Source: Aquitalea magnusonii
Lineage (GTDB): Bacteria > Pseudomonadota > Gammaproteobacteria > Burkholderiales > Chromobacteriaceae
NCBI RefSeq assembly: GCF_003202035.1
Contig: NZ_QJKC01000022.1
Span: forward strand, 1 to 50,988
Direction: 5' to 3'
Length of the DNA: 50,988 bases
The translations under genes were made by a program, and so were the position numbers. The notes under the pieces were generated by a model. That model saw nothing but the letters and a program-made list of their open reading frames with translations. It had not been told where the DNA came from and ran no database searches. Position 1 is the first letter of the stretch. The number at the start of each line of letters is the position of its first letter. Shown piece after piece: positions 1-50,988 of this stretch.

Positions 1-211
1 GGCCGACCACGGGAAAGACATTGGCCAGGATAAAGACCAGCAGTCCGGCCAGCACCAGTGGCAGGGAGGTGGCGGGGGGATAGCCGGGGCGGGGCCGCAG
101 CTGGCAGCCGCAGCGGCAGCAGCAGACGGCTTGCCCGGCCGCGGCGGGGGCGGTCTGCAGCAGGTCGCATTCGTGGCAGGCCAGTGCGCTGTGAGCGGGC
201 TGCTGGTTCAT
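1..211 (-). CDS. PqiA-family (paraquat-inducible protein A-like) inner-membrane protein, N-terminal part
   Basis: The first 70 residues are visible; the gene runs off the left edge. Reading back from an ATG at 211-209 gives a short polar start with two zinc-ribbon-like cysteine clusters (ACHECDLLQ and VCCCRCGC), then the beginning of a hydrophobic segment (LPLVLAGLLVFILANVFPVV). This order, a Cys-x2-Cys pair, a second Cys pair and then the first membrane helix, is what PqiA/YebS-type proteins show. They work with MCE-domain partners in envelope lipid transport. The start overlaps the stop of the upstream DUF4239 gene as ATGA, so the two are probably translationally coupled. The truncation is a window artefact. 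The subfamily cannot be judged from the fragment. Confidence 0.7.
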   Translation of the reverse strand, partial: MNQQPAHSALACHECDLLQTAPAAAGQAVCCCRCGCQLRPRPGYPPATSLPLVLAGLLVFILANVFPVVG

Positions 212-996
212 CGGTCTTGCTCCCGTGCTACCTGCTGTTCTGCCACGATGGCGGCATGCAACAGGTCAAACGCGGCGCTGGATACCTTGAACATGCCCTG
301 ATAGGGATGGGTCAGCTCCAGAATGAGAAAATTGGCGCTGGCAATGGCGATGGCACCCAGGAACAGGAAAAATATTTCAAAAGCACTGCCACTGCCGAAA
401 ATGCCATAAAGGAAAAACAGCAGGCAGGCCCAGCCAAACACGATGACCAGCAAGAGCGACGGCACCTGATTGGACAGGCTGCGGATGATGTTGGTCTGGA
501 TGGCGACAAACTGGTTGGAGAACTGGCGCATGGCATTGATGTCGTCGCGGCTGACATGGTCGATGGCCTGAAAGGTATTGTTGATGTTGACCATGGCCGC
601 GATGTCGTCATTCAGGAAGTGGTAGTTGACATCCTGTTGCCGCTGTCTGGATTTTTCCGGCCAGTAGCGGCCCAGCACGCGGTCGATGGTGGCCAGCAGC
701 TGCGGCCGCAATGAGGCGGATTGCTGCGGATACAGCTTCAGCAGCAGGTCGATATTGGCGGCCGCGGTGGCCATGGCATTGAAATCGGCCTGATGGTTGT
801 TGAAGGTGGTGTAGGACGAAGAAATGAGCAGACCCAGCACAATGGCAAACAGGGTGCCGATCAGCGAGGAGATCAGCTTGATCAGCTCGCCGGAATGGCT
901 GACATAAACCGGGAACCCGTCATGAATGGCTTCCCCGGCCATGGCGCAGGCAAAGGCGGCAATGGCCACCAGTCCGCAACGAAGAAATATGTTCAT
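208..996 (-). CDS. DUF4239 (bestrophin-like) integral membrane protein
   Basis: A 262-residue membrane protein with about four hydrophobic segments: near residues 5-25, 30-55 (SLIGTLFAIVLGLLISSSY), 180-200 (LLLVIVFGWACLLFFLYGIF) and 205-230. The loop contains the NNHQADFNAMATAAANIDLLL region typical of DUF4239. No biochemical role is established for the family; a channel-like function has been suggested from bestrophin resemblance. The frame is open 150 bases further upstream, but I chose the ATG at 996 because an AGGAAA ribosome binding site lies about 10 bases before it and the longer N-terminus is Pro/Ala-rich and non-conserved in appearance. The 146-base gap upstream (997-1142) shows no gene. 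The stop overlaps the next start. Confidence 0.75.
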   Translation of the reverse strand: MNIFLRCGLVAIAAFACAMAGEAIHDGFPVYVSHSGELIKLISSLIGTLFAIVLGLLISSSYTTFNNHQADFNAMATAAANIDLLLKLYPQQSASLRPQLLATIDRVLGRYWPEKSRQRQQDVNYHFLNDDIAAMVNINNTFQAIDHVSRDDINAMRQFSNQFVAIQTNIIRSLSNQVPSLLLVIVFGWACLLFFLYGIFGSGSAFEIFFLFLGAIAIASANFLILELTHPYQGMFKVSSAAFDLLHAAIVAEQQVAREQDR

Positions 997-1142
997 CACA
1001 CCGGTTTCCTGTGCCGATTGAGCGGATGGCGGGCGCTCATCCGGGTTGTCCGCCGTGGCGGCCGGGCTGGAATGGGGCGGGTATGGCCCGGGACAAGGGA
1101 TGGTTGAGGCAATTTCAATACTGGCATGGGCTGCAGGCCGCT

Positions 1143-2546
1143 TCAAGTAGGCTCATTGCCGCAAACCGCGACGGCATGGCGGAGGAAATCGGCGGCAGCC
1201 AGTGGCTTGCCGAAAAAATAGCCTTGCAGGAGGTCAACTCTTGACGCTGTCAGCAGGCTGGCCTGTGCGGCGGTTTCCACGCCTTCGGCCACCGTCTTCA
1301 GGCGCAGGGTGCGCGCCAGGGAAATGATGGTGCGGACAATGGCGGCGGCACAGTCATCGCCGGCGATGTCGGTGATGAAGGAGCGGTCTATTTTCAGGGT
1401 GTCGAGCGGCAATTGGCGCAACAGGCTGAAGGATGAAAAGCCGGTGCCGAAGTCGTCCAGCGAAATGGCCACGCCCAAGGCCCGCAGCGCCGCCAGTTGC
1501 CTGGCTGCAAACAGCGGATTGCGCATCACGGCGGATTCGGTCAGTTCGATCACCAGCCGGGTGGGGTCGACCCCACTTGCATGCAGTGCTGCCTGGATGC
1601 GGCCGAGCAGGGTGATGTCATGCAAATCGCAGGCCGACAGATTGATGGCCATCTTGATGTCCAGCCCGGCATGCTGCCATTTTTTCAATTCAGCCAGCGC
1701 ATGGTGGATGACCCAGGTGCTGAGGCCGGCTATCAGACCATTGTGTTCGGCAATGGGAATGAACTCGGCCGGGGATACCTCGCCCAGCACCGGGTCATGC
1801 CAGCGCAGCAGGGCCTCGGCCGCCTGGAGCCGGCCATCGCCGGCACGGACTTCTGCCTGGAAATATAGCGACAGCCCTCCCTGTTCCAGCGCGCTGTGCA
1901 GGCGCGCACCCAGCTGATAGCGGCGTTCGATCTGCCGGGCCTGTGCGGCGGTAAAGTGGCAGATGCCCTTGCCGTGTTGCAGGCTGCTCTGGGCCGCCGC
2001 GTAACCGGCGCGGATCAGCCCTTCTGCCGTGCCCGGGCAATCGCTGCTGCGGACAATGCCGATGGCCGTGGTCAGATGCAGCATGTCGACCTGCCAGGGC
2101 AGCGGGCGGGTGATGCAGTTTTTCAGCCGGATGGCCAGCCGTTGCGGCTCGGCATCGAATACCAGCGCCAGATAAATCCCGCCATGAATCCGCGCCACCA
2201 CATCATCGTGTCCGATGGTGTTGCGGATGCGTTCGGCCATGCTGCGCAGGGCAAACAGGGCCGCTGCCAGGCCGTGGTATTCGCCGATCTCGTCGATGCC
2301 GCCGATTTCCAGAAACAGCAGGCTGCAAGGTATGCCGGCCTGCAGGCTGGCATCGATGCGTTGCACCAGAAAGTCCAGATTGGGCAGGCCGGTTTGCGGG
2401 TCGTGGCTCAGGTGATAGTCGAGAACGGCCCTGAGCTGCGGGCAGGGGGGCTGCGCCGGTAGCCGGTTCAGCAGGGCCGCGACATCGCCGAGCGGCGGCA
2501 AGCCGCAGGGTGTGGGTGCCATGTCCTGTACATGATTGCTGGGCAT
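1143..2546 (-). CDS. Cyclic-di-GMP phosphodiesterase: degenerate GGDEF plus EAL domain
   Basis: A 467-residue cytoplasmic protein without membrane segments. Residues about 45-200 resemble a GGDEF domain (starts HDPQTGLPNLDFL) but the signature site reads RIHGGIYLAL, so the catalytic acidic residues are gone and cyclase activity is unlikely. Residues about 215-460 are an EAL domain with key motifs present: AEALLRW, INLSACDL, IELTES, SLDDFGTGFSS, LKIDRSF and AEGVE. Phosphodiesterase activity is therefore expected. The decayed GGDEF may act as a GTP-binding regulator, as in CC3396-type proteins (inference). The start codon is preceded by GGAG, and the gene follows the chemoreceptor by 12 bases, suggesting co-transcription. 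Confidence 0.88.
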   Translation of the reverse strand: MPSNHVQDMAPTPCGLPPLGDVAALLNRLPAQPPCPQLRAVLDYHLSHDPQTGLPNLDFLVQRIDASLQAGIPCSLLFLEIGGIDEIGEYHGLAAALFALRSMAERIRNTIGHDDVVARIHGGIYLALVFDAEPQRLAIRLKNCITRPLPWQVDMLHLTTAIGIVRSSDCPGTAEGLIRAGYAAAQSSLQHGKGICHFTAAQARQIERRYQLGARLHSALEQGGLSLYFQAEVRAGDGRLQAAEALLRWHDPVLGEVSPAEFIPIAEHNGLIAGLSTWVIHHALAELKKWQHAGLDIKMAINLSACDLHDITLLGRIQAALHASGVDPTRLVIELTESAVMRNPLFAARQLAALRALGVAISLDDFGTGFSSFSLLRQLPLDTLKIDRSFITDIAGDDCAAAIVRTIISLARTLRLKTVAEGVETAAQASLLTASRVDLLQGYFFGKPLAAADFLRHAVAVCGNEPT

Positions 2547-2558
2547 GATGGGCTCCGC

Positions 2559-4148
2559 TTACCGGGACGACACGAAGCGACTGCTCATCTGGTAGAGCTC
2601 CCTGGCGGTGCTGCCCAGGCGGTCGGCGGCATGTTGTATCGAGGTGATGCTGTTACTGTTCTGTTCCACCAGCTGATTGATGGTGTGGATGTTGCGGCTG
2701 GCCTCGCTGCTGGCCTGCGCCTGTTGCTGCAACATGCTGGCGATATCGCTGGAAGAAGACTCGATTTCAGCACCGGCGCGCTTGATGTTCTCGTAAATGA
2801 GCTTGCTGGCGCCAAGCATGTCGTTGCTGTGGTCGACCTCGTCGGCGGCGATGGTGATGGCGCTGAGGGTTTGTTGCGTGCAGCTGCCGATGCGCTGGAT
2901 GGTATGGGTGATTTCCTCGGTGCTGCCGCTGGTGCGTTCGGCCAGCTTGCGTACTTCATCGGCCACCACGGCAAAGCCACGGCCGGATTCGCCGGCCCGT
3001 GCCGCTTCGATGGCGGCATTCAGCGCCAGCAGATTGGTCTGTTCGGCAATGCCCTGGATGATTTCCGCCAGCTTGCGGATGCCGTTGGTTTCGGCATCCA
3101 GCTCGGACACCAGGGTTTTGGCCGTCTGCATGCGCTTGACCACACCCTGCGCCGCCTGCTGCGCGGCCACGATCTGGCCGACTCCTTCACTGACCCGTTC
3201 CGCCGCGGTGGCAGCCGTGGCGGCATTCTGGCTGGTGGCGGCGGCAATGCTGTGGATGGCGGCCGTCATCTGGCCGAGGGTGGTGCTCATCTGGCGCACG
3301 CAGTCCACACCCTGCTGGATATGCCGGCTGGCCACCTGCGACTGGGCGTTGAGTGCGCCCGACTGGCTGTCGATTTCGTCGGCAATGCCCATCATGTCGG
3401 CGAACATGGCACGCAGATTGAACTTCATCGACTGGATGCCCAGCAGCTGGCGCGAGAATTCGCCGGCGGCGCTGGTTTCCAGCTCGAAACCAAGGTCGCC
3501 GCCGCTGATTTTCCTGATGGCCTGGACCGACCATTCCAGCGGCTGGCGGATGCCGTGCCAGGTCCAGAACGCCAGCGCCCCGGCGCAGATCAGGCCGGTG
3601 CCGCCGGCCAGCCACGACTGCGGCCCCGGCAGGTTGGCGGCAGCCAGCAGGCAGGCGGCCGGCAGCGTGGCCAGCAGCATGATTCTGGCCGACAGCGCGG
3701 TGCGGGCCGGGTAGCGGGTGGCCGGAAAAGGCCGCTGCTGCCGGTTGACGGCGCGGTACAAGGCGTCCGCAGCCTCGATCTGCCCGGCCGTGGGCCGGCT
3801 GCGTACCGAGATATAGCCGGTTTTGCGCTGTTTTTCGAAGCAGGGCGACACATAGGCGTGCACCCAGTAATGATCGCCGTTCTTGGACCGGTTCTTGACC
3901 ATGCCCTGCCAGGGCAGGTCGGCCGCCAGTGTGCGCCACATGTCGGCGAAGGCTGCGGCCGGCATGTCGGGATGGCGCACAATATTGTGTGGCTGGCCTA
4001 GCAGCTCGGCCCGGCTGTAACCGCTGATTTCGATAAAGGCCGGATTGGCGTGCAGGATGTTGCCGCGGGTGTCGGTCATGCTGACCAGCGGCTTGGCGGG
4101 GTCGACCTGCAACTCGCGCCCGCTTGTCGGCTGCGTGCTATGCATCAT
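2559..4148 (-). CDS. Aer-like PAS-containing methyl-accepting chemotaxis protein
   Basis: A 529-residue receptor. Residues about 20-115 form a PAS domain closely resembling Aer ([36 protein letters not shown]), which in Aer binds FAD and senses redox state. A hydrophobic hairpin around 150-200 anchors it to the inner membrane, followed by a HAMP-like stretch and a long signalling domain (about 270-529) with the conserved hairpin tip [19 protein letters not shown] and [18 protein letters not shown]. There is no periplasmic ligand-binding domain, so sensing should be cytoplasmic. Two adjacent ATGs (4148 and 4145) could serve as start. The ribosome binding site is weak. It is followed closely by the EAL gene, which links taxis with c-di-GMP control. 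Confidence 0.9.
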
Positions 4149-4194
4149 GTGCTTTCTGCTTGCTTGTCAATGGCCGTGCCGGCCGTGACGGTGT

Positions 4195-5724
4195 TCAATG
4201 GACATGGCTGGTATCGGCCATATGGGTGGGGCGGGGTGCCAGCCAGACCACGCAGGCGGCGACCACGAAGGACAGGCCGCTGATCATGAACAGCGTATTG
4301 GTCGACAGCATGATGCTTTGGGCATCGACCAGGCTGTTGAGCAGGTGGCGTGCCGGCTCCGTGCCGAAAGCCGTGCTCATCTGCTGCATGGCTTCGCCGC
4401 CGGAGTCGGTCAGCCCGCTGAGAATGTCGTGGTAGTACTTGGCCTTGTCGTCCCAGGCGGTGGTGACCAGCGAGGTGGCGATGGCACCCGACATGGTGCG
4501 CAGGAAATTCATCAGCCCGGCGGCCGAGGCCATTTCCACCTCGTCCACGCTGGACATGGCCAGGCCGATCAGCGGGATGAAAAAGAAGGGCATGCCCAGC
4601 CCCTGGAAGAACAGGGGGACGGCAACCTGCCAGAAGCCGACATCGGTGGTGTTGAAGCTGCGGAACAGGGTGACGCCACCCAGCCACATCACCCCGATGA
4701 ATACCAGCCGGCGCGGGTCGGTGCGGGTGGTGAGATGGGCCACCAGCGGTGCGGCCAGTACCGACAGCACCCCGCTGAGCGCCTGGGCGATGCCGGCATC
4801 GGTGGCGGTATAGCCCATATAGCTTTGCAGCCATTGCGGGGTGAGCACGGTGGAGCCGAAAAAGGAGCCGAAAGCCAGTGCGATGGTCAGCACGCTGACC
4901 CAGTAGCCGCGGTGGCGGAATACCCGCAGATTGACCACCGGATTGTGTTCGGTCAGCTCCCAGATCAGGAAGGCCAGGAAGCCCACCACACTGATGATGG
5001 CCAGGCTGACGATTTCCGTCGAAGAGAACCAGTCCAGATCCTTGCCTTCGTCCAGCATGATCTGCAGCGCGGCCACCCACACGATCAGCAGCAGCAGGCC
5101 GATGATGTCGATGCGCAGCTGCAGGCGCATGCTCTCCTGGTTTTTGAGCAGCTGCCAGCCCAGATAGCCGCAGGTCAGCGCGATGGGCACATTGATATAG
5201 AAGATCCACGGCCAGCTGACCTGGTCGCACAGCACCCCGCCCAGCACCGGCCCCAGCACCGGCGCCACCAGCGTGGTCATGCTCCACAGGCCGATGGCAA
5301 TGCTGGCTTTTTCCCTGGGAAAGATCTGCTGCAGCAGTGTTTGCGACATCGGCATCAGCGGGCCGCCAGCCAGGCCTTGCAGCACGCGGAACAGCAGCAG
5401 GGTTTCCAGCGAGTGCGACAGGCCGCACAGCAGGGAAAACAGGCCGAACAGCAGCATCGAGGTGATAAAAAGACGCACCGTGCCAAAACGGGCGGCCAGC
5501 CAGCCGGTCAGCGGTACGGTAATGGCCTCGGCCACGGCATACGAGGTGATGACATAGGTGCCCTGATTGGCCGCCACGCCCAGCCCGCCGGCAATATTGG
5601 GGACCGAGACATTGGCAATGGTGGTGTCGAGCACGGCGATGAAATTACCGGCAGACAGCGCAAGCGCCGCCAGCCACAGCGTGGCACCGGTCAGCGGTGC
5701 GGCGGGTGAGGAGGGGTGGGACAT
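4195..5724 (-). CDS. emrB: EmrB/QacA (DHA2) family MFS multidrug transporter
   Basis: A 509-residue inner-membrane protein of usual DHA2 length with about 14 hydrophobic segments. Visible family motifs include FIAVLDTTIANVSVPNIAGG in helix 1, the GWLAARFGTVRLF loop (motif A), FRVLQGLAGGPLMPMSQTLL and APVLGPVLGGVL (motif C of drug antiporters). It should export hydrophobic compounds by proton antiport. It works with the HlyD adaptor and outer-membrane factor encoded just upstream in the same transcript; the gap to emrA is 10 bases and GAGGAAAC provides the ribosome binding site. The substrate is not predictable from sequence. Confidence 0.92.
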   Translation of the reverse strand: MSHPSSPAAPLTGATLWLAALALSAGNFIAVLDTTIANVSVPNIAGGLGVAANQGTYVITSYAVAEAITVPLTGWLAARFGTVRLFITSMLLFGLFSLLCGLSHSLETLLLFRVLQGLAGGPLMPMSQTLLQQIFPREKASIAIGLWSMTTLVAPVLGPVLGGVLCDQVSWPWIFYINVPIALTCGYLGWQLLKNQESMRLQLRIDIIGLLLLIVWVAALQIMLDEGKDLDWFSSTEIVSLAIISVVGFLAFLIWELTEHNPVVNLRVFRHRGYWVSVLTIALAFGSFFGSTVLTPQWLQSYMGYTATDAGIAQALSGVLSVLAAPLVAHLTTRTDPRRLVFIGVMWLGGVTLFRSFNTTDVGFWQVAVPLFFQGLGMPFFFIPLIGLAMSSVDEVEMASAAGLMNFLRTMSGAIATSLVTTAWDDKAKYYHDILSGLTDSGGEAMQQMSTAFGTEPARHLLNSLVDAQSIMLSTNTLFMISGLSFVVAACVVWLAPRPTHMADTSHVH

Positions 5725-5734
5725 GGCCGTTTCC

Positions 5735-6877
5735 TCAGTGCGAGCGGGTGTCGATGGTGGCGTTCATCGACAGGCCCACCGACAGCGGATGGGCGCGCAG
5801 CTCGGCCGGGTCCAGTGCGATGCGTACCGGCAGGCGCTGCACCACCTTGATCCAGTTGCCGGTGGCGTTCTGCGCCGGAATCACGGCAAAGGACGAGCCG
5901 GAACCGCCGGCAAGCCCGACCACCTTGCCGTGGTATTCCACGCTGTCGCCGTACAGGTCGGCGGTGAGCTTGACCGGCTGCCCGAGGCGCACCTTTTCCA
6001 GCTGCACTTCCTTGAAGTTGGCGTCCACATGGGCCTGTTGCAGCGGTGCAATCGACAGCAGCGGCGCGCCGGCCTGCACCCGCTGGCCCAGTTGCACCTG
6101 GCGCTTGGCCACCGTGCCGTCCAGCGGCGCGCGGATGATGGTGCGCTCCAGGTCCAGCCTGGCCTGGTCGCGTCGGGCGCGTGCCAGCAGCACTTCCGGA
6201 TTGGTGGCCACCGTGCTGTCGGCCGTCAGTGCCTGATTGTTTTTCAGCGCGCCCAGCGCGGCGCGGTAATTGGCTTCACTCTGGCGCGCACCGGCTTCGG
6301 CGGCGTGGAAGGCGGCTTCGGCCACGGCCAGCGCATTGCCGGCATTGCTCAGTTCTTCGCCGGATACCGAGCCATTGCGCGCCAGGGCCTGACGGCGGCT
6401 GTAATCAAGGCGGCTACGCTCCAGATCGGATCTGGCCGATACCAGCTGTGCCGCGGCACGGGCCTGCTCGGCCAGACGCGACTGCACCTGGGCTGTCAGG
6501 CTTTCGTCATTGGCAAAATACCCCTGCACCCGGCGCTGGGCACGCGCCAGATCGGCCTCGGCCTGGGCCAGCGCCAGCCGGGCATCCTTGTCATCCAGCT
6601 GCAGCAGCACATCGCCCTTTTTCACGCGCTGGGTGTCCACCACCGTCACGCTGCGCACCGTGCCCGACACCTCCGGCGTGACCTGGGCAATTTCGGTGGC
6701 GACATAGGCATTGTCGGTACTGACATAGTGGGAGGCGACCAGCGCCCAGTAACTGCCATAGCCCAGTGCGGCCACGGCAATGGCGCTGCCCAGCAGCAGA
6801 AACAGTTTCTTGCGTTGTGCCGGTGCGGCGGGAGTGGCCGCGGTGGCGGCCGGCAGGGTGTCGGTATGTGCACTCAT
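5735..6877 (-). CDS. emrA: EmrA/HlyD-type periplasmic adaptor (membrane fusion) protein
   Basis: A 380-residue adaptor. One N-terminal membrane anchor (about residues 25-47, KLFLLLGSAIAVAALGYGSY) is followed by the lipoyl/barrel-sandwich motif (YVSTDNAYVATEIAQVTPEV; VKKGDVLLQLDDKDARLAL), a long alpha-helical coiled-coil hairpin (about 95-200) and the second lipoyl half (IIRAPLDGTVAKRQVQLGQRV). C-terminal beta-barrel segments follow. It should connect EmrB to the outer-membrane factor. An AAGGAAATC site precedes the ATG. It sits between its two partners in the operon. Confidence 0.92.
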   Translation of the reverse strand: MSAHTDTLPAATAATPAAPAQRKKLFLLLGSAIAVAALGYGSYWALVASHYVSTDNAYVATEIAQVTPEVSGTVRSVTVVDTQRVKKGDVLLQLDDKDARLALAQAEADLARAQRRVQGYFANDESLTAQVQSRLAEQARAAAQLVSARSDLERSRLDYSRRQALARNGSVSGEELSNAGNALAVAEAAFHAAEAGARQSEANYRAALGALKNNQALTADSTVATNPEVLLARARRDQARLDLERTIIRAPLDGTVAKRQVQLGQRVQAGAPLLSIAPLQQAHVDANFKEVQLEKVRLGQPVKLTADLYGDSVEYHGKVVGLAGGSGSSFAVIPAQNATGNWIKVVQRLPVRIALDPAELRAHPLSVGLSMNATIDTRSH

Positions 6878-6909
6878 GATGATTTCCTTGATGGTTTCCG
6901 TGCCGGGTT

Positions 6910-8373
6910 TCAGCTGTGTTCGGCCTGGTAGCCGCCGCCCAGCGCCTTGATCAGGCTGATGTCCTGCACCAGCCGCTGGCTTTGCAGGTCGACCAGAATG
7001 CGGCGCGCATTGATCACGCTGTCTTCTGCGTTCAATACCTGGAGATAGTTGGCCAGGCCGCCCTGATAGCGCTCGCTGGCCACGCGATAGGCCTGTTCGG
7101 CCGCCTGCAGCGACTCGCTGCGCTGCAGCAACTGTGGTGCCAGCATGTGGTGCTGCGTGATGGCGTCTGCCACTTCGTGCAGGGCCTGGATCAGGGTCTG
7201 GTTGTAGCTGGCCACGGCCATGTCGTACTCGCTGCGCGCCGTGCGATAGCCGCCTTCCAGCTGGCCGCCACGGAAGATGGGCAGGTCGATGGCCGGGCCG
7301 ATGCCGGCAATGCCGGAGCCGCTTCTGGTCAGCAGATCCAGGCTGCCCAGTGCTTGCCCGCCGACAAAGGCCGTGAGATTGACATTGGGATAAAAGCCGG
7401 CATGTGCCACATCGATGCGGCGGGCGGCGGCTTCGGCGCGCCAGCGCGCGGCCTGCAGATCAGGACGGTGTGCCAGTAGTTCGGCCGGCACGCTGGCAGG
7501 CAGCCCCTGCAGGCGACTCAGCGCGACGACGGGGCGGCCGATTTGCAGGCCGCGGTCCGGACCGCTGCCGCTGAGCGCGGCCAGGGCATTGCGCTGCAGG
7601 GCGATGGCCTGGCCGGCGGCGGTGAGCTCGGCTTCTGCCGCCGCGCGCCGCGATTGCGCCTGGCTGACGCTGGCCATGGTTTCCAGTCCTTGCTGCTGAC
7701 GGTCGCCCAGCAGTTTTTCGCTATGCAGGCGTACCGCCACCGCCTGGGCCGAGCAGTCTTGTACGGCGTATAAACGTGCCAGCTCGGCATAGGCCGCGGC
7801 CATCGAACTGGTCAGCAGCAGCCGGCTTTGCGCGGCTTCGCTTTGCGCGGCCGCCAGTTCCGAGGTGGCTGCCGCCACGGCGGCGCGGTTCTTGCCCCAG
7901 AAATCGATTTCGTAGCTGAAATCCAGCGTTGCACGGCTGGCATTGTTGAAGCCCGGCGGCACCAGCGCCTTGGGCACGCCATTGTTGTAACTCTGCTTCA
8001 TGCGCGACAGGCTGCTGTCCATTTCCAGCGCCGGCAGCAGGCTGGCACCTGCCTGCTGGGCATAGCCTTCGGCCCTGAGGATGCGCGCACGCGCCATGGC
8101 CAGGTCAGGAGAGTTTGCCAGTGCCTCGGCCATCAGCCGGTTTAGCTGGGCATCGCCATAGCTGGTCCACCATTGCGGTTCTGCCCAGCTGGCGGCATTG
8201 CCGGCCAGGCTGTGCGTGCTTTGCAGCTGCGTGCTGCCGTGCAGCGACGGCAGCGGCCCCAGATCGGGAACGCTGGCGCAGCCGGCCAGGCCGCAGCCAG
8301 CTGCCAGTAGCAGGCTGCAATACACTGCGCCGCTCCTTGCATGCCAGAGGAAGGTGTGCACGATTTTCTCCAT
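6910..8373 (-). CDS. NodT/OprM-family outer-membrane efflux lipoprotein
   Basis: A 487-residue TolC-like outer membrane factor. The N-terminus carries a signal peptide ending in a lipobox (LAAGCGLAGC), so the mature protein is probably lipid-anchored. Two repeated outer membrane efflux domains follow (about 60-250 and 270-480), with ARILRAEGYAQQAGASLLPALE and RPDLQAARWRAEAAARRIDVA as recognisable stretches. It completes the tripartite pump with EmrA and EmrB and is the first gene of the operon. The ATG at 8373 has no good ribosome binding site; a GTG 12 bases downstream, behind GGAGAAAATC, is an alternative start that would shorten the signal peptide by four residues. Confidence 0.9.
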   Translation of the reverse strand: MEKIVHTFLWHARSGAVYCSLLLAAGCGLAGCASVPDLGPLPSLHGSTQLQSTHSLAGNAASWAEPQWWTSYGDAQLNRLMAEALANSPDLAMARARILRAEGYAQQAGASLLPALEMDSSLSRMKQSYNNGVPKALVPPGFNNASRATLDFSYEIDFWGKNRAAVAAATSELAAAQSEAAQSRLLLTSSMAAAYAELARLYAVQDCSAQAVAVRLHSEKLLGDRQQQGLETMASVSQAQSRRAAAEAELTAAGQAIALQRNALAALSGSGPDRGLQIGRPVVALSRLQGLPASVPAELLAHRPDLQAARWRAEAAARRIDVAHAGFYPNVNLTAFVGGQALGSLDLLTRSGSGIAGIGPAIDLPIFRGGQLEGGYRTARSEYDMAVASYNQTLIQALHEVADAITQHHMLAPQLLQRSESLQAAEQAYRVASERYQGGLANYLQVLNAEDSVINARRILVDLQSQRLVQDISLIKALGGGYQAEHS

Positions 8374-8379
8374 AACTGA

Positions 8380-8391
8380 ACTGTATGGTAA
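8380..8391. promoter_or_regulatory. Putative TetR operator, pump-proximal copy
   Basis: The sequence ACTGTATGGTAA lies between the predicted -10 and the start of the efflux operon. It matches 11 of 12 bases of the second copy at 8432-8443. Binding here would block transcription of the pump. Assignment to the adjacent TetR regulator is inference. Confidence 0.6.
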
Positions 8392-8392
8392 G

Positions 8393-8422
8393 TTTATAGC
8401 AATGATGCGCCAGATGTGTCAA
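8393..8422 (-). promoter_or_regulatory. Sigma-70 promoter of the emr efflux operon
   Basis: Read on the minus strand, a perfect -35 TTGACA (8422-8417) is followed after 18 bases by TATAAA (8398-8393). Both hexamers are close to consensus, so this promoter should be strong when not repressed. It is framed by two operator-like copies. Confidence 0.65.
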
Positions 8423-8428
8423 TATAAA

Positions 8429-8444
8429 TTTACTGTACGGTAAA
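8429..8444. promoter_or_regulatory. Putative TetR operator, regulator-proximal copy
   Basis: TTTACTGTACGGTAAA is a 16-base palindrome with one mismatched pair. It lies just upstream of the pump -35 and only 15 bases before the tetR start, so binding here could autoregulate the repressor while helping to repress the pump. Confidence 0.6.
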
Positions 8445-8459
8445 GTTAACGGAGGGGTA

Positions 8460-9101
8460 ATGAGAGTGAAAACTGAAGATCGGCGTCTGGCCATCCTGGC
8501 TGCAGCCACGGAGGTATTCCGGGCACGTGGTTACAAGGCGGCATCCATGGCGGAGATCGCGGAACGCACGGGTGGCTCCAAGGCAACGCTGTACAGCTAT
8601 TTTTCTTCCAAGGACGAGCTGTTTCGCGAGGTCATGAAAACCCAGGCGGAAGACCGGATGATGGGAGCGTTTGGCAGCCTGGCCCCGGGGGCTGATCTGG
8701 CCGGCACCTTGCAGCGCTTTGGCGAGCACTATCTCGATACCATACTGAGCCGCGATCTGTTGATCATGCGTAGCATCGTGATGGGGGAAGGGCCGCGCTC
8801 CAGTATGGGCCGGATGTTTTTCGACAACGGCCCGGCCGAGGGGTGGGGGCAGTTGGCGCGCTTTCTGGAAGGTCAGATGCAGGCCGGCCAGCTGGCCAGC
8901 CGCTCGCCCTGGCGGGCGGCACTGCAACTGATCAGCTTGCTGGAGGCCGACTATGTGGAGTTTTTCATGACCGGGCTGGTGGACAAACCCGGACCGGAGC
9001 GCATTGCCGAATCAGTGGCGGCGGCGCTGGCCGTTTATCTGCATGGCTATGGCGTGGATGCGGCAGGGATGACGAGCAGCAGCAGGGAGCCGCTGTCGTG
9101 A
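8460..9101 (+). CDS. TetR/AcrR-family transcriptional repressor of the adjacent emr-type pump
   Basis: A 213-residue regulator. Residues about 10-55 form the TetR helix-turn-helix (FRARGYKAASMAEIAERTGG, SKATLYSYFSSKDELF). The C-terminal part is an all-helical ligand/dimerisation domain resembling the AcrR C-terminal family. It is divergent from the efflux operon with 86 bases between the starts, the classical arrangement for a local repressor that responds to a pump substrate. The ATG at 8460 follows GGAGGGG after a short spacing; a GTG two codons later is possible. A stem-loop lies 43 bases after the stop. Confidence 0.88.
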   Translation: MRVKTEDRRLAILAAATEVFRARGYKAASMAEIAERTGGSKATLYSYFSSKDELFREVMKTQAEDRMMGAFGSLAPGADLAGTLQRFGEHYLDTILSRDLLIMRSIVMGEGPRSSMGRMFFDNGPAEGWGQLARFLEGQMQAGQLASRSPWRAALQLISLLEADYVEFFMTGLVDKPGPERIAESVAAALAVYLHGYGVDAAGMTSSSREPLS

Positions 9102-9144
9102 CTGCTCCGCTGCCTGTGGATGGTCGGTGGGCAGGGTGGGCAAG

Positions 9145-9173
9145 GGCTGCCGCCGCTGTGCCGGGCGGCAGCC
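9145..9173. terminator. Stem-loop between convergent tetR and ohr genes
   Basis: A perfect 10-bp inverted repeat (GGCTGCCGCC / GGCGGCAGCC) with a 9-base loop sits in the gap between two convergent genes. There is no T-run on either side, so intrinsic termination may be weak. It may instead be a transcript-stabilising hairpin. Confidence 0.5.
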
Positions 9174-9186
9174 GGGGGCTGTGGCT

Positions 9187-9612
9187 TCAGAGCAGCGTCA
9201 GCGTCACATCGATATTGTTGCGGGTGGCATTGGAATAGGGGCAGACGATGTGGGCTTGCTCCACCAGCGCTTGCGCTTGTGCGCGCGGCAGGCCGGGCAG
9301 GCTGATCTGCAGCTCGGCTTCGATGCCGAAGCCGCTGGCAATGGGGCCGATGCCTACGCTGCCGGTAATGCTGGCGTCGGCAGGCAGGGCGATTTTTTCT
9401 CTGGCGGCGACAAATTTCAGTGCGCCCAGAAAGCAGGCCGAGTAACCGGCGGCGAACAGTTGCTCGGGATTGGTGCCGCTACCGCCGGCGCCGCCCAGCT
9501 CGCGCGGGGTGGACAGCTGCACGCGCAGGGCGCCGTCCGAAGATTCGGCGTGGCCTTCGCGGCCACCGCTGGCAGTGGCTTGGGCGCGGTACAGGACTTT
9601 TTCGATGGACAT
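9187..9612 (-). CDS. ohr: Organic hydroperoxide resistance protein (Ohr, OsmC superfamily)
   Basis: A 141-residue protein of typical Ohr length. The two redox-active cysteines are present at C60 ([14 protein letters not shown]) and C124 ([14 protein letters not shown]), as are the active-site arginine around R18 (SGGREGHA) and the conserved glutamate near E50 (TNPEQLF). Ohr reduces organic and lipid hydroperoxides using lipoylated protein partners in the cytoplasm. The ATG at 9612 is preceded by AAGGAG; the upstream in-frame extension lacks family character and is rejected. No MarR-type OhrR gene is adjacent, but an 11-bp inverted repeat lies 64 bases upstream. Confidence 0.93.
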
Positions 9613-9675
9613 GGTGAGCTCCTTGGTGGAAAGCAGCGGCTTGCTGCGGGGTATGGCGCTCACTGTACGCCTTGA

Positions 9676-9706
9676 TTCAGGACTTTTTGTGGCATAAAGT
9701 CCTGAA
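9676..9706. promoter_or_regulatory. Perfect 11-bp inverted repeat upstream of ohr (possible operator)
   Basis: TTCAGGACTTT (9676-9686) and AAAGTCCTGAA (9696-9706) are exact reverse complements separated by 9 bases, in an AT-rich stretch 64-94 bases before the ohr start. Position and symmetry fit a dimeric regulator site. It also could form a hairpin in the leader, but there is no T-run. The regulator is unknown; OhrR-type control is only an inference. Confidence 0.5.
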
Positions 9707-9780
9707 AATTTGATTTTACGTACTGATTTGCTGAGGGCCGGCTGCCCATGCTGGTGATGTGCCACCGTGCAGACAGCAAA

Positions 9781-9802
9781 ACGCCCCGGCGGACCGGGGC
9801 GT
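9781..9802 (-). terminator. Rho-independent terminator of the malic enzyme gene
   Basis: ACGCCCCGG / CCGGGGCGT form a 9-bp perfect stem with a 4-base loop. On the minus strand it is followed by TTTTGC, giving a plausible intrinsic terminator about 130 bases past the maeB stop. The structured repeat lies between the stop and the terminator. Confidence 0.6.
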
Positions 9803-9826
9803 GTTTGGAGTGGCTACTGCTGAGAG

Positions 9827-9931
9827 CCGCTAACAAAACCTCGTAAAGCACCCGGGCCAAGGCGCGCCACCGCCGACCGTACATAGCGTACGGCAAGGCG
9901 GTGCAACGCTGGAGCGGGGTTTTGTGAGCGG
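9827..9931. repeat. 105-bp structured dispersed repeat with 14-bp terminal inverted repeats
   Basis: The ends CCGCTAACAAAACC (9827-9840) and GGTTTTGTGAGCGG (9918-9931) are inverted repeats with 13 of 14 matches. Inside there is a second pair (CCACCGCC / GGCGGTG) and a central hairpin (CCGTAC / GTACGG). The whole unit can fold into a cruciform-like stem. It lies immediately behind the maeB stop. A diverged element of nearly the same length and the same architecture is found at 26943-27044. It could be a REP/MITE-type element; no coding capacity is seen. Confidence 0.65.
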
Positions 9932-9934
9932 GTT

Positions 9935-12226
9935 TTAGTGCTGTTGGCGGTTGGCTTCCATCACCGTCAGTGCCGCCATATTGATGATGCGGCGCACGGT
10001 GGAGCTGGAGGTGAGGATGTTGACCGGTGCATTGACACCCAGCAGGAAGGGGCCGACGGCGACATTGCTGCCGGCGGCGGTCTTCAGCAGGTTGTAGGCG
10101 ATATTGCCGGCATCGACATTGGGGCAGACCAGCAGATTGGCCGCGCCCTTCAGTTGCGACATCGGCAGGATGTCCATGCGCAGCGCCTCGTCCAGTGCGC
10201 AGTCGCCGTGCATTTCGCCATCGATTTCCAGCTCAGGCGCTTGCTGGCGTACCAGTTCCAGCACGCGGCGCATCTTGCTGCCGGAGGCGGAACTGCCGGA
10301 GCCGAAGTTGGAGCGCGACAGCAGCGCGGCCTTGGGCTTCATGTGCAGCAGGGCCATTTCCTCGGCGGCGGCAATGGTGAATTCGGCAATCTGCTCGGCG
10401 GTGGGGTCGTCGTTGACGTGGGTATCCACCAGCGCCACCGTCTGTTTTTCCAGCAGCAGGATGTTCATGGCGGCGTAGGTATCCGAGCCGGCCTTCTTGC
10501 CGATCACCTGATCGATATAGCGCAGGTGGTCGTGATAGCTGCCCACGGTGCCGCAGATCATGCCGTCGGCGTCGCCCAGACGCACCATCATCGCGCCAAT
10601 CAGGGTCAGGCGGCGGCGCATTTCCACGCGGGCCATTTCCTTGGTCACGCCATCGCGGCACATCAGCTCCCAGTAGCTGGTCCAGTACTGGTGGAAGCGT
10701 TCGTCGTATTCCGGGTTGGTGACTTCCACGTCCTCGCCCAGGCGCAGGCGCAGGCCAAACTTTTCAATCCGCGCCAGCAGCACTTCCGGGCGGCCCACCA
10801 GGATGGGACGGGCCAGCTTTTCATCCACGATCACCTGCACCGCACGCAGCACGCGCTCGTCTTCGCCTTCGGTAAATACGATGCGGGTCCTGCCGCCTTC
10901 GCGCACCAGTTTTTTGGCGGCGGCAAACAGGGGCTTCATGAAGCTGCCGGAGTGGTAGACAAACTGTTGCAGCTGCTCGGTATAGGCGTCGAGGTTGGCA
11001 ATCGGCCGGGTGGCCACACCGCTGTCCATGGCCGCCTTGGCCACGGCCGGGGCGATGCGCACGATCAGCCGCGGGTCGAAGGGCTTGGGAATCAGGTATT
11101 GCGGGCCGAAGGACAGGTCGTAACTGCCATAGGCGGCCGCCACCACTTCGTTCTGTTCTTCCTCGGCCAGCCCGGCAATGGCGTACACCGCGGCCACTTC
11201 CATTTCACGGGTGATGGTGGTGGCGCCCACATCCAGCGCACCGCGGAAGATGTAGGGGAAGCACAGCACATTGTTGACCTGGTTGGGGTAGTCGGAGCGG
11301 CCGGTGGCCATCACCACGTCGTCGCGTACCGCGTGGGCTACTTCCGGCAGGATTTCCGGGGCCGGGTTGGCCAGTGCCAGGATCAGCGGGCGGGCGGCCA
11401 TCTGCGCCACCATCTCGCCCTTGAGCACGCCGCCGGCGGACAGACCGAGGAAAACATCGGCCCCGGCAATCACTTCGCTGAGGGTGCGGGCATCAGTCGG
11501 CTGGGCAAAGCGCGCCTTGGCCGGGTCCATCAGCACGGTGCGGCCCTGATAGACCACGCCTTCGATATCGGTGACCCAGATGTTTTCCAGCGGCAGGCCC
11601 AGATGCACCATCAGGTCCAGGCAGGTGAGGGCGGCGGCACCGGCACCGGAAGTCACTACCTTCACTTGGCGGATATCCTTGCCCACTACCTTGAGGCCGT
11701 TGATGAAGGCGGCGGCCACGGTGATGGCGGTGCCGTGCTGGTCGTCATGGAAGACCGGAATCTTCATCCGTTCGCGCAGCTTGCGTTCCACTTCAAAACA
11801 TTCCGGCGCCTTGATGTCTTCCAGATTGATGCCGCCAAAAGTGGCTTCCAGGCTGGCGATGATGTCCACCAGCTTGTCCGGGTCGGTTTCGTTGATTTCG
11901 ATGTCGAACACGTCGACACCGGCAAATTTCTTGAACAGCACCGCCTTGCCTTCCATCACCGGCTTGGAGGCCAGCGCGCCGATATTGCCCAGGCCCAGCA
12001 CCGCGGTGCCGTTGGTGATGACGCCCACCAGATTGGAACGGGCGGTAAAGCGGCTGGCATTGAGCGGATCGGCGACGATTTCTTCGCAGGCGGCAGCCAC
12101 ACCAGGGGTGTAGGCCAGCGCCAGATCGCGCTGGGTCACCAGCGGCTTGCTGGCATTGACGGCGATTTTGCCCGGAGTGGGGAATTCGTGGTAATCCAGT
12201 GCTGCCTGACGGTCGGTCGTATCCAT
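9935..12226 (-). CDS. maeB: NADP-dependent malic enzyme with C-terminal phosphotransacetylase-like domain (MaeB type)
   Basis: A 763-residue fusion of the size typical of proteobacterial MaeB. Residues about 15-150 form the malic enzyme N-domain ([46 protein letters not shown]). Residues about 165-400 are the NAD(P)-binding domain ([16 protein letters not shown]). Residues about 430-763 resemble phosphotransacetylase ([28 protein letters not shown]), which in MaeB is regulatory rather than an acetyltransferase. It decarboxylates malate to pyruvate with NADPH formation. The ATG has a CAGGAG site. A LysR regulator gene diverges from it across 207 bases, which suggests local control. Confidence 0.95.
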
Positions 12227-12375
12227 GGTGTCGCTCCTGATGTGGGCTTGGTCGCAGTGCCAAGGCCATCGCTATGCCGTGTTGGCTGCCGGCAGGGCAG
12301 CCGCTTTGTCTCCTGTCAGGCCACCTGCAAGGAGGCGGATGACTGGATTAGCGGCAAGTCTAGCGAAATAACATA

Positions 12376-12417
12376 AGGTAAATATTTTGATTTACTATCG
12401 AGCCATACTATTTACCT
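12376..12417. promoter_or_regulatory. Inverted repeat between maeB and its divergent LysR gene
   Basis: AGGTAAAT (12376-12383) and ATTTACCT (12410-12417) are exact reverse complements 26 bases apart, within an AT-rich stretch just before the LysR start. LysR-type regulators commonly bind such spaced dyads in divergent intergenic regions. That this one binds here is inference. Confidence 0.45.
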
Positions 12418-12433
12418 GATGATCTGAGCCGCC

Positions 12434-13387
12434 ATGGCCGAAATCAATGCCGACGAGATCCTGCGCCGCCTGTCTGCCCGGCTGAAAATGCGCCACCTGA
12501 TCCTGCTGCTGAATATCCAGCAGCATGGCTCGCTGACGCGGGTGGCCGAGCAGATGGCCAGCAGCCAGCCGGCCATCACCAATGCCCTGTCCGAGCTGGA
12601 AGGCATGTTTGGCGGTGCGCTGTTTGACCGCTCCAGCCGCGGCATGGCCCCCACCGCGCTGGGCAAGCTGGTGCTGGCCCGCGCCCAGGCCATGCTGCAC
12701 GATCTGGACCACCTGGTGCGCGACATGGCCACCGCCGCGGCCGGCTATAGCGCCCACCTGCACGTTGGCGTCATTCCCTTTATTCCGGGGCGGCTGCTGT
12801 CGGCCGCCATCGCCCGCACCCTGCCGGAAGGCCAGGGCGGCATGACGGTGACCCTGCATGAGGGCACCAGCGACCAGCTCTTGCCACGGCTGCAGGATCA
12901 CAGCCTGGACATCGTCATCGGCCGCGCCTCGTCGGCGGTGGATCTGCAACAGCTGGAGTTCGAAGTGCTGTACCGGCAACAGCCGCGGCTGATCGCCAGC
13001 CGGCGGCTGGCGGCGCAGCTGGGACGGGTGCGGCTGGACTGGACCCGCCTGGTGGAACTGGACTGGATTCTGGGGGCGCCCCATACGCCGATGCGCGAGC
13101 AGGTGACCGATATCTTTCTGGCGGCCGGCATTGCCCCGCCAGTGCCCATTGTGGAGAGTTATTCGTCCAAGCTGATCGGCGAGATGATTGTCGCCAGCGA
13201 ACGGGCGGTGTCCATCGTGCCGGCGGATATTGCCGAAGAGCTGGTGCGCACGGCCGGCCTGTCCATCGTGCCCTATTCATTCGACTGGACGCTGCCGCCG
13301 ATTGCCATGTTTACCCGTGCCGGCGGTGCGCGGCATACCGTGGCGCTGTTCTGCGCCGCCTTGCGCGGCTTGTGTCAGGAGGGCTGA
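12434..13387 (+). CDS. LysR-family transcriptional regulator
   Basis: A 317-residue regulator. The N-terminal winged helix-turn-helix is visible around residues 18-75 (LLLNIQQHGSLTRVAEQMAS, SQPAITNALSELE, GALFDRSSRGMAPTALG). Residues about 100-305 form the two-lobed effector-binding domain (LHVGVIPFIPGRLL). It resembles the GalR/CbnR-like LysR group. The divergent position suggests that it controls the malic enzyme gene and itself, perhaps in response to a C4-dicarboxylate or aromatic metabolite; the effector cannot be read from sequence. No clear ribosome binding site precedes the ATG, and no alternative in-frame start upstream was seen. Confidence 0.85.
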   Translation: MAEINADEILRRLSARLKMRHLILLLNIQQHGSLTRVAEQMASSQPAITNALSELEGMFGGALFDRSSRGMAPTALGKLVLARAQAMLHDLDHLVRDMATAAAGYSAHLHVGVIPFIPGRLLSAAIARTLPEGQGGMTVTLHEGTSDQLLPRLQDHSLDIVIGRASSAVDLQQLEFEVLYRQQPRLIASRRLAAQLGRVRLDWTRLVELDWILGAPHTPMREQVTDIFLAAGIAPPVPIVESYSSKLIGEMIVASERAVSIVPADIAEELVRTAGLSIVPYSFDWTLPPIAMFTRAGGARHTVALFCAALRGLCQEG

Positions 13388-13410
13388 GCCTCAGCATTGC
13401 CGTGGCCCGT

Positions 13411-14958
13411 TCAGTCCGGCGCTGGCCCGGCTTCCAGCGGCAATGCCAGTTGCTTGGTGGTCGCCGGCCTGGCGCTGCCGCCGGCACGCGGCAGCTGCTT
13501 GCGCGAGCCATGTTTTTGCAGGACGGCCTGCTTGCCGGCGCGTACCGCCTGTTCATTGCGGCGGGCGTGCAGGCGCTGGCGGGCCTGCCGGGTGGCGCTT
13601 TCCAGCTCCACCAGTGGTTGCACCAGCGCATATTCCCCCAGCAGCCCGTGCTGGCGGCACAGATCGTCCGGCATTTTCCATGGCTGGAACAGCCAGCTGT
13701 CCGGCACCCGGCGCATGGCCGGCAGCCATTGCCGCACAAAGCGCCCCTGTGGATCGTGGTCCATGGCCTGCTTGACCGGGTTGTAGACGCGGGTGGTATT
13801 GATGCCGGTGGTGCCGGCCTGCATCTGCAGCTGGCTCCAGTGAATGCCCGGCTCGTAATCGAGAAAACAGCGCGCCAGCCATAAGCCCACCGGCCGCCAG
13901 TGCAGCCAGAGCGGATAGGCCGCCACCGAAACCAGCATGGCGCGCATGCGGAAATTCAGCCAGCCGGTGTGACGCAGCATGGCCACGCAGGCATCCACCA
14001 GCGGCCAGCCGGTTCGGCCATCCATCAGCGCCTGCAAGCGTGCGGCATCGACTTCCTCTTCGCGCAGCCCATCGTAGCCGCTGTGCATATTGCGCCATTC
14101 GATGGCGGGTTCGGACTCCAGCTTCTGCATGAAATGGCAGTGCCAGTGCAGGCGGCTGATGAAGGCTTGCAGCCCTTGGCGCTGGCGCGTGTTGTCTGCC
14201 GGTAATTGCGTCAGCCGGCGGCGGGTGCTCTGCACGATTTCACGCAGGCTGAGGCAGCCCATGGCCAGAAAGGGCGACAGCCGCGAACAGGCCGTTGGTG
14301 CGGACAGCGGCGAGGAGATACCGCCGCGGTAGTGGGCGCTGCGCGTGGCGAGAAAATCCTGCAACACGGCAATGGCGCGGCGGCGGCCGCCACGCTGGCG
14401 TTGTGGCGGGTCGAAAGGGTGGATGCCCAGCTGGGCCGCGGTGGGGGGGCGGTCGTCCGGCAGCGGGGCTGGCCAGCCCTGCATGACGGGCACGGGCAGG
14501 CAGGGGGCGCTGACCAGCTGTTCCCAGCGCGCCGCCCAGCCGTCGCGCGCGGCGAGGCGGCGGATGACGCCGTTCTGGCAGAATTCCTGCCAGGGCAGGC
14601 CATGGCTGCGGCACCAGCGGGCGACGGCCAGATCACGCTGAAAGGTGAAGTGATTGCCGGTTTCCTCATGCGCATACAGCGCGTGGAAGGGGCTGGCCTG
14701 ATACAGCTGCTCCAGCACGGCGCAGGCCTCGCCCACTTTCACCAGCAGTGTCATGCCGCGCTGCTGTAGCGATTGGCGCAGGTCGTGCAGGCATTCCAGC
14801 AAAAAGTGGTAATGCTGGCTGGACAGGTCGGGCTGCAGCCATAGCTGTGGCTCGATGATGTACAGGCACAGCAGCGGTCCCTGGGCGCTGGCGGCACACA
14901 GCGCCGCATGGTCGTGCAGGCGCAGGTCGCGCTTGAACCAGACCACACCGTAACTCAT
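13411..14958 (-). CDS. Photolyase/cryptochrome-family FAD protein with basic C-terminal tail
   Basis: A 515-residue protein. Residues about 1-130 are the antenna-binding Rossmann domain (SYGVVWFKRDLRLHDHAAL). Residues about 200-440 are the FAD-binding domain (YRGGISSPLSAPTACSRLSPF; TGWPLVDACVAMLRHTGWLN FRMR; INTTRVYNPVKQAMDHDPQG; FVRQWLP). The C-terminal 70 residues are Arg/Ala/Lys-rich and probably disordered. The W-x-W-A-A-STG region of class I CPD photolyases reads IHWSQLQMQAGTTGINTT here, so the subclass is uncertain: DNA repair or blue-light signalling are both possible. The start at 14958 follows GGGAG. It is the last gene of the photo-stress run and converges with LysR 23 bases away. 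Confidence 0.85.
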   Translation of the reverse strand: MSYGVVWFKRDLRLHDHAALCAASAQGPLLCLYIIEPQLWLQPDLSSQHYHFLLECLHDLRQSLQQRGMTLLVKVGEACAVLEQLYQASPFHALYAHEETGNHFTFQRDLAVARWCRSHGLPWQEFCQNGVIRRLAARDGWAARWEQLVSAPCLPVPVMQGWPAPLPDDRPPTAAQLGIHPFDPPQRQRGGRRRAIAVLQDFLATRSAHYRGGISSPLSAPTACSRLSPFLAMGCLSLREIVQSTRRRLTQLPADNTRQRQGLQAFISRLHWHCHFMQKLESEPAIEWRNMHSGYDGLREEEVDAARLQALMDGRTGWPLVDACVAMLRHTGWLNFRMRAMLVSVAAYPLWLHWRPVGLWLARCFLDYEPGIHWSQLQMQAGTTGINTTRVYNPVKQAMDHDPQGRFVRQWLPAMRRVPDSWLFQPWKMPDDLCRQHGLLGEYALVQPLVELESATRQARQRLHARRNEQAVRAGKQAVLQKHGSRKQLPRAGGSARPATTKQLALPLEAGPAPD

Positions 14959-14998
14959 GGCCGGGCGCTCCCGATTACCGCAGGCTGAAGCGGTCGGC

Positions 14999-15223
14999 TC
15001 AATGCCAGCCCTGCCGCCAGAGGGTGGCATCGGTCAGCGTTTGCCAGGCGATGATGCGGCTGTGCCGGCTGTATACCGCTTCCAGTTCCACCTCGCGGAT
15101 GGCTTGGGCCGGGTCTTCCGGCTCGATCAGCCGCACCACGATAAAGTGTTTTTCCTTGTTGCGCGGCTGCACGGCCGTCCACTTGCTCAGCAGCAGCTTG
15201 CGCGGGTTGAGTCGCATCGTCAT
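14999..15223 (-). CDS. TIGR02450-family small Trp-containing conserved protein
   Basis: A 74-residue protein with the conserved segment RKLLLSKWTAVQPRNKEKHF followed by a short beta-rich domain ending in a Trp/His-rich tail (TLWRQGWH). This matches what I recall of the TIGR02450 family, which is uncharacterised and often found with photolyase and stress genes. The ATG at 15223 has an AAGG about 11 bases upstream; a second ATG is two codons later. It lies between lipocalin and photolyase genes, with gaps of 22 and 40 bases. Confidence 0.75.
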   Translation of the reverse strand: MTMRLNPRKLLLSKWTAVQPRNKEKHFIVVRLIEPEDPAQAIREVELEAVYSRHSRIIAWQTLTDATLWRQGWH

Positions 15224-15245
15224 GGCTTGTTTACCTTGATTAGCC

Positions 15246-15788
15246 TTACTGGCTGGCCGTGCTTTGCTTCACCCAGATCAGGCTGGCGGTATCAAAGCCC
15301 AGGCTGGCGGCCTGACGCAGCAGCTGCTGGGTCACGGTTTGCGGCAGCTGCTTGTCGCGCGCCAGTATCCACAGATAGTCGCGGTCGTTACCGGCCACCA
15401 TGGCCCATTGATAGTCCGGGTCCAGCGCCACCACATGGTAGCCGCCGTAGAAGGGGCCGAAGAAAGACACTTTCAGGGACGCCACATGGCTGTCGCCATT
15501 GAACAGCGCGCGGCCCTGTGCCTCTTTCCAGCTGGCGCTGGCCTGGTCGTAGCCGCGGTTGACCACCTTGATGCTGCCATCGGCATTGAGCGAGTAGGTG
15601 GCGCTGACCTGGCTCAGGCCACGTTCGAAGCGGTTGTCCAGCCGGGCGATTTCATGCCACTGGCCGCTATAGCGCGTCAGCTCGAAGCCGCTTACCGGCT
15701 GGATGCCCGGTGGCGGCAGGGTGGAGCAGGCGGCCAGCAGCAGGGTGCTGGCCAGCAGCAGGATCAGGGAGAGGGAATATCGTTTCAT
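15246..15788 (-). CDS. blc: Bacterial lipocalin, outer-membrane lipoprotein (Blc)
   Basis: A 180-residue protein with a lipoprotein signal peptide (LILLLASTLLLAAC, lipobox cysteine about C21). The mature part shows the lipocalin signature GQWHEIARLDNRFERGL, the second motif VVALDPDYQWAMVAGNDRDY and the closing WILAR strand. Blc proteins bind fatty acids or lysophospholipids and are stress-induced in the envelope. In this cluster it may carry or salvage oxidised or modified membrane lipids (inference from neighbours). AAGGAAGCC precedes the ATG. Confidence 0.93.
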   Translation of the reverse strand: MKRYSLSLILLLASTLLLAACSTLPPPGIQPVSGFELTRYSGQWHEIARLDNRFERGLSQVSATYSLNADGSIKVVNRGYDQASASWKEAQGRALFNGDSHVASLKVSFFGPFYGGYHVVALDPDYQWAMVAGNDRDYLWILARDKQLPQTVTQQLLRQAASLGFDTASLIWVKQSTASQ

Positions 15789-15814
15789 GGTGTGGCTTCC
15801 TTGTGGTGTCGGGC

Positions 15815-17344
15815 TTACAGGGTGTCCAGCCGCTGGCGGATGGCATGGGCGGTCGTGGTAATGGCGGCGCTTTCCGCCGCATCCATCTGCTGCAACTGGC
15901 GGTAAACCAGCGCCAGTCTGGGATTGCTACCCAGCGTGGCGGCATTGCGCTGGAAAAAGTCCCAGTACAGGGCGTTGAACGGGCAGGCGTCATCGCCGTG
16001 GCGCTGTTCGCGCCGGTAGCGGCAGTCGCCGCAATAATTGCTCATGCGCTGCAGATAGGCGCTGCCGGAAACATAAGGCTTGCTGGCCAGCAGGCCGCCG
16101 TCGGCAAACTGGCTCATGCCCAGGGTATTGGGTAGTTCCACCCATTCGAAGGCATCGATGTAAATGCCCAGATACCATTCATGCAGGGCCTGGGGCGACA
16201 GCCCGGCCAGCAGGGCGAAATTGCCGATGACCATCAGCCGCTGGATGTGGTGGGCATAGGCATCGCGCAGCGACTGGCCGATGGCCTGGGCCAGGCAGTG
16301 CATGCCGGTGTCGCCGTTCCAGAACCAGTGCGGCAGCGGCCGCTGGTGGTCGAAGTGATTGCTGCTGGCATAGCCGGGCATGCGCGCCCAGTACACGCCG
16401 CGCACATATTCGCGCCAGCCCAGTATCTGGCGGATGAAGCCTTCCGCTGCGGCCAGCGGCACCTTGCCCTCTTGCCAGGCGGCCACGGCGGCGTCTATCA
16501 CTTCCCGCGGCGACAGCATCTTGGTGTTGAGGGCGAAGGACAGCAGGGAATGAAACAGCCGCGGCTGTGCGCTGTGCATGGCGTCCTGATAGTCGCCGAA
16601 GCAGGGCAGGCCATGCTGGATGAAATGCTGCAGCAAGGCCAGGGCCTCCTCGCGGTGCAGCGGCCAGCGCAGTTGTGCGGCACAGGGCTGACCCAGCGCC
16701 GCCACGCCGGCATCCTGCAGCATCTGCCACAGCGCGCTGTGATCGTGGCTGGGGCGTGCATCGGCCAGCGGTGCGGGGCTGCCGCGCCACGGCTTGCGAT
16801 TGTCCTGGTCGAAATTCCATTTGCCGCCGACCGGGCCGCCACGCTCATCCAGCAGCACGCCATATTGCTTGCGCATGTGGCGGTAGAAGGTTTCCATGCG
16901 CCAGCTGGCCTTGCCGGCAAACAGCTGGCTGGCGGCCAGCCGAGGGGCCAGAAAGTGTTCGCTGTCCACGGCCTGGCAAACCACGGTCTGCCGGGCTGCC
17001 CAGGCTTGCAGCTGCTGGTCCAGCCGCCACTCGTCCGGCCATTGCCAGCTGAAATGGCTGGCGGCGTAGTGCTGTAGCAGGGCATCCAGATTGGCTTCCA
17101 GCGTGCCGCGATTGGACGGATGGTCGAGTGCGACATAACGCACGCGATGGCCGGCGGCTTTCAGGCGGGCGGCGAAGTGGCGCATGGCAGCCAGCACCGC
17201 CAGCAGCTTTTGCGCATGATGGCGCACGTAGTCGGTTTCCTGGCGCAATTCCAGCAGCAGGTAAACCACATGGTCATCGACGCGGGAAAACCAGCTGTGC
17301 CGGGGATTGAGCTGGTCGCCCAGAATCAGTCGCAGCGTAGTCAT
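15815..17344 (-). CDS. Fe-S bacterial cryptochrome/(6-4) photolyase (FeS-BCP, PhrB type)
   Basis: A 509-residue protein starting LRLILGDQLNPRHSWFSRVD, characteristic of the prokaryotic (6-4) photolyase group. The four cysteines that ligate the [4Fe-4S] cluster in Agrobacterium PhrB are present at the same residue numbers as I recall them: C350 (TGMHC), C438 and C441 (NYCGDC) and C454 (DACPF). FAD-domain motifs include FIRQILGWREYVRGVYW and IGNFALLAGLSPQALHEWYL. It should repair (6-4) photoproducts with light, using FAD and a lumazine-type antenna. An 87-base gap upstream separates it from DUF2256; an internal promoter there is possible but not identified. Confidence 0.92.
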   Translation of the reverse strand: MTTLRLILGDQLNPRHSWFSRVDDHVVYLLLELRQETDYVRHHAQKLLAVLAAMRHFAARLKAAGHRVRYVALDHPSNRGTLEANLDALLQHYAASHFSWQWPDEWRLDQQLQAWAARQTVVCQAVDSEHFLAPRLAASQLFAGKASWRMETFYRHMRKQYGVLLDERGGPVGGKWNFDQDNRKPWRGSPAPLADARPSHDHSALWQMLQDAGVAALGQPCAAQLRWPLHREEALALLQHFIQHGLPCFGDYQDAMHSAQPRLFHSLLSFALNTKMLSPREVIDAAVAAWQEGKVPLAAAEGFIRQILGWREYVRGVYWARMPGYASSNHFDHQRPLPHWFWNGDTGMHCLAQAIGQSLRDAYAHHIQRLMVIGNFALLAGLSPQALHEWYLGIYIDAFEWVELPNTLGMSQFADGGLLASKPYVSGSAYLQRMSNYCGDCRYRREQRHGDDACPFNALYWDFFQRNAATLGSNPRLALVYRQLQQMDAAESAAITTTAHAIRQRLDTL

Positions 17345-17431
17345 GGACGGCTCCGCCGGGCGGGCTGCACAGCTTGTCGGGGAGTGTAAGCAAGAGCGAG
17401 TGACATGGTGGCAGGGTATGGTTTTGCTGGT

Positions 17432-17578
17432 TCAATGTTGTCGGCGGCAGCGCTCGGAGCAGAATTGCAGCTGTTCCCAGCAGCGCGCCCATTTGCGCCG
17501 CCAGCTCATCGCCCTGCCACAGCCGCGGCAGGTCTTGACTGGCAGTGCCTGCTTGTTGCCCTTGAAACCGGTTTTCAT
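17432..17578 (-). CDS. DUF2256 small cysteine-rich protein
   Basis: A 48-residue protein with a basic N-terminus (KGNKQALPVKTC) and the pattern C-x2-C ... W-x4-W-x2-C-W ... C-x3-C (CRGCGRAMSWRRKWARCWEQ then FCSERC), a probable zinc ribbon. It matches the DUF2256 family, whose function is unknown and which often accompanies photolyase genes. The ATG overlaps the stop of the NTF2-like gene as ATGA, so translation is coupled. Confidence 0.85.
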   Translation of the reverse strand: MKTGFKGNKQALPVKTCRGCGRAMSWRRKWARCWEQLQFCSERCRRQH

Positions 17579-18081
17579 GCCGGGCGGTCCTCGTCGCGTA
17601 CCGACAGCAGCCGGCGCAGCAGCCGCAGTGGTGCGCCGATCAGCGGCAGCTTGTGCAGCAGTTCTTCGGCCGAGTCCCAGTAGTCGCGGTGCAGGATCAG
17701 CAGGCCATCCTCGTTGAAACGCAGATGGCTGGCACCGTGCAGGCAGTAATCCTTGCCGCGCAGGCGGAAATGAAAGTCCCAGCTGAGGAAAGCCTGCTGG
17801 CCATCCAGCAATTGCTCCAGCACCACGAAGCGCGGCTGCTCCAGCTTGCGGAACATGTGCTGGAAAATCAGCCTGACGCCGTCGCGGCTGTATACCGTAT
17901 TGAAGGGGTCCTTGAAGCTGACCGTGGCGGCGTAATAGTGCGGCAGCTGTTCCAGGCTGTGCGGACTGAGCTGGCTGTACCACCCCACCAGTGCCGATAG
18001 CTGCGCTCTCAGTGCCGCGCCAGCCGGCGCAGCAGCGGCAGCCGCAGGCGATAGGGCAGCAGTCTGAGCAGTTTTATCCAT
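17575..18081 (-). CDS. NTF2/SnoaL-like protein of the photo-stress cluster
   Basis: A 168-residue protein; residues about 25-140 form an NTF2-like cone fold (LVGWYSQLSPHSLEQLPHYY, ATVSFKDPFNTVYSRDGVRL, FLSWDFHFRLRGKDYCLHGA SH). Such proteins can be small enzymes or ligand carriers; here no activity can be assigned. The ATG at 18081, with AGGTTCACCAC before it, gives a 73-base overlap with the SDR gene upstream, and the first 22 residues are Ala-rich. A later start is possible but no better ribosome binding site was found. The stop overlaps DUF2256. Confidence 0.75.
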   Translation of the reverse strand: MDKTAQTAALSPAAAAAAPAGAALRAQLSALVGWYSQLSPHSLEQLPHYYAATVSFKDPFNTVYSRDGVRLIFQHMFRKLEQPRFVVLEQLLDGQQAFLSWDFHFRLRGKDYCLHGASHLRFNEDGLLILHRDYWDSAEELLHKLPLIGAPLRLLRRLLSVRDEDRPA

Positions 18082-18794
18082 GTGGTGAACCTGACAGGAA
18101 AGTGGATTTCAAAGCGGCCGCGCTCCAGCCCGCGCACGATGTGCGCGGCTGCCTCGCTGGTGTTGAGCAGGGCCGGCATGGTGAAGTCGTTGCGGGCGGT
18201 GAGCCGGGTGGCGACAAAGCCGGGGTTGATCAGGTAAACGGCGATGCCATGCTGGCGCAATTCCGCGTGTAATAACTCGGCCAGATTGATCAGCGCCGCC
18301 TTGCCCGGCCCGTAGACACAGGCACCGGGCAAGCCGACATAGCCGGCCACGCTGGCCACCAGTGCGATGCCGCCGCCCTGGCGGGCCATCAGCGCCGGCA
18401 GAATGGTTTCCAGCCCGAAATAAACGCCGGCCAGATTGGTGGCCAGGGTCTGGCTGACCGTCGCGGCCCGGATGTCCCAGCAGTGCTCCGGGCGATAGTC
18501 CGCCGCGCAGAACACCACCAGATCGGGCAGGGCCTGGCGGGCTGCCAGCTCGGCCCAGGCTTGCTGCCAGGCCGCCGGCTGGCTGACATCCAGCGGCAGG
18601 ACGATGGCGGCGGCATGGGCGGCAGCCACCAGCTGCAGGGCGACCTGGTTGCGTGCCGACAGGATCACCTGTGCGCCTTGTTGCAGCAGCTGGCTGGCCA
18701 GCGCTGCGCCGATGCCGCTGGAGGCACCGATAATCCACACCCGGCGCTGGTGCCAGCTGGCGATGCGGGGGTTGGGCGGGGGTAGCAGCATCAT
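18009..18794 (-). CDS. Short-chain dehydrogenase/reductase
   Basis: A 261-residue classical SDR. The cofactor motif GASSGIG is at residues 23-29, and the catalytic triad is complete: S148 (VASVAGY), Y161 and K165 (YGPGK). The last 30 residues are basic and hydrophobic (TTWIKLLRLLPYRLRLPLLRR), which suggests membrane association and fits a lipid substrate. Its substrate is unknown. In related photo-oxidative stress clusters SDRs sit beside the same lipid-modifying genes (inference). AGGAG precedes the tandem ATGs. Confidence 0.88.
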   Translation of the reverse strand: MMLLPPPNPRIASWHQRRVWIIGASSGIGAALASQLLQQGAQVILSARNQVALQLVAAAHAAAIVLPLDVSQPAAWQQAWAELAARQALPDLVVFCAADYRPEHCWDIRAATVSQTLATNLAGVYFGLETILPALMARQGGGIALVASVAGYVGLPGACVYGPGKAALINLAELLHAELRQHGIAVYLINPGFVATRLTARNDFTMPALLNTSEAAAHIVRGLERGRFEIHFPVRFTTWIKLLRLLPYRLRLPLLRRLARH

Positions 18795-18837
18795 GGCTTG
18801 CTCCTGGTGACAACGTGTAGCCGCGGCTGCCGGTCAT

Positions 18838-20046
18838 TCATGCCGGGCGGTCTTGCAACAGAAACTGGCTGACGCCGATGCGGCCTTCGTCGAAACCGGC
18901 CTCGCAATAACACAGGTAGAGCCGCCACAGGCGGATGAAGGCTTCGTCAAAGCCCTGTTGGCGCACGCTTTCCAGCGCCCCCTCGAAGGACTGGCGCCAG
19001 CGGCGCAGGGTTTCCGCATAGTCCGGGCCGAAGTCCAGCCGCTGGCTGGTGTGCAGGCCGGCGGCGCTGGCGGTCTGGCTGAAGCGGCTGGGGCTGGGCA
19101 GCATGCCGCCCGGGAAAATGAATTGCTGGATGAAGTCGCTCTTGGCGCGGTAGCGTTCGAAATAGGCGTCGGCAATGGTGATGCTCTGGATCAGTGCCTG
19201 CCCACCCGGGCGCAGCAAGCGGCGCACCGTGCGGAAATATTGCGGCCAGTAGGCTTCGCCCACCGCTTCGAACATCTCGATGGACACCACCGCGTCGTAC
19301 TGGCCGTCCAGGTCGCGGTAGTCGCGCAATTCCAGCTGGGCCAGCGGCTGGCCGGCCAGCCGCTGGCGCGCCAGTTCAAGTTGGGCCGGTGAAATGGTGA
19401 TGCCATGCACCGCGATGCCGGCACGCGTGGCGTGTTCGGCAAACCCGCCCCAGCCACAGCCGATTTCCAGTACCCGCATGCCCGGCTGCAAGCCCAGCGT
19501 GTCGCAGATGCGCTGGTACTTGGCCTGTTGTGCCTGTTGCAGCGACTGCGCGTAGTTGCCGTTGAACCAGGCGCTGGAGTAGGTCCAGGACGGGTCCAGC
19601 CACAGCCGGTAAAAGTCATTGCCCAGATCATAGTGGGCGTGGATGTTGCGCCGGCTGCCACGGCGGCTATTGCGCCGCAGCAGGTGCTTCAGCCGATACC
19701 ACCATCGCGCCGGCAGGCTGCCGGACAGCGCCGGCGGCACGGCGTGTTCGTTGCGCAGGGCCAGTCGCAGCAGGGCGGTCAGCTCCGGGCTGTCCAGCAG
19801 CCCGTCGCGATAGGCTTCGGCAAAGCCGATGTCGCCGGCCGTCAGCAGCTTGCGGCAGCCGGCCCAGTCGTGGATATGCAGTTCGGCATGTTCGCTGTGC
19901 TGCGGCTGGCCGAACCATAGCGCATGGCCGGCCGGTGTCAGCAAGCGCAAGCCCCCGCTCTGCAACTGTTGCAGTCGCGACAGCAGCAGGCGGGCGCTGG
20001 GCGGCAGTGCGGGCGGCAGTTTGTCCAGGGTATGGCTGAGGTTCAT
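18838..20046 (-). CDS. Cyclopropane-fatty-acid-synthase-like SAM methyltransferase
   Basis: A 402-residue protein of the Cfa/UfaA family. The SAM-binding motif is VLEIGCGWGGFAEHATRAG (about 192-210), followed by ITISPAQLELARQRL and SIEMFEAVGEAYWPQY (about 255-270). Two sites differ from canonical E. coli Cfa: the YSCAYW cysteine region reads YSSAWF (S157), and the LLHTIG bicarbonate-site histidine appears as IQSITI (Q287). This points to an Ufa-type enzyme that methylates unsaturated phospholipid acyl chains rather than closing a cyclopropane ring (inference). The ATG overlaps the DUF1365 stop (ATGA), and I reject the 29-residue upstream extension on that ground. Confidence 0.88.
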   Translation of the reverse strand: MNLSHTLDKLPPALPPSARLLLSRLQQLQSGGLRLLTPAGHALWFGQPQHSEHAELHIHDWAGCRKLLTAGDIGFAEAYRDGLLDSPELTALLRLALRNEHAVPPALSGSLPARWWYRLKHLLRRNSRRGSRRNIHAHYDLGNDFYRLWLDPSWTYSSAWFNGNYAQSLQQAQQAKYQRICDTLGLQPGMRVLEIGCGWGGFAEHATRAGIAVHGITISPAQLELARQRLAGQPLAQLELRDYRDLDGQYDAVVSIEMFEAVGEAYWPQYFRTVRRLLRPGGQALIQSITIADAYFERYRAKSDFIQQFIFPGGMLPSPSRFSQTASAAGLHTSQRLDFGPDYAETLRRWRQSFEGALESVRQQGFDEAFIRLWRLYLCYCEAGFDEGRIGVSQFLLQDRPA

Positions 20047-20837
20047 GCTTGCGGCTCCTGTCCATGGCTGAGCGAGTGAGAAGGGGCGAGCGGTTTGCGA
20101 TAGACGGGCAGTTTTTTCCGCCACAGCTGCCATGCCTGCCAGTGAATGCGCCAGATGACGCCCAGGGTCAGCAGTGGCTGGCGCAGCACGGCCCTGGCCA
20201 GGGCCGGCACCGTCAGCGGCTGCAGCTGGCCGGAAATGCTGGTATTGATCAGTTCGCCGACATCATCGTGGTAGTCGATTCGCATCAGCATGCGCCCGGC
20301 GCATTCGGCCAGCCGGAAACGGTAGTGTCCGGCCACCTGGCAGAACGGCGACACATGCAGCTGTTTGCGGCAGCGCAGGGTGCTGCCATTGCGGATGGGG
20401 CTGCCATCCGGATTGGCCAGCAGATAGCCATGGCGCTCGCCAAAGGTATTGTTTACCTCGGCCAGCAGGGCGATCAGCTCGCCGGCGGCATTGTGGCAAT
20501 ACCAGAAGCTGACCGGGTTGAAGGCGTAGCCGAACAGGCGCGGAAAGCATTGCAGCCATACCTCGCCATCGCAGGGCAGGCCGGCTGCCGCCAGGTGCTG
20601 GCGTATCCATGGCAATAGCGGGCTGCCATCGCAGGCACCATGATCACGGCGCTTGAGCGTTAGCGGACGCCAGCGATCCACGCCCAGCCACATTCCCAGC
20701 CAGCCCTTGCCGATGGACTCCAGTGCGGACAGCCTGAAGCGCAGCGCAAACACCGGATAGCGGAAGCGATGGTGGACCGGGCGCAGCCGCTGGTGGATGA
20801 CGCTGCCGGTCAGCAGGTAGGCAGCCAGCCCGTTCAC
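20043..20837 (-). CDS. DUF1365 family protein
   Basis: A 264-residue protein with the DUF1365 hallmarks: HHRFRYPVFALRF near the start, RRDHG (about 63-67), CFPRLFGYAFNPVSFWYC (about 97-114) and AEVNNTFGERHGYLL (about 126-140). The family is uncharacterised and almost always sits between an amine-oxidase-like flavoprotein and a Cfa-like methyltransferase, as here. It starts with GTG at 20837, overlapping the upstream stop as GTGA. A role in lipid modification or storage is inferred only from neighbours. Confidence 0.88.
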   Translation of the reverse strand: MNGLAAYLLTGSVIHQRLRPVHHRFRYPVFALRFRLSALESIGKGWLGMWLGVDRWRPLTLKRRDHGACDGSPLLPWIRQHLAAAGLPCDGEVWLQCFPRLFGYAFNPVSFWYCHNAAGELIALLAEVNNTFGERHGYLLANPDGSPIRNGSTLRCRKQLHVSPFCQVAGHYRFRLAECAGRMLMRIDYHDDVGELINTSISGQLQPLTVPALARAVLRQPLLTLGVIWRIHWQAWQLWRKKLPVYRKPLAPSHSLSHGQEPQA

Positions 20838-22120
20838 AGCCTGGCCCAGTGCGGTAGCGGGGCGAAATCGGCAGCCACGCGCAGCGCGGATTTCAGCCCG
20901 TCTTCATGAAAGCCGTAACCGGTCCAGGCACCGGCAAACCAGCAATGGCGCCGGCCCTGGATGGCCGGCAGCCGGCGCTGCGCCTCGATGGCTGCCGCAT
21001 CCAGCAGCGGATGCTCGTACAGGAAGCGTGCCAGTTCCTGTGAGGCTTCCGGCTGCTGCAGCGGATTGAGCGTCACCATCAGCGGGGTGCGGATGGGCAG
21101 CGGCTGCAATTTGTTCAGCAGGTAACTGACGCAGACGGCGCGCTGGCCGCTGCCGTTGCCATCGGACAGGAAGTTCCAGGCCGACCACACCTGGCGTCGG
21201 CGCGGCAGCAGGCTGGTATCGGTATGCAGCACGGCGATATTGCTCTGGTACTGCACCGCGCCCAGTATGGCCCGCTCTTCTGCTGTGGCATCCGCCAGCA
21301 GGCGCAGGGTTTGCGGTGCATGGGTGGCGAAAATCACGCTGTCGAAGTGCTCCGCGCCGTGGCGGCTGCTGACCGTGACACCGTGTTCGTGGCGCTCAAC
21401 CTGGCTCACCGGGCTGGACAGGCGCACATCGTCCAGGCTGGCCAGCATTTTCTGTACATACTGGCGTGCGCCCCCCGGCACGGTAAACCAGCGCGGCCGG
21501 TGGCGGATCTGCAGCAAGCCGTGATTCATGCAAAAGCGCAGAAAGGTTTCGGCCGGGAAGGCCAGGATCTGGCTGGCCGGGCTGGACCAGATGGCCGCAG
21601 CCATCGGCACCAGGTAGTGATCGCGAAAACGCTTGCCGTAGCTGCCCTGTTCCAGCAATTCGCCCAGTGTCAGCCCCTGCCCGGCGGCCAGCTGCAGATT
21701 GGCAGTGGCTGCCGCATTAAAGCGCAGGATATCGCCCAGCATGCCGTAAAACGACGGGGACAGCAGCTTGCTGCGCTGCGCAAACACGCTGGACAGGCTG
21801 CTGCCGGCCCACTCATCCCGCCCCTGGTCTACCGAGACGCTGAACGACATGTCGCTGCCGCTGCAGGGCAGCTCAAGCTGCTGAAACAGCGCGATCAGAT
21901 TGGGATAGGTGGCCTCGTTGAACACCAGAAAACCGGTATCCACGGCGCAGCGCTGGCCTTCCAGTTCGACGTCCACGGTATTGGTGTGACCGCCGGCATA
22001 ATCCCCTGCCTCGAACAGCGTCACATCATGGTGGCCTGCGGTCAGCCATGCGCTGGCAAGGCCGGAAATGCCGGCACCGATGATGGCGATGCGCTGGCGC
22101 TTGGGGCTGGCTTGGTTCAC
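20834..22120 (-). CDS. FAD-dependent amine-oxidase-like protein of the lipid/photo-stress operon
   Basis: A 428-residue flavoprotein. Near the N-terminus it carries RIAIIGAGISGLASAWL, followed by LFEAGDYAGGHTNTVDVE and VDTGFLVFNEATYPNLIALF, typical of the amine oxidase/protoporphyrinogen oxidase-like group that pairs with DUF1365. The C-terminal GAWTGYGFHEDGLKSAL closes the FAD site. The best start is GTG at 22120, because GGGAGATCAG lies directly before it; the upstream ATG extension lacks a ribosome binding site. It is the first gene of the ten-gene run. The substrate is probably an unsaturated lipid, not an amine (inference from context). Confidence 0.87.
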   Translation of the reverse strand: MNQASPKRQRIAIIGAGISGLASAWLTAGHHDVTLFEAGDYAGGHTNTVDVELEGQRCAVDTGFLVFNEATYPNLIALFQQLELPCSGSDMSFSVSVDQGRDEWAGSSLSSVFAQRSKLLSPSFYGMLGDILRFNAAATANLQLAAGQGLTLGELLEQGSYGKRFRDHYLVPMAAAIWSSPASQILAFPAETFLRFCMNHGLLQIRHRPRWFTVPGGARQYVQKMLASLDDVRLSSPVSQVERHEHGVTVSSRHGAEHFDSVIFATHAPQTLRLLADATAEERAILGAVQYQSNIAVLHTDTSLLPRRRQVWSAWNFLSDGNGSGQRAVCVSYLLNKLQPLPIRTPLMVTLNPLQQPEASQELARFLYEHPLLDAAAIEAQRRLPAIQGRRHCWFAGAWTGYGFHEDGLKSALRVAADFAPLPHWARL

Positions 22121-22131
22121 CTGATCTCCCG

Positions 22132-22157
22132 TTGACGGTTCGGATTGACGGTTCGGA
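22132..22157. repeat. Perfect tandem 13-bp duplication upstream of the photo-stress operon
   Basis: TTGACGGTTCGGA is repeated twice without spacer, 11 bases before the predicted GTG start of the operon. It may be a duplicated regulator half-site or simple replication slippage. The two copies are identical. Confidence 0.6.
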
Positions 22158-22171
22158 ATGAAGAAAACAGC

Positions 22172-22200
22172 TTGGCACACCGTGCCGTAGTGCTTATATT
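22172..22200 (+). promoter_or_regulatory. Predicted sigma-70 promoter of the TetR gene
   Basis: TTGGCA (22172-22177) and TATATT (22195-22200) are separated by 17 bases, with transcription toward the TetR gene at 22254. The -10 overlaps a palindrome at 22194-22210. Confidence 0.5.
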
Positions 22201-22210
22201 CAGGATATAA
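22194..22210. promoter_or_regulatory. Palindrome over the TetR -10 (possible autoregulatory operator)
   Basis: TTATAT and ATATAA flank the five bases TCAGG, giving a 17-base dyad on top of the predicted -10 element. It lies between the TetR gene and the divergent ten-gene operon, so one bound dimer could affect both directions. The assignment is inference. Confidence 0.45.
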
Positions 22211-22253
22211 CTGCTTTGGAAAAAAAGCTACCAATTAGTAAAAGGTTGTACTC

Positions 22254-22874
22254 ATGAGTATTTTCAGCAAGCTCAGCTTCAAGGATCAAGCCTTCAAGCT
22301 GCGCGAACAGGCAGTGCTGGATGCAACGACCAAGTTGCTGGCCAGCAAGGGTTTCGACCTGATGACCATGGACGATGTCGCCGGCGAGGCGGGCATCTCC
22401 AAGCCCAGCCTGTACAAGCATTTCAAATCCAAGGAAGAGCTGGCCACCGAGGTGATGATCCGGCTGCTGGATGGTGCGCTGGCTTTTCTCGAGGCACAGG
22501 ATGGCGCGCTGAGCGCCAGGGCAAGACTGGCGGGATTGCTGGAGTGGGCCTTGCGGGTGAGGCTGGAGGGGGGCCTGCCTTTCCTGCCGTCGTCCAGCCC
22601 GCAGGTGAGGGAAATGCTGACCAAAAGCCTGCGCTATGTCAGCCGCGTGTACAAATTGCACAAACTGCTGGCCGGCATTGTCGATGCGGCCAAGCAGGCC
22701 GGGGAGCTGCGGGCGGATCTGCCCACCGACGTGCTGCTGTATGCCTATTACTCGCGCACCTGCGACCCGGCGGTCGATTACATGCAGCTATACGGACGCT
22801 ACAGTACCGAGCAGATCGTGGCGCACATGCTGGCCATGACTTTCGACGGCATGGCCGGTTCCGGCCAGCACTGA
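22254..22874 (+). CDS. TetR-family regulator divergent from the photo-stress/lipid operon
   Basis: A 206-residue regulator. The DNA-binding domain spans residues about 15-62 (LLASKGFDLMTMDDVAGEAG, ISKPSLYKHFKSKEELATEV). The C-terminal ligand domain is helical and contains RYVSRVYKLHKLLAGIVDAA and a YYSRTCDPAVDYMQLYGRY segment. It is separated by 133 bases from the divergent operon. Similar clusters in other bacteria are governed by LitR-type MerR proteins or by sigma-E/ChrR, neither of which is visible here, so this TetR is the best candidate controller. A moderate AAAGG site precedes the ATG. Confidence 0.86.
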   Translation: MSIFSKLSFKDQAFKLREQAVLDATTKLLASKGFDLMTMDDVAGEAGISKPSLYKHFKSKEELATEVMIRLLDGALAFLEAQDGALSARARLAGLLEWALRVRLEGGLPFLPSSSPQVREMLTKSLRYVSRVYKLHKLLAGIVDAAKQAGELRADLPTDVLLYAYYSRTCDPAVDYMQLYGRYSTEQIVAHMLAMTFDGMAGSGQH

Positions 22875-22912
22875 GCAGCCACTGAGCAGCATTGTGCTGC
22901 CGGCTTATACCC

Positions 22913-22942
22913 ACAGGGCGGCCTGCTTGCAGGCCGCCCTGT
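22913..22942. terminator. Strong bidirectional hairpin terminator
   Basis: ACAGGGCGGCCTGC and GCAGGCCGCCCTGT form a perfect 14-bp stem around two bases. On the plus strand it is followed by GTCTTTAT. It separates the convergent TetR and PepSY genes. Confidence 0.75.
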
Positions 22943-22952
22943 GTCTTTATGC

Positions 22953-24530
22953 TCAGCGCGAATGGCTGTCGCTGGCGCTGACCGGCACCGCCGGTGTTGC
23001 GCTCTGCCCGGCCGTCGCAGCACGGCGCCGTCTTGCTGCGCCTGCCTTTATCCGCAGCCGTTTGCCGGCCAGTACCAGCGCGCTGATGGACAGCGCCAGT
23101 ACCGCCAGACTGCTGGTGAGCATCCAGCCATCCCACCACGGCCGTGGCCGCATGATGGCCTGGTCCCAGTTATGCAGGCCGCTGAACAGCCAGCGGAAGG
23201 TGCGCTGGCTGCGATCCAGCTGCAGCAGTTTCTCCCCGGTTTGCGGATTCAGGTAAAGCCAGCTGGCTGGCTGATCCGCCAGCTGGATGCGCCAGACTGG
23301 CAGTGGCCGGCGCGAGCTGTCCTGATGGCGGTCAGGGTAGTAGTAATCATCCGCTGCAAGCAGGCGCTCGGCCTGGCGTATGGCGGCGTGGCCGGTCATG
23401 GCCTGGGCGCTGGCCAGCAACGCGGCAGCGGGAAATTCGCGCTGGCCTGCCGCCAGCTCAAAGCCATGGGTGGTGATGATGCGGCTGCGCAGCTGCGCGT
23501 CGCGCGCCTGCAGCATGGCCAGCGGGCCGGCGTGATACCAGTTCAGTTCCACCATGTGCTGGCCGGCCAGCTGGGCGACGACCTGCGCCATGGGAAAGTC
23601 CAGCGCCGTGGCCGGCAGGGCGGCCGCGGTGGCGTGATGATGCGACCGGCCCTGTCCCTGGTGGCCGGAAAACAGCTGCCATGGGTTGTTGGAAAGAAAG
23701 CCGCTCAGCGTCCAGCTTAGCGCCAGCAGGCCGCCGCACAGCCCCAGCCACAGATGCCAGCGTTGCCAGAGCGCACGATAGGGATTGCTGCTGCCATTGG
23801 GATAGCGGCGCTGGCCCAGCCAGCCCGGCCGCCAGCGGCACAGTCCCAGGTACAGGCCGCTCAACACGGCCAGCAGGCTGGCCAGCGCGCTCCAGGTCTG
23901 GATGGATTTTCTGGCATCGGCCAGGCCGATGGCATCCAGTGGCCGCAGGAAGTGCAGGTAGCTGCCGCCCCAGAACAGCAGGCGGTCCAGCCGGCTGCTG
24001 GCCTTGATCACCTCGCCGGTGCGCTGGGAGATGGTGAGTTCATGCTGTGCGGCGTCGTCAAGATTGACGCGGTAAAACGGGCGATAGGGGTCGTAGTTCA
24101 TCATCGCCGTGCCGGCATCGCGTGCAAACGGGGCCTGCCGGATCTGCGGCTGGCTGCCGGGTGCCCATTCGCGGGCAATGGCGATGGCCTGGGCGGCGCT
24201 GATGTCATGGCGCTGGCCATCGCGTGCCGACAGGCGATAGCGTTGGCCGCTGCCATCCTGCATCAGCCAGACCGGCTCTCCGGCCTGCACCAGCAGTCGC
24301 GCCGAGCTGGGCGGGCTGTCGGCGGTCGGCATGCCCAGCCGCCAGGCTGCGCCGGCGCTCAGCCAGCTGGCGGCAGGTGTCAGGGCCGGGGCATGCGCCA
24401 GCCGGGTGGATTCGCTGATGCTGGACGGGCCGGCGTAAATCATCAGCAGCCCGGAAAAAGACCAGAGCACCAGCAGCAGGCACAGCAGGATGCCCAGCCA
24501 GCGGTGGCCAAGAAACAGCAGACGTTTCAT
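22953..24530 (-). CDS. PepSY-associated transmembrane protein (probable ferric-siderophore/heme reductase type)
   Basis: A 525-residue inner-membrane protein with about four membrane helices: near residues 5-30 (HRWLGILLCLLLVLWSFSGL), 190-215, 240-265 (HLWLGLCGGLLALSWTLSGF) and 475-500. PepSY-like periplasmic segments lie between them (ISAAQAIAIAREWAP; VYLNPQTGEKL-like region near 440). Histidines in the first and third helices could ligate heme, as proposed for PiuB/FpvG-like proteins that reduce siderophore iron in the periplasm. It lies 89 bases downstream of a TonB-dependent receptor, with a hairpin in between. ATG at 24530 has GGAAC before it; the longer upstream frame is rejected because it overlaps the receptor gene. 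Confidence 0.82.
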   Translation of the reverse strand: MKRLLFLGHRWLGILLCLLLVLWSFSGLLMIYAGPSSISESTRLAHAPALTPAASWLSAGAAWRLGMPTADSPPSSARLLVQAGEPVWLMQDGSGQRYRLSARDGQRHDISAAQAIAIAREWAPGSQPQIRQAPFARDAGTAMMNYDPYRPFYRVNLDDAAQHELTISQRTGEVIKASSRLDRLLFWGGSYLHFLRPLDAIGLADARKSIQTWSALASLLAVLSGLYLGLCRWRPGWLGQRRYPNGSSNPYRALWQRWHLWLGLCGGLLALSWTLSGFLSNNPWQLFSGHQGQGRSHHHATAAALPATALDFPMAQVVAQLAGQHMVELNWYHAGPLAMLQARDAQLRSRIITTHGFELAAGQREFPAAALLASAQAMTGHAAIRQAERLLAADDYYYPDRHQDSSRRPLPVWRIQLADQPASWLYLNPQTGEKLLQLDRSQRTFRWLFSGLHNWDQAIMRPRPWWDGWMLTSSLAVLALSISALVLAGKRLRIKAGAARRRRAATAGQSATPAVPVSASDSHSR

Positions 24531-24550
24531 GCGGATGTTCCAATGAAAAT

Positions 24551-24575
24551 GGCGCGGCATGCCGGATGCCGCGCC
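24551..24575 (-). terminator. Hairpin between the receptor gene and the PepSY gene
   Basis: GGCGCGGCAT and ATGCCGCGCC form a perfect 10-bp stem with a 5-base loop. On the minus strand it is followed by ATTTTC. It could terminate or attenuate the receptor transcript, or protect its 3' end, so that PepSY is made at a lower level. Confidence 0.55.
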
Positions 24576-24619
24576 GTGTACGGCGAACAAGGAAGGGCGG
24601 CAGGGTGGCCGCCACGGCC

Positions 24620-26896
24620 TCAGTAGTCGAACTTCAGCTGGGCATAGGTGGTGCGCTGCGGCATCGGGTGATAGGCGTAGCTCTTGTAGTTGTTGAGGTT
24701 GTCCACGCCCAGTGCCACGGTGAACTGGCGATCCAGCTTGTAGCTGATGCGCGTGTCCATGATGAAGTAGGCGCTGTTGGCCCCGTAGACGTCGGTATTG
24801 ACCACGGTGTTGTTGACGTCCGAGGTCTGGAAGCTGCTGTAGCGTGCGGCCAGCGAATAGGACAGCTTGTCGTTCTGGCGATAGCTCACCACGGCCGTGG
24901 CGCGCCATTCCGGGATGCCGGGGAAGGGGTTGCCTACCGAGGCCGGATTGTTGCCGTTGGCAATGATTTCAGACTTGGCATAGGTCAGGCTGGCGCTGAC
25001 ATCCAGCCCGCGCAGGCCGATATCGCTTTGCTCCCAGGCCAGTTCCAGGCCATTGGTGCGCACGCGGTCGATGTTCTGGATATTGGTGACGTTGGGGGTG
25101 ACCGTGGTGTTGGTCTGCGACAGCAGGGCATCGGCCAGCTCTTCGCGGAAGGCGGTCAGGCGCAGCGTGCCGCCATTCAGCTGGCGTGTGGCGGTGATTT
25201 CCCCGGTGTCGGCGCGTTCGGCTTTCAGATTGGGGTTGTTGTTGACGATGGTGTTGCTGCTGGCCGCCGTGCCCTGGAACAGCTCGGCCACGGTGGGGGT
25301 GCGATAGGCACGGCCATAGGCGGTGCGCAGCGTCCATTGTTCGTTCAGGTCGAACAGCATCGCCGCCTTGGGCGAGAAGAATTGCTGGCTGCGGTTCTGA
25401 TCGTAAGAGGTATAGCTGCCGGTGGTGGTGGCGCCGCCGTAGGCATCCCACCATTCGTAGCGGCCGCCGATGATCAGCTGGGTGCCGGGGCGCAGCCGCC
25501 AGGTGTCCTGGGCAAACACGGCATTGAGCTGGGTATTGCCGGCAAAGGCGGCGGTCAGGTTGCCCTGGCTGCCGTTTTGCCAGTCGCTGGTGGCATAGCT
25601 GCGGCTGTTCAGCACGTAATGATCGTAGTGATAGCCAAAGCGCAGCTGGTGTTCGCTGGCCAGGCTGCCACTGGGACGCCAGTCGCCTTTCAGGTCGACG
25701 GTTTGCCAGCCGGTGCCATCCAGCTTGGTAATGGTGCCGGCACCGGTCAGGCCGGCGTTGGCGCTGCGCTGGGTATCCTTGCTGAAGTCATAAATGCTGA
25801 CCGTGCCTTGCCAGTCCCAGCTGCCCTCGGTACTGGTCTTGAAGGACAGGGCATTCAGCAGATGTTCCTGCTGGCGCGTGCTGGGCTGGAAGGCATTGGC
25901 CAGATTGTATTTCTGGCCATTGATGTTGACGATGCCGGTGTAGACCGGATTGCCGTTGGCATCGCGCAGATAGCTGTCCACGCCCACGGTGGAGTTGTTC
26001 TGCCAGTAGCCCAGGGTGTAGTTCAGCTTCAGCGTGGGGCTCAGGTCGTAGGACAGCTTCAGGTTGGCGTTGTCCTGGATAGAGTGCTCGGCGCCGGTGG
26101 CACCGATGATCAGCCGCTTGTTGCCGGTGGTGTCGGTATCGCTCACCGCACCGCTGGTGGCGGTGGCTGCGCTGGCGCCGCTGTACTTGTTGGGGTTGGC
26201 GGCAAAGGTGGCCGGGTGGCCCAGGCTATCCAGGTGGCCGGCTTCGATGATCCACGCCAGCTTGTCCTGGCGGTCGCCCAGCATCACGGCGTTCTTGCTG
26301 CCGGTGAAATGCTGGCTGGTCTTGTACTGGCTGAAGCTTTCGTCAAACAAGGTGCTGCTGGCATGCGCTTCGAATTTTTCCGGCATGCGGGTGCTCAGTA
26401 CGATGACCGAGCCGATGGAATTGCCCGGGTATTCGGCGGAGAACGGGCCGTAAAACACGTCAACATGGCCGATTTCGTCGGGACTGACCAGATTCCAGCG
26501 CGGCGGGTAGGCGTAGTTGTTGCCCAGCAGGTTGGACAGCAGGATGTCGTCGGCGTACAGCAGGGCGCGGGCGCTGCTGGTCTGGCCGGAGGTGCGGGTG
26601 GCGATGATGCTGTTCTGGTCGCCGATATAGCGTTTGCGCACCTGCACATTGGGCAGGTACTTCACCGTGTCTTCGGTGCTGGTGACATTGACGGTCTGGG
26701 CGATCTTGTCCGCGCTCATGCCACTGCTGCTGGCCGGCAGATTGTCCGGCAGGCCGCTGTTGGCCGCTTGCGATTGCACCGTCACCTCGGCCAGCTGCTT
26801 GTCCGTGTCTGCAGCCTGGGCATGGCCGACCTGGCACATGGCGATGGCCACGGCCAGCACCATGTGGCGGTATTGAAATTCTCCATTGCACATCAT
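24620..26896 (-). CDS. TonB-dependent outer-membrane receptor
   Basis: About 758 residues: signal peptide (MVLAVAIAMCQVGHAQA), a TonB-box-like segment (QLAEVTVQSQ), plug domain (about 45-160, VNVTSTEDTVKYLPNVQVRK, YGPFSAEYPGNSIGSVIVLS) and a 22-strand barrel ending in an aromatic residue (TTYAQLKFDY). The barrel resembles copper/vitamin/siderophore receptors of the COG1629 type; the ligand is not clear. Start codons GTG 26899, ATG 26896 and ATG 26893 are consecutive; I chose 26896 because GGGAAA lies about 9 bases upstream. It is divergent from tonB-exbB-exbD and followed by the PepSY gene, a typical iron-uptake set. No convincing Fur box was found upstream. Confidence 0.88.
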   Translation of the reverse strand: MMCNGEFQYRHMVLAVAIAMCQVGHAQAADTDKQLAEVTVQSQAANSGLPDNLPASSSGMSADKIAQTVNVTSTEDTVKYLPNVQVRKRYIGDQNSIIATRTSGQTSSARALLYADDILLSNLLGNNYAYPPRWNLVSPDEIGHVDVFYGPFSAEYPGNSIGSVIVLSTRMPEKFEAHASSTLFDESFSQYKTSQHFTGSKNAVMLGDRQDKLAWIIEAGHLDSLGHPATFAANPNKYSGASAATATSGAVSDTDTTGNKRLIIGATGAEHSIQDNANLKLSYDLSPTLKLNYTLGYWQNNSTVGVDSYLRDANGNPVYTGIVNINGQKYNLANAFQPSTRQQEHLLNALSFKTSTEGSWDWQGTVSIYDFSKDTQRSANAGLTGAGTITKLDGTGWQTVDLKGDWRPSGSLASEHQLRFGYHYDHYVLNSRSYATSDWQNGSQGNLTAAFAGNTQLNAVFAQDTWRLRPGTQLIIGGRYEWWDAYGGATTTGSYTSYDQNRSQQFFSPKAAMLFDLNEQWTLRTAYGRAYRTPTVAELFQGTAASSNTIVNNNPNLKAERADTGEITATRQLNGGTLRLTAFREELADALLSQTNTTVTPNVTNIQNIDRVRTNGLELAWEQSDIGLRGLDVSASLTYAKSEIIANGNNPASVGNPFPGIPEWRATAVVSYRQNDKLSYSLAARYSSFQTSDVNNTVVNTDVYGANSAYFIMDTRISYKLDRQFTVALGVDNLNNYKSYAYHPMPQRTTYAQLKFDY

Positions 26897-26942
26897 CACG
26901 TTTTCCCGCTTGTTATTGATTGAGAGTTCAGAAATTGTTTAA

Positions 26943-27044
26943 GAGCCACTGACAAAACCCCGCTGTCTGCTGATGCCGACGCCGCCTGCACCAGCACTAC
27001 GGCCAGGCGGCACAGCGCAGCTGCGATGGTTTGGTCAATGGCTC
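26943..27044. repeat. 102-bp structured repeat, diverged relative of the 9827-9931 element
   Basis: The ends GAGCCACTGACAAAACC (26943-26959) and GGTTTGGTCAATGGCTC (27028-27044) are inverted repeats with 15 of 17 matches. An inner pair (GCCGCCTG / CAGGCGGC) flanks the centre. Length, the CCRCTRACAAAACC-like end and the nested-hairpin layout match the 105-bp element, although the interior sequence differs. It lies between the divergent receptor and tonB genes. Confidence 0.6.
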
Positions 27045-27095
27045 CCGGCGGCGTGGATCATGCCCGCTGCGGTGGCTGGCTGGGAATGTGGCATT

Positions 27096-27138
27096 TTGTC
27101 GCAGGGGGGAACTTTGCCGGCTGCGACAATTGGTCGCA
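27096..27138. promoter_or_regulatory. TGTCGCA inverted repeat plus a third half-site before tonB
   Basis: TTGTCGCAG (27096-27104) and CTGCGACAA (27121-27129) are exact reverse complements 16 bases apart. A third partial copy, TGGTCGCA, follows at 27131-27138. The cluster of half-sites fits a regulator-binding region for tonB or the divergent receptor. The factor is unknown and the motif does not look like a Fur box. Confidence 0.5.
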
Positions 27139-27251
27139 CGGCAGGCGGCGGCACTCCTGCTAAGGTAGCGCCCTGAGAATCTGTGACGAGGCTTTGCACA
27201 GTTTCTGCGATGGGCTGCCATGCCGTGCAGCCACGGCATGGGGGAGAGCAG

Positions 27252-27947
27252 GTGGACGGGGTGCACATGGAAGGGATGGCCGGAGCGGAGCGCTCCCGCG
27301 TCGGTGTCTGGCTGGTGGTGCTGCTGCTGCATGGCGTGCTGGGCGGCTGGCTGGCCAGGCAAACCCTGCAGCCGGCAGCCACGCCCCTGCCCACCAGTAT
27401 TGCGGTACAGCTGCTGCCGACAGTGGCCCCGGAGGCCCCGGCGCAAGCACGGCCGGTGTCACCCACCCGCCAGCCGCCACGCCCCTTGCCGGCGCTGTCG
27501 CGGCATGCGGCGGCGCGGCCAGCACGCGCACCTGCCGTGCTGGCAGCCACCCATGCTGCCGGCACCACCACCACCACTGCTCCGGCGCAAGCCACGGCCA
27601 GCAGTGCCGACACCAGGGTGCAGCCGGTGAGCGCCGAGCCGGCCCAGCCGCCCCAGCCCCCCAGCAGCGAGCCGGGTTTTGCTGCCGATTATCTGCACAA
27701 TCCGGCACCGGGCTATCCGCCGGCCTCACGTCGCAATGGCGAAGAGGGGCGGGTCCTGTTGCGGGTGCGGGTTTCGGCGGCCGGTCTGGCCGAGGCGGTG
27801 GAGGTGTATCACGGCAGCGGATTTTCCCGGCTGGATGAGGCCGCCCGCGAGGTGGTGGCCGGCTGGCGCTTTATCCCGGCGCGGCGCGGTGGCAGCGCGA
27901 TTGCCTCCAGTGTCATCGTTCCGATTACTTTTCGCCTGGGCCATTGA
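27252..27947 (+). CDS. tonB: Energy transducer TonB
   Basis: A 231-residue protein: a membrane anchor near residues 15-37 (VGVWLVVLLLHGVLGGWLA) whose histidine fits the conserved TonB signal-anchor histidine, a long Pro/Ala/Thr-rich periplasmic spacer (about 40-150) and the C-terminal TonB domain (about 155-231: NPAPGYPPASRRNGEEGRVL; VYHGSGFSRLDEAAREVVAG WRFIPAR). It transmits proton-motive energy to outer-membrane receptors. GTG at 27252 is preferred because GGGGAGAGCAG precedes it; an ATG at 27267 is the alternative. It begins the tonB-exbB-exbD operon. Confidence 0.9.
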   Translation: MDGVHMEGMAGAERSRVGVWLVVLLLHGVLGGWLARQTLQPAATPLPTSIAVQLLPTVAPEAPAQARPVSPTRQPPRPLPALSRHAAARPARAPAVLAATHAAGTTTTTAPAQATASSADTRVQPVSAEPAQPPQPPSSEPGFAADYLHNPAPGYPPASRRNGEEGRVLLRVRVSAAGLAEAVEVYHGSGFSRLDEAAREVVAGWRFIPARRGGSAIASSVIVPITFRLGH

Positions 27948-27985
27948 TGGCGGTGGCCGCAGCTGATTCTTTGCAAGGAAACACC

Positions 27986-28726
27986 ATGGACAAGCAACTG
28001 GGTTTTGCCCATTTCTGGCAGCAGGGCGATACGGTATCGCATGCACTGACCATCATTTTGCTGCTGATGTCGGTATGCAGCTGGAGCCTGCTGCTGCTCA
28101 AGCTGATCGAGCAGCGCCGGCTGCGGCGGGCGCTGCGCCAGGCGCTGCCGGCCTTCTGGCAGGCACCGGGCAAGGCGGCGGCCATGGCCGTGCTGACGCA
28201 GCAGGATGGCAGCCGCATGCTGAGCGGACTGGCCATCCAGGCCGAGCAGGCGGCACAGGCTTATGCCAGCAAATCCGGCGTGGGACTGGGTGGCGAGCTG
28301 GATGCGGCTGATTACCTGGGGCGCATCCTGCAGCAGGCGCTGCAGCAGTTGCAGGCCAGGCTGGAACAGGGGCTGACCGTGCTGGCTTCGGTGGGGGCCA
28401 CCGCGCCCTTTGTCGGCCTGTTCGGCACGGTATGGGGGATTTACCACGCGCTGATCAGCCTGTCCGGCCGCACGCAGATGACGCTGGATCAGGTGGCCGG
28501 CCCGGTGGGCGAGGCGCTGATCATGACGGCAATCGGCCTGTTCGTCGCCATCCCCGCCGTGCTCGGCTATAACGCCAGCACCCGCGGCAACCGGCTGTTG
28601 CTGGCCCAGCTGGAAAGCTTTGCCCATGGCCTGCATGCCTATCTGGTGGCCGGCGTGCGCATGCCGCTGGCGCAGGCGGCACCGCGTGGCGAGGGGCAGC
28701 CGCAAACCGCCGGCCGCGGGGTGTAA
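27986..28726 (+). CDS. exbB: ExbB-type proton channel subunit
   Basis: A 246-residue MotA/TolQ/ExbB family protein with three membrane helices: near residues 18-38 (ALTIILLLMSVCSWSLLLL), 130-150 and 175-195. The signature GLTVLASVGATAPFVGLFGT VWGIYHAL and EALIMTAIGLFVAIPAVLGY regions are present. With ExbD it forms the proton-driven motor that energises TonB. The ATG at 27986 has AAGGAAACACC upstream and follows tonB by 38 bases. Confidence 0.94.
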   Translation: MDKQLGFAHFWQQGDTVSHALTIILLLMSVCSWSLLLLKLIEQRRLRRALRQALPAFWQAPGKAAAMAVLTQQDGSRMLSGLAIQAEQAAQAYASKSGVGLGGELDAADYLGRILQQALQQLQARLEQGLTVLASVGATAPFVGLFGTVWGIYHALISLSGRTQMTLDQVAGPVGEALIMTAIGLFVAIPAVLGYNASTRGNRLLLAQLESFAHGLHAYLVAGVRMPLAQAAPRGEGQPQTAGRGV

Positions 28727-28728
28727 AC

Positions 28729-29145
28729 ATGGCATTTCACGGTTTTTCTGCTTCCGGCCAGCATGGCCAGCCCATGGCCGAGATCAATACCACGCCGCTG
28801 GTGGATGTGATGCTGGTGTTGCTGGTGGTGTTCCTGATTACCGCGCCGCTGTTTCATCAGGCCATCGGTATCGATCTGCCCAGAACGGCAGCCACCCGCG
28901 CGCCACAGCAGGATACGGTGCTGCACCTGGCCTTGCAGCGCGACGGCAGCCTGCAGCTGGACGGGCAGGCCATCAGCCAGCAGCAACTGGACAGCCGGCT
29001 GCACAGCGTGCGCGCCAGCAATCCGGAACTGCAATTGCAAGCCGACCAGGCCACGCCATACCAGGCGGTGGCGGCCGTCATGGCGCTGGCACAGCAGGCC
29101 GGGGTGAATCGCATCGTCTTCGTCACCCAGCCGCAGGCCAGATAG
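28729..29145 (+). CDS. exbD: ExbD-type motor subunit
   Basis: A 138-residue protein with the usual ExbD plan: short cytoplasmic start (AEINTTPLVDVMLVLLVVFL) containing the membrane helix with the essential aspartate (LVDVMLVLL), then a periplasmic domain ending VNRIVFVTQ. It starts two bases after the exbB stop. It is the last gene of the operon and converges with the alcohol dehydrogenase gene. Confidence 0.94.
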   Translation: MAFHGFSASGQHGQPMAEINTTPLVDVMLVLLVVFLITAPLFHQAIGIDLPRTAATRAPQQDTVLHLALQRDGSLQLDGQAISQQQLDSRLHSVRASNPELQLQADQATPYQAVAAVMALAQQAGVNRIVFVTQPQAR

Positions 29146-29205
29146 CGCGGCCTTCCCCGGGGCAGGGCAGGCCGCAGCAGAAGGTTTGCCCGCGGCATCA
29201 GGGCA

Positions 29206-29224
29206 GGCCGGTGTGGCACCGGCC
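29206..29224. terminator. Stem-loop between convergent exbD and alcohol dehydrogenase genes
   Basis: GGCCGGTG / CACCGGCC is a perfect 8-bp stem with a 3-base loop, 61 bases after exbD and 10 bases before the end of the opposing gene. No clear T-run follows on either strand. Confidence 0.5.
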
Positions 29225-29233
29225 CCTGGCTGC

Positions 29234-30385
29234 TTACATGGCGCCGGCGAAGATCTGCTCGATTTCCTGCTGCGTGGCCTGGCGCGGGTTGGTCAGGCCG
29301 CAGGCGTCTTTCAGTGCATTGCTGGCCAGCAGGGGGATGTCCTCATGCTTGACGCCCAGCTCGGCCAGGCTGGCCGGGATGCCGATATCGGCCGCCAGCT
29401 TGCGGATGGCGACCAGGCAGGCCTTGGCACCGGCCTCGGCGGTCAGCCCCTGGGTGTCGACGCCCATCGCCACCGCCACATCCGCCAGCCGTGCCGCTGA
29501 TGTCTGGGCATTGAAGGCTTCCACATGCGGCAGCAGCAAGGCATTGCATACCCCGTGCGGCAGGTCGTAAACCCCGCCCAGCTGGTGGGCCATGGCATGC
29601 ACATAGCCGAGTGAGGCATTGTTGAAGGCCATGCCGGCCAGGAATTCGGCATAGGCCATCTGTTCGCGTGCTTCCAGATTCTTGCCGTTTTCCACCGCCG
29701 TGCGCAGATGGCGGGAGATCAGCTCCACCGCCTTGAGGGCGCAGGCATCGGTAATCGGCGTGGCGGCGGTGGATACATAGGCTTCGATGGCGTGGGTCAG
29801 CGCATCCATGCCGGTGGCCGCGGTCAGGCTCTTGGGCTTGGCCAGCATCAGGTCGGGGTCGTTGACCGACAGGATGGGGGTGACATTGCGGTCGACGATG
29901 GCCATTTTGATATGGCGTGCTTCATCGGTGATGATGCAAAAGCGGGTCATCTCGCTGGCCGTGCCGGCCGTGGTATTGATGGCCACCAGTGGCAGCTGCG
30001 GTTTCTTCGAGCGGTCCACCCCTTCGTAATCGGCAATCTTGCCGCCATTGGTGGCCACCAGGGCAATGCCCTTGGCGCAGTCATGCGGCGAGCCGCCACC
30101 CAGCGACACCACGAAATCACACTGTTTTTCCCGCAGCACCTGCAAGCCGGCTTCGACATTGCCGATGGTGGGATTGGGCTGGGCACCGGCGAAAATGCTG
30201 GCCTGGATGTCGCGCTCGGCCAGCAGGGCCTGCACATTGGCGGCCACGCCGATATCGGCCAGCACCTTGTCGGTGACGATCAGCGCATGCCTGAAACCAT
30301 AGGCCTGGATGGCATTCACCGCCTCCTTGAGGCAACCGGCGCCCATTACATTGACTGGCGGAATGAAGAAAGTCGTTGTGGTCAT
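29234..30385 (-). CDS. Iron-containing (group III) alcohol dehydrogenase
   Basis: A 383-residue enzyme of the FucO/YiaY/methanol dehydrogenase family. The NAD-binding motif [13 protein letters not shown] is at about residues 93-105. The metal-binding residues D194, H198 ([12 protein letters not shown]), H263 ([12 protein letters not shown]) and H277 (DLPHG) are all present. It oxidises short alcohols or reduces aldehydes with NAD; the substrate cannot be told from sequence. AAGGAGATAACACC gives a strong ribosome binding site. It stands alone, divergent from the GGDEF-EAL gene, with a nested inverted repeat in its upstream region. Confidence 0.92.
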
Positions 30386-30440
30386 GGTGTTATCTCCTTA
30401 TGTGGGTGACCGGTCTGCCTGGAGGACCGGCCGGGACGAC

Positions 30441-30488
30441 AGGCTGTTGTGCTGCTAGCTGCATGACCAGGCGTCATGGCAACAGCCT
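30441..30488. promoter_or_regulatory. Nested inverted repeat in the adh upstream region
   Basis: AGGCTGTTG (30441-30449) pairs exactly with CAACAGCCT (30480-30488), and inside it ATGAC pairs with GTCAT around CAGGC (30463-30477). It lies 56-103 bases before the dehydrogenase start. It could be a regulator site or, if transcribed, a leader hairpin. Confidence 0.45.
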
Positions 30489-30677
30489 AAGGTCTGCGGC
30501 GCGGCTGTCCCATTCGACTTTAGTGCCATGTGCGGGCCGGAACGGTGATTTTGTGGCGGATCAGGCGGCGAACAGGCGTTGCTAATGCTAAAGTCATGAT
30601 TGGAACCTGCCATCATTGCCAGTTGCTTTGTGCAAAATGGCATGCAACCAGCCAGCACCGACAGGGATGATGCCGCC

Positions 30678-33600
30678 ATGCGCTTCAGCTTTGATTCACA
30701 AGTCATTACCGCTTTTGTCAGCGCCGCGCTGGCCGTGGTGGTGCTGACAGCCATGACCTGGTCGGTGGCTGATGAGGCAAGTCGTGCTGGCGAAAGCGTG
30801 GCCCATTCGCATGAGGTGCTCAATGGCCTGGCACGGATACGCGGCGATACCCTGCAAATCGAATTGAGCAGCCAGAATTTCCGCCTGAGCGGCGACCCGG
30901 CCCAGCTGCAGGAACGGGATCAGGGCATTGCCAGCCGCGAGCTGCTGTTGGCGCAGATTCGCCGGCTGACCGCAGACAGCCGGGAACTGCAACAGCACTG
31001 GAGCAGCCTGCGCCGGGTACTCGACCAGCGGTTGCAGATCGCCCGCCAGGTGGAGCTGGTACGCAAGACCCAGGGGGCCGCCGCGGCCACCCGCTTTGCC
31101 AATCAGTCGCCCTTGTTGCAAACCAGGGTGGCGGTCTATCGCCTGCTGGATGAAATGGATGCGCTGGAGCGCGGCAGCCTGGACTTGCATCAGGCGGACT
31201 ATCTGGCCACCAGGCAGCGTTTGCTACAGCTGGGCAGTATCACCGCCATCTTGTTGCTGCTCTTGCTGGCCGCCACATACCGCCTGATCCGCAGCCAGCT
31301 GCGTGCGCTGGAAGCCAGCCGGCAGCAGCTGGCCGACAGCCAGGAAAACCTCTCCATCACCCTGCATTCGATTGGCGATGCCGTGCTGGCCACCGATGCG
31401 GCCGGCCGCATCACGCGCATGAATCCGGTGGCTGAGCAACTGACCGGCTGGACGCTGGCCGAAGCGGTCGGCCAGCCGGTGGCCACGGTGTTTCACATCA
31501 TCCACGAGCTCAGCCGCGAACCGGCACTGGTGCCGGTGGAGCGCGTGCTGGCCACCGGCAAGGTGCAGGGGCTGGCCAATCACACTTGTCTGATCGCCCG
31601 CGACGGCCGGGAATGGCCGATTGCCGACAGTGCCGCCCCCATTACCGATGACAGCGGACAGATCCGCGGCGTGGTGCTGGTGTTTCGCGATGTCAGCCTC
31701 GAACGCAGTGTCGAGCGCGCCATGCAGCAACAGAACGTGCAGCTGGAGAGGCGGGTGGACGAGAAAACCCGGCAATGGGCGGACAGCATGGCGCATCTGC
31801 ACAGCATCATCACCGCCTTGCCGGCCTATATCGCCTTTGTCAGCCGCGAGCAGCGCTATGTCTATGTCAACGATCAATACCGCCAGCGCTTTGCTCCCGA
31901 GCATGACGACATCACCGCATGCCTGGTGAGCGACATCCTTGGCCCGGAACGCTATCAGCGGGTGCAGCCGATGATAGAAAAAGCCTTGCAGGGCGAGCTG
32001 CAGGAATACGACTGGCAGCCCTTTGCCGGTGTCTGGCATGCCATCCGTTATGTGCCCAAGCGCGACAGCAGCGGTGCGGTGGAGGGCTATTACGTGCTGG
32101 GCAACGACATCACCGGGCGCAAGCGCGACGAAGAAAGGATACAGGCGCTCAATCTGGAACTGGCCGGGCGGGTGGCCGAGCTGGAGGGCGTCAGCCGCGC
32201 ATTGCGCACCCTCAGTGCCGGCAATCACGCCATGTTGCGTGCCAGCGATGAGCCCGGCCTGCTGCAGGACATGTGCCGGCTTATCGTCAGCGTGGCCGGC
32301 TATGCCAGCGCCGCGGTCTGGCTGCATGCCGCCGAGGGCGAGCGCCTGTTTCCGGCGGCGCAGCATGGTTTTCCCGGCGGGCTGGAACGGCTGGCCGGCA
32401 TGGCCGACAGCATGCTGGCAGCCATCACTTTCAGCGAGCGGCCCAGCTTGCTGCAAGTGCCGCTGGGCACCGACATGGCCAGCAAGGAGGCGGTGCAGGG
32501 CCTGTCCTGCCCCTTGTGGGTGGATGGCCGCATCATCGGCGCTTTGCTTGTCCACACCGGCGGCACCGCCTGTTTCGACAGTGACGAAATCGCCTTGCTC
32601 AGTGAGTTTGCCGACGATCTGGCCTTCGGCATCGGCATGTTGCGCGGGCGAGCCGAGCAAAAGCGGGCACAGGCCGCCATGCACTATCTGACCCACCATG
32701 ATGCGCTCACCGGCCTGGCCAACGAAACCCAGCTGGTGGAAACCCTGGCGGCCGTGATGGCGAACGGGCCGCCAACGCCACTGGCGCTGTTGCAGCTGAA
32801 TATCGAAAGGCTCAGTGAAATCAACGATGCACTGGGTTTCAGCCATGGTGACCACATCCTGCGCGAATTCGGCCGGCGGCTGACCGAGTGCGCCCCGGTC
32901 TCGGCACTGGTGGCCCGGCTGCGCGGCGACGAATTCGCCGTGCTGTTGCCCGCACATGATGTGGCCGCCGCCCAGACCGTGGCCCAGCGGCTGGAGCAGT
33001 GTCTGGCCCAGCCTTTCCTGGTGGCGGACATCCGGCTGGATGTCAGCGCAAAAACCGGTATTTCGCACTTTCCCGACTATGCCGGCTCGGTACACGAGCT
33101 GTTGCGTCAGACCGATATTGCCGTGCATGCCGCGCGCGACAAGGGAGTCAGCCACTGGTTGTTCAATCCGCAGGAGTATTGCGACCAGTCGCCGCATCTG
33201 AACATGGCCGGCGAGTTGCGGCAGGCCATCGAGGGGGGCGAGCTGCGGGTTTATCTGCAACCCAAGGTGGAAATGGCCAGTGGCCGGGTGTGCGGTGCGG
33301 AAGCGCTGGTGCGCTGGCAGCACGGCGCGCAGGGGCTGCTGTCGCCCGCGCTGTTTATTGGTTTGGCCGAGCGCACCGGGCTGATCAAGCCGCTGACCGA
33401 GTGGATGATCAACAGCGTGCTGGACCTGTTGCAGGAGTGGCAGCAACAGGGCTGCGCCCTGCCGGTCGCGGTCAATCTGTCGGCACATAATCTGCGGGAC
33501 GAGGCGCTGGGGGACAAGATTCGCCGCTGGCAGCAGCAACGCCAGCTGCAAACCGGGCTGCTGGAGCTGGAAATCACCGAAAGCACACTGATGGAGGATG

Positions 33601-33980
33601 CCAGCAGCTGCCTGCATGTGTTGCAGCAATGGCGTGACGACGGCATCCCGCTGTATATCGACGACTTTGGCACCGGCTATTCCTCGCTCAGCTATCTGCA
33701 GCGGCTGCCGGTGGAGTACATCAAGATCGACCAGTCCTTTGTCTGCAATCTGTCCGGCAGCAAGGATTCGGCCGCCATCGTGCGTTCCACCATCGACCTG
33801 GTGCACGATCTGGGCCGCAAGACCGTGGCCGAAGGGGTGGAAAGCCGTGCCGACTGGGAGCAGCTGCGCGCGCTGGGCTGCGATGTGGCCCAGGGGTATT
33901 ACATTGCCCGGCCGATGCCGGCGGCCAGCTTCCTGCCCTGGGTGGCCGGGTTTTCCATGGCGCAGCTGGCGCGGGAGTAA
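30678..33980 (+). CDS. CHASE3-PAS-PAS-GAF-GGDEF-EAL membrane sensor for c-di-GMP turnover
   Basis: A 1100-residue sensor. The first helix (about 8-30) and a second (about 187-207, LGSITAILLLLLLAATYRLI) bracket a periplasmic CHASE3-like helical domain. Two PAS domains follow (about 220-345, ENLSITLHSIGDAVLATDAA; about 370-490, IITALPAYIAFVSREQRYVY), then a GAF domain (about 530-650), a GGDEF domain with RLRGDEFAVLL at the active site, and an EAL domain with AEALVRW, EITEST, IDDFGTGYSS, KIDQSF and AEGVE. RGDEF is often still active, so both synthesis and hydrolysis are possible. ATG 30678 is preferred because the first helix begins there; the frame is open to a TTG at 30600. A terminator follows. 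Confidence 0.9.
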   Translation: MRFSFDSQVITAFVSAALAVVVLTAMTWSVADEASRAGESVAHSHEVLNGLARIRGDTLQIELSSQNFRLSGDPAQLQERDQGIASRELLLAQIRRLTADSRELQQHWSSLRRVLDQRLQIARQVELVRKTQGAAAATRFANQSPLLQTRVAVYRLLDEMDALERGSLDLHQADYLATRQRLLQLGSITAILLLLLLAATYRLIRSQLRALEASRQQLADSQENLSITLHSIGDAVLATDAAGRITRMNPVAEQLTGWTLAEAVGQPVATVFHIIHELSREPALVPVERVLATGKVQGLANHTCLIARDGREWPIADSAAPITDDSGQIRGVVLVFRDVSLERSVERAMQQQNVQLERRVDEKTRQWADSMAHLHSIITALPAYIAFVSREQRYVYVNDQYRQRFAPEHDDITACLVSDILGPERYQRVQPMIEKALQGELQEYDWQPFAGVWHAIRYVPKRDSSGAVEGYYVLGNDITGRKRDEERIQALNLELAGRVAELEGVSRALRTLSAGNHAMLRASDEPGLLQDMCRLIVSVAGYASAAVWLHAAEGERLFPAAQHGFPGGLERLAGMADSMLAAITFSERPSLLQVPLGTDMASKEAVQGLSCPLWVDGRIIGALLVHTGGTACFDSDEIALLSEFADDLAFGIGMLRGRAEQKRAQAAMHYLTHHDALTGLANETQLVETLAAVMANGPPTPLALLQLNIERLSEINDALGFSHGDHILREFGRRLTECAPVSALVARLRGDEFAVLLPAHDVAAAQTVAQRLEQCLAQPFLVADIRLDVSAKTGISHFPDYAGSVHELLRQTDIAVHAARDKGVSHWLFNPQEYCDQSPHLNMAGELRQAIEGGELRVYLQPKVEMASGRVCGAEALVRWQHGAQGLLSPALFIGLAERTGLIKPLTEWMINSVLDLLQEWQQQGCALPVAVNLSAHNLRDEALGDKIRRWQQQRQLQTGLLELEITESTLMEDASSCLHVLQQWRDDGIPLYIDDFGTGYSSLSYLQRLPVEYIKIDQSFVCNLSGSKDSAAIVRSTIDLVHDLGRKTVAEGVESRADWEQLRALGCDVAQGYYIARPMPAASFLPWVAGFSMAQLARE

Positions 33981-34010
33981 AGGGCGCGCTGCTGGTCCTG
34001 CGCTCAGTAA

Positions 34011-34037
34011 AAAACGCCTGACCATGTCAGGCGTTTT
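34011..34037. terminator. Bidirectional rho-independent terminator
   Basis: AAAACGCCTGAC and GTCAGGCGTTTT form a perfect 12-bp stem with a CAT loop, with A- and T-runs on the two sides. It serves the convergent GGDEF-EAL and siderophore-receptor genes. Confidence 0.88.
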
Positions 34038-34052
34038 CTTTGCCGGGCTGGT

Positions 34053-36206
34053 TTACCACTTGTAGCTGAGGGTGGCGCTGATATTGCGCTTCTCGCCGTA
34101 GTAGCAGGCATAGCTGCTGTAGCACGAGGCAACGTAAGTCTTGTTGCTGAGGTTGTTGGCGTTGATCTGCAGCGTGCTGCCCTTGAGCGACGGGCTGAAC
34201 TGCCCCAGTTGCAGGCGCAGGCGCAGGTCGTACAGCGTGACACCCGGAATGGTCAGGGTATTGGCGCTGTCGGCCCACATCCAGCCGGTATGGCGCACCC
34301 CGCCGCCCAGGTTGACGCCATCGGCAAAGGCGTAATCCAGCCAGGCGGTGGCCTTGTGTGCCGGGGCCAGGTAGGGCGTCTTGCCCTGGTTGCTGCCCTC
34401 GGTGACCTGCATGTCGGTATAGGTGTAGCCAGCCAGCAGCGACAGCTGCTTGCTCAGCCTGGCATTGGCTTCCAGTTCCACACCGCGCGAGCGCACCTTG
34501 CCGATGGGGTCGTAGCTGAAGCTGATGGCGTTGTACTGGGCCACATTGCTTTGCTGCAGCTCATACACCGCGGCGGACAGCTGGATGTCGCTGCTGGGCT
34601 GGTAGCGCAGGCCGGCTTCGCTCTGCTTGCTCTGCATCGGCTTGAGCACATTGCCATGGCTGTCGGTGGCATAAGCCTGGCTGGGGTCGAAGCCCTCGCT
34701 ATAGCTCAGGTAGGGAGCCAGGCCGTTTTCTGCCTCATACACCAGACCCAGCCGGCCGGTGGTCTTGCCACCTTCCCAGCTGGTGCGGCTGCCGGTGCCG
34801 GTATTGGTTTCCGATACCTTGGCCTGGTCGTGGCGCAGGCCGGCGGTCAGTTTCCAGTTGCCCAGTGCCATCTGGTCCTGCAGGTAGACGCCGGTCTGGT
34901 CGCGCTTGCGGTCGAAGTATTTGAAGGACAGCGGGTGGCTGCTGTCGTCGTACACGGTGTTGAAGGGATTGATGGTGGTGCCGGTGTAGGTATAGGAGTT
35001 GTCGCCCTTGTTGCGGCTGGTCTGGTAGTCCAGCCCGGCCAGCAGGGTGTGCTTCATCCCCAGTGCATTGAAGCGGGCTTCCAGGCTGTTGTCGATGATG
35101 TGGGCGGTGGAGCGCTCGCTGGAGCGGGCATAAGTGCGATTGAGCAGGTCGGAGCTGTCGGATACCCAGCCGACATCGGAATACTGGCTCAGGTCGGTCT
35201 TGCTCAGTTGCAGGCGGTATTGCTGGCGGAAGGTCAGCGCGTCATTGAAGCGGTGTTCCAGCTGATAGCCATAGTATTGCTGCTCGCGGTTCATGCCGTC
35301 GCCACTGGAGCCTTCGTTGAAGGTGGGGGAGATGGTCTTGCCATTATGCGGGACCACGGTGCCGTAGTAGGGCAGGGTGCCGTGGTAGCCGGTGCTGGGG
35401 TCTTTCTGCAAATAGGCTTGCAGCAGCAGATTGGTGCTGTCGCTGATTTTCCAGTTGAGCGAGGGGGCCAGCACATAGCGCTCGGTACTGGCGCCGTTTT
35501 GTTGCTGGTCGGCGGCGCTGCCCTTGGCCACCAGGCGGTAGGACAGGTCGTCGCGGCCGGCCACGGCACCGCCGAAATCCAGCCCCAGTGAGCGTTGCTG
35601 GCGGTTGCCCACCGTCAGTGACAGCTCGTGGTAGTCCTCTTGCAAGGGGCGCTTGCTGGTGATGGCCACCACGCCGCCGGGCGAGGCCTGGCCATAGCTG
35701 GCCGAGGCCGGTCCGCGTACCACGTCCAGCCTTTCCACCACATAGGGGTCGATCTGCAGGGTGTTGTAGCCGTCCGGATCGCCAAACAGCCGCAGGCCAT
35801 CGAGGAATTCATTGGCGGTGGGGTGGTCGCTGAAGCCGCGCAGCACGATGTAGTCGTAGCGGGTGGTGGAACCCACCGCACCGCTGAACACCCCCGGCGT
35901 GTAGTTGAGCGCCTCGCTGATGGTGCGCGGTTTCTGGTCTTCGATCTGCTGGCGGGTGACGACCGATATGGCTTGCGGAATCTGCGCCAGCGGGGTGTCG
36001 GTCTTGCTGGCGCTCTTGCTGCTGCCCACCTGGTAGCCCTGGGTGGGAGCCAGGGCATCGGCGCGCTGTTCTGCGCTGACCGTTACCGTTTCCAGTGTGC
36101 TGCTGTCGGCGGCATAAGCCTGCTGCACGGCCAGTGCCAGTGTGGCCACACACAGGGTTCTCCCCAGATGGCGGCCTGCTTGCTGGCGTCTGTTGCTGCT
36201 TGTCAT
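34053..36206 (-). CDS. TonB-dependent ferric-siderophore receptor
   Basis: A 717-residue receptor of the hydroxamate (FhuE/FauA/FpvA-like) class. A signal peptide (LCVATLALAVQQAYA) is followed by a TonB box (STLETVTVSA), plug domain (about 55-165: PQAISVVTRQQIEDQKPRTI, SEALNYTPGVFSGAVGS, VRGPASASYGQASPGGVV) and a barrel ending SATLSYKW. ATG 36206 is chosen because the signal peptide starts there and AAGGA lies 9 bases upstream; the longer frame runs across the Fur box. It is divergent from the siderophore biosynthesis operon and shares its Fur site, so it is probably the cognate receptor. In Bordetella, fauA is likewise linked to alc genes. Confidence 0.92.
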   Translation of the reverse strand: MTSSNRRQQAGRHLGRTLCVATLALAVQQAYAADSSTLETVTVSAEQRADALAPTQGYQVGSSKSASKTDTPLAQIPQAISVVTRQQIEDQKPRTISEALNYTPGVFSGAVGSTTRYDYIVLRGFSDHPTANEFLDGLRLFGDPDGYNTLQIDPYVVERLDVVRGPASASYGQASPGGVVAITSKRPLQEDYHELSLTVGNRQQRSLGLDFGGAVAGRDDLSYRLVAKGSAADQQQNGASTERYVLAPSLNWKISDSTNLLLQAYLQKDPSTGYHGTLPYYGTVVPHNGKTISPTFNEGSSGDGMNREQQYYGYQLEHRFNDALTFRQQYRLQLSKTDLSQYSDVGWVSDSSDLLNRTYARSSERSTAHIIDNSLEARFNALGMKHTLLAGLDYQTSRNKGDNSYTYTGTTINPFNTVYDDSSHPLSFKYFDRKRDQTGVYLQDQMALGNWKLTAGLRHDQAKVSETNTGTGSRTSWEGGKTTGRLGLVYEAENGLAPYLSYSEGFDPSQAYATDSHGNVLKPMQSKQSEAGLRYQPSSDIQLSAAVYELQQSNVAQYNAISFSYDPIGKVRSRGVELEANARLSKQLSLLAGYTYTDMQVTEGSNQGKTPYLAPAHKATAWLDYAFADGVNLGGGVRHTGWMWADSANTLTIPGVTLYDLRLRLQLGQFSPSLKGSTLQINANNLSNKTYVASCYSSYACYYGEKRNISATLSYKW

Positions 36207-36320
36207 CACGCATCGTCCTTGATTGTTCTGGCTTGCCGCGCCCGGCCCCTGCCGGGCTTGTGTCATGGCGGCATCGGCCATGCCTTCTGCGTGGGCAGGA
36301 TGGCTGGCTGATGCGATAAT

Positions 36321-36340
36321 GCTATTGATAATCGTTATCA
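36321..36340. promoter_or_regulatory. Fur box between the receptor and the siderophore operon
   Basis: The 19 bases from 36321 match the Fur consensus (GATAATGATAATCATTATC) at 16 positions. The core TGATAAT-C-GTTATCA (36326-36340) is palindromic with one mismatch. A partial GATAAT unit lies just upstream at 36315. Position suits iron repression of both divergent transcripts. Confidence 0.85.
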
Positions 36341-36383
36341 TTCGCAATATTATTGTGAAAATTCTGATTCGGGAGTGGGATTC

Positions 36384-36476
36384 ATGAGCAAGCAACAGCA
36401 CACCGCCAGTCGTGAGCAATGCGGCCTGTCCTGTAGCGGCGCTGCGGGGGAGTCACACCCGCCGCGCCAGCCCTGA
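36384..36476 (+). CDS. Putative 30-residue leader peptide after the Fur box
   Basis: An ATG at 36384 with GGGAGTGGGA about 6 bases upstream opens a 30-codon frame (begins MSKQQHTASREQCGLSCSGA, rich in Gln, Ser, Pro and with two cysteines) ending TGA. It is the first translatable frame of the siderophore transcript. No family is recognised. It could be a leader peptide, a small protein or chance. Confidence 0.35.
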   Translation: MSKQQHTASREQCGLSCSGAAGESHPPRQP

Positions 36477-36556
36477 CCGGCACACGGCCTGCACCCACTG
36501 CGGCCGTGGCCGGCCTCCCACCCGCTGGCCTGACCAGCACACGGAGAGCAAGCCGA

Positions 36557-36619
36557 ATGAACCTGACTTTTGTCCTGCAAGCAGCAAGTGACGCCACGCG
36601 GCGGAGGATGGCGCGATGA
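36557..36619 (+). CDS. Putative 20-residue upstream peptide coupled to the monooxygenase gene
   Basis: An ATG at 36557, with GGAG nine bases upstream, opens a 20-codon frame (MNLTFVLQAASDATRRRMAR) whose TGA overlaps the monooxygenase ATG (ATGA). The frame spans the GGAGG ribosome binding site of that gene. This layout would allow translational coupling. No family is recognised. Confidence 0.35.
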   Translation: MNLTFVLQAASDATRRRMAR

Positions 36620-37935
36620 ATGGCAAGATTCACGATTTCGTGGCCATCGGCATCGGCCCCTTCAATCTGGGCCTGGCCTGCCTGACCCAGCCGCTGGAAG
36701 GGCTGGACGGTGTATTCCTCGACCAGGCGGCCGGTTTTGACTGGCATCCGGGCATGTTGCTGGAAAACGCCACCCTGCAAACGCCGTTTCTGGCCGATCT
36801 GGTGACGCTGGCCGACCCCACCAGCCGTTTCAGTTTTCTCAACTACCTGAAAAGCAGCGGGCGGATTTACGCTTTTTACATCCGCGAAGATTTCTTCATG
36901 CTGCGCCAGGAATACAACCAGTACTGCCAGTGGGTGTGCGCCCAGCTGGACAGCCTGCGCTGGCAGCGCCAGGTGGAGCGGGTGGCGTACGACGAAATCA
37001 ACAGCCTGTATCAGGTGTATTGCCAGAACCTGGCCAGCGGCGAGCTGGAGCTGTACCGCGCCCGTCATCTGGTGCTGGGCACCGGCACCGTGCCGCTGTG
37101 GCCGGCGTGCTGCCAGTCGGTGCGGCAGCAGGCCAGCCACTCGGCCAGCTATCTGGCCGACAAGGCGGCGCTGCAGCGCCAGCCCTCCATCACCATCATC
37201 GGCAGCGGCCAGAGCGCGGCAGAGATTTACTACGACCTGCTGCAGGACATCGACCGCTACGGCTACCAGCTGAACTGGCTCACCCGCTCGCCGCGCTTTT
37301 TCCCGCTGGAATACACCAAGCTGACGCTGGAGCTGACCTCGCCGGAATATGTGGATTACTTCCACCAGTTGCCGCTGTCGCAGCGCGACCAGCTGCTGCA
37401 ACAGCAAAAAGGCCTGTTCAAGGGCATCAATGCCAGCCTGATCAACGACATTCACGAACTGCTGTATCGCAAGCACCTGAACGGCAAGCCGGACACCCTG
37501 CTGCTGGCCAATACCGCGCTCAGCGACTGCCGCTATGACAAGGCGCAGGGGCTTTTCCAGCTGGAACTGCAGCAGCTGGAGCAGCAACAGCGCTTCAGCC
37601 TGCAGACGGCCGGGCTGGTGCTGGCGACCGGCTATGGCTACCGCCAGCCGGCCTTCCTGGCGCCGATTGCCGGGCGCATCCGCCGTGATGAACATGGCCG
37701 CTTTGCCGTGGCACGCGATTACAGCATCGATGCCGAGCATCGCCTGTTCGTGCAAAACGCCGAGCTGCACACCCACGGCCTTTCGTCGCCCGACCTGGGC
37801 ATGGCCTGCTATCGCAATGCGCGGCTGATCCGCAGCATCAGCGGTGTGGAGCACTACCCGGTGGAGCAGCGCATCGCTTTCCAGCAATTCACCGCGCCGG
37901 AGCGCCAGCCCGATCCGGAAAGACTGAGCGCATGA
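36616..37935 (+). CDS. Siderophore L-lysine/diamine N-monooxygenase (IucD/AlcA/PubA family)
   Basis: A 439-residue flavin-dependent N-hydroxylase. FAD motif VAIGIGPFNLGLACL is at residues 9-23, the substrate region includes FDWHPGMLLENATLQTPFLA DLVTLADPTSRFSFLNYL, the NADPH motif ITIIGSGQSAAEIYYDLL is near 193-210 and the C-terminal ATGYGYR closes the FAD site. It hydroxylates the terminal amine of lysine, cadaverine or putrescine, the first committed step of hydroxamate siderophore synthesis. The GGAGG site is 8 bases before the ATG. The substrate cannot be fixed from sequence; no decarboxylase lies in the window. Confidence 0.93.
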   Translation: MNGKIHDFVAIGIGPFNLGLACLTQPLEGLDGVFLDQAAGFDWHPGMLLENATLQTPFLADLVTLADPTSRFSFLNYLKSSGRIYAFYIREDFFMLRQEYNQYCQWVCAQLDSLRWQRQVERVAYDEINSLYQVYCQNLASGELELYRARHLVLGTGTVPLWPACCQSVRQQASHSASYLADKAALQRQPSITIIGSGQSAAEIYYDLLQDIDRYGYQLNWLTRSPRFFPLEYTKLTLELTSPEYVDYFHQLPLSQRDQLLQQQKGLFKGINASLINDIHELLYRKHLNGKPDTLLLANTALSDCRYDKAQGLFQLELQQLEQQQRFSLQTAGLVLATGYGYRQPAFLAPIAGRIRRDEHGRFAVARDYSIDAEHRLFVQNAELHTHGLSSPDLGMACYRNARLIRSISGVEHYPVEQRIAFQQFTAPERQPDPERLSA

Positions 37936-39119
37936 GGCGGACCTTGCTGACGCTCAGCACGCTGGCGGTGGTGGGCGATGCGGTACTGCTGCCGTTTTAC
38001 CCGCAGTACTTCGCCAGCCGCTTCGGCGTGGAAGATGCCCGGCTGGTGGGCAACTATCTGGCCGCGCTATGCCTGGTGGTGATGCTGGCGCTGCCGCTAT
38101 GGGCGCGGCTGGCGCGGCGGGTGGAGTTGCTGCGGCTGCTGCCCTTCACCCAGCTGGCGGCGGCGCTGCTGTGTGTTGCCTGCTATGCCGCCGACAGCAT
38201 GCTGCTGTTCTGGCTGGCTTCGCTGGCCATGGTGGGCTGCAAATCCAGCTATCTGCTGATCTACCCGCGGCTGATGAGCCAGGCCGCACCGCAGGAGCAT
38301 GCCGGGCTGATCGGCCTGCTGTCGGTCATCGTCCACTTTGGTGGCATCGCCGGGGCCTTGCTGGGCGGGGTGTTGCTGGGTTTGTTGCCAGCCCGCCATG
38401 CCTTCTTGCTGATGGCACTGGCTGATCTGGCGCAGATGGGCTTGTGCCTGTGGCTGCTGCGCGTACCGCTACCGGCCTTGCCGCAGGTTGCCGCACCGGC
38501 CAGCACGGTGGGCGAACACCCGCCGCAAGCGGCTGGCGGCCTGTGGCGGCTGGGCTTGCTGATGCTGCTGTTTTACTGCAGCGCCTATCTGGTGCGTGGC
38601 TTTTTTGCCCTGTACTGGCAGCAGCAAAGCGGGCTGGACAACAGCACCTTGGCGGCGGCGGTGTTTGCCTTGCCGGCGCTGCTGGCCTTGCTTGGCCTGT
38701 GGCACAACCGGCGCCGGCAGCGGCTTGCCCGGCCAGCGGCCGGCAGTACCCGCAGCCTGCTGTTGCTGGGGGCGGGCGGCTTGCTGCTGCAGGCGCTGCC
38801 ACAGCTGCCACTGCTGTTGCTGGGGCGCTGCCTGTTCGGCTGGGCCTTGTTCCAGCTGACGGTGCGGCTGGATTTGCAGCTGTTCCGCCTCAGTACCCCG
38901 CTGCATTACGCCCGTGACTATAGCCGCATCAATCTGTGCCAGAACCTGGGCGTGCTGCTGTCGTCCAGCGCCGCTGGTGCGTTGGTGGCCAGTTATGGCC
39001 TGGTCGCGCCCTTTGTGGCGGCGGCGCTGGGGCTGCTGCTATGCCTGCTGGCCCATCCCTTGTTATTGCCCGAGCTGCGGCCACCCTTTCCCAAGGAGTT
39101 TGCTGATGAGCACGCCTGA
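37932..39119 (+). CDS. MFS transporter, probable siderophore exporter
   Basis: A 395-residue membrane protein with about 12 hydrophobic segments and a very Leu-rich composition. It resembles MFS proteins embedded in hydroxamate siderophore loci such as AlcS. Its start overlaps the monooxygenase stop (ATGA), and its end overlaps the acyltransferase start, so it belongs firmly to the operon. Export of the finished siderophore is the most likely role; import of an iron complex or precursor is possible. Confidence 0.82.
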   Translation: MRRTLLTLSTLAVVGDAVLLPFYPQYFASRFGVEDARLVGNYLAALCLVVMLALPLWARLARRVELLRLLPFTQLAAALLCVACYAADSMLLFWLASLAMVGCKSSYLLIYPRLMSQAAPQEHAGLIGLLSVIVHFGGIAGALLGGVLLGLLPARHAFLLMALADLAQMGLCLWLLRVPLPALPQVAAPASTVGEHPPQAAGGLWRLGLLMLLFYCSAYLVRGFFALYWQQQSGLDNSTLAAAVFALPALLALLGLWHNRRRQRLARPAAGSTRSLLLLGAGGLLLQALPQLPLLLLGRCLFGWALFQLTVRLDLQLFRLSTPLHYARDYSRINLCQNLGVLLSSSAAGALVASYGLVAPFVAAALGLLLCLLAHPLLLPELRPPFPKEFADEHA

Positions 39120-39702
39120 CCTTGCTCCACTGTTTTCCCGTCAGTTTGCCGGCATGGGCGAGTTCCGCCTCTATCCGCTGCAGGTGCCGCAAGACATGCC
39201 CCTGCTGCACGACTGGGTTGGCCGCGATTACGCCCGTTACTGGGGCATGCAGCACTGCGATCTGACGGCGGTGAGCGACGCCTATGCCCGGTTGCAGGAC
39301 AGCGGCCATGCCCAGGCACTGCTAGGCCGGCTGGACGGTGTGCCGGCCTTCCTGATGGAGCGTTACGACCCGGCGCACGACGAACTGGGCCGGCACTACC
39401 CGGTGCAGCCGGGCGATACCGGCATGCATCTGCTGCTGGCCCCACCCTTGCAGCCGCGCAGCGGTTTCAGCCGGGCGGTGATGCACACCGTGCTGGCTGC
39501 GCTGTTTGCCGACCCGGCGGTGGCGCGGGTGGTGGTGGAGCCGGATGTGCGCAATGACAAGATCCACCGCCTCAACCGCCATGCCGGCTTTGTTTATCAG
39601 GGCGAGATCCAGCTGCCGCACAAGCGCGCGGCGCTGGCTTTTTGCAGCCGGGCGCAGTTTGCCGCGGCCTGCGCCGCCGCCCAGCCGGCTTGTGCTGTCT
39701 GA
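39106..39702 (+). CDS. GNAT-type siderophore N-acyltransferase (AlcB/IucB/RhbD family)
   Basis: A 198-residue acyltransferase. Features of the family are LHDWVGRDYARYWGMQ (about 34-49), FLMERYDPAHDELGRHYPV (about 84-102), GDTGMHLLLAPP and VVEPDVRNDKIHRLNRHAGF VYQGEIQLPHKRAALAFC. It transfers an acetyl or succinyl group from CoA to the hydroxylated amine. AAGGAG precedes the ATG inside the end of the MFS gene. Succinyl transfer is expected if the product is a dihydroxamate macrocycle (inference). Confidence 0.9.
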   Translation: MSTPDLAPLFSRQFAGMGEFRLYPLQVPQDMPLLHDWVGRDYARYWGMQHCDLTAVSDAYARLQDSGHAQALLGRLDGVPAFLMERYDPAHDELGRHYPVQPGDTGMHLLLAPPLQPRSGFSRAVMHTVLAALFADPAVARVVVEPDVRNDKIHRLNRHAGFVYQGEIQLPHKRAALAFCSRAQFAAACAAAQPACAV

Positions 39703-39761
39703 TCGCCAATCATTCCGGCCGCCGCCCCTCGGCGCTGTGCGGCCGTCACGCAAGGAACACC

Positions 39762-41570
39762 ATGCAAACGCCTAGCCATCAATATCCGCAACAACTGGTT
39801 CAACATCTGCAGCCGGCCATCTGGGCCAAGGTCAACCGCCTGCTGCTGCGCAAGGCCATTGCCGAGTTCTCCCACGAGCTGTTGCTGGCTCCACAATTAC
39901 AACAGCAGCAGGGCGACTGGGGCAGCTACCGCCTGCCCATCCCGGATGGCAGCGGGGAATACACCTTCCGCGCCCGCGTGCTGGCGCTGGAGCATTGGCT
40001 GATCGATGCCGCTTCGCTTAGCCGCAGCCTGCACGGGGCGCCGGCCGCGCTGGATGCGCTGGCCTTCATCATCGAATTCAAAGGCCCGCTGGGCATTGGC
40101 GACGACATGATGCCGGTGTACCTGGAAGAGATCAGCAGCACCCTGTATGGCAGTGCCTACAAGCATGCCCGCGGCGGGCTGAGTGCCGAGGAGCTGACCC
40201 GCGCCGATTTCCAGTCGGTGGAAACCAGCATGATGGAAGGCCACCCCGGCTTTGTCGCCAATAACGGCCGCATCGGCTTCGATGCCGTCGACTACCCGCG
40301 CCATGCGCCGGAAGCGGCGGCACCGCAGCGGCTGATCTGGCTGGCGGTGCACAAGTCGCGCGCCACCTTCTCGTGCGCGGCCGACCTGGACTACCAGCGC
40401 CTGTTGCAAGAAGAACTGGGCAGCGCGGCGCTGGCCGGCTTTGCCCGCCAGCTGGCCGCACAGCAGCTGGAGATGGACGACTACCTGCTGATGCCGGCCC
40501 ACCCCTGGCAGTGGTTCAACAAGCTGGCCATATCCTTTGCGCCGGAAGTGGCACAGCGCCATATCGTCTGCCTGGGCTATGGCGAGGATGCCTATCTGGC
40601 GCAGCAGTCCATCCGCACCTTCTACAACATCAGCCAGCCGCAGCGCCGCTATGTGAAAACCGCGCTGTCCATTCTTAATATGGGCTTCATGCGCGGGCTG
40701 TCGCCGTATTACATGCTGGCCACCCCGGCCATCAACGACTGGATCCGCCAGCTGGTGGACAGCGATGCCTACCTGCGCCAGCAAGGCTTTGCCATCCTGC
40801 GCGAAGTGGCCTCCATCGGTTTTCGCAATCCCTATTTCGATGGCGGCATCAGCAAGGATTCGCCCTACAAGAAAATGTTGTCGGCGCTGTGGCGGGAAAG
40901 CCCGGCCGCGCTGCTGGGGCCGGGCAAACGGCTGATGACCATGGCCGCGCTGCTGCATATCGATGCGGCCGGGGAATCCTTGCTGGCCGCGCTGATCCAC
41001 AGTTCCGGGCTGGATGCGCGCAGCTGGGTGGCGCGCTATCTGCAAGCCTATCTGGCACCGCTGCTGCATTGCTTCTATGCCCACGAGCTGGTGTTCATGC
41101 CACACGGGGAAAACCTCATCCTGCAGCTGGAAAACAATATCCCGCAGCGCGCCATCATGAAGGACATTGCCGAGGAAGCGGCCATCCTGAACCCGGATGC
41201 CGCCCTGCCGCCAGCGGTAGCGCGGCTGGCGGTGAAGGTGCCGGAGGAGATGAAGCTGCTGGCCTTGTTTACCGATGTGTTCGACGGCTTCTTCCGCTAT
41301 CTGGCGGCCATTCTGGATGAGCACTGCGGCCTGCCGGAGCAGGCGTTCTGGCAGGAGGTGGCCCTGTGCGTGCGCACTTACCAGATGCAATTCCCGCAGC
41401 TGGCCGCGCGCTTTGCCCGCTACGACCTGTTCATGCCGGAGTTTGCCCGCTCTTGCCTGAACCGGCTGCAACTGGGCAATAACCAGCAGATGCTGGATCT
41501 GGCCAATCCGGCCGGCAATCTGAAGTTTGCCGGCACCCTGCGCAATCCGCTGGCCAGCCATGCCGTTTGA
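39762..41570 (+). CDS. IucA/IucC-family siderophore synthetase (type C, AlcC/PubC/DesD-like)
   Basis: A 602-residue NIS synthetase. Residues about 120-180 hold the ATP-binding region (SSTLYGSAYKHARG, SVETSMMEGHPGF), and HPWQWFNKLAISFA is near 246; KTALSILNMGFMRGLSPYYM and the C-terminal FhuF-like FYAHELVFMPHGENLILQLE follow. It condenses carboxylates with hydroxamate amines using ATP. It is the only synthetase in the locus; aerobactin-type citrate siderophores need two, so iterative joining and closure of N-hydroxy-N-succinyl diamine units is likely. AAGGAACACC precedes the ATG. Confidence 0.93.
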   Translation: MQTPSHQYPQQLVQHLQPAIWAKVNRLLLRKAIAEFSHELLLAPQLQQQQGDWGSYRLPIPDGSGEYTFRARVLALEHWLIDAASLSRSLHGAPAALDALAFIIEFKGPLGIGDDMMPVYLEEISSTLYGSAYKHARGGLSAEELTRADFQSVETSMMEGHPGFVANNGRIGFDAVDYPRHAPEAAAPQRLIWLAVHKSRATFSCAADLDYQRLLQEELGSAALAGFARQLAAQQLEMDDYLLMPAHPWQWFNKLAISFAPEVAQRHIVCLGYGEDAYLAQQSIRTFYNISQPQRRYVKTALSILNMGFMRGLSPYYMLATPAINDWIRQLVDSDAYLRQQGFAILREVASIGFRNPYFDGGISKDSPYKKMLSALWRESPAALLGPGKRLMTMAALLHIDAAGESLLAALIHSSGLDARSWVARYLQAYLAPLLHCFYAHELVFMPHGENLILQLENNIPQRAIMKDIAEEAAILNPDAALPPAVARLAVKVPEEMKLLALFTDVFDGFFRYLAAILDEHCGLPEQAFWQEVALCVRTYQMQFPQLAARFARYDLFMPEFARSCLNRLQLGNNQQMLDLANPAGNLKFAGTLRNPLASHAV

Positions 41571-42342
41571 CGCCACAGCCGCAGGCGCGGGCGGCAGGCT
41601 TGGGCAGCTGCTGGTGCAGCTGTCTCAGGCGCTGCCCGGTCTGGATGGCCGCATAGGCGAGGCCGCCGCCGACGAGTTTGCCCTGGCGACGGCCGGCCCG
41701 GCCATTGGCCAGCTGCTGCAGCATTTGCGCAGCCGGCATCCGGAAGCCGGCCCGCATTACTGGGGCTGCCGCAGCTGGGGCCTGCTGCTGTGGCAGCCGG
41801 CTTACGCCACGGTGCTGGGGGTGGAGCTGGCGGGAGCCCTGCCGGACTGGAGCAGCATGCAGCAAGGTTTGCTGCCCGGCATGGTGGCCGGTTTTTCCCT
41901 GCCGGCGCAGCCGCTGCGCCATGGCCCGGCGGCCGGCCTGCGCCAGCCGGCCGCCGCGCAGCTGAGCGCCATCGCGGCCAGCGTGCTGCCGCAGCTGGCC
42001 GCGCAGCAGCCCTTGCATGCCAAGCTGGCCGGCCGCCTGCTGGCCGACTGCGTGGTGGCGGCCTTGCTGCTGCTGCAGCGGCTGCAACCGGTACGCGACA
42101 ACGCCGCCATCGAACAATTGACCGGGCAATGGCTGGCGGCACTGGACTTGCCGCAGGCCAGCGGCGTGTGGCCGGTGGCGCTCGAAAACGGCGGCGAGCG
42201 GCTGGCGCTGGCGCGGCGTGCCTGCTGCCAGCATTTTCGCCGCTGCGATGGCGCCCTGTGCAGCACCTGCCCGAAATTGTCTGCCACCGCGCGTGTGGCA
42301 CAGCTGAGAAAGGAGTGGGCGCAGCATGCTGACCCTGCGTGA
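41560..42342 (+). CDS. FhuF-like [2Fe-2S] ferric siderophore reductase
   Basis: A 260-residue cytoplasmic or membrane-associated protein. The C-terminal iron-sulfur motif is clear: RACCQHFRRCDGALCSTCP gives the FhuF pattern C-C-x10-C-x2-C, with one extra cysteine inside. The N-terminal part (HYWGCRSWGLLLWQPAYATV LGVELAG) matches the siderophore iron reductase domain. It releases iron from the imported ferric hydroxamate. It overlaps the synthetase stop by 11 bases and the ATPase start by 17 bases. Confidence 0.86.
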   Translation: MPFDATAAGAGGRLGQLLVQLSQALPGLDGRIGEAAADEFALATAGPAIGQLLQHLRSRHPEAGPHYWGCRSWGLLLWQPAYATVLGVELAGALPDWSSMQQGLLPGMVAGFSLPAQPLRHGPAAGLRQPAAAQLSAIAASVLPQLAAQQPLHAKLAGRLLADCVVAALLLLQRLQPVRDNAAIEQLTGQWLAALDLPQASGVWPVALENGGERLALARRACCQHFRRCDGALCSTCPKLSATARVAQLRKEWAQHADPA

Positions 42343-43093
42343 TATCCGTGTGGAGCGGCAAGGCCGTACCGTATTGCAACTGCCGGCCTTGCAGCTGGAT
42401 GGCCGGGCTTTCACCGTCATCCTGGGGCATAACGGCTCCGGCAAATCCACCTTGATGAACCTGCTGGCGCGCCAGTTGCAGCCCGATCAGGGACAGTTGC
42501 AGTTGAATGGCCAGCCGCTGAACCGGCTGTCGGCGCGGCAGTTTGCCCGTGCCGTGGCTTATTTGCCGCAGCGCCTGCCCGAAGTGGCCGGCCTGACCGT
42601 GGCCGAGCTGGTGGGGCTGGGGCGCTATCCCTGGCGCGGTGCTTTCGGCCGCTGGAGCGCACAGGACAGCGCCATCGTGGCCGAGGCCATGCGCGCTGCC
42701 GACGTGACCCAGCATGCCGCACACGAGGCCGAGCTGTTATCCGGCGGCGAGCGCCAGCGCGCCTGGATCGCCATGCTGCTGGCGCAGCAGTCGCCGCTGT
42801 TGCTGCTGGACGAACCGACCTCGGCGCTGGACCTGGCGCACCAATACCAGTTGATGGGCCTGCTGCGCCGGCTTAACCGCGACAGCGGCCGTGGTGTGGT
42901 GGTGGTGCTGCATGACATCAATCTGGCGGCCCGCCATGCCGACCGCATCATCGCCTTGCAGCAAGGGCGGCTGTATTTCGATGGCTCGCCGCTGGAGCTG
43001 CTGCATTCGCCGCGCCTGTCCGGGCTGTACGGGGTGGATATCCAGCTGCTGCCACAAGCCGGCCAGCCCTGTCCGGTAGCGGTGGTGGCCTGA
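42326..43093 (+). CDS. FhuC/FecE-type ABC transporter ATPase
   Basis: A 255-residue ATPase with Walker A (GHNGSGKST, about 35-43), Q-loop region (AYLPQRLPEVAGLTVAELV), signature LLSGGERQRAWIAMLLAQQS, Walker B (LLLLDEPTSALDLAHQ) and H-loop (VVVVLHDINLAARHADR). It energises siderophore import with the fused FhuB-like permease downstream. AAAGGAG precedes the ATG inside the reductase gene. Confidence 0.93.
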   Translation: MLTLRDIRVERQGRTVLQLPALQLDGRAFTVILGHNGSGKSTLMNLLARQLQPDQGQLQLNGQPLNRLSARQFARAVAYLPQRLPEVAGLTVAELVGLGRYPWRGAFGRWSAQDSAIVAEAMRAADVTQHAAHEAELLSGGERQRAWIAMLLAQQSPLLLLDEPTSALDLAHQYQLMGLLRRLNRDSGRGVVVVLHDINLAARHADRIIALQQGRLYFDGSPLELLHSPRLSGLYGVDIQLLPQAGQPCPVAVVA

Positions 43094-43094
43094 G

Positions 43095-45122
43095 ATGTCA
43101 GCCGTCATCACCTTGTTATTACCTGCCACCGGGCGTGGCTGGCGCTATCCGCTGGCGCTGTGCGGCCTGCTGGGCTTGTTGTCGCTACACCTGTGGCTGG
43201 ATGGCGGGCTGCCCCCGGCCGCGCAGTGGGCGCAGCTGTGGCAGGCACCGGTTGATTTCAACGGCCTGCAATTCCACTATGCGGCCTTGCCGCGTGCGGC
43301 CATGGCCCTGCTGGTGGGCGCGGCGCTGGGCTTGTCCGGCAGCGTGTTGCAACAGCTGACCGGCAACCGGCTGGTGTCGCCGATGACGCTGGGCCTGTCG
43401 GCCGGTGCCTGGCTGGGGGTGGTGCTGGCCAGCATCTGCCTGCCCGGCGTGCTGGCGCTGCACCCGGCCTGGCCGGCGCTGGGCGGGGCCATGCTGGCGC
43501 TGGGGCTGGTCTTGCTGCTGGCCGGGCCACAGGGGCTGAACGGCTTGCCGCTGGTGCTGGGCGGCATGGCGGTCAACCTGCTGCTGGGGGCGCTGGCGAC
43601 GGCGCTGGTGCTGCTGCACGACCAGTACGCGCGCAATCTGTTTGTCTGGGGCGCCGGCGATCTGGCACAGATCGACTGGCAGTGGACGCTGTGGCTGCTG
43701 CCCCGGCTCAGCCCGGCCCTGCTCTTGCTATGGCTGGCTCCGCGCCCGCTGTCGCTGCTGCGGCTGGGACTGGCTGCTGCGCGTGGCCGTGGTGTTGCGG
43801 TGAGCAGCATTTTGCTCTTGCTGCTGGCGGCACTGTGGCTGAGTGCGGTGTCAGTGGCAGCGGTGGGGCTGATCGGCTTTATCGGCCTGGTGGCACCCAA
43901 TCTGGCCAGCCTGCTCGGTGCACGCCAGCCACGGGCGCAACTGGCTGCCAGCGCCGTGCTGGGGGCGCTGTGCCTGCTGGGTAGCGACTGTCTGGCGCTG
44001 GCCTTCAGCCAGTGGGCGGGTGACAGCCTGCCCAGCGGAGCGGTGACTGCCTTGCTGGGCGCACCGGCCTTGCTGTGGCTGGCGCGGCGTAATCTGCGGC
44101 CGGCACAGCAAGCGGCTGCACCATCCAGTGTGGTGGCTGGCCAGCGACGCTGGGGCAGGGGAGGCTGGCTGCTGGCGGTGTCCTTGCTAGTACTGCTGAC
44201 CCTGTTGAGTGTTTGCCTGTCACCGATGGCTGATGGCGGGCAACTGCGCTGGGTGCTGGCATGGCCGGAGCCGCTGCTCTGGTCCTTGCGCTGGCCGCGC
44301 AGCCTGGTGGCGCTCAGTGCCGGCGCCGGGCTGGCCTTGGCCGGGGTGCTGTTGCAACGGCTGTTGCGCAATCCGCTGGCCAGTCCCGATCTGCTGGGGC
44401 TGTCGGCTGGTGGCAGCCTGGCGCTGTTGCTGGCCAGCAGCTGGCTGGGCCAGCCCCTGCTGCAGGGCGGGCCTTTGCTGGTACTGGCCGGCAGCTTGCT
44501 GGTGCTGGGGCTGCTGCTGTGGCTGGGCCGTCGCCACGGCTACGCTGCCGGCATGATGGCGCTGAGCGGCATTGCGCTGGCGGCCTTGCTGGATGCGCTG
44601 GTGCAGGTGGTGCTGGCCAAGGGCACGGCGGACAGCTTTGCCGTGCTGGGCTGGCTGGCCGGTTCCAGTTACCGGGTCAGCGGCGCACAGGCGCTATGGC
44701 TGAGCCTGGCGGTGCTGGTGCTGGGCATGACAGCGCTGGCGGCACAACGGGTGCTGGCCTTGCTGGCCACTGGCGATGGCGTGGCACAGGGCCGTGGGCT
44801 GATGCTGGAACGGGTACGGCTGGGCTTGCTGCTGCTGGTGGCCTTGCTGACGGCGGTGGTGACGGCAGTGCTGGGGCCGGTGGCCTTTCTGGGCTTGCTG
44901 GCCCCGCATATCGCCGCGCTGCTGGGCGCACGCCGGCCGGTGGCGCAATTGCTCTTGGCAGCCTTGCTGGGCGCGGCGCTGCTGCTGCTGGCCGACTGGC
45001 TGGGCCGGGTGTTGATCTACCCGCGGCAGTTGCCGCTGGGCATGCTGGCCTCGGTGCTGTGCGGGGGCTATTTCCTGCTGTTGCTGTGCTGGCAACGGCT
45101 ACGCCGCGGAGGCGGGCGATGA
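43095..45122 (+). CDS. Fused FhuB-type ABC permease (two BtuC-like halves)
   Basis: A 675-residue protein about twice the length of a single FecCD permease, with about 20 membrane helices. The two halves start near residues 10 and 350 and each carries the FecCD signature: LPRAAMALLVGAALGLSGSV LQQLTGN in the first and WPRSLVALSAGAGLALAGVL LQRLLRN in the second; likewise LIGFIGLVAPNLASLLGARQ and FLGLLAPHIAALLGARRP. The fusion as in E. coli FhuB suggests a hydroxamate importer. It starts one base after the ATPase stop codon. Confidence 0.93.
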   Translation: MSAVITLLLPATGRGWRYPLALCGLLGLLSLHLWLDGGLPPAAQWAQLWQAPVDFNGLQFHYAALPRAAMALLVGAALGLSGSVLQQLTGNRLVSPMTLGLSAGAWLGVVLASICLPGVLALHPAWPALGGAMLALGLVLLLAGPQGLNGLPLVLGGMAVNLLLGALATALVLLHDQYARNLFVWGAGDLAQIDWQWTLWLLPRLSPALLLLWLAPRPLSLLRLGLAAARGRGVAVSSILLLLLAALWLSAVSVAAVGLIGFIGLVAPNLASLLGARQPRAQLAASAVLGALCLLGSDCLALAFSQWAGDSLPSGAVTALLGAPALLWLARRNLRPAQQAAAPSSVVAGQRRWGRGGWLLAVSLLVLLTLLSVCLSPMADGGQLRWVLAWPEPLLWSLRWPRSLVALSAGAGLALAGVLLQRLLRNPLASPDLLGLSAGGSLALLLASSWLGQPLLQGGPLLVLAGSLLVLGLLLWLGRRHGYAAGMMALSGIALAALLDALVQVVLAKGTADSFAVLGWLAGSSYRVSGAQALWLSLAVLVLGMTALAAQRVLALLATGDGVAQGRGLMLERVRLGLLLLVALLTAVVTAVLGPVAFLGLLAPHIAALLGARRPVAQLLLAALLGAALLLLADWLGRVLIYPRQLPLGMLASVLCGGYFLLLLCWQRLRRGGGR

Positions 45123-46063
45123 TGTTGCGCATACTGCTTTGTTGCTTTGCCGTCTGGCTGACCGGCGGCTGGCTGCCGGCCATGGCCGCTGGCCTGGATG
45201 AACTGGAGCAGGCCAGCCGCCAGCCGGCGGGCCCGCCGCCGCAACGCATTGTCGCCTTGAGCTGGGAGGCGGCGGAAAACCTGCTGGAACTGGGCCTGAC
45301 TCCACTGGCGGTGGCCGATGCCGACGACTACCGGCAATGGGTGGTACGCCCACGCCTGCCGGCGCAGGTGCCGTCGGCCGGCAGCCGGCTGGAACCCAAT
45401 CTGGAGCTGCTGGCCAGCCTCAAGCCACAGCTGATCATCATCAGCCCCACCTTGCTGCCCATGCGCGCCAGCCTGCAGCGCATTGCCCCGGTATTGAATA
45501 TCGACGCCTATCAGCCGGGGCAGGACCATGCGCAGGCAGCCGAGCGCATCTTGCTGCAGCTGGGGCGGGTGCTGGGGCGGCAGCCGCAGGCGCAGCAGCG
45601 GCTACAGCAGCTGGAGCAGGGCTTTGCCAGCCTGCGCCGCCAGTTGCAGGCGCATGGGGCTGCCGCCTGGCCCACGGTGCAGGTCATCCGCTTTGCCAAC
45701 CCGTCCATGGTGTATGTCTACGGCAGCAATGCCATGCCGGTGCTGGCCTTGCGCCGGCTGGGCCTGCGCACCACCGGCCAGCCGGCGCCCTCGGTATGGG
45801 GAGTCAGCCAGCAGCGCGTGGGCCAGCTGCTGGCGCTGCGCCAGGATATCGTGCTGTATCAGCAGCCGTTTGCCGCCGCGCCGCAGCTGTTTGCCAGCCC
45901 CTTGTGGCAGGGCTTGCCCTTTGTACGGCAGCAGCGCTTTGCCGCGGTGGCGCCGGCCTGGAGCTACGGCGGTGCGGCCTCGCTGCTCTATCTGGCACAG
46001 GGCATGACCACCGCCCTGCTGCAATTGCCCATCGCGGCGGCCAGCAGGCCAGCCTTGCGCTAA
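45119..46063 (+). CDS. FhuD-type periplasmic iron-siderophore binding protein
   Basis: A 314-residue substrate-binding protein with a signal peptide (LLCCFAVWLTGGWLPAMAAG). The mature part contains RIVALSWEAAENLLELGLTP LAVADADDYRQWV and PQLIIISPTL, the conserved FhuD-like half-sites, and a long connecting helix. It delivers the ferric siderophore from the receptor to FhuB. The start overlaps the permease stop (ATGA; GGAGG 7 bases upstream); a second ATG follows directly. It is the last gene of the operon. Confidence 0.9.
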   Translation: MMLRILLCCFAVWLTGGWLPAMAAGLDELEQASRQPAGPPPQRIVALSWEAAENLLELGLTPLAVADADDYRQWVVRPRLPAQVPSAGSRLEPNLELLASLKPQLIIISPTLLPMRASLQRIAPVLNIDAYQPGQDHAQAAERILLQLGRVLGRQPQAQQRLQQLEQGFASLRRQLQAHGAAAWPTVQVIRFANPSMVYVYGSNAMPVLALRRLGLRTTGQPAPSVWGVSQQRVGQLLALRQDIVLYQQPFAAAPQLFASPLWQGLPFVRQQRFAAVAPAWSYGGAASLLYLAQGMTTALLQLPIAAASRPALR

Positions 46064-46077
46064 TGCCATTTGGCAGG

Positions 46078-46119
46078 GCCTGCCCGCAGCCACGCCAGCA
46101 GGGCCCTGCTGCGGCAGGC
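46078..46119 (+). terminator. Large stem-loop at the end of the siderophore operon
   Basis: GCCTGCCCGCAGC and GCTGCGGCAGGC pair with one bulged C, and the loop contains the palindrome AGCAGGGCCCTGCT. It begins 15 bases after the last stop. There is no T-run, so termination efficiency is uncertain. Confidence 0.55.
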
Positions 46120-46139
46120 TGAAAAGCATGAAATCCAGT

Positions 46140-46171
46140 GATTTTTCTGTCTTTTGTGGCGATTTTTCTGT
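46140..46171. repeat. GATTTTTCTGT direct repeat with 21-bp period
   Basis: GATTTTTCTGT occurs at 46140-46150 and again at 46161-46171, with T-rich flanks that also match in part. The period of 21 bases equals two helical turns. It may be a regulator site or a slipped low-complexity tract. Confidence 0.45.
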
Positions 46172-46576
46172 TTTTCACCCGTTGTGCATTTTTCCTGGCA
46201 AAGCCATTTCTTTCAATGACTTGCCTGCCTGTTTGCCGCCAGTGGACGCGTTGCTTTGCTGTTTAAAATATTATTCATTGTGGTGTTTTATTAAACGCGT
46301 GATTAGAATTGCAAGGCCGGCAAGTCTTGGAAAGTTCATTCTATACAAGGATTTGACTGCTTTGGAGATTGTAGTCAATGTCTTGCTGTTTAAAAAAATG
46401 CCATTTTTTTACGAAATGGCAGCATAAACAGTTGTCGTGCAGACCAATGCCGCAAGCATCCCGAAGCGGCCTGCCTGGAGCAGGCCCGCTAGCGGGGCTG
46501 GCTGTGGTCTTGCCGGCAGCAGGCAAGCAGTAATGTGGGTCACTTTCACCGCGACAAAAACAAAAAATGCAATTTG

Positions 46577-46605
46577 CCGGCGGACCTGCCCACGCGGGCC
46601 GCCGG
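46577..46605 (+). promoter_or_regulatory. Hairpin just upstream of the gabP ribosome binding site
   Basis: CCGGCGG (46577-46583) and CCGCCGG (46599-46605) can pair around a 15-base loop. The GGGAG ribosome binding site begins only four bases later. It could influence translation initiation if transcribed. Confidence 0.35.
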
Positions 46606-46621
46606 TTTGGGAGATTCTTTC

Positions 46622-48022
46622 ATGAGTGCTTCATCTCAAGGTTTGAGCCACGGGCTCAAGCAGCGTCACGTCACCATGCTGTCCATTGCCGGTGTCATCG
46701 GTGCCGGTTTGTTTGTCGGCTCCGGCCACGCCATTGCCGAGGCCGGCCCTGCCGTGCTGATCGCCTATGCCATGGCCGGGCTGCTGGTGGTGCTGGTCAT
46801 GCGCATGCTGGGCGAAATGGCGGTGGCCGCGCCGGATACCGGCTCGTTTTCCACCTATGCCGACCGTGCCATCGGCCACTGGGCCGGCTACATCATCGGC
46901 TGGCTGTACTGGTGGTTCTGGGTACTGGTGATTCCGCTGGAAGCCAATGCCGCCGCCACCATCCTGCATGCCTGGTTTGCCGGTGTGCCGATGTGGGCCT
47001 TTGCCCTGGGCATTACCGTCTTGCTGACCATCACCAACCTGTTCAGCGTGAAGAACTACGGCGAGTTCGAGTTCTGGTTCGCGCTGGTGAAGGTGGTGGC
47101 AATCGTCGCCTTCCTGGCGGTGGCCGGCGCTGCCATGCTGGGCCTGATTCCGGGCAGCCAGGTCAGTGGCACCGCACGGCTGTTTGATCACGGCGGCTTC
47201 ATGCCCAATGGCTTTGGCGCCGTGCTGGGTGCCATGCTGACCACCATGTTTACCTTTCTGGGGACAGAGATCGTCACCATCGCCGCGGCCGAATCGGACA
47301 ACCCGCAGCAGCAGATCACCAAGGCCACCAATTCGGTGGTATGGCGGATCAGCCTGTTCTACCTGGGCTCCATCTTCGTGGTGACCGCACTGGTGGCCTG
47401 GAACGATCCGCAACTGGCCGCCCTGGGTTCCTACCAGCGTACCTTGCAGCTGATCGGCATTCCCAATGCCAAGGCCATTGTCGATGTGGTGGTGCTGGTG
47501 TCGGTGGCCAGCTGCCTGAACTCGGCGCTGTATACCGCCTCGCGCATGCTGTATTCGCTGTCCAGCCGTGGCGATGCCCTGAAGATGTTTGGCGATATCG
47601 CAGCCAACGGCACGCCGCAAAAGGCGGTGCTCGGCTCCATGGTGGTGGGCTTCATCACCGTGATCGCCAACTACCTGGTTCCCAAGGAAGTGTTCGACAT
47701 CCTGCTGGCCACTTCCGGCACCATCGCCCTGCTGGTGTACCTGGTGATTGCCATTTCCCAGCTGCGCATGCGCCAGCGCATGGAGGCCAATGGCGAAACG
47801 CCGGCCTTCCGCATGTGGATGTTCCCGACACTGACCTGGATGGTCATCGTGTTCATCTGCGCCGTGGTGGTGCTGATGGCCATCCGTCCCGAGCACCAGG
47901 TCGAAGTGATCAGCACCGGTGCGCTGGCCGTGGCATTGCTGGCGGTGGGCTGGATTCGCTCGCGTCTGTACGGCACGCCGTGGATGGAGTCACGCCCGGC
48001 CAAGGTGGCCACGCAGTCCTGA
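46622..48022 (+). CDS. gabP: GabP-like 4-aminobutyrate/amino acid permease
   Basis: A 466-residue APC-superfamily transporter with 12 membrane helices. It follows E. coli GabP closely along its length, for example LKQRHVTMLSIAGVIGAGLF, AEMAVAAPDTGSFSTYADRA-like, IGWLYWWFWVLVIPLEANAA, SVKNYGEFEFWFALVKVVAI and SCLNSALYTASRMLYSLSSR. It imports GABA or related omega-amino acids with protons. GGGAGATTC precedes the ATG; the 29-codon upstream extension is rejected. It is monocistronic and ends at a strong terminator. Confidence 0.9.
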   Translation: MSASSQGLSHGLKQRHVTMLSIAGVIGAGLFVGSGHAIAEAGPAVLIAYAMAGLLVVLVMRMLGEMAVAAPDTGSFSTYADRAIGHWAGYIIGWLYWWFWVLVIPLEANAAATILHAWFAGVPMWAFALGITVLLTITNLFSVKNYGEFEFWFALVKVVAIVAFLAVAGAAMLGLIPGSQVSGTARLFDHGGFMPNGFGAVLGAMLTTMFTFLGTEIVTIAAAESDNPQQQITKATNSVVWRISLFYLGSIFVVTALVAWNDPQLAALGSYQRTLQLIGIPNAKAIVDVVVLVSVASCLNSALYTASRMLYSLSSRGDALKMFGDIAANGTPQKAVLGSMVVGFITVIANYLVPKEVFDILLATSGTIALLVYLVIAISQLRMRQRMEANGETPAFRMWMFPTLTWMVIVFICAVVVLMAIRPEHQVEVISTGALAVALLAVGWIRSRLYGTPWMESRPAKVATQS

Positions 48023-48075
48023 GCGGCGCTGAATATCCGTTTTTGCTTTTCCTGACGACCCTTAGCATCACTTAC

Positions 48076-48098
48076 GCCCCCGCAAGGGGGCTTTTTTT
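48076..48098 (+). terminator. Rho-independent terminator of gabP
   Basis: GCCCCC-GCAA-GGGGGC followed by seven T residues. It is a textbook intrinsic terminator 54 bases after the stop. Confidence 0.92.
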
Positions 48099-48125
48099 AT
48101 TGGCGCGGCAGGGCAGGCTGTACTT

Positions 48126-48157
48126 TCGCTTACACAAGGCACACGATCGCTTACACA
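48126..48157 (+). promoter_or_regulatory. Direct repeat TCGCTTACACA, 21-bp period (probable response-regulator site)
   Basis: Two identical 11-base copies start at 48126 and 48147. A 21-base period places them on the same DNA face. TAAAAT/TATAAA -10-like hexamers lie 19-24 bases after the second copy and no good -35 is visible, as in activator-dependent promoters bound by OmpR/PhoB-type regulators (inference). Confidence 0.5.
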
Positions 48158-48511
48158 CGTTGGCGGGCAACAAGGCTAAAATATAAACAGTTACTTGCTA
48201 TTATTTAAAATAATGGCAGCCAAATAAGTCTGGTGAACTTGTGCCGCCTGGTTCTGCCCTATGCGGTGCTTGGCGCGCCCCGCAAGCTGAGCATGGCCTG
48301 CTGCTCACCGCCTTGCTGCTGTTTGTGTCGGCGTGCCTTGCCGCCGGGACGCGATGCCCTGTGTCAGCCGGGCGGATTGCAGCGGCCCGCCCGGCTGGTG
48401 GCACTGGCTAAGTATCACCATGAAGGCCGTCACCGTGCGCCGCTTGCGCTCGGCACGGTCGGTATCTGTATCGGGCATGCAGCATGCTCATCCCGTAACG
48501 AGGAGTCTACG

Positions 48512-49177
48512 ATGAAAAAACAAATCACTTCGCTGTTGGTCGTCACGATGGCGGTGGCCAGCCTGAGCGGTTGCGCCAATATGAATGAAACCCAGCAAAC
48601 CACCGGCACCGGTGCCGCGGTGGGGGCAGGTGTTGGTGCCTTGCTGGGCGCGCTGACTGCCGGTGGCCATACCGGCCGCAGCGCAGTGACCGGCGCGGCA
48701 GTGGGCGCGGCCTTGGGGGCTGGCGGTGGTTATCTGTGGTCGCAGCATATGCAAAAGCAGAAAGAGGCCATGGAAAAAGCCTCGCAAGGCACTGGTGTGA
48801 GCGTGAGCCAGACGGCCGACAACCAGCTCAAGCTGAATATTCCGAGCGATGTGTCGTTTGATTCCGGCCGTTACGATATCAAGCCCAATCTGCGCCCGGT
48901 ACTGGATCGCTTCGCCACTACCTTGCAGCAGAATCCGGTCACCACCGTGCGCATCGTCGGCCATACCGACAATACCGGCAGCGATGCCATCAATAATCCG
49001 CTGTCGGTCAACCGCGCCAGCGCCACCCGCGACTATCTGGTCAACCGTGGCGTAGCGGCCAACCGTATCAGCATCGACGGCATGGGCTCGCGTCAGCCGG
49101 TGGCCGACAACAGCACCGTGGCCGGTCGCGCTGCCAACCGTCGCGTGGAAATCTTTGTCGGCGAAGCCGGCAAGTAA
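48512..49177 (+). CDS. OmpA-domain outer-membrane lipoprotein with glycine zipper
   Basis: A 221-residue lipoprotein. The signal peptide ends in the lipobox LSGC (about C20). Residues about 33-80 form a glycine-zipper segment (GAAVGAGVGALLGALTAGG, TGAAVGAALGAGGGYLW) that may insert in a membrane. Residues about 105-215 are the OmpA peptidoglycan-binding domain (VSFDSGRYDIKPNLRPVLDR, IVGHTDNTGSDAINNPLSVN RASA, RAANRRVEIFV). It resembles YiaD/YfiB-type proteins that link outer membrane and peptidoglycan. AGGAG lies 7 bases before the ATG. Confidence 0.92.
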   Translation: MKKQITSLLVVTMAVASLSGCANMNETQQTTGTGAAVGAGVGALLGALTAGGHTGRSAVTGAAVGAALGAGGGYLWSQHMQKQKEAMEKASQGTGVSVSQTADNQLKLNIPSDVSFDSGRYDIKPNLRPVLDRFATTLQQNPVTTVRIVGHTDNTGSDAINNPLSVNRASATRDYLVNRGVAANRISIDGMGSRQPVADNSTVAGRAANRRVEIFVGEAGK

Positions 49178-49299
49178 GCCCCTTGTCGCGCTCCGGCGTG
49201 GCCGGACAACAGCAAAAAGCCCGCTTGTGCGGTAATGCAGTTCACTTAACGGATCGAACCTGTTTGGTCGGGTAACGGGGCGGCAGCTTTTTCACAACG

Positions 49300-49319
49300 C
49301 GGGGGCATTCACGCCCCCG
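49300..49319 (+). terminator. Hairpin downstream of the OmpA-like gene
   Basis: CGGGGGC and GCCCCCG pair around ATTCAC, extended by AACG/CGTT. It lies about 120 bases after the stop and is followed by GTCGTTGCTTT. It may terminate the OmpA-like transcript or mark the border with the acquired segment. Confidence 0.5.
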
Positions 49320-49354
49320 TCGTTGCTTTGGAAGCAGCAGTGCACCCAGGCACT

Positions 49355-49669
49355 CTAAGCGCGCTGGCAATGTTCCAGGACTACTGATCGCCAGCCAGCC
49401 AACTCGTAGCGTAAATAATGCAGCGCTGTCGTAAAACTAAGATCGGCTGGTACGACACCGACTTCCCGTACCACCTCGGCCATCTCCAGCCGGACTGGGT
49501 TGTAGGATAGTAGCGCGCCCCAAACCTCCTGCCGGACAGTTCTTGCTGAGTACGGAGTGATTCCACACGGAGTCTTCAAATGGCCAGGCCGACCAACCAG
49601 CGGAACAGCAGGTTGTAGGAAATCTGTTCGAACAGCAGCCACTCGCTGCTCTTGAGTGTCTGTCAGCAT
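49355..49669 (-). pseudogene. IS4-family transposase C-terminal remnant
   Basis: A 104-residue frame. Residues about 42-95 (RTVRQEVWGALLSYNPVRLE MAEVVREVG; PADLSFTTALHYL) resemble the C-terminal end of IS4-type transposases, where the usual text is V-x-Q-E-x-W-G-x-L-L-A-Y-N-x-x-R. The preceding 40 residues match poorly, and the DDE catalytic core is absent. No terminal inverted repeats were identified. It is a decayed fragment, lying between the OmpA-like gene and an AT-richer segment. Confidence 0.65.
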
Positions 49670-49713
49670 CGTCGTTGATCGTTGTTTGATGCGGCCAGTA
49701 TTTCAACAGCCTG

Positions 49714-50955
49714 TTAGCACTTAAGGTACTCTCTGATGAAGGCTTGAAGGCATTCGGTGCCGTTTGGCTTCATCAAATGACCGACATTAAATCTGAACCA
49801 GTCTGCAGTCTTTCCATTCAGTAAAAACACATCTCCTGGTGCTAATAAAATATTTGCAGCCGCTGCTTTCTCAGAAAAGTGGGAGGCTGAGTCAATTTTC
49901 GGATGACGAGCACAAACAAAGAACCCACCGCCCGGAGAGGAAATGTCGGTAAAACCTAATTCCGATAATTTATTACGAGCAACCTCGCGTACAATAAAAA
50001 GCCGTTCTCTCATGCGTGTAATATGCTTTCTGTAGTTTCCGCTAGTCAAAAAGGCATATACTGCCATTTCGGAAAATGAAGGGCATCCAATCACACCATT
50101 CAGTTTAATAGTATTAATTTTATTAGTGATATCGATGTTTGCCGCAACATAGCCTATACGGATTGATGCCGAAACTGATTTTGAGAAGCTACCAATCAGC
50201 ACTACTCGATTCAATTGATCCAAGGAAGCAATGCGTGTCCGATACAGATCATCAAAATCGCCATATACGTCGTCTTCTACAACGTAGATATCATGGTTTT
50301 TAGCCAGACTCAGGATCTCATGTGCGGTCGCAGGGTCAGTACATCCACCAGTCGGGTTGTGGAAAATAGATTGTGTAAAGAATGCTTTAGGCTTGTAATC
50401 ATTGAGCAATTTGCGCAATGTCTCTAAACAAGGCCCTGTATCCATCCTTGGTACCCCTATTGCATGTACGCCATAACCAGTTAAAGCAGAGTACAGATTG
50501 TAGTAGCCAGGTTCATCTACAAGAACATAATCCCCTGGCCGGACTAGCGCCCGCATGACTAGTTCCAGTCCATGACTTGCACCAATAGTTAAGCAAATCT
50601 GATCGGCGGTTGTACCAACCTTAAGGCCCATCAGCATTTCGGCTATGCGTACACGTAATGGGGCATACCCCTGTGAGTCACCATAGTTGGAAATCGACAA
50701 TCTCTGGTCGCGTAGCAAACTACGAATTGCCATACGAAGATCTGGATCAGGATACCACTCATCAGGCAGTAAGCCTGTTCCCAAGTTAATTCTCCACTGT
50801 TTAGCCATCTGTTGGCGCATGAGCCACTCACCATTTATACGGATATGCTCTTTATGGCCTGGATTTAAGTGCAACTTTTTCTGGCCCTTAGCCGGCGGTT
50901 TCAAGAGCCAAGTGCAACGGTGGTTGGAATCCTGATATCCAGATTGAAGCAACAT
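49714..50955 (-). CDS. MocR-type PLP aminotransferase domain lacking the DNA-binding half
   Basis: A 413-residue protein; residues about 55-413 are a fold-type I aminotransferase with INLGTGLLPDEWYPDPDLR, YGDSQGYAPLRVRIAEML, N200 (HNPTGG), D229/Y231 (VVEDDVYGDF), the PLP lysine K259 (GSFSKS), R266 (SIRIGY) and WFRFNVG near the end. This is the C-terminal half of MocR regulators (GabR/PdxR), but the winged helix-turn-helix is missing: the first 55 residues match nothing, and an in-frame stop lies at 50980-50982. It may be a free-standing aminotransferase or a truncated regulator. Base composition is clearly AT-richer than the rest of the window, indicating transfer. The true start is uncertain (ATG 50955 or the ATG at codon 46). 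Confidence 0.75.
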   Translation of the reverse strand: MLLQSGYQDSNHRCTWLLKPPAKGQKKLHLNPGHKEHIRINGEWLMRQQMAKQWRINLGTGLLPDEWYPDPDLRMAIRSLLRDQRLSISNYGDSQGYAPLRVRIAEMLMGLKVGTTADQICLTIGASHGLELVMRALVRPGDYVLVDEPGYYNLYSALTGYGVHAIGVPRMDTGPCLETLRKLLNDYKPKAFFTQSIFHNPTGGCTDPATAHEILSLAKNHDIYVVEDDVYGDFDDLYRTRIASLDQLNRVVLIGSFSKSVSASIRIGYVAANIDITNKINTIKLNGVIGCPSFSEMAVYAFLTSGNYRKHITRMRERLFIVREVARNKLSELGFTDISSPGGGFFVCARHPKIDSASHFSEKAAAANILLAPGDVFLLNGKTADWFRFNVGHLMKPNGTECLQAFIREYLKC

Positions 50956-50988
50956 TCCCAGAATGCTTCGCTGGGCTTCTTAAACCCT

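Follow-up and report, generated by a model that had tools for sequence, protein, structure and literature searches.

Furan fatty acids are made in bacteria by UfaD, UfaO and UfaM, of which UfaO contains the DUF1365 domain and acts in O2-dependent furan ring formation in Rhodobacter sphaeroides; in Rhodopseudomonas palustris the three genes lie in the order RPA2571-2570-2569, and R. sphaeroides contains more furan fatty acid when the anti-sigma factor ChrR is lost (PMC7380195, available part). In Pseudomonas putida and P. mendocina, a homologous, light-inducible cluster is repressed by class II LitR (PplR/PmlR), a MerR-family protein that is released by LOV proteins, as the accessible sections of PMC9758184 describe. 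In Vibrio cholerae, with MerR (VCA0056) and ChrR as regulators, blue light induces one cyclopropane-synthase-like gene as well as photolyase/cryptochrome genes (excerpts of PMC5241685).

We analysed one stretch of DNA, the window (50,988 nucleotides of Aquitalea magnusonii, contig NZ_QJKC01000022.1), in which a ten-gene minus-strand unit runs from 22120 to 13411 and is faced by one divergent plus-strand TetR gene at 22254-22874. The unit is probably an operon for furan fatty acids (Ufa) that belongs to the photo-oxidative-stress type, with the divergent TetR as a local, self-regulating repressor. Gene calls and Pfam matches bore out the ten same-strand genes and divergent TetR gene described in the first-pass annotation:

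20834-22120, minus strand: UfaD-like FAD oxidoreductase (Amino_oxidase/NAD_binding_8 by Pfam), first gene, most likely starting at a GTG at 22120
20043-20837, minus strand: UfaO-like DUF1365 protein (PF07103, E 3.7e-77)
18838-20046, minus strand: UfaM-like CMAS/Cfa-family methyltransferase (PF02353)
18009-18794, minus strand: SDR oxidoreductase (adh_short, PF00106)
17575-18081, minus strand: SnoaL_2/NTF2-like protein (PF12680)
17432-17578, minus strand: DUF2256 protein, 48 aa, Cys-rich (PF10013)
15815-17344, minus strand: (6-4) photolyase of FeS-BCP type (DPRP, PF04244)
15246-15788, minus strand: Blc-like lipocalin lipoprotein (Lipocalin_2, PF08212)
14999-15223, minus strand: Trp-rich DUF2389 protein (PF09493), taken to be the TIGR02450 gene of the first-pass annotation
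13411-14958, minus strand: photolyase/cryptochrome-family protein with a divergent active site (PF00875, DNA_photolyase; PF03441, FAD_binding_7)
22254-22874, plus strand: divergent TetR-family regulator (PF00440, TetR_N), whose orthologues adjoin the unit
22912-22943, plus strand: hairpin resembling an intrinsic terminator 3' of tetR, from a consensus scan only (6 sites versus 6.4 in shuffles)

The short overlaps described earlier were confirmed at three of the nine junctions (FAD/DUF1365, DUF1365/Cfa and SnoaL/DUF2256), where stop and start overlap by 4 bases; the SDR gene shares 73 bp with the SnoaL gene, and the five remaining junctions are gaps of 22-87 bp. By Pfam matches and gene order, the FAD oxidase, DUF1365 and Cfa-like genes are homologues of UfaD, UfaO and UfaM, contiguous and in that order, and the lipid part of the unit seems to fit furan fatty acid synthesis. 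Since DUF1365 is the UfaO domain (PMC7380195, available part), it no longer counts as a domain without assigned function, as the first-pass annotation had it, and the unknown lipid pathway once suspected in the unit was rejected as unneeded, the lipid genes matching UfaD-UfaO-UfaM. No solved structural relative of the DUF1365 protein was found in the structure search, and no residue signature for UfaM is given in the available part of PMC12089945.

Conservation of the unit was assessed in 40 regions fetched from the genomes of 39 relatives in the family, selected for the presence of DUF1365; as the loci are kin by descent, counts of loci here and below are not counts of independent events. The expected gene order is kept: all 40 have the FAD gene next to the DUF1365 gene (truncated in L086), SDR is present in 40 and the Cfa and SnoaL_2 genes in 39 each, with DUF2256 in 22. 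A divergent TetR gene is found in 25, one copy being degraded (L074), and a LitR-type regulator stands at the lipid unit in 14. In one genome (G025), the TetR gene next to the intact DUF1365 gene is degraded, and the intact TetR gene has truncated genes as neighbours.

The photolyase, DUF2256, lipocalin and DUF2389 genes occur in none of the 14 LitR-type regions, for which 20 kb were fetched, and in these comparisons the photolyases look like an add-on to the lipid unit. The proposed coupling of DNA repair to methylated or furan lipids is supported on the lipid side, whose genes fit furan synthesis, but the repair genes are not a constant part. That the unit encodes two photolyase-family proteins was upheld by Pfam, with a qualification for the second. 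The product of 15815-17344 has 7ykn/8a1h as best solved match (E 2.5e-151), also matches PhrB (4dja), and has Cys at 350, 438, 441 and 454; C350, C438, C441 and C454 are what we take to be the four cluster cysteines of PhrB. For E. coli Phr, we assume that E274 and N378 are active-site residues and that W306-W359-W382 form the Trp chain. The terminal protein (13411-14958) lacks this class I CPD photolyase set: relative to E. coli Phr, E274 is R, N378 is H, W306 is E and W382 is L, and R226 and M345 are also changed, with W359 and W277 kept. The changes at E274, N378 and W382 recur in 8/8 aligned sequences, the window's included. The lipocalin gene scored 231.6 bits against PRK10477, under the cut-off of 267.

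The regulator at the lipid unit differs within the family. Among the family genomes with a strong DUF1365 match, 25 of 26 carry this TetR; in all 18 with a weaker match, a LitR-type MerR gene lies within 6 kb, a nearness taken in four of them (G049, G056, G057 and G060) from match coordinates with no region fetched. A query combining MerR_1 and B12-binding domains found no LitR orthologue in the window's own genome at E<=1e-8, and was positive in 20 of 61 family genomes. ChrR (TIGR02451) was over cut-off in none of the 61; 16 of them gave weak matches under it, and the own genome gave no match, even weak. The earlier proposal of a TetR protein in place of LitR or ChrR regulators is supported, TetR occupying the place of the LitR-type MerR of other family genera.

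In a wider comparison, a divergent TetR gene was next to those for the FAD protein and DUF1365 in 78 of the 80 best-matching loci of relatives, chiefly in Neisseriales and Burkholderiales; 17 of the 80 duplicate DNA of a fetched family region, and among the other 63 it is adjacent in 61. Within the order, only 16 of the 91 genomes with DUF1365 show this arrangement, and in a class sample of 54 genomes the window's is alone in having TetR adjacent. The order also contains a weaker-scoring TetR group, and of its 26 places scoring under 290 bits only 4 are near DUF1365. One genome (G023, locus L071) keeps the lipid unit without either regulator or either box, and in a Castellaniella locus (L141) a TetR of 63% identity keeps the cysteine described below, with neither unit nor box present. 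Literature searches found no report of a TetR switch at furan-lipid genes; judged by sequence, the exchange of TetR for LitR is the new part of the system.

The intergenic region contains four further features, the last three without assigned strand:

22172-22200, plus strand: sigma-70-like tetR promoter TTGGCA-N17-TATATT (10/12 matches)
22194-22210: near-palindrome TTATATTCAGGATATAA at the tetR -10 element, kept in most family loci
22229-22240: candidate operator box O1, TACCAATTAGTA, 13 bp before tetR
22249-22260: candidate operator box O2, TACTCATGAGTA, perfectly palindromic, spaced 20 bp from O1 and spanning the start codon of tetR

The sigma-70 scan of the region gave 3 sites, compared with 1.9 in shuffles, so that support for the tetR promoter comes from its conservation; the scan found no leftward promoter for the FAD gene. 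A sigma-E promoter was considered and rejected, there being no ChrR over cut-off and no conserved sigma-E motif by eye in the aligned intergenic regions.

Twin boxes are usual in relatives' TetR loci, the second lying over the tetR start codon. A strict box, TACYRATYRGTA, was defined from 25 regions and the window before the 63 further loci were seen; it matches at 11 or 12 of 12 positions in 56 of those 63 and in 73 of the best 80 loci, as compared with 0.25% of 1600 shuffled control regions at this score. O1 (TACN6GTA) was present in 25/25 derivation loci and 61/63 further loci, and O2 in 24/25 and 55/63, counts that are descriptive because O2 and the relaxed form of O1 emerged from the strict-box scan itself. 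The TetR box occurs in 25/25 TetR regions and 0/14 LitR regions; conversely, a LitR-type box, whose pattern was written after inspecting 6 of the 14 LitR regions, occurs in 0/25 and 14/14, and none was found in the window's promoter region. In sequence terms, promoter boxes change together with the regulator in the family.

The exact box stands at tetR in all ten genomes of the genus that were scanned. Evidence for a wider TetR regulon in the genus was sought and rejected, there being in sum 19 other box matches versus 17 for the reversed pattern. Of the extra sites, three inspected loci (L183, L191 and L192) have one 12-mer; L191 and L192 represent a single site shared by two genomes, coding-looking by eye, and L183 is another place.

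The regulator has the N-terminal HTH of the TetR family (PF00440), and its AlphaFold2 model (pLDDT 88.8) is almost all-helical; structure searches with the model placed TetR-family folds on top. Near folds include FadR of Bacillus, KstR2 and PvrA (∼15-24% identity, TM ∼0.6), FadR being listed with stearoyl-CoA and PvrA with coenzyme A. RutR and others score like these fatty-acid TetRs, however, and the ligand is therefore not readable from the fold. A single cysteine, C170 in the motif RTCDPAV, is invariant in 88/88 distinct TetR sequences (here, as for the Cfa-like sequences below, duplicates of the same DNA were removed).

Taking the genes, their order, the regulator exchange, the conserved boxes and the invariant cysteine together, we infer that TetR binds the boxes as a repressor and not as an activator, how the enzymes act, and that a signal releases TetR, as follows. 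The UfaM-like enzyme would add a methyl group to the cis-vaccenyl chain in phospholipids; the chain would be desaturated by the UfaD-like enzyme, and UfaO (DUF1365) would close the furan ring with O2. A repair and envelope module (FeS-BCP photolyase, DUF2256, DUF2389, lipocalin and the photolyase-like protein) would have been added downstream in this lineage. A pair of TetR dimers on the two TACN6GTA boxes, ∼20 bp apart and the second covering the tetR start codon, would block both promoters, and TetR would regulate itself. A signal from photo-oxidative membrane damage would release TetR, and the unit would be induced by light or singlet oxygen; our guess is that TetR responds to an acyl chain in oxidised or furan form, or that C170 itself is oxidised. 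We suggest, tentatively, that TetR may be a dedicated sensor of photo-oxidised membrane lipid, acting via C170 or via a pocket for a methyl-branched, furan or peroxidised acyl chain, and would in this way monitor the lipids that its own operon produces.

The Pfam assignment of the Cfa-like enzyme (CMAS), and its best named matches, which are cyclopropane synthases, would suit a different product: the enzyme could make cyclopropane fatty acids, the FAD and DUF1365 proteins acting on other lipids with no furan formed. Several observations make this quite improbable. Cys139 and His266 of E. coli Cfa, presumably its bicarbonate ligands, have a Cys and His counterpart in the three solved Cfa aligned; in the window's enzyme Ser158 and Gln287 stand at these positions, so that neither ligand was present in the alignment. 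The His is Gln in 96/96 distinct Cfa-like homologues and the Cys is Ser or Ala in 95/96, with Glu and Tyr kept in 96/96. The four Cfa-type NCBIfam models listed were far under cut-off (best 259.5 versus 400 bits), and the UfaD-UfaO-UfaM order is that of R. palustris.

The position of O1 and O2, which lie towards tetR within the intergenic region, O2 over the start codon, would suit a TetR that mainly controls itself and is no light or stress switch, the unit being constitutive or globally regulated and its neighbourhood simply inherited; that the sigma-70 scan recognised no leftward promoter, and that L071 retains the lipid unit with neither regulator, fit this too. We nevertheless consider it decidedly unlikely, because at the family's lipid unit the two regulators, each together with its own type of box, are mutually exclusive, a pattern not readily produced by inheritance of an idle neighbour, and because of the adjacency in 78 of the best 80 loci. 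It is also unlikely, though less so, that TetR answers blue light via a partner photoreceptor (BLUF or cryptochrome-like), as LOV proteins do with class II LitR (PMC9758184, accessible sections). A BLUF gene lies beside the unit in five TetR loci (L079, L146, L162, L164 and L171) of the 40 + 80 examined, three of them with FolE, and the own genome has three BLUF genes. These three, however, are on contigs other than the window's, and BLUF genes occur in 54 of 61 family genomes whichever the regulator: in 24/25 TetR genomes, 18/20 LitR genomes and 12/17 without DUF1365 (G035 counted in the TetR and LitR groups, G033 in the LitR and no-DUF1365 groups). One genome (G045) has TetR and no BLUF. Being common under either regulator, BLUF is no proof of a light link, and it was rejected as a tell-tale partner in the window.

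The system bears on the role of furan fatty acids in bacteria and on how singlet-oxygen membrane damage is sensed. If TetR does sense lipid, the singlet-oxygen and furan-lipid response of bacteria would have, next to B12/LOV-LitR and sigma-E/ChrR, a third input of different chemistry, in use in many Betaproteobacteria. A TetR that accompanies the furan-lipid genes in many Betaproteobacteria, whose putative operator can be read from the sequence and which keeps one invariant cysteine, offers a direct handle on these genes, and the exchange of TetR and LitR together with their boxes in one family shows on a small scale how the regulation of a conserved stress operon can be rewired.

Among described systems, R. 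palustris RPA2571-2569 has the same three kinds of enzyme in the same UfaD-UfaO-UfaM order, and R. sphaeroides RSP1091-1087 with RSP2144 (UfaD, UfaO and UfaM) has the same kinds; RSP1087 (245 aa) and RSP1088 (186 aa) are of sizes that suit the SDR and DUF3833 proteins of the window or its relatives, to which they may correspond. In contrast to R. sphaeroides, no ChrR is over cut-off in the window's genome, and the window has a divergent TetR and a photolyase module. In V. cholerae the regulators are others and the genes are spread over several loci (PMC5241685, excerpts). FadR of Bacillus, KstR2 and PvrA are likenesses of fold at low identity. The Pseudomonas LitR cluster contains phrB, SDR, FAD oxidoreductase and ufaM, kinds also found in the window (PMC9758184, accessible sections), and the LitR type of lipid unit extends into the window's own family; in the window itself, with no LitR orthologue in its genome and no LitR-type box in its promoter, TetR and the TACN6GTA boxes are found instead.

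The window is the entire contig C22 of a 4.4-Mb genome. Its features relevant here are:

22120 to 13411, minus strand: ten-gene unit (gene calls and Pfam)
22254–22874, plus strand, opposite to the unit: TetR gene, divergent from the FAD gene
end at 13387: LysR gene, convergent with the unit
8481–8714: second TetR-like HTH region of this contig, with weak similarity (36%) to the unit's TetR

From 22120 the unit reads FAD oxidoreductase, DUF1365, Cfa-like methyltransferase, SDR, SnoaL_2, DUF2256, DPRP photolyase, lipocalin, DUF2389 and a photolyase-family protein; its nine junctions comprise three 4-base overlaps, one 73-bp overlap and five gaps of 22–87 bp. We fetched 40 regions of the family Chromobacteriaceae, from 39 genomes besides the window's (genome G025 is represented twice). 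In 36 of these a DUF3833 lipoprotein gene occupies the gap at 18795–18837, and in eight a further photolyase-like gene occupies that at 17345–17431; both genes are absent from the window and from L078, L081 and L084, its closest kin. Compared with E. coli photolyase, the product of the terminal gene, 13411–14958, lacks the active-site Asn as well as two of the three tryptophans of the chain; the Asn and inner Trp changes recur in seven relatives' copies.

DUF1365 was present in 44 of the 61 family genomes. TetR orthologues (identity of at least 70%) were found in 25, each among the 26 genomes with a strong DUF1365 match (at least 245 bits), G023 being the exception. The remaining 18 DUF1365 genomes (∼179–206 bits; genera g3, g4 and g10) had no TetR orthologue, and in these a LitR-type MerR, which carries a B12-binding domain, was encoded within 6 kb of DUF1365. 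Orthologues of this LitR-type protein occurred in 20 of the 61 genomes, with none in the window's; G035 alone had both regulators, its LitR copy sitting on a different contig. Among the 40 fetched regions, TetR was divergent from and adjoining the FAD gene in 25 (the L074 copy being degraded), LitR lay at the far end adjoining the SnoaL gene in 14, one region (L071) had neither and none had both. ChrR (TIGR02451) exceeded its cut-off in none of the 61 family genomes; weak matches were present in 16, the window's genome having none. The first-pass annotation proposed that TetR stands in place of LitR- or ChrR-type regulators; in this family it occupies the position that a LitR-type MerR has in other genera.

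In genome G025, a complete unit with a degraded TetR gene next to it lies at L074 (contig C41; 44% identity, internal stop); at a second site, L086 (contig C1), an intact TetR gene adjoins truncated FAD and DUF1365 genes. At L146 (Rugamonas fusca), TetR, LitR-type MerR and BLUF genes lie together beside the lipid unit, an arrangement that is perhaps a snapshot of regulator exchange.

The predicted promoter boxes change together with the regulator. In the 300 bp preceding the FAD gene, a predicted TetR box was present in 25/25 TetR regions, 0/14 LitR regions and 0/1 regulator-less regions, while the corresponding values for a TTTGTAC...ACAA box were 0/25, 14/14 and 0/1; the window has no TTTGTAC...ACAA box upstream of its FAD gene. 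Alignment of the TetR–FAD intergenic region from 26 loci revealed a conserved −35/−10 pair for tetR and, in the same region, the box CTACYRATYAGTA ahead of the tetR start codon. A TetR profile scan of an 84,980-genome collection gave 218 relatives, and in 73 of the best 80 of these the box TACYRATYRGTA scored 11 or 12 of 12, as compared with 0.25% of 1600 shuffled regions. Seventeen of the 80 loci are identical in DNA to regions from which the box was written; of the other 63, 56 scored 11 or 12 of 12. At the O1 place itself, 37 of the 63 did so, the rest scoring 10 (21 loci), 9 (three) or 7 (two). Conservation of the relaxed form, TACN6GTA, gives two candidate operators in the window, 20 bp (about two helical turns) apart:

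22229–22240: O1, predicted box
22249–22260: O2, predicted box

O1 lies 12–15 bp ahead of the tetR start in 25/25 derivation loci and 61/63 others, and is absent from its usual place in L130 (where a perfect box is 25 bp off) and L141 (which has no unit). O2, a second copy covering the tetR start codon, is found in 24/25 and 55/63, respectively. The exact 12-mer is present at tetR in each of 10 genomes compared within the genus; elsewhere in these genomes it has 19 matches, versus 17 for a reversed-pattern control. Three extra sites were inspected: two of these share one location across two genomes and seem coding by eye. We infer that TetR control is probably local and self-regulating, via the predicted boxes.

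The TetR protein (206 aa) gave a confident helical model (pLDDT 88.8, pTM 0.83), whose nearest folds include MexL, RutR, Bacillus FadR, KstR2 and PvrA; with most at TM ∼0.6, fold comparison did not decide the ligand. C170, in an RTCDP motif, is Cys in 105/105 rows and 88/88 distinct sequences, and we infer that it would have a sensing role.

As judged from sequence, the lipid core matches the known furan fatty acid pathway. The earlier suggestion of an unknown lipid pathway containing a DUF1365 of no known function is not borne out: in PMC7380195, UfaO, which forms the furan ring using O2, has DUF1365 as its domain, UfaD, a desaturase, is predicted to contain an NAD/FAD-binding domain related to phytoene dehydrogenases, and UfaM is the methyltransferase of the pathway. 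The order of these genes in R. palustris, RPA2571 (UfaD), RPA2570 (UfaO) and RPA2569 (UfaM) (PMC7380195), is that of the window's FAD, DUF1365 and Cfa-like genes.

The Cfa-like protein scores under the cut-off for all four Cfa-type NCBIfam models listed. Relative to three solved cyclopropane synthases, the Cys of YSCA is replaced by Ser and the His of LLHTI/ALIHG by Gln. In an alignment of 112 rows (96 distinct sequences), Gln takes the His place in 96/96 distinct homologues and Ser or Ala the Cys place in 95/96, while Glu and Tyr are retained in 96/96. In E. coli Cfa, residues at these places are bicarbonate ligands. We read the protein as probably UfaM-like and not a cyclopropane synthase, the reference being the three solved synthases rather than a proven UfaM.

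The DPRP protein is predicted to be an FeS-BCP (6-4) photolyase. Across the family's 25 TetR regions, some of which stop at a contig end, counts were 22 for DUF2256, 19 for DPRP, 23 for lipocalin, 20 for DUF2389, eight for the photolyase-like gene that the window lacks and seven for the terminal photolyase. None of these six occurred in the 14 LitR regions of the family; the regulator-less L071 carries lipocalin. DPRP was visible in 13 of the best 80 of 218 TetR loci, including L153, L165, L173 and L175 outside the family, these loci spanning 6 kb per side and often ending short of the DPRP place. The photolyase-like gene that the window lacks retains R226, E274, W277, W359, N378 and W382 (E. 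coli numbering) in 8/8 copies; W306 and M345 are changed. Those six positions read S, R, W, W, H and L in 8/8 copies of the terminal photolyase, the window's included, and this protein is perhaps cryptochrome-like and not a repair enzyme.

Among the best 80 of 218 TetR relatives, the nearest named are from Aquitalea palustris (99%) and A. aquatica (98%); named hosts include Chromobacterium, Cupriavidus, Herbaspirillum, Duganella and Janthinobacterium, and are chiefly Neisseriales and Burkholderiales; some loci come from metagenome bins. Within 6-kb flanks, FAD and DUF1365 genes lie beside TetR in 78 of these 80 loci, with Cfa too in 75. The exceptions are L129, whose sequence starts 206 bp before TetR, and L141 (a Castellaniella MAG), in which a closely similar TetR that has the invariant Cys is accompanied by no lipid genes in 10 kb and no operator box nearby. 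Across the order, DUF1365 was present in 91 of 200 genomes, with TetR within 5 kb in 16 of the 91; TetR places of at least 290 bits were adjacent to DUF1365 in 12/12 cases and weaker places in 4/26. In the class sample, 54 of 185 genomes had DUF1365. The TetR profile (E ≤ 1e-40) matched there only in the window's genome and G167, in the latter not adjacent to DUF1365, and LitR-like matches (E ≤ 1e-20) occurred in 10/185, near DUF1365 in four genomes. These counts place the putative TetR switch in one lineage, and outside it the majority of DUF1365 units must be under some other control.

Searches of the open-access literature, outside which most subscription papers fall, gave no description of this TetR regulator among the matches listed, and nothing on DUF1365 together with photolyase or furan fatty acids together with TetR. 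By analogy with other systems, the unit would respond to light. According to PMC9758184, light induces phrB and ufaM of P. mendocina 25–33 fold, and PmlR2 represses a light-inducible promoter of their cluster in the dark; PMC4067076 describes induction of Chlamydomonas DUF1365 and two CFA genes by singlet oxygen. Class II LitR sites of Pseudomonas contain the word TGTACA, arranged as TGTACA-N12-TGTACA (PMC9758184), and many of the family's TTTGTAC...ACAA boxes include this word, the word alone having been compared. BLUF genes adjoin five TetR-type lipid units, and in three of these, L079 (genome G035), L164 and L171, a gene for GTP cyclohydrolase I (FolE) is adjacent as well, an association reminiscent of folE in the light regulon of Pseudomonas.
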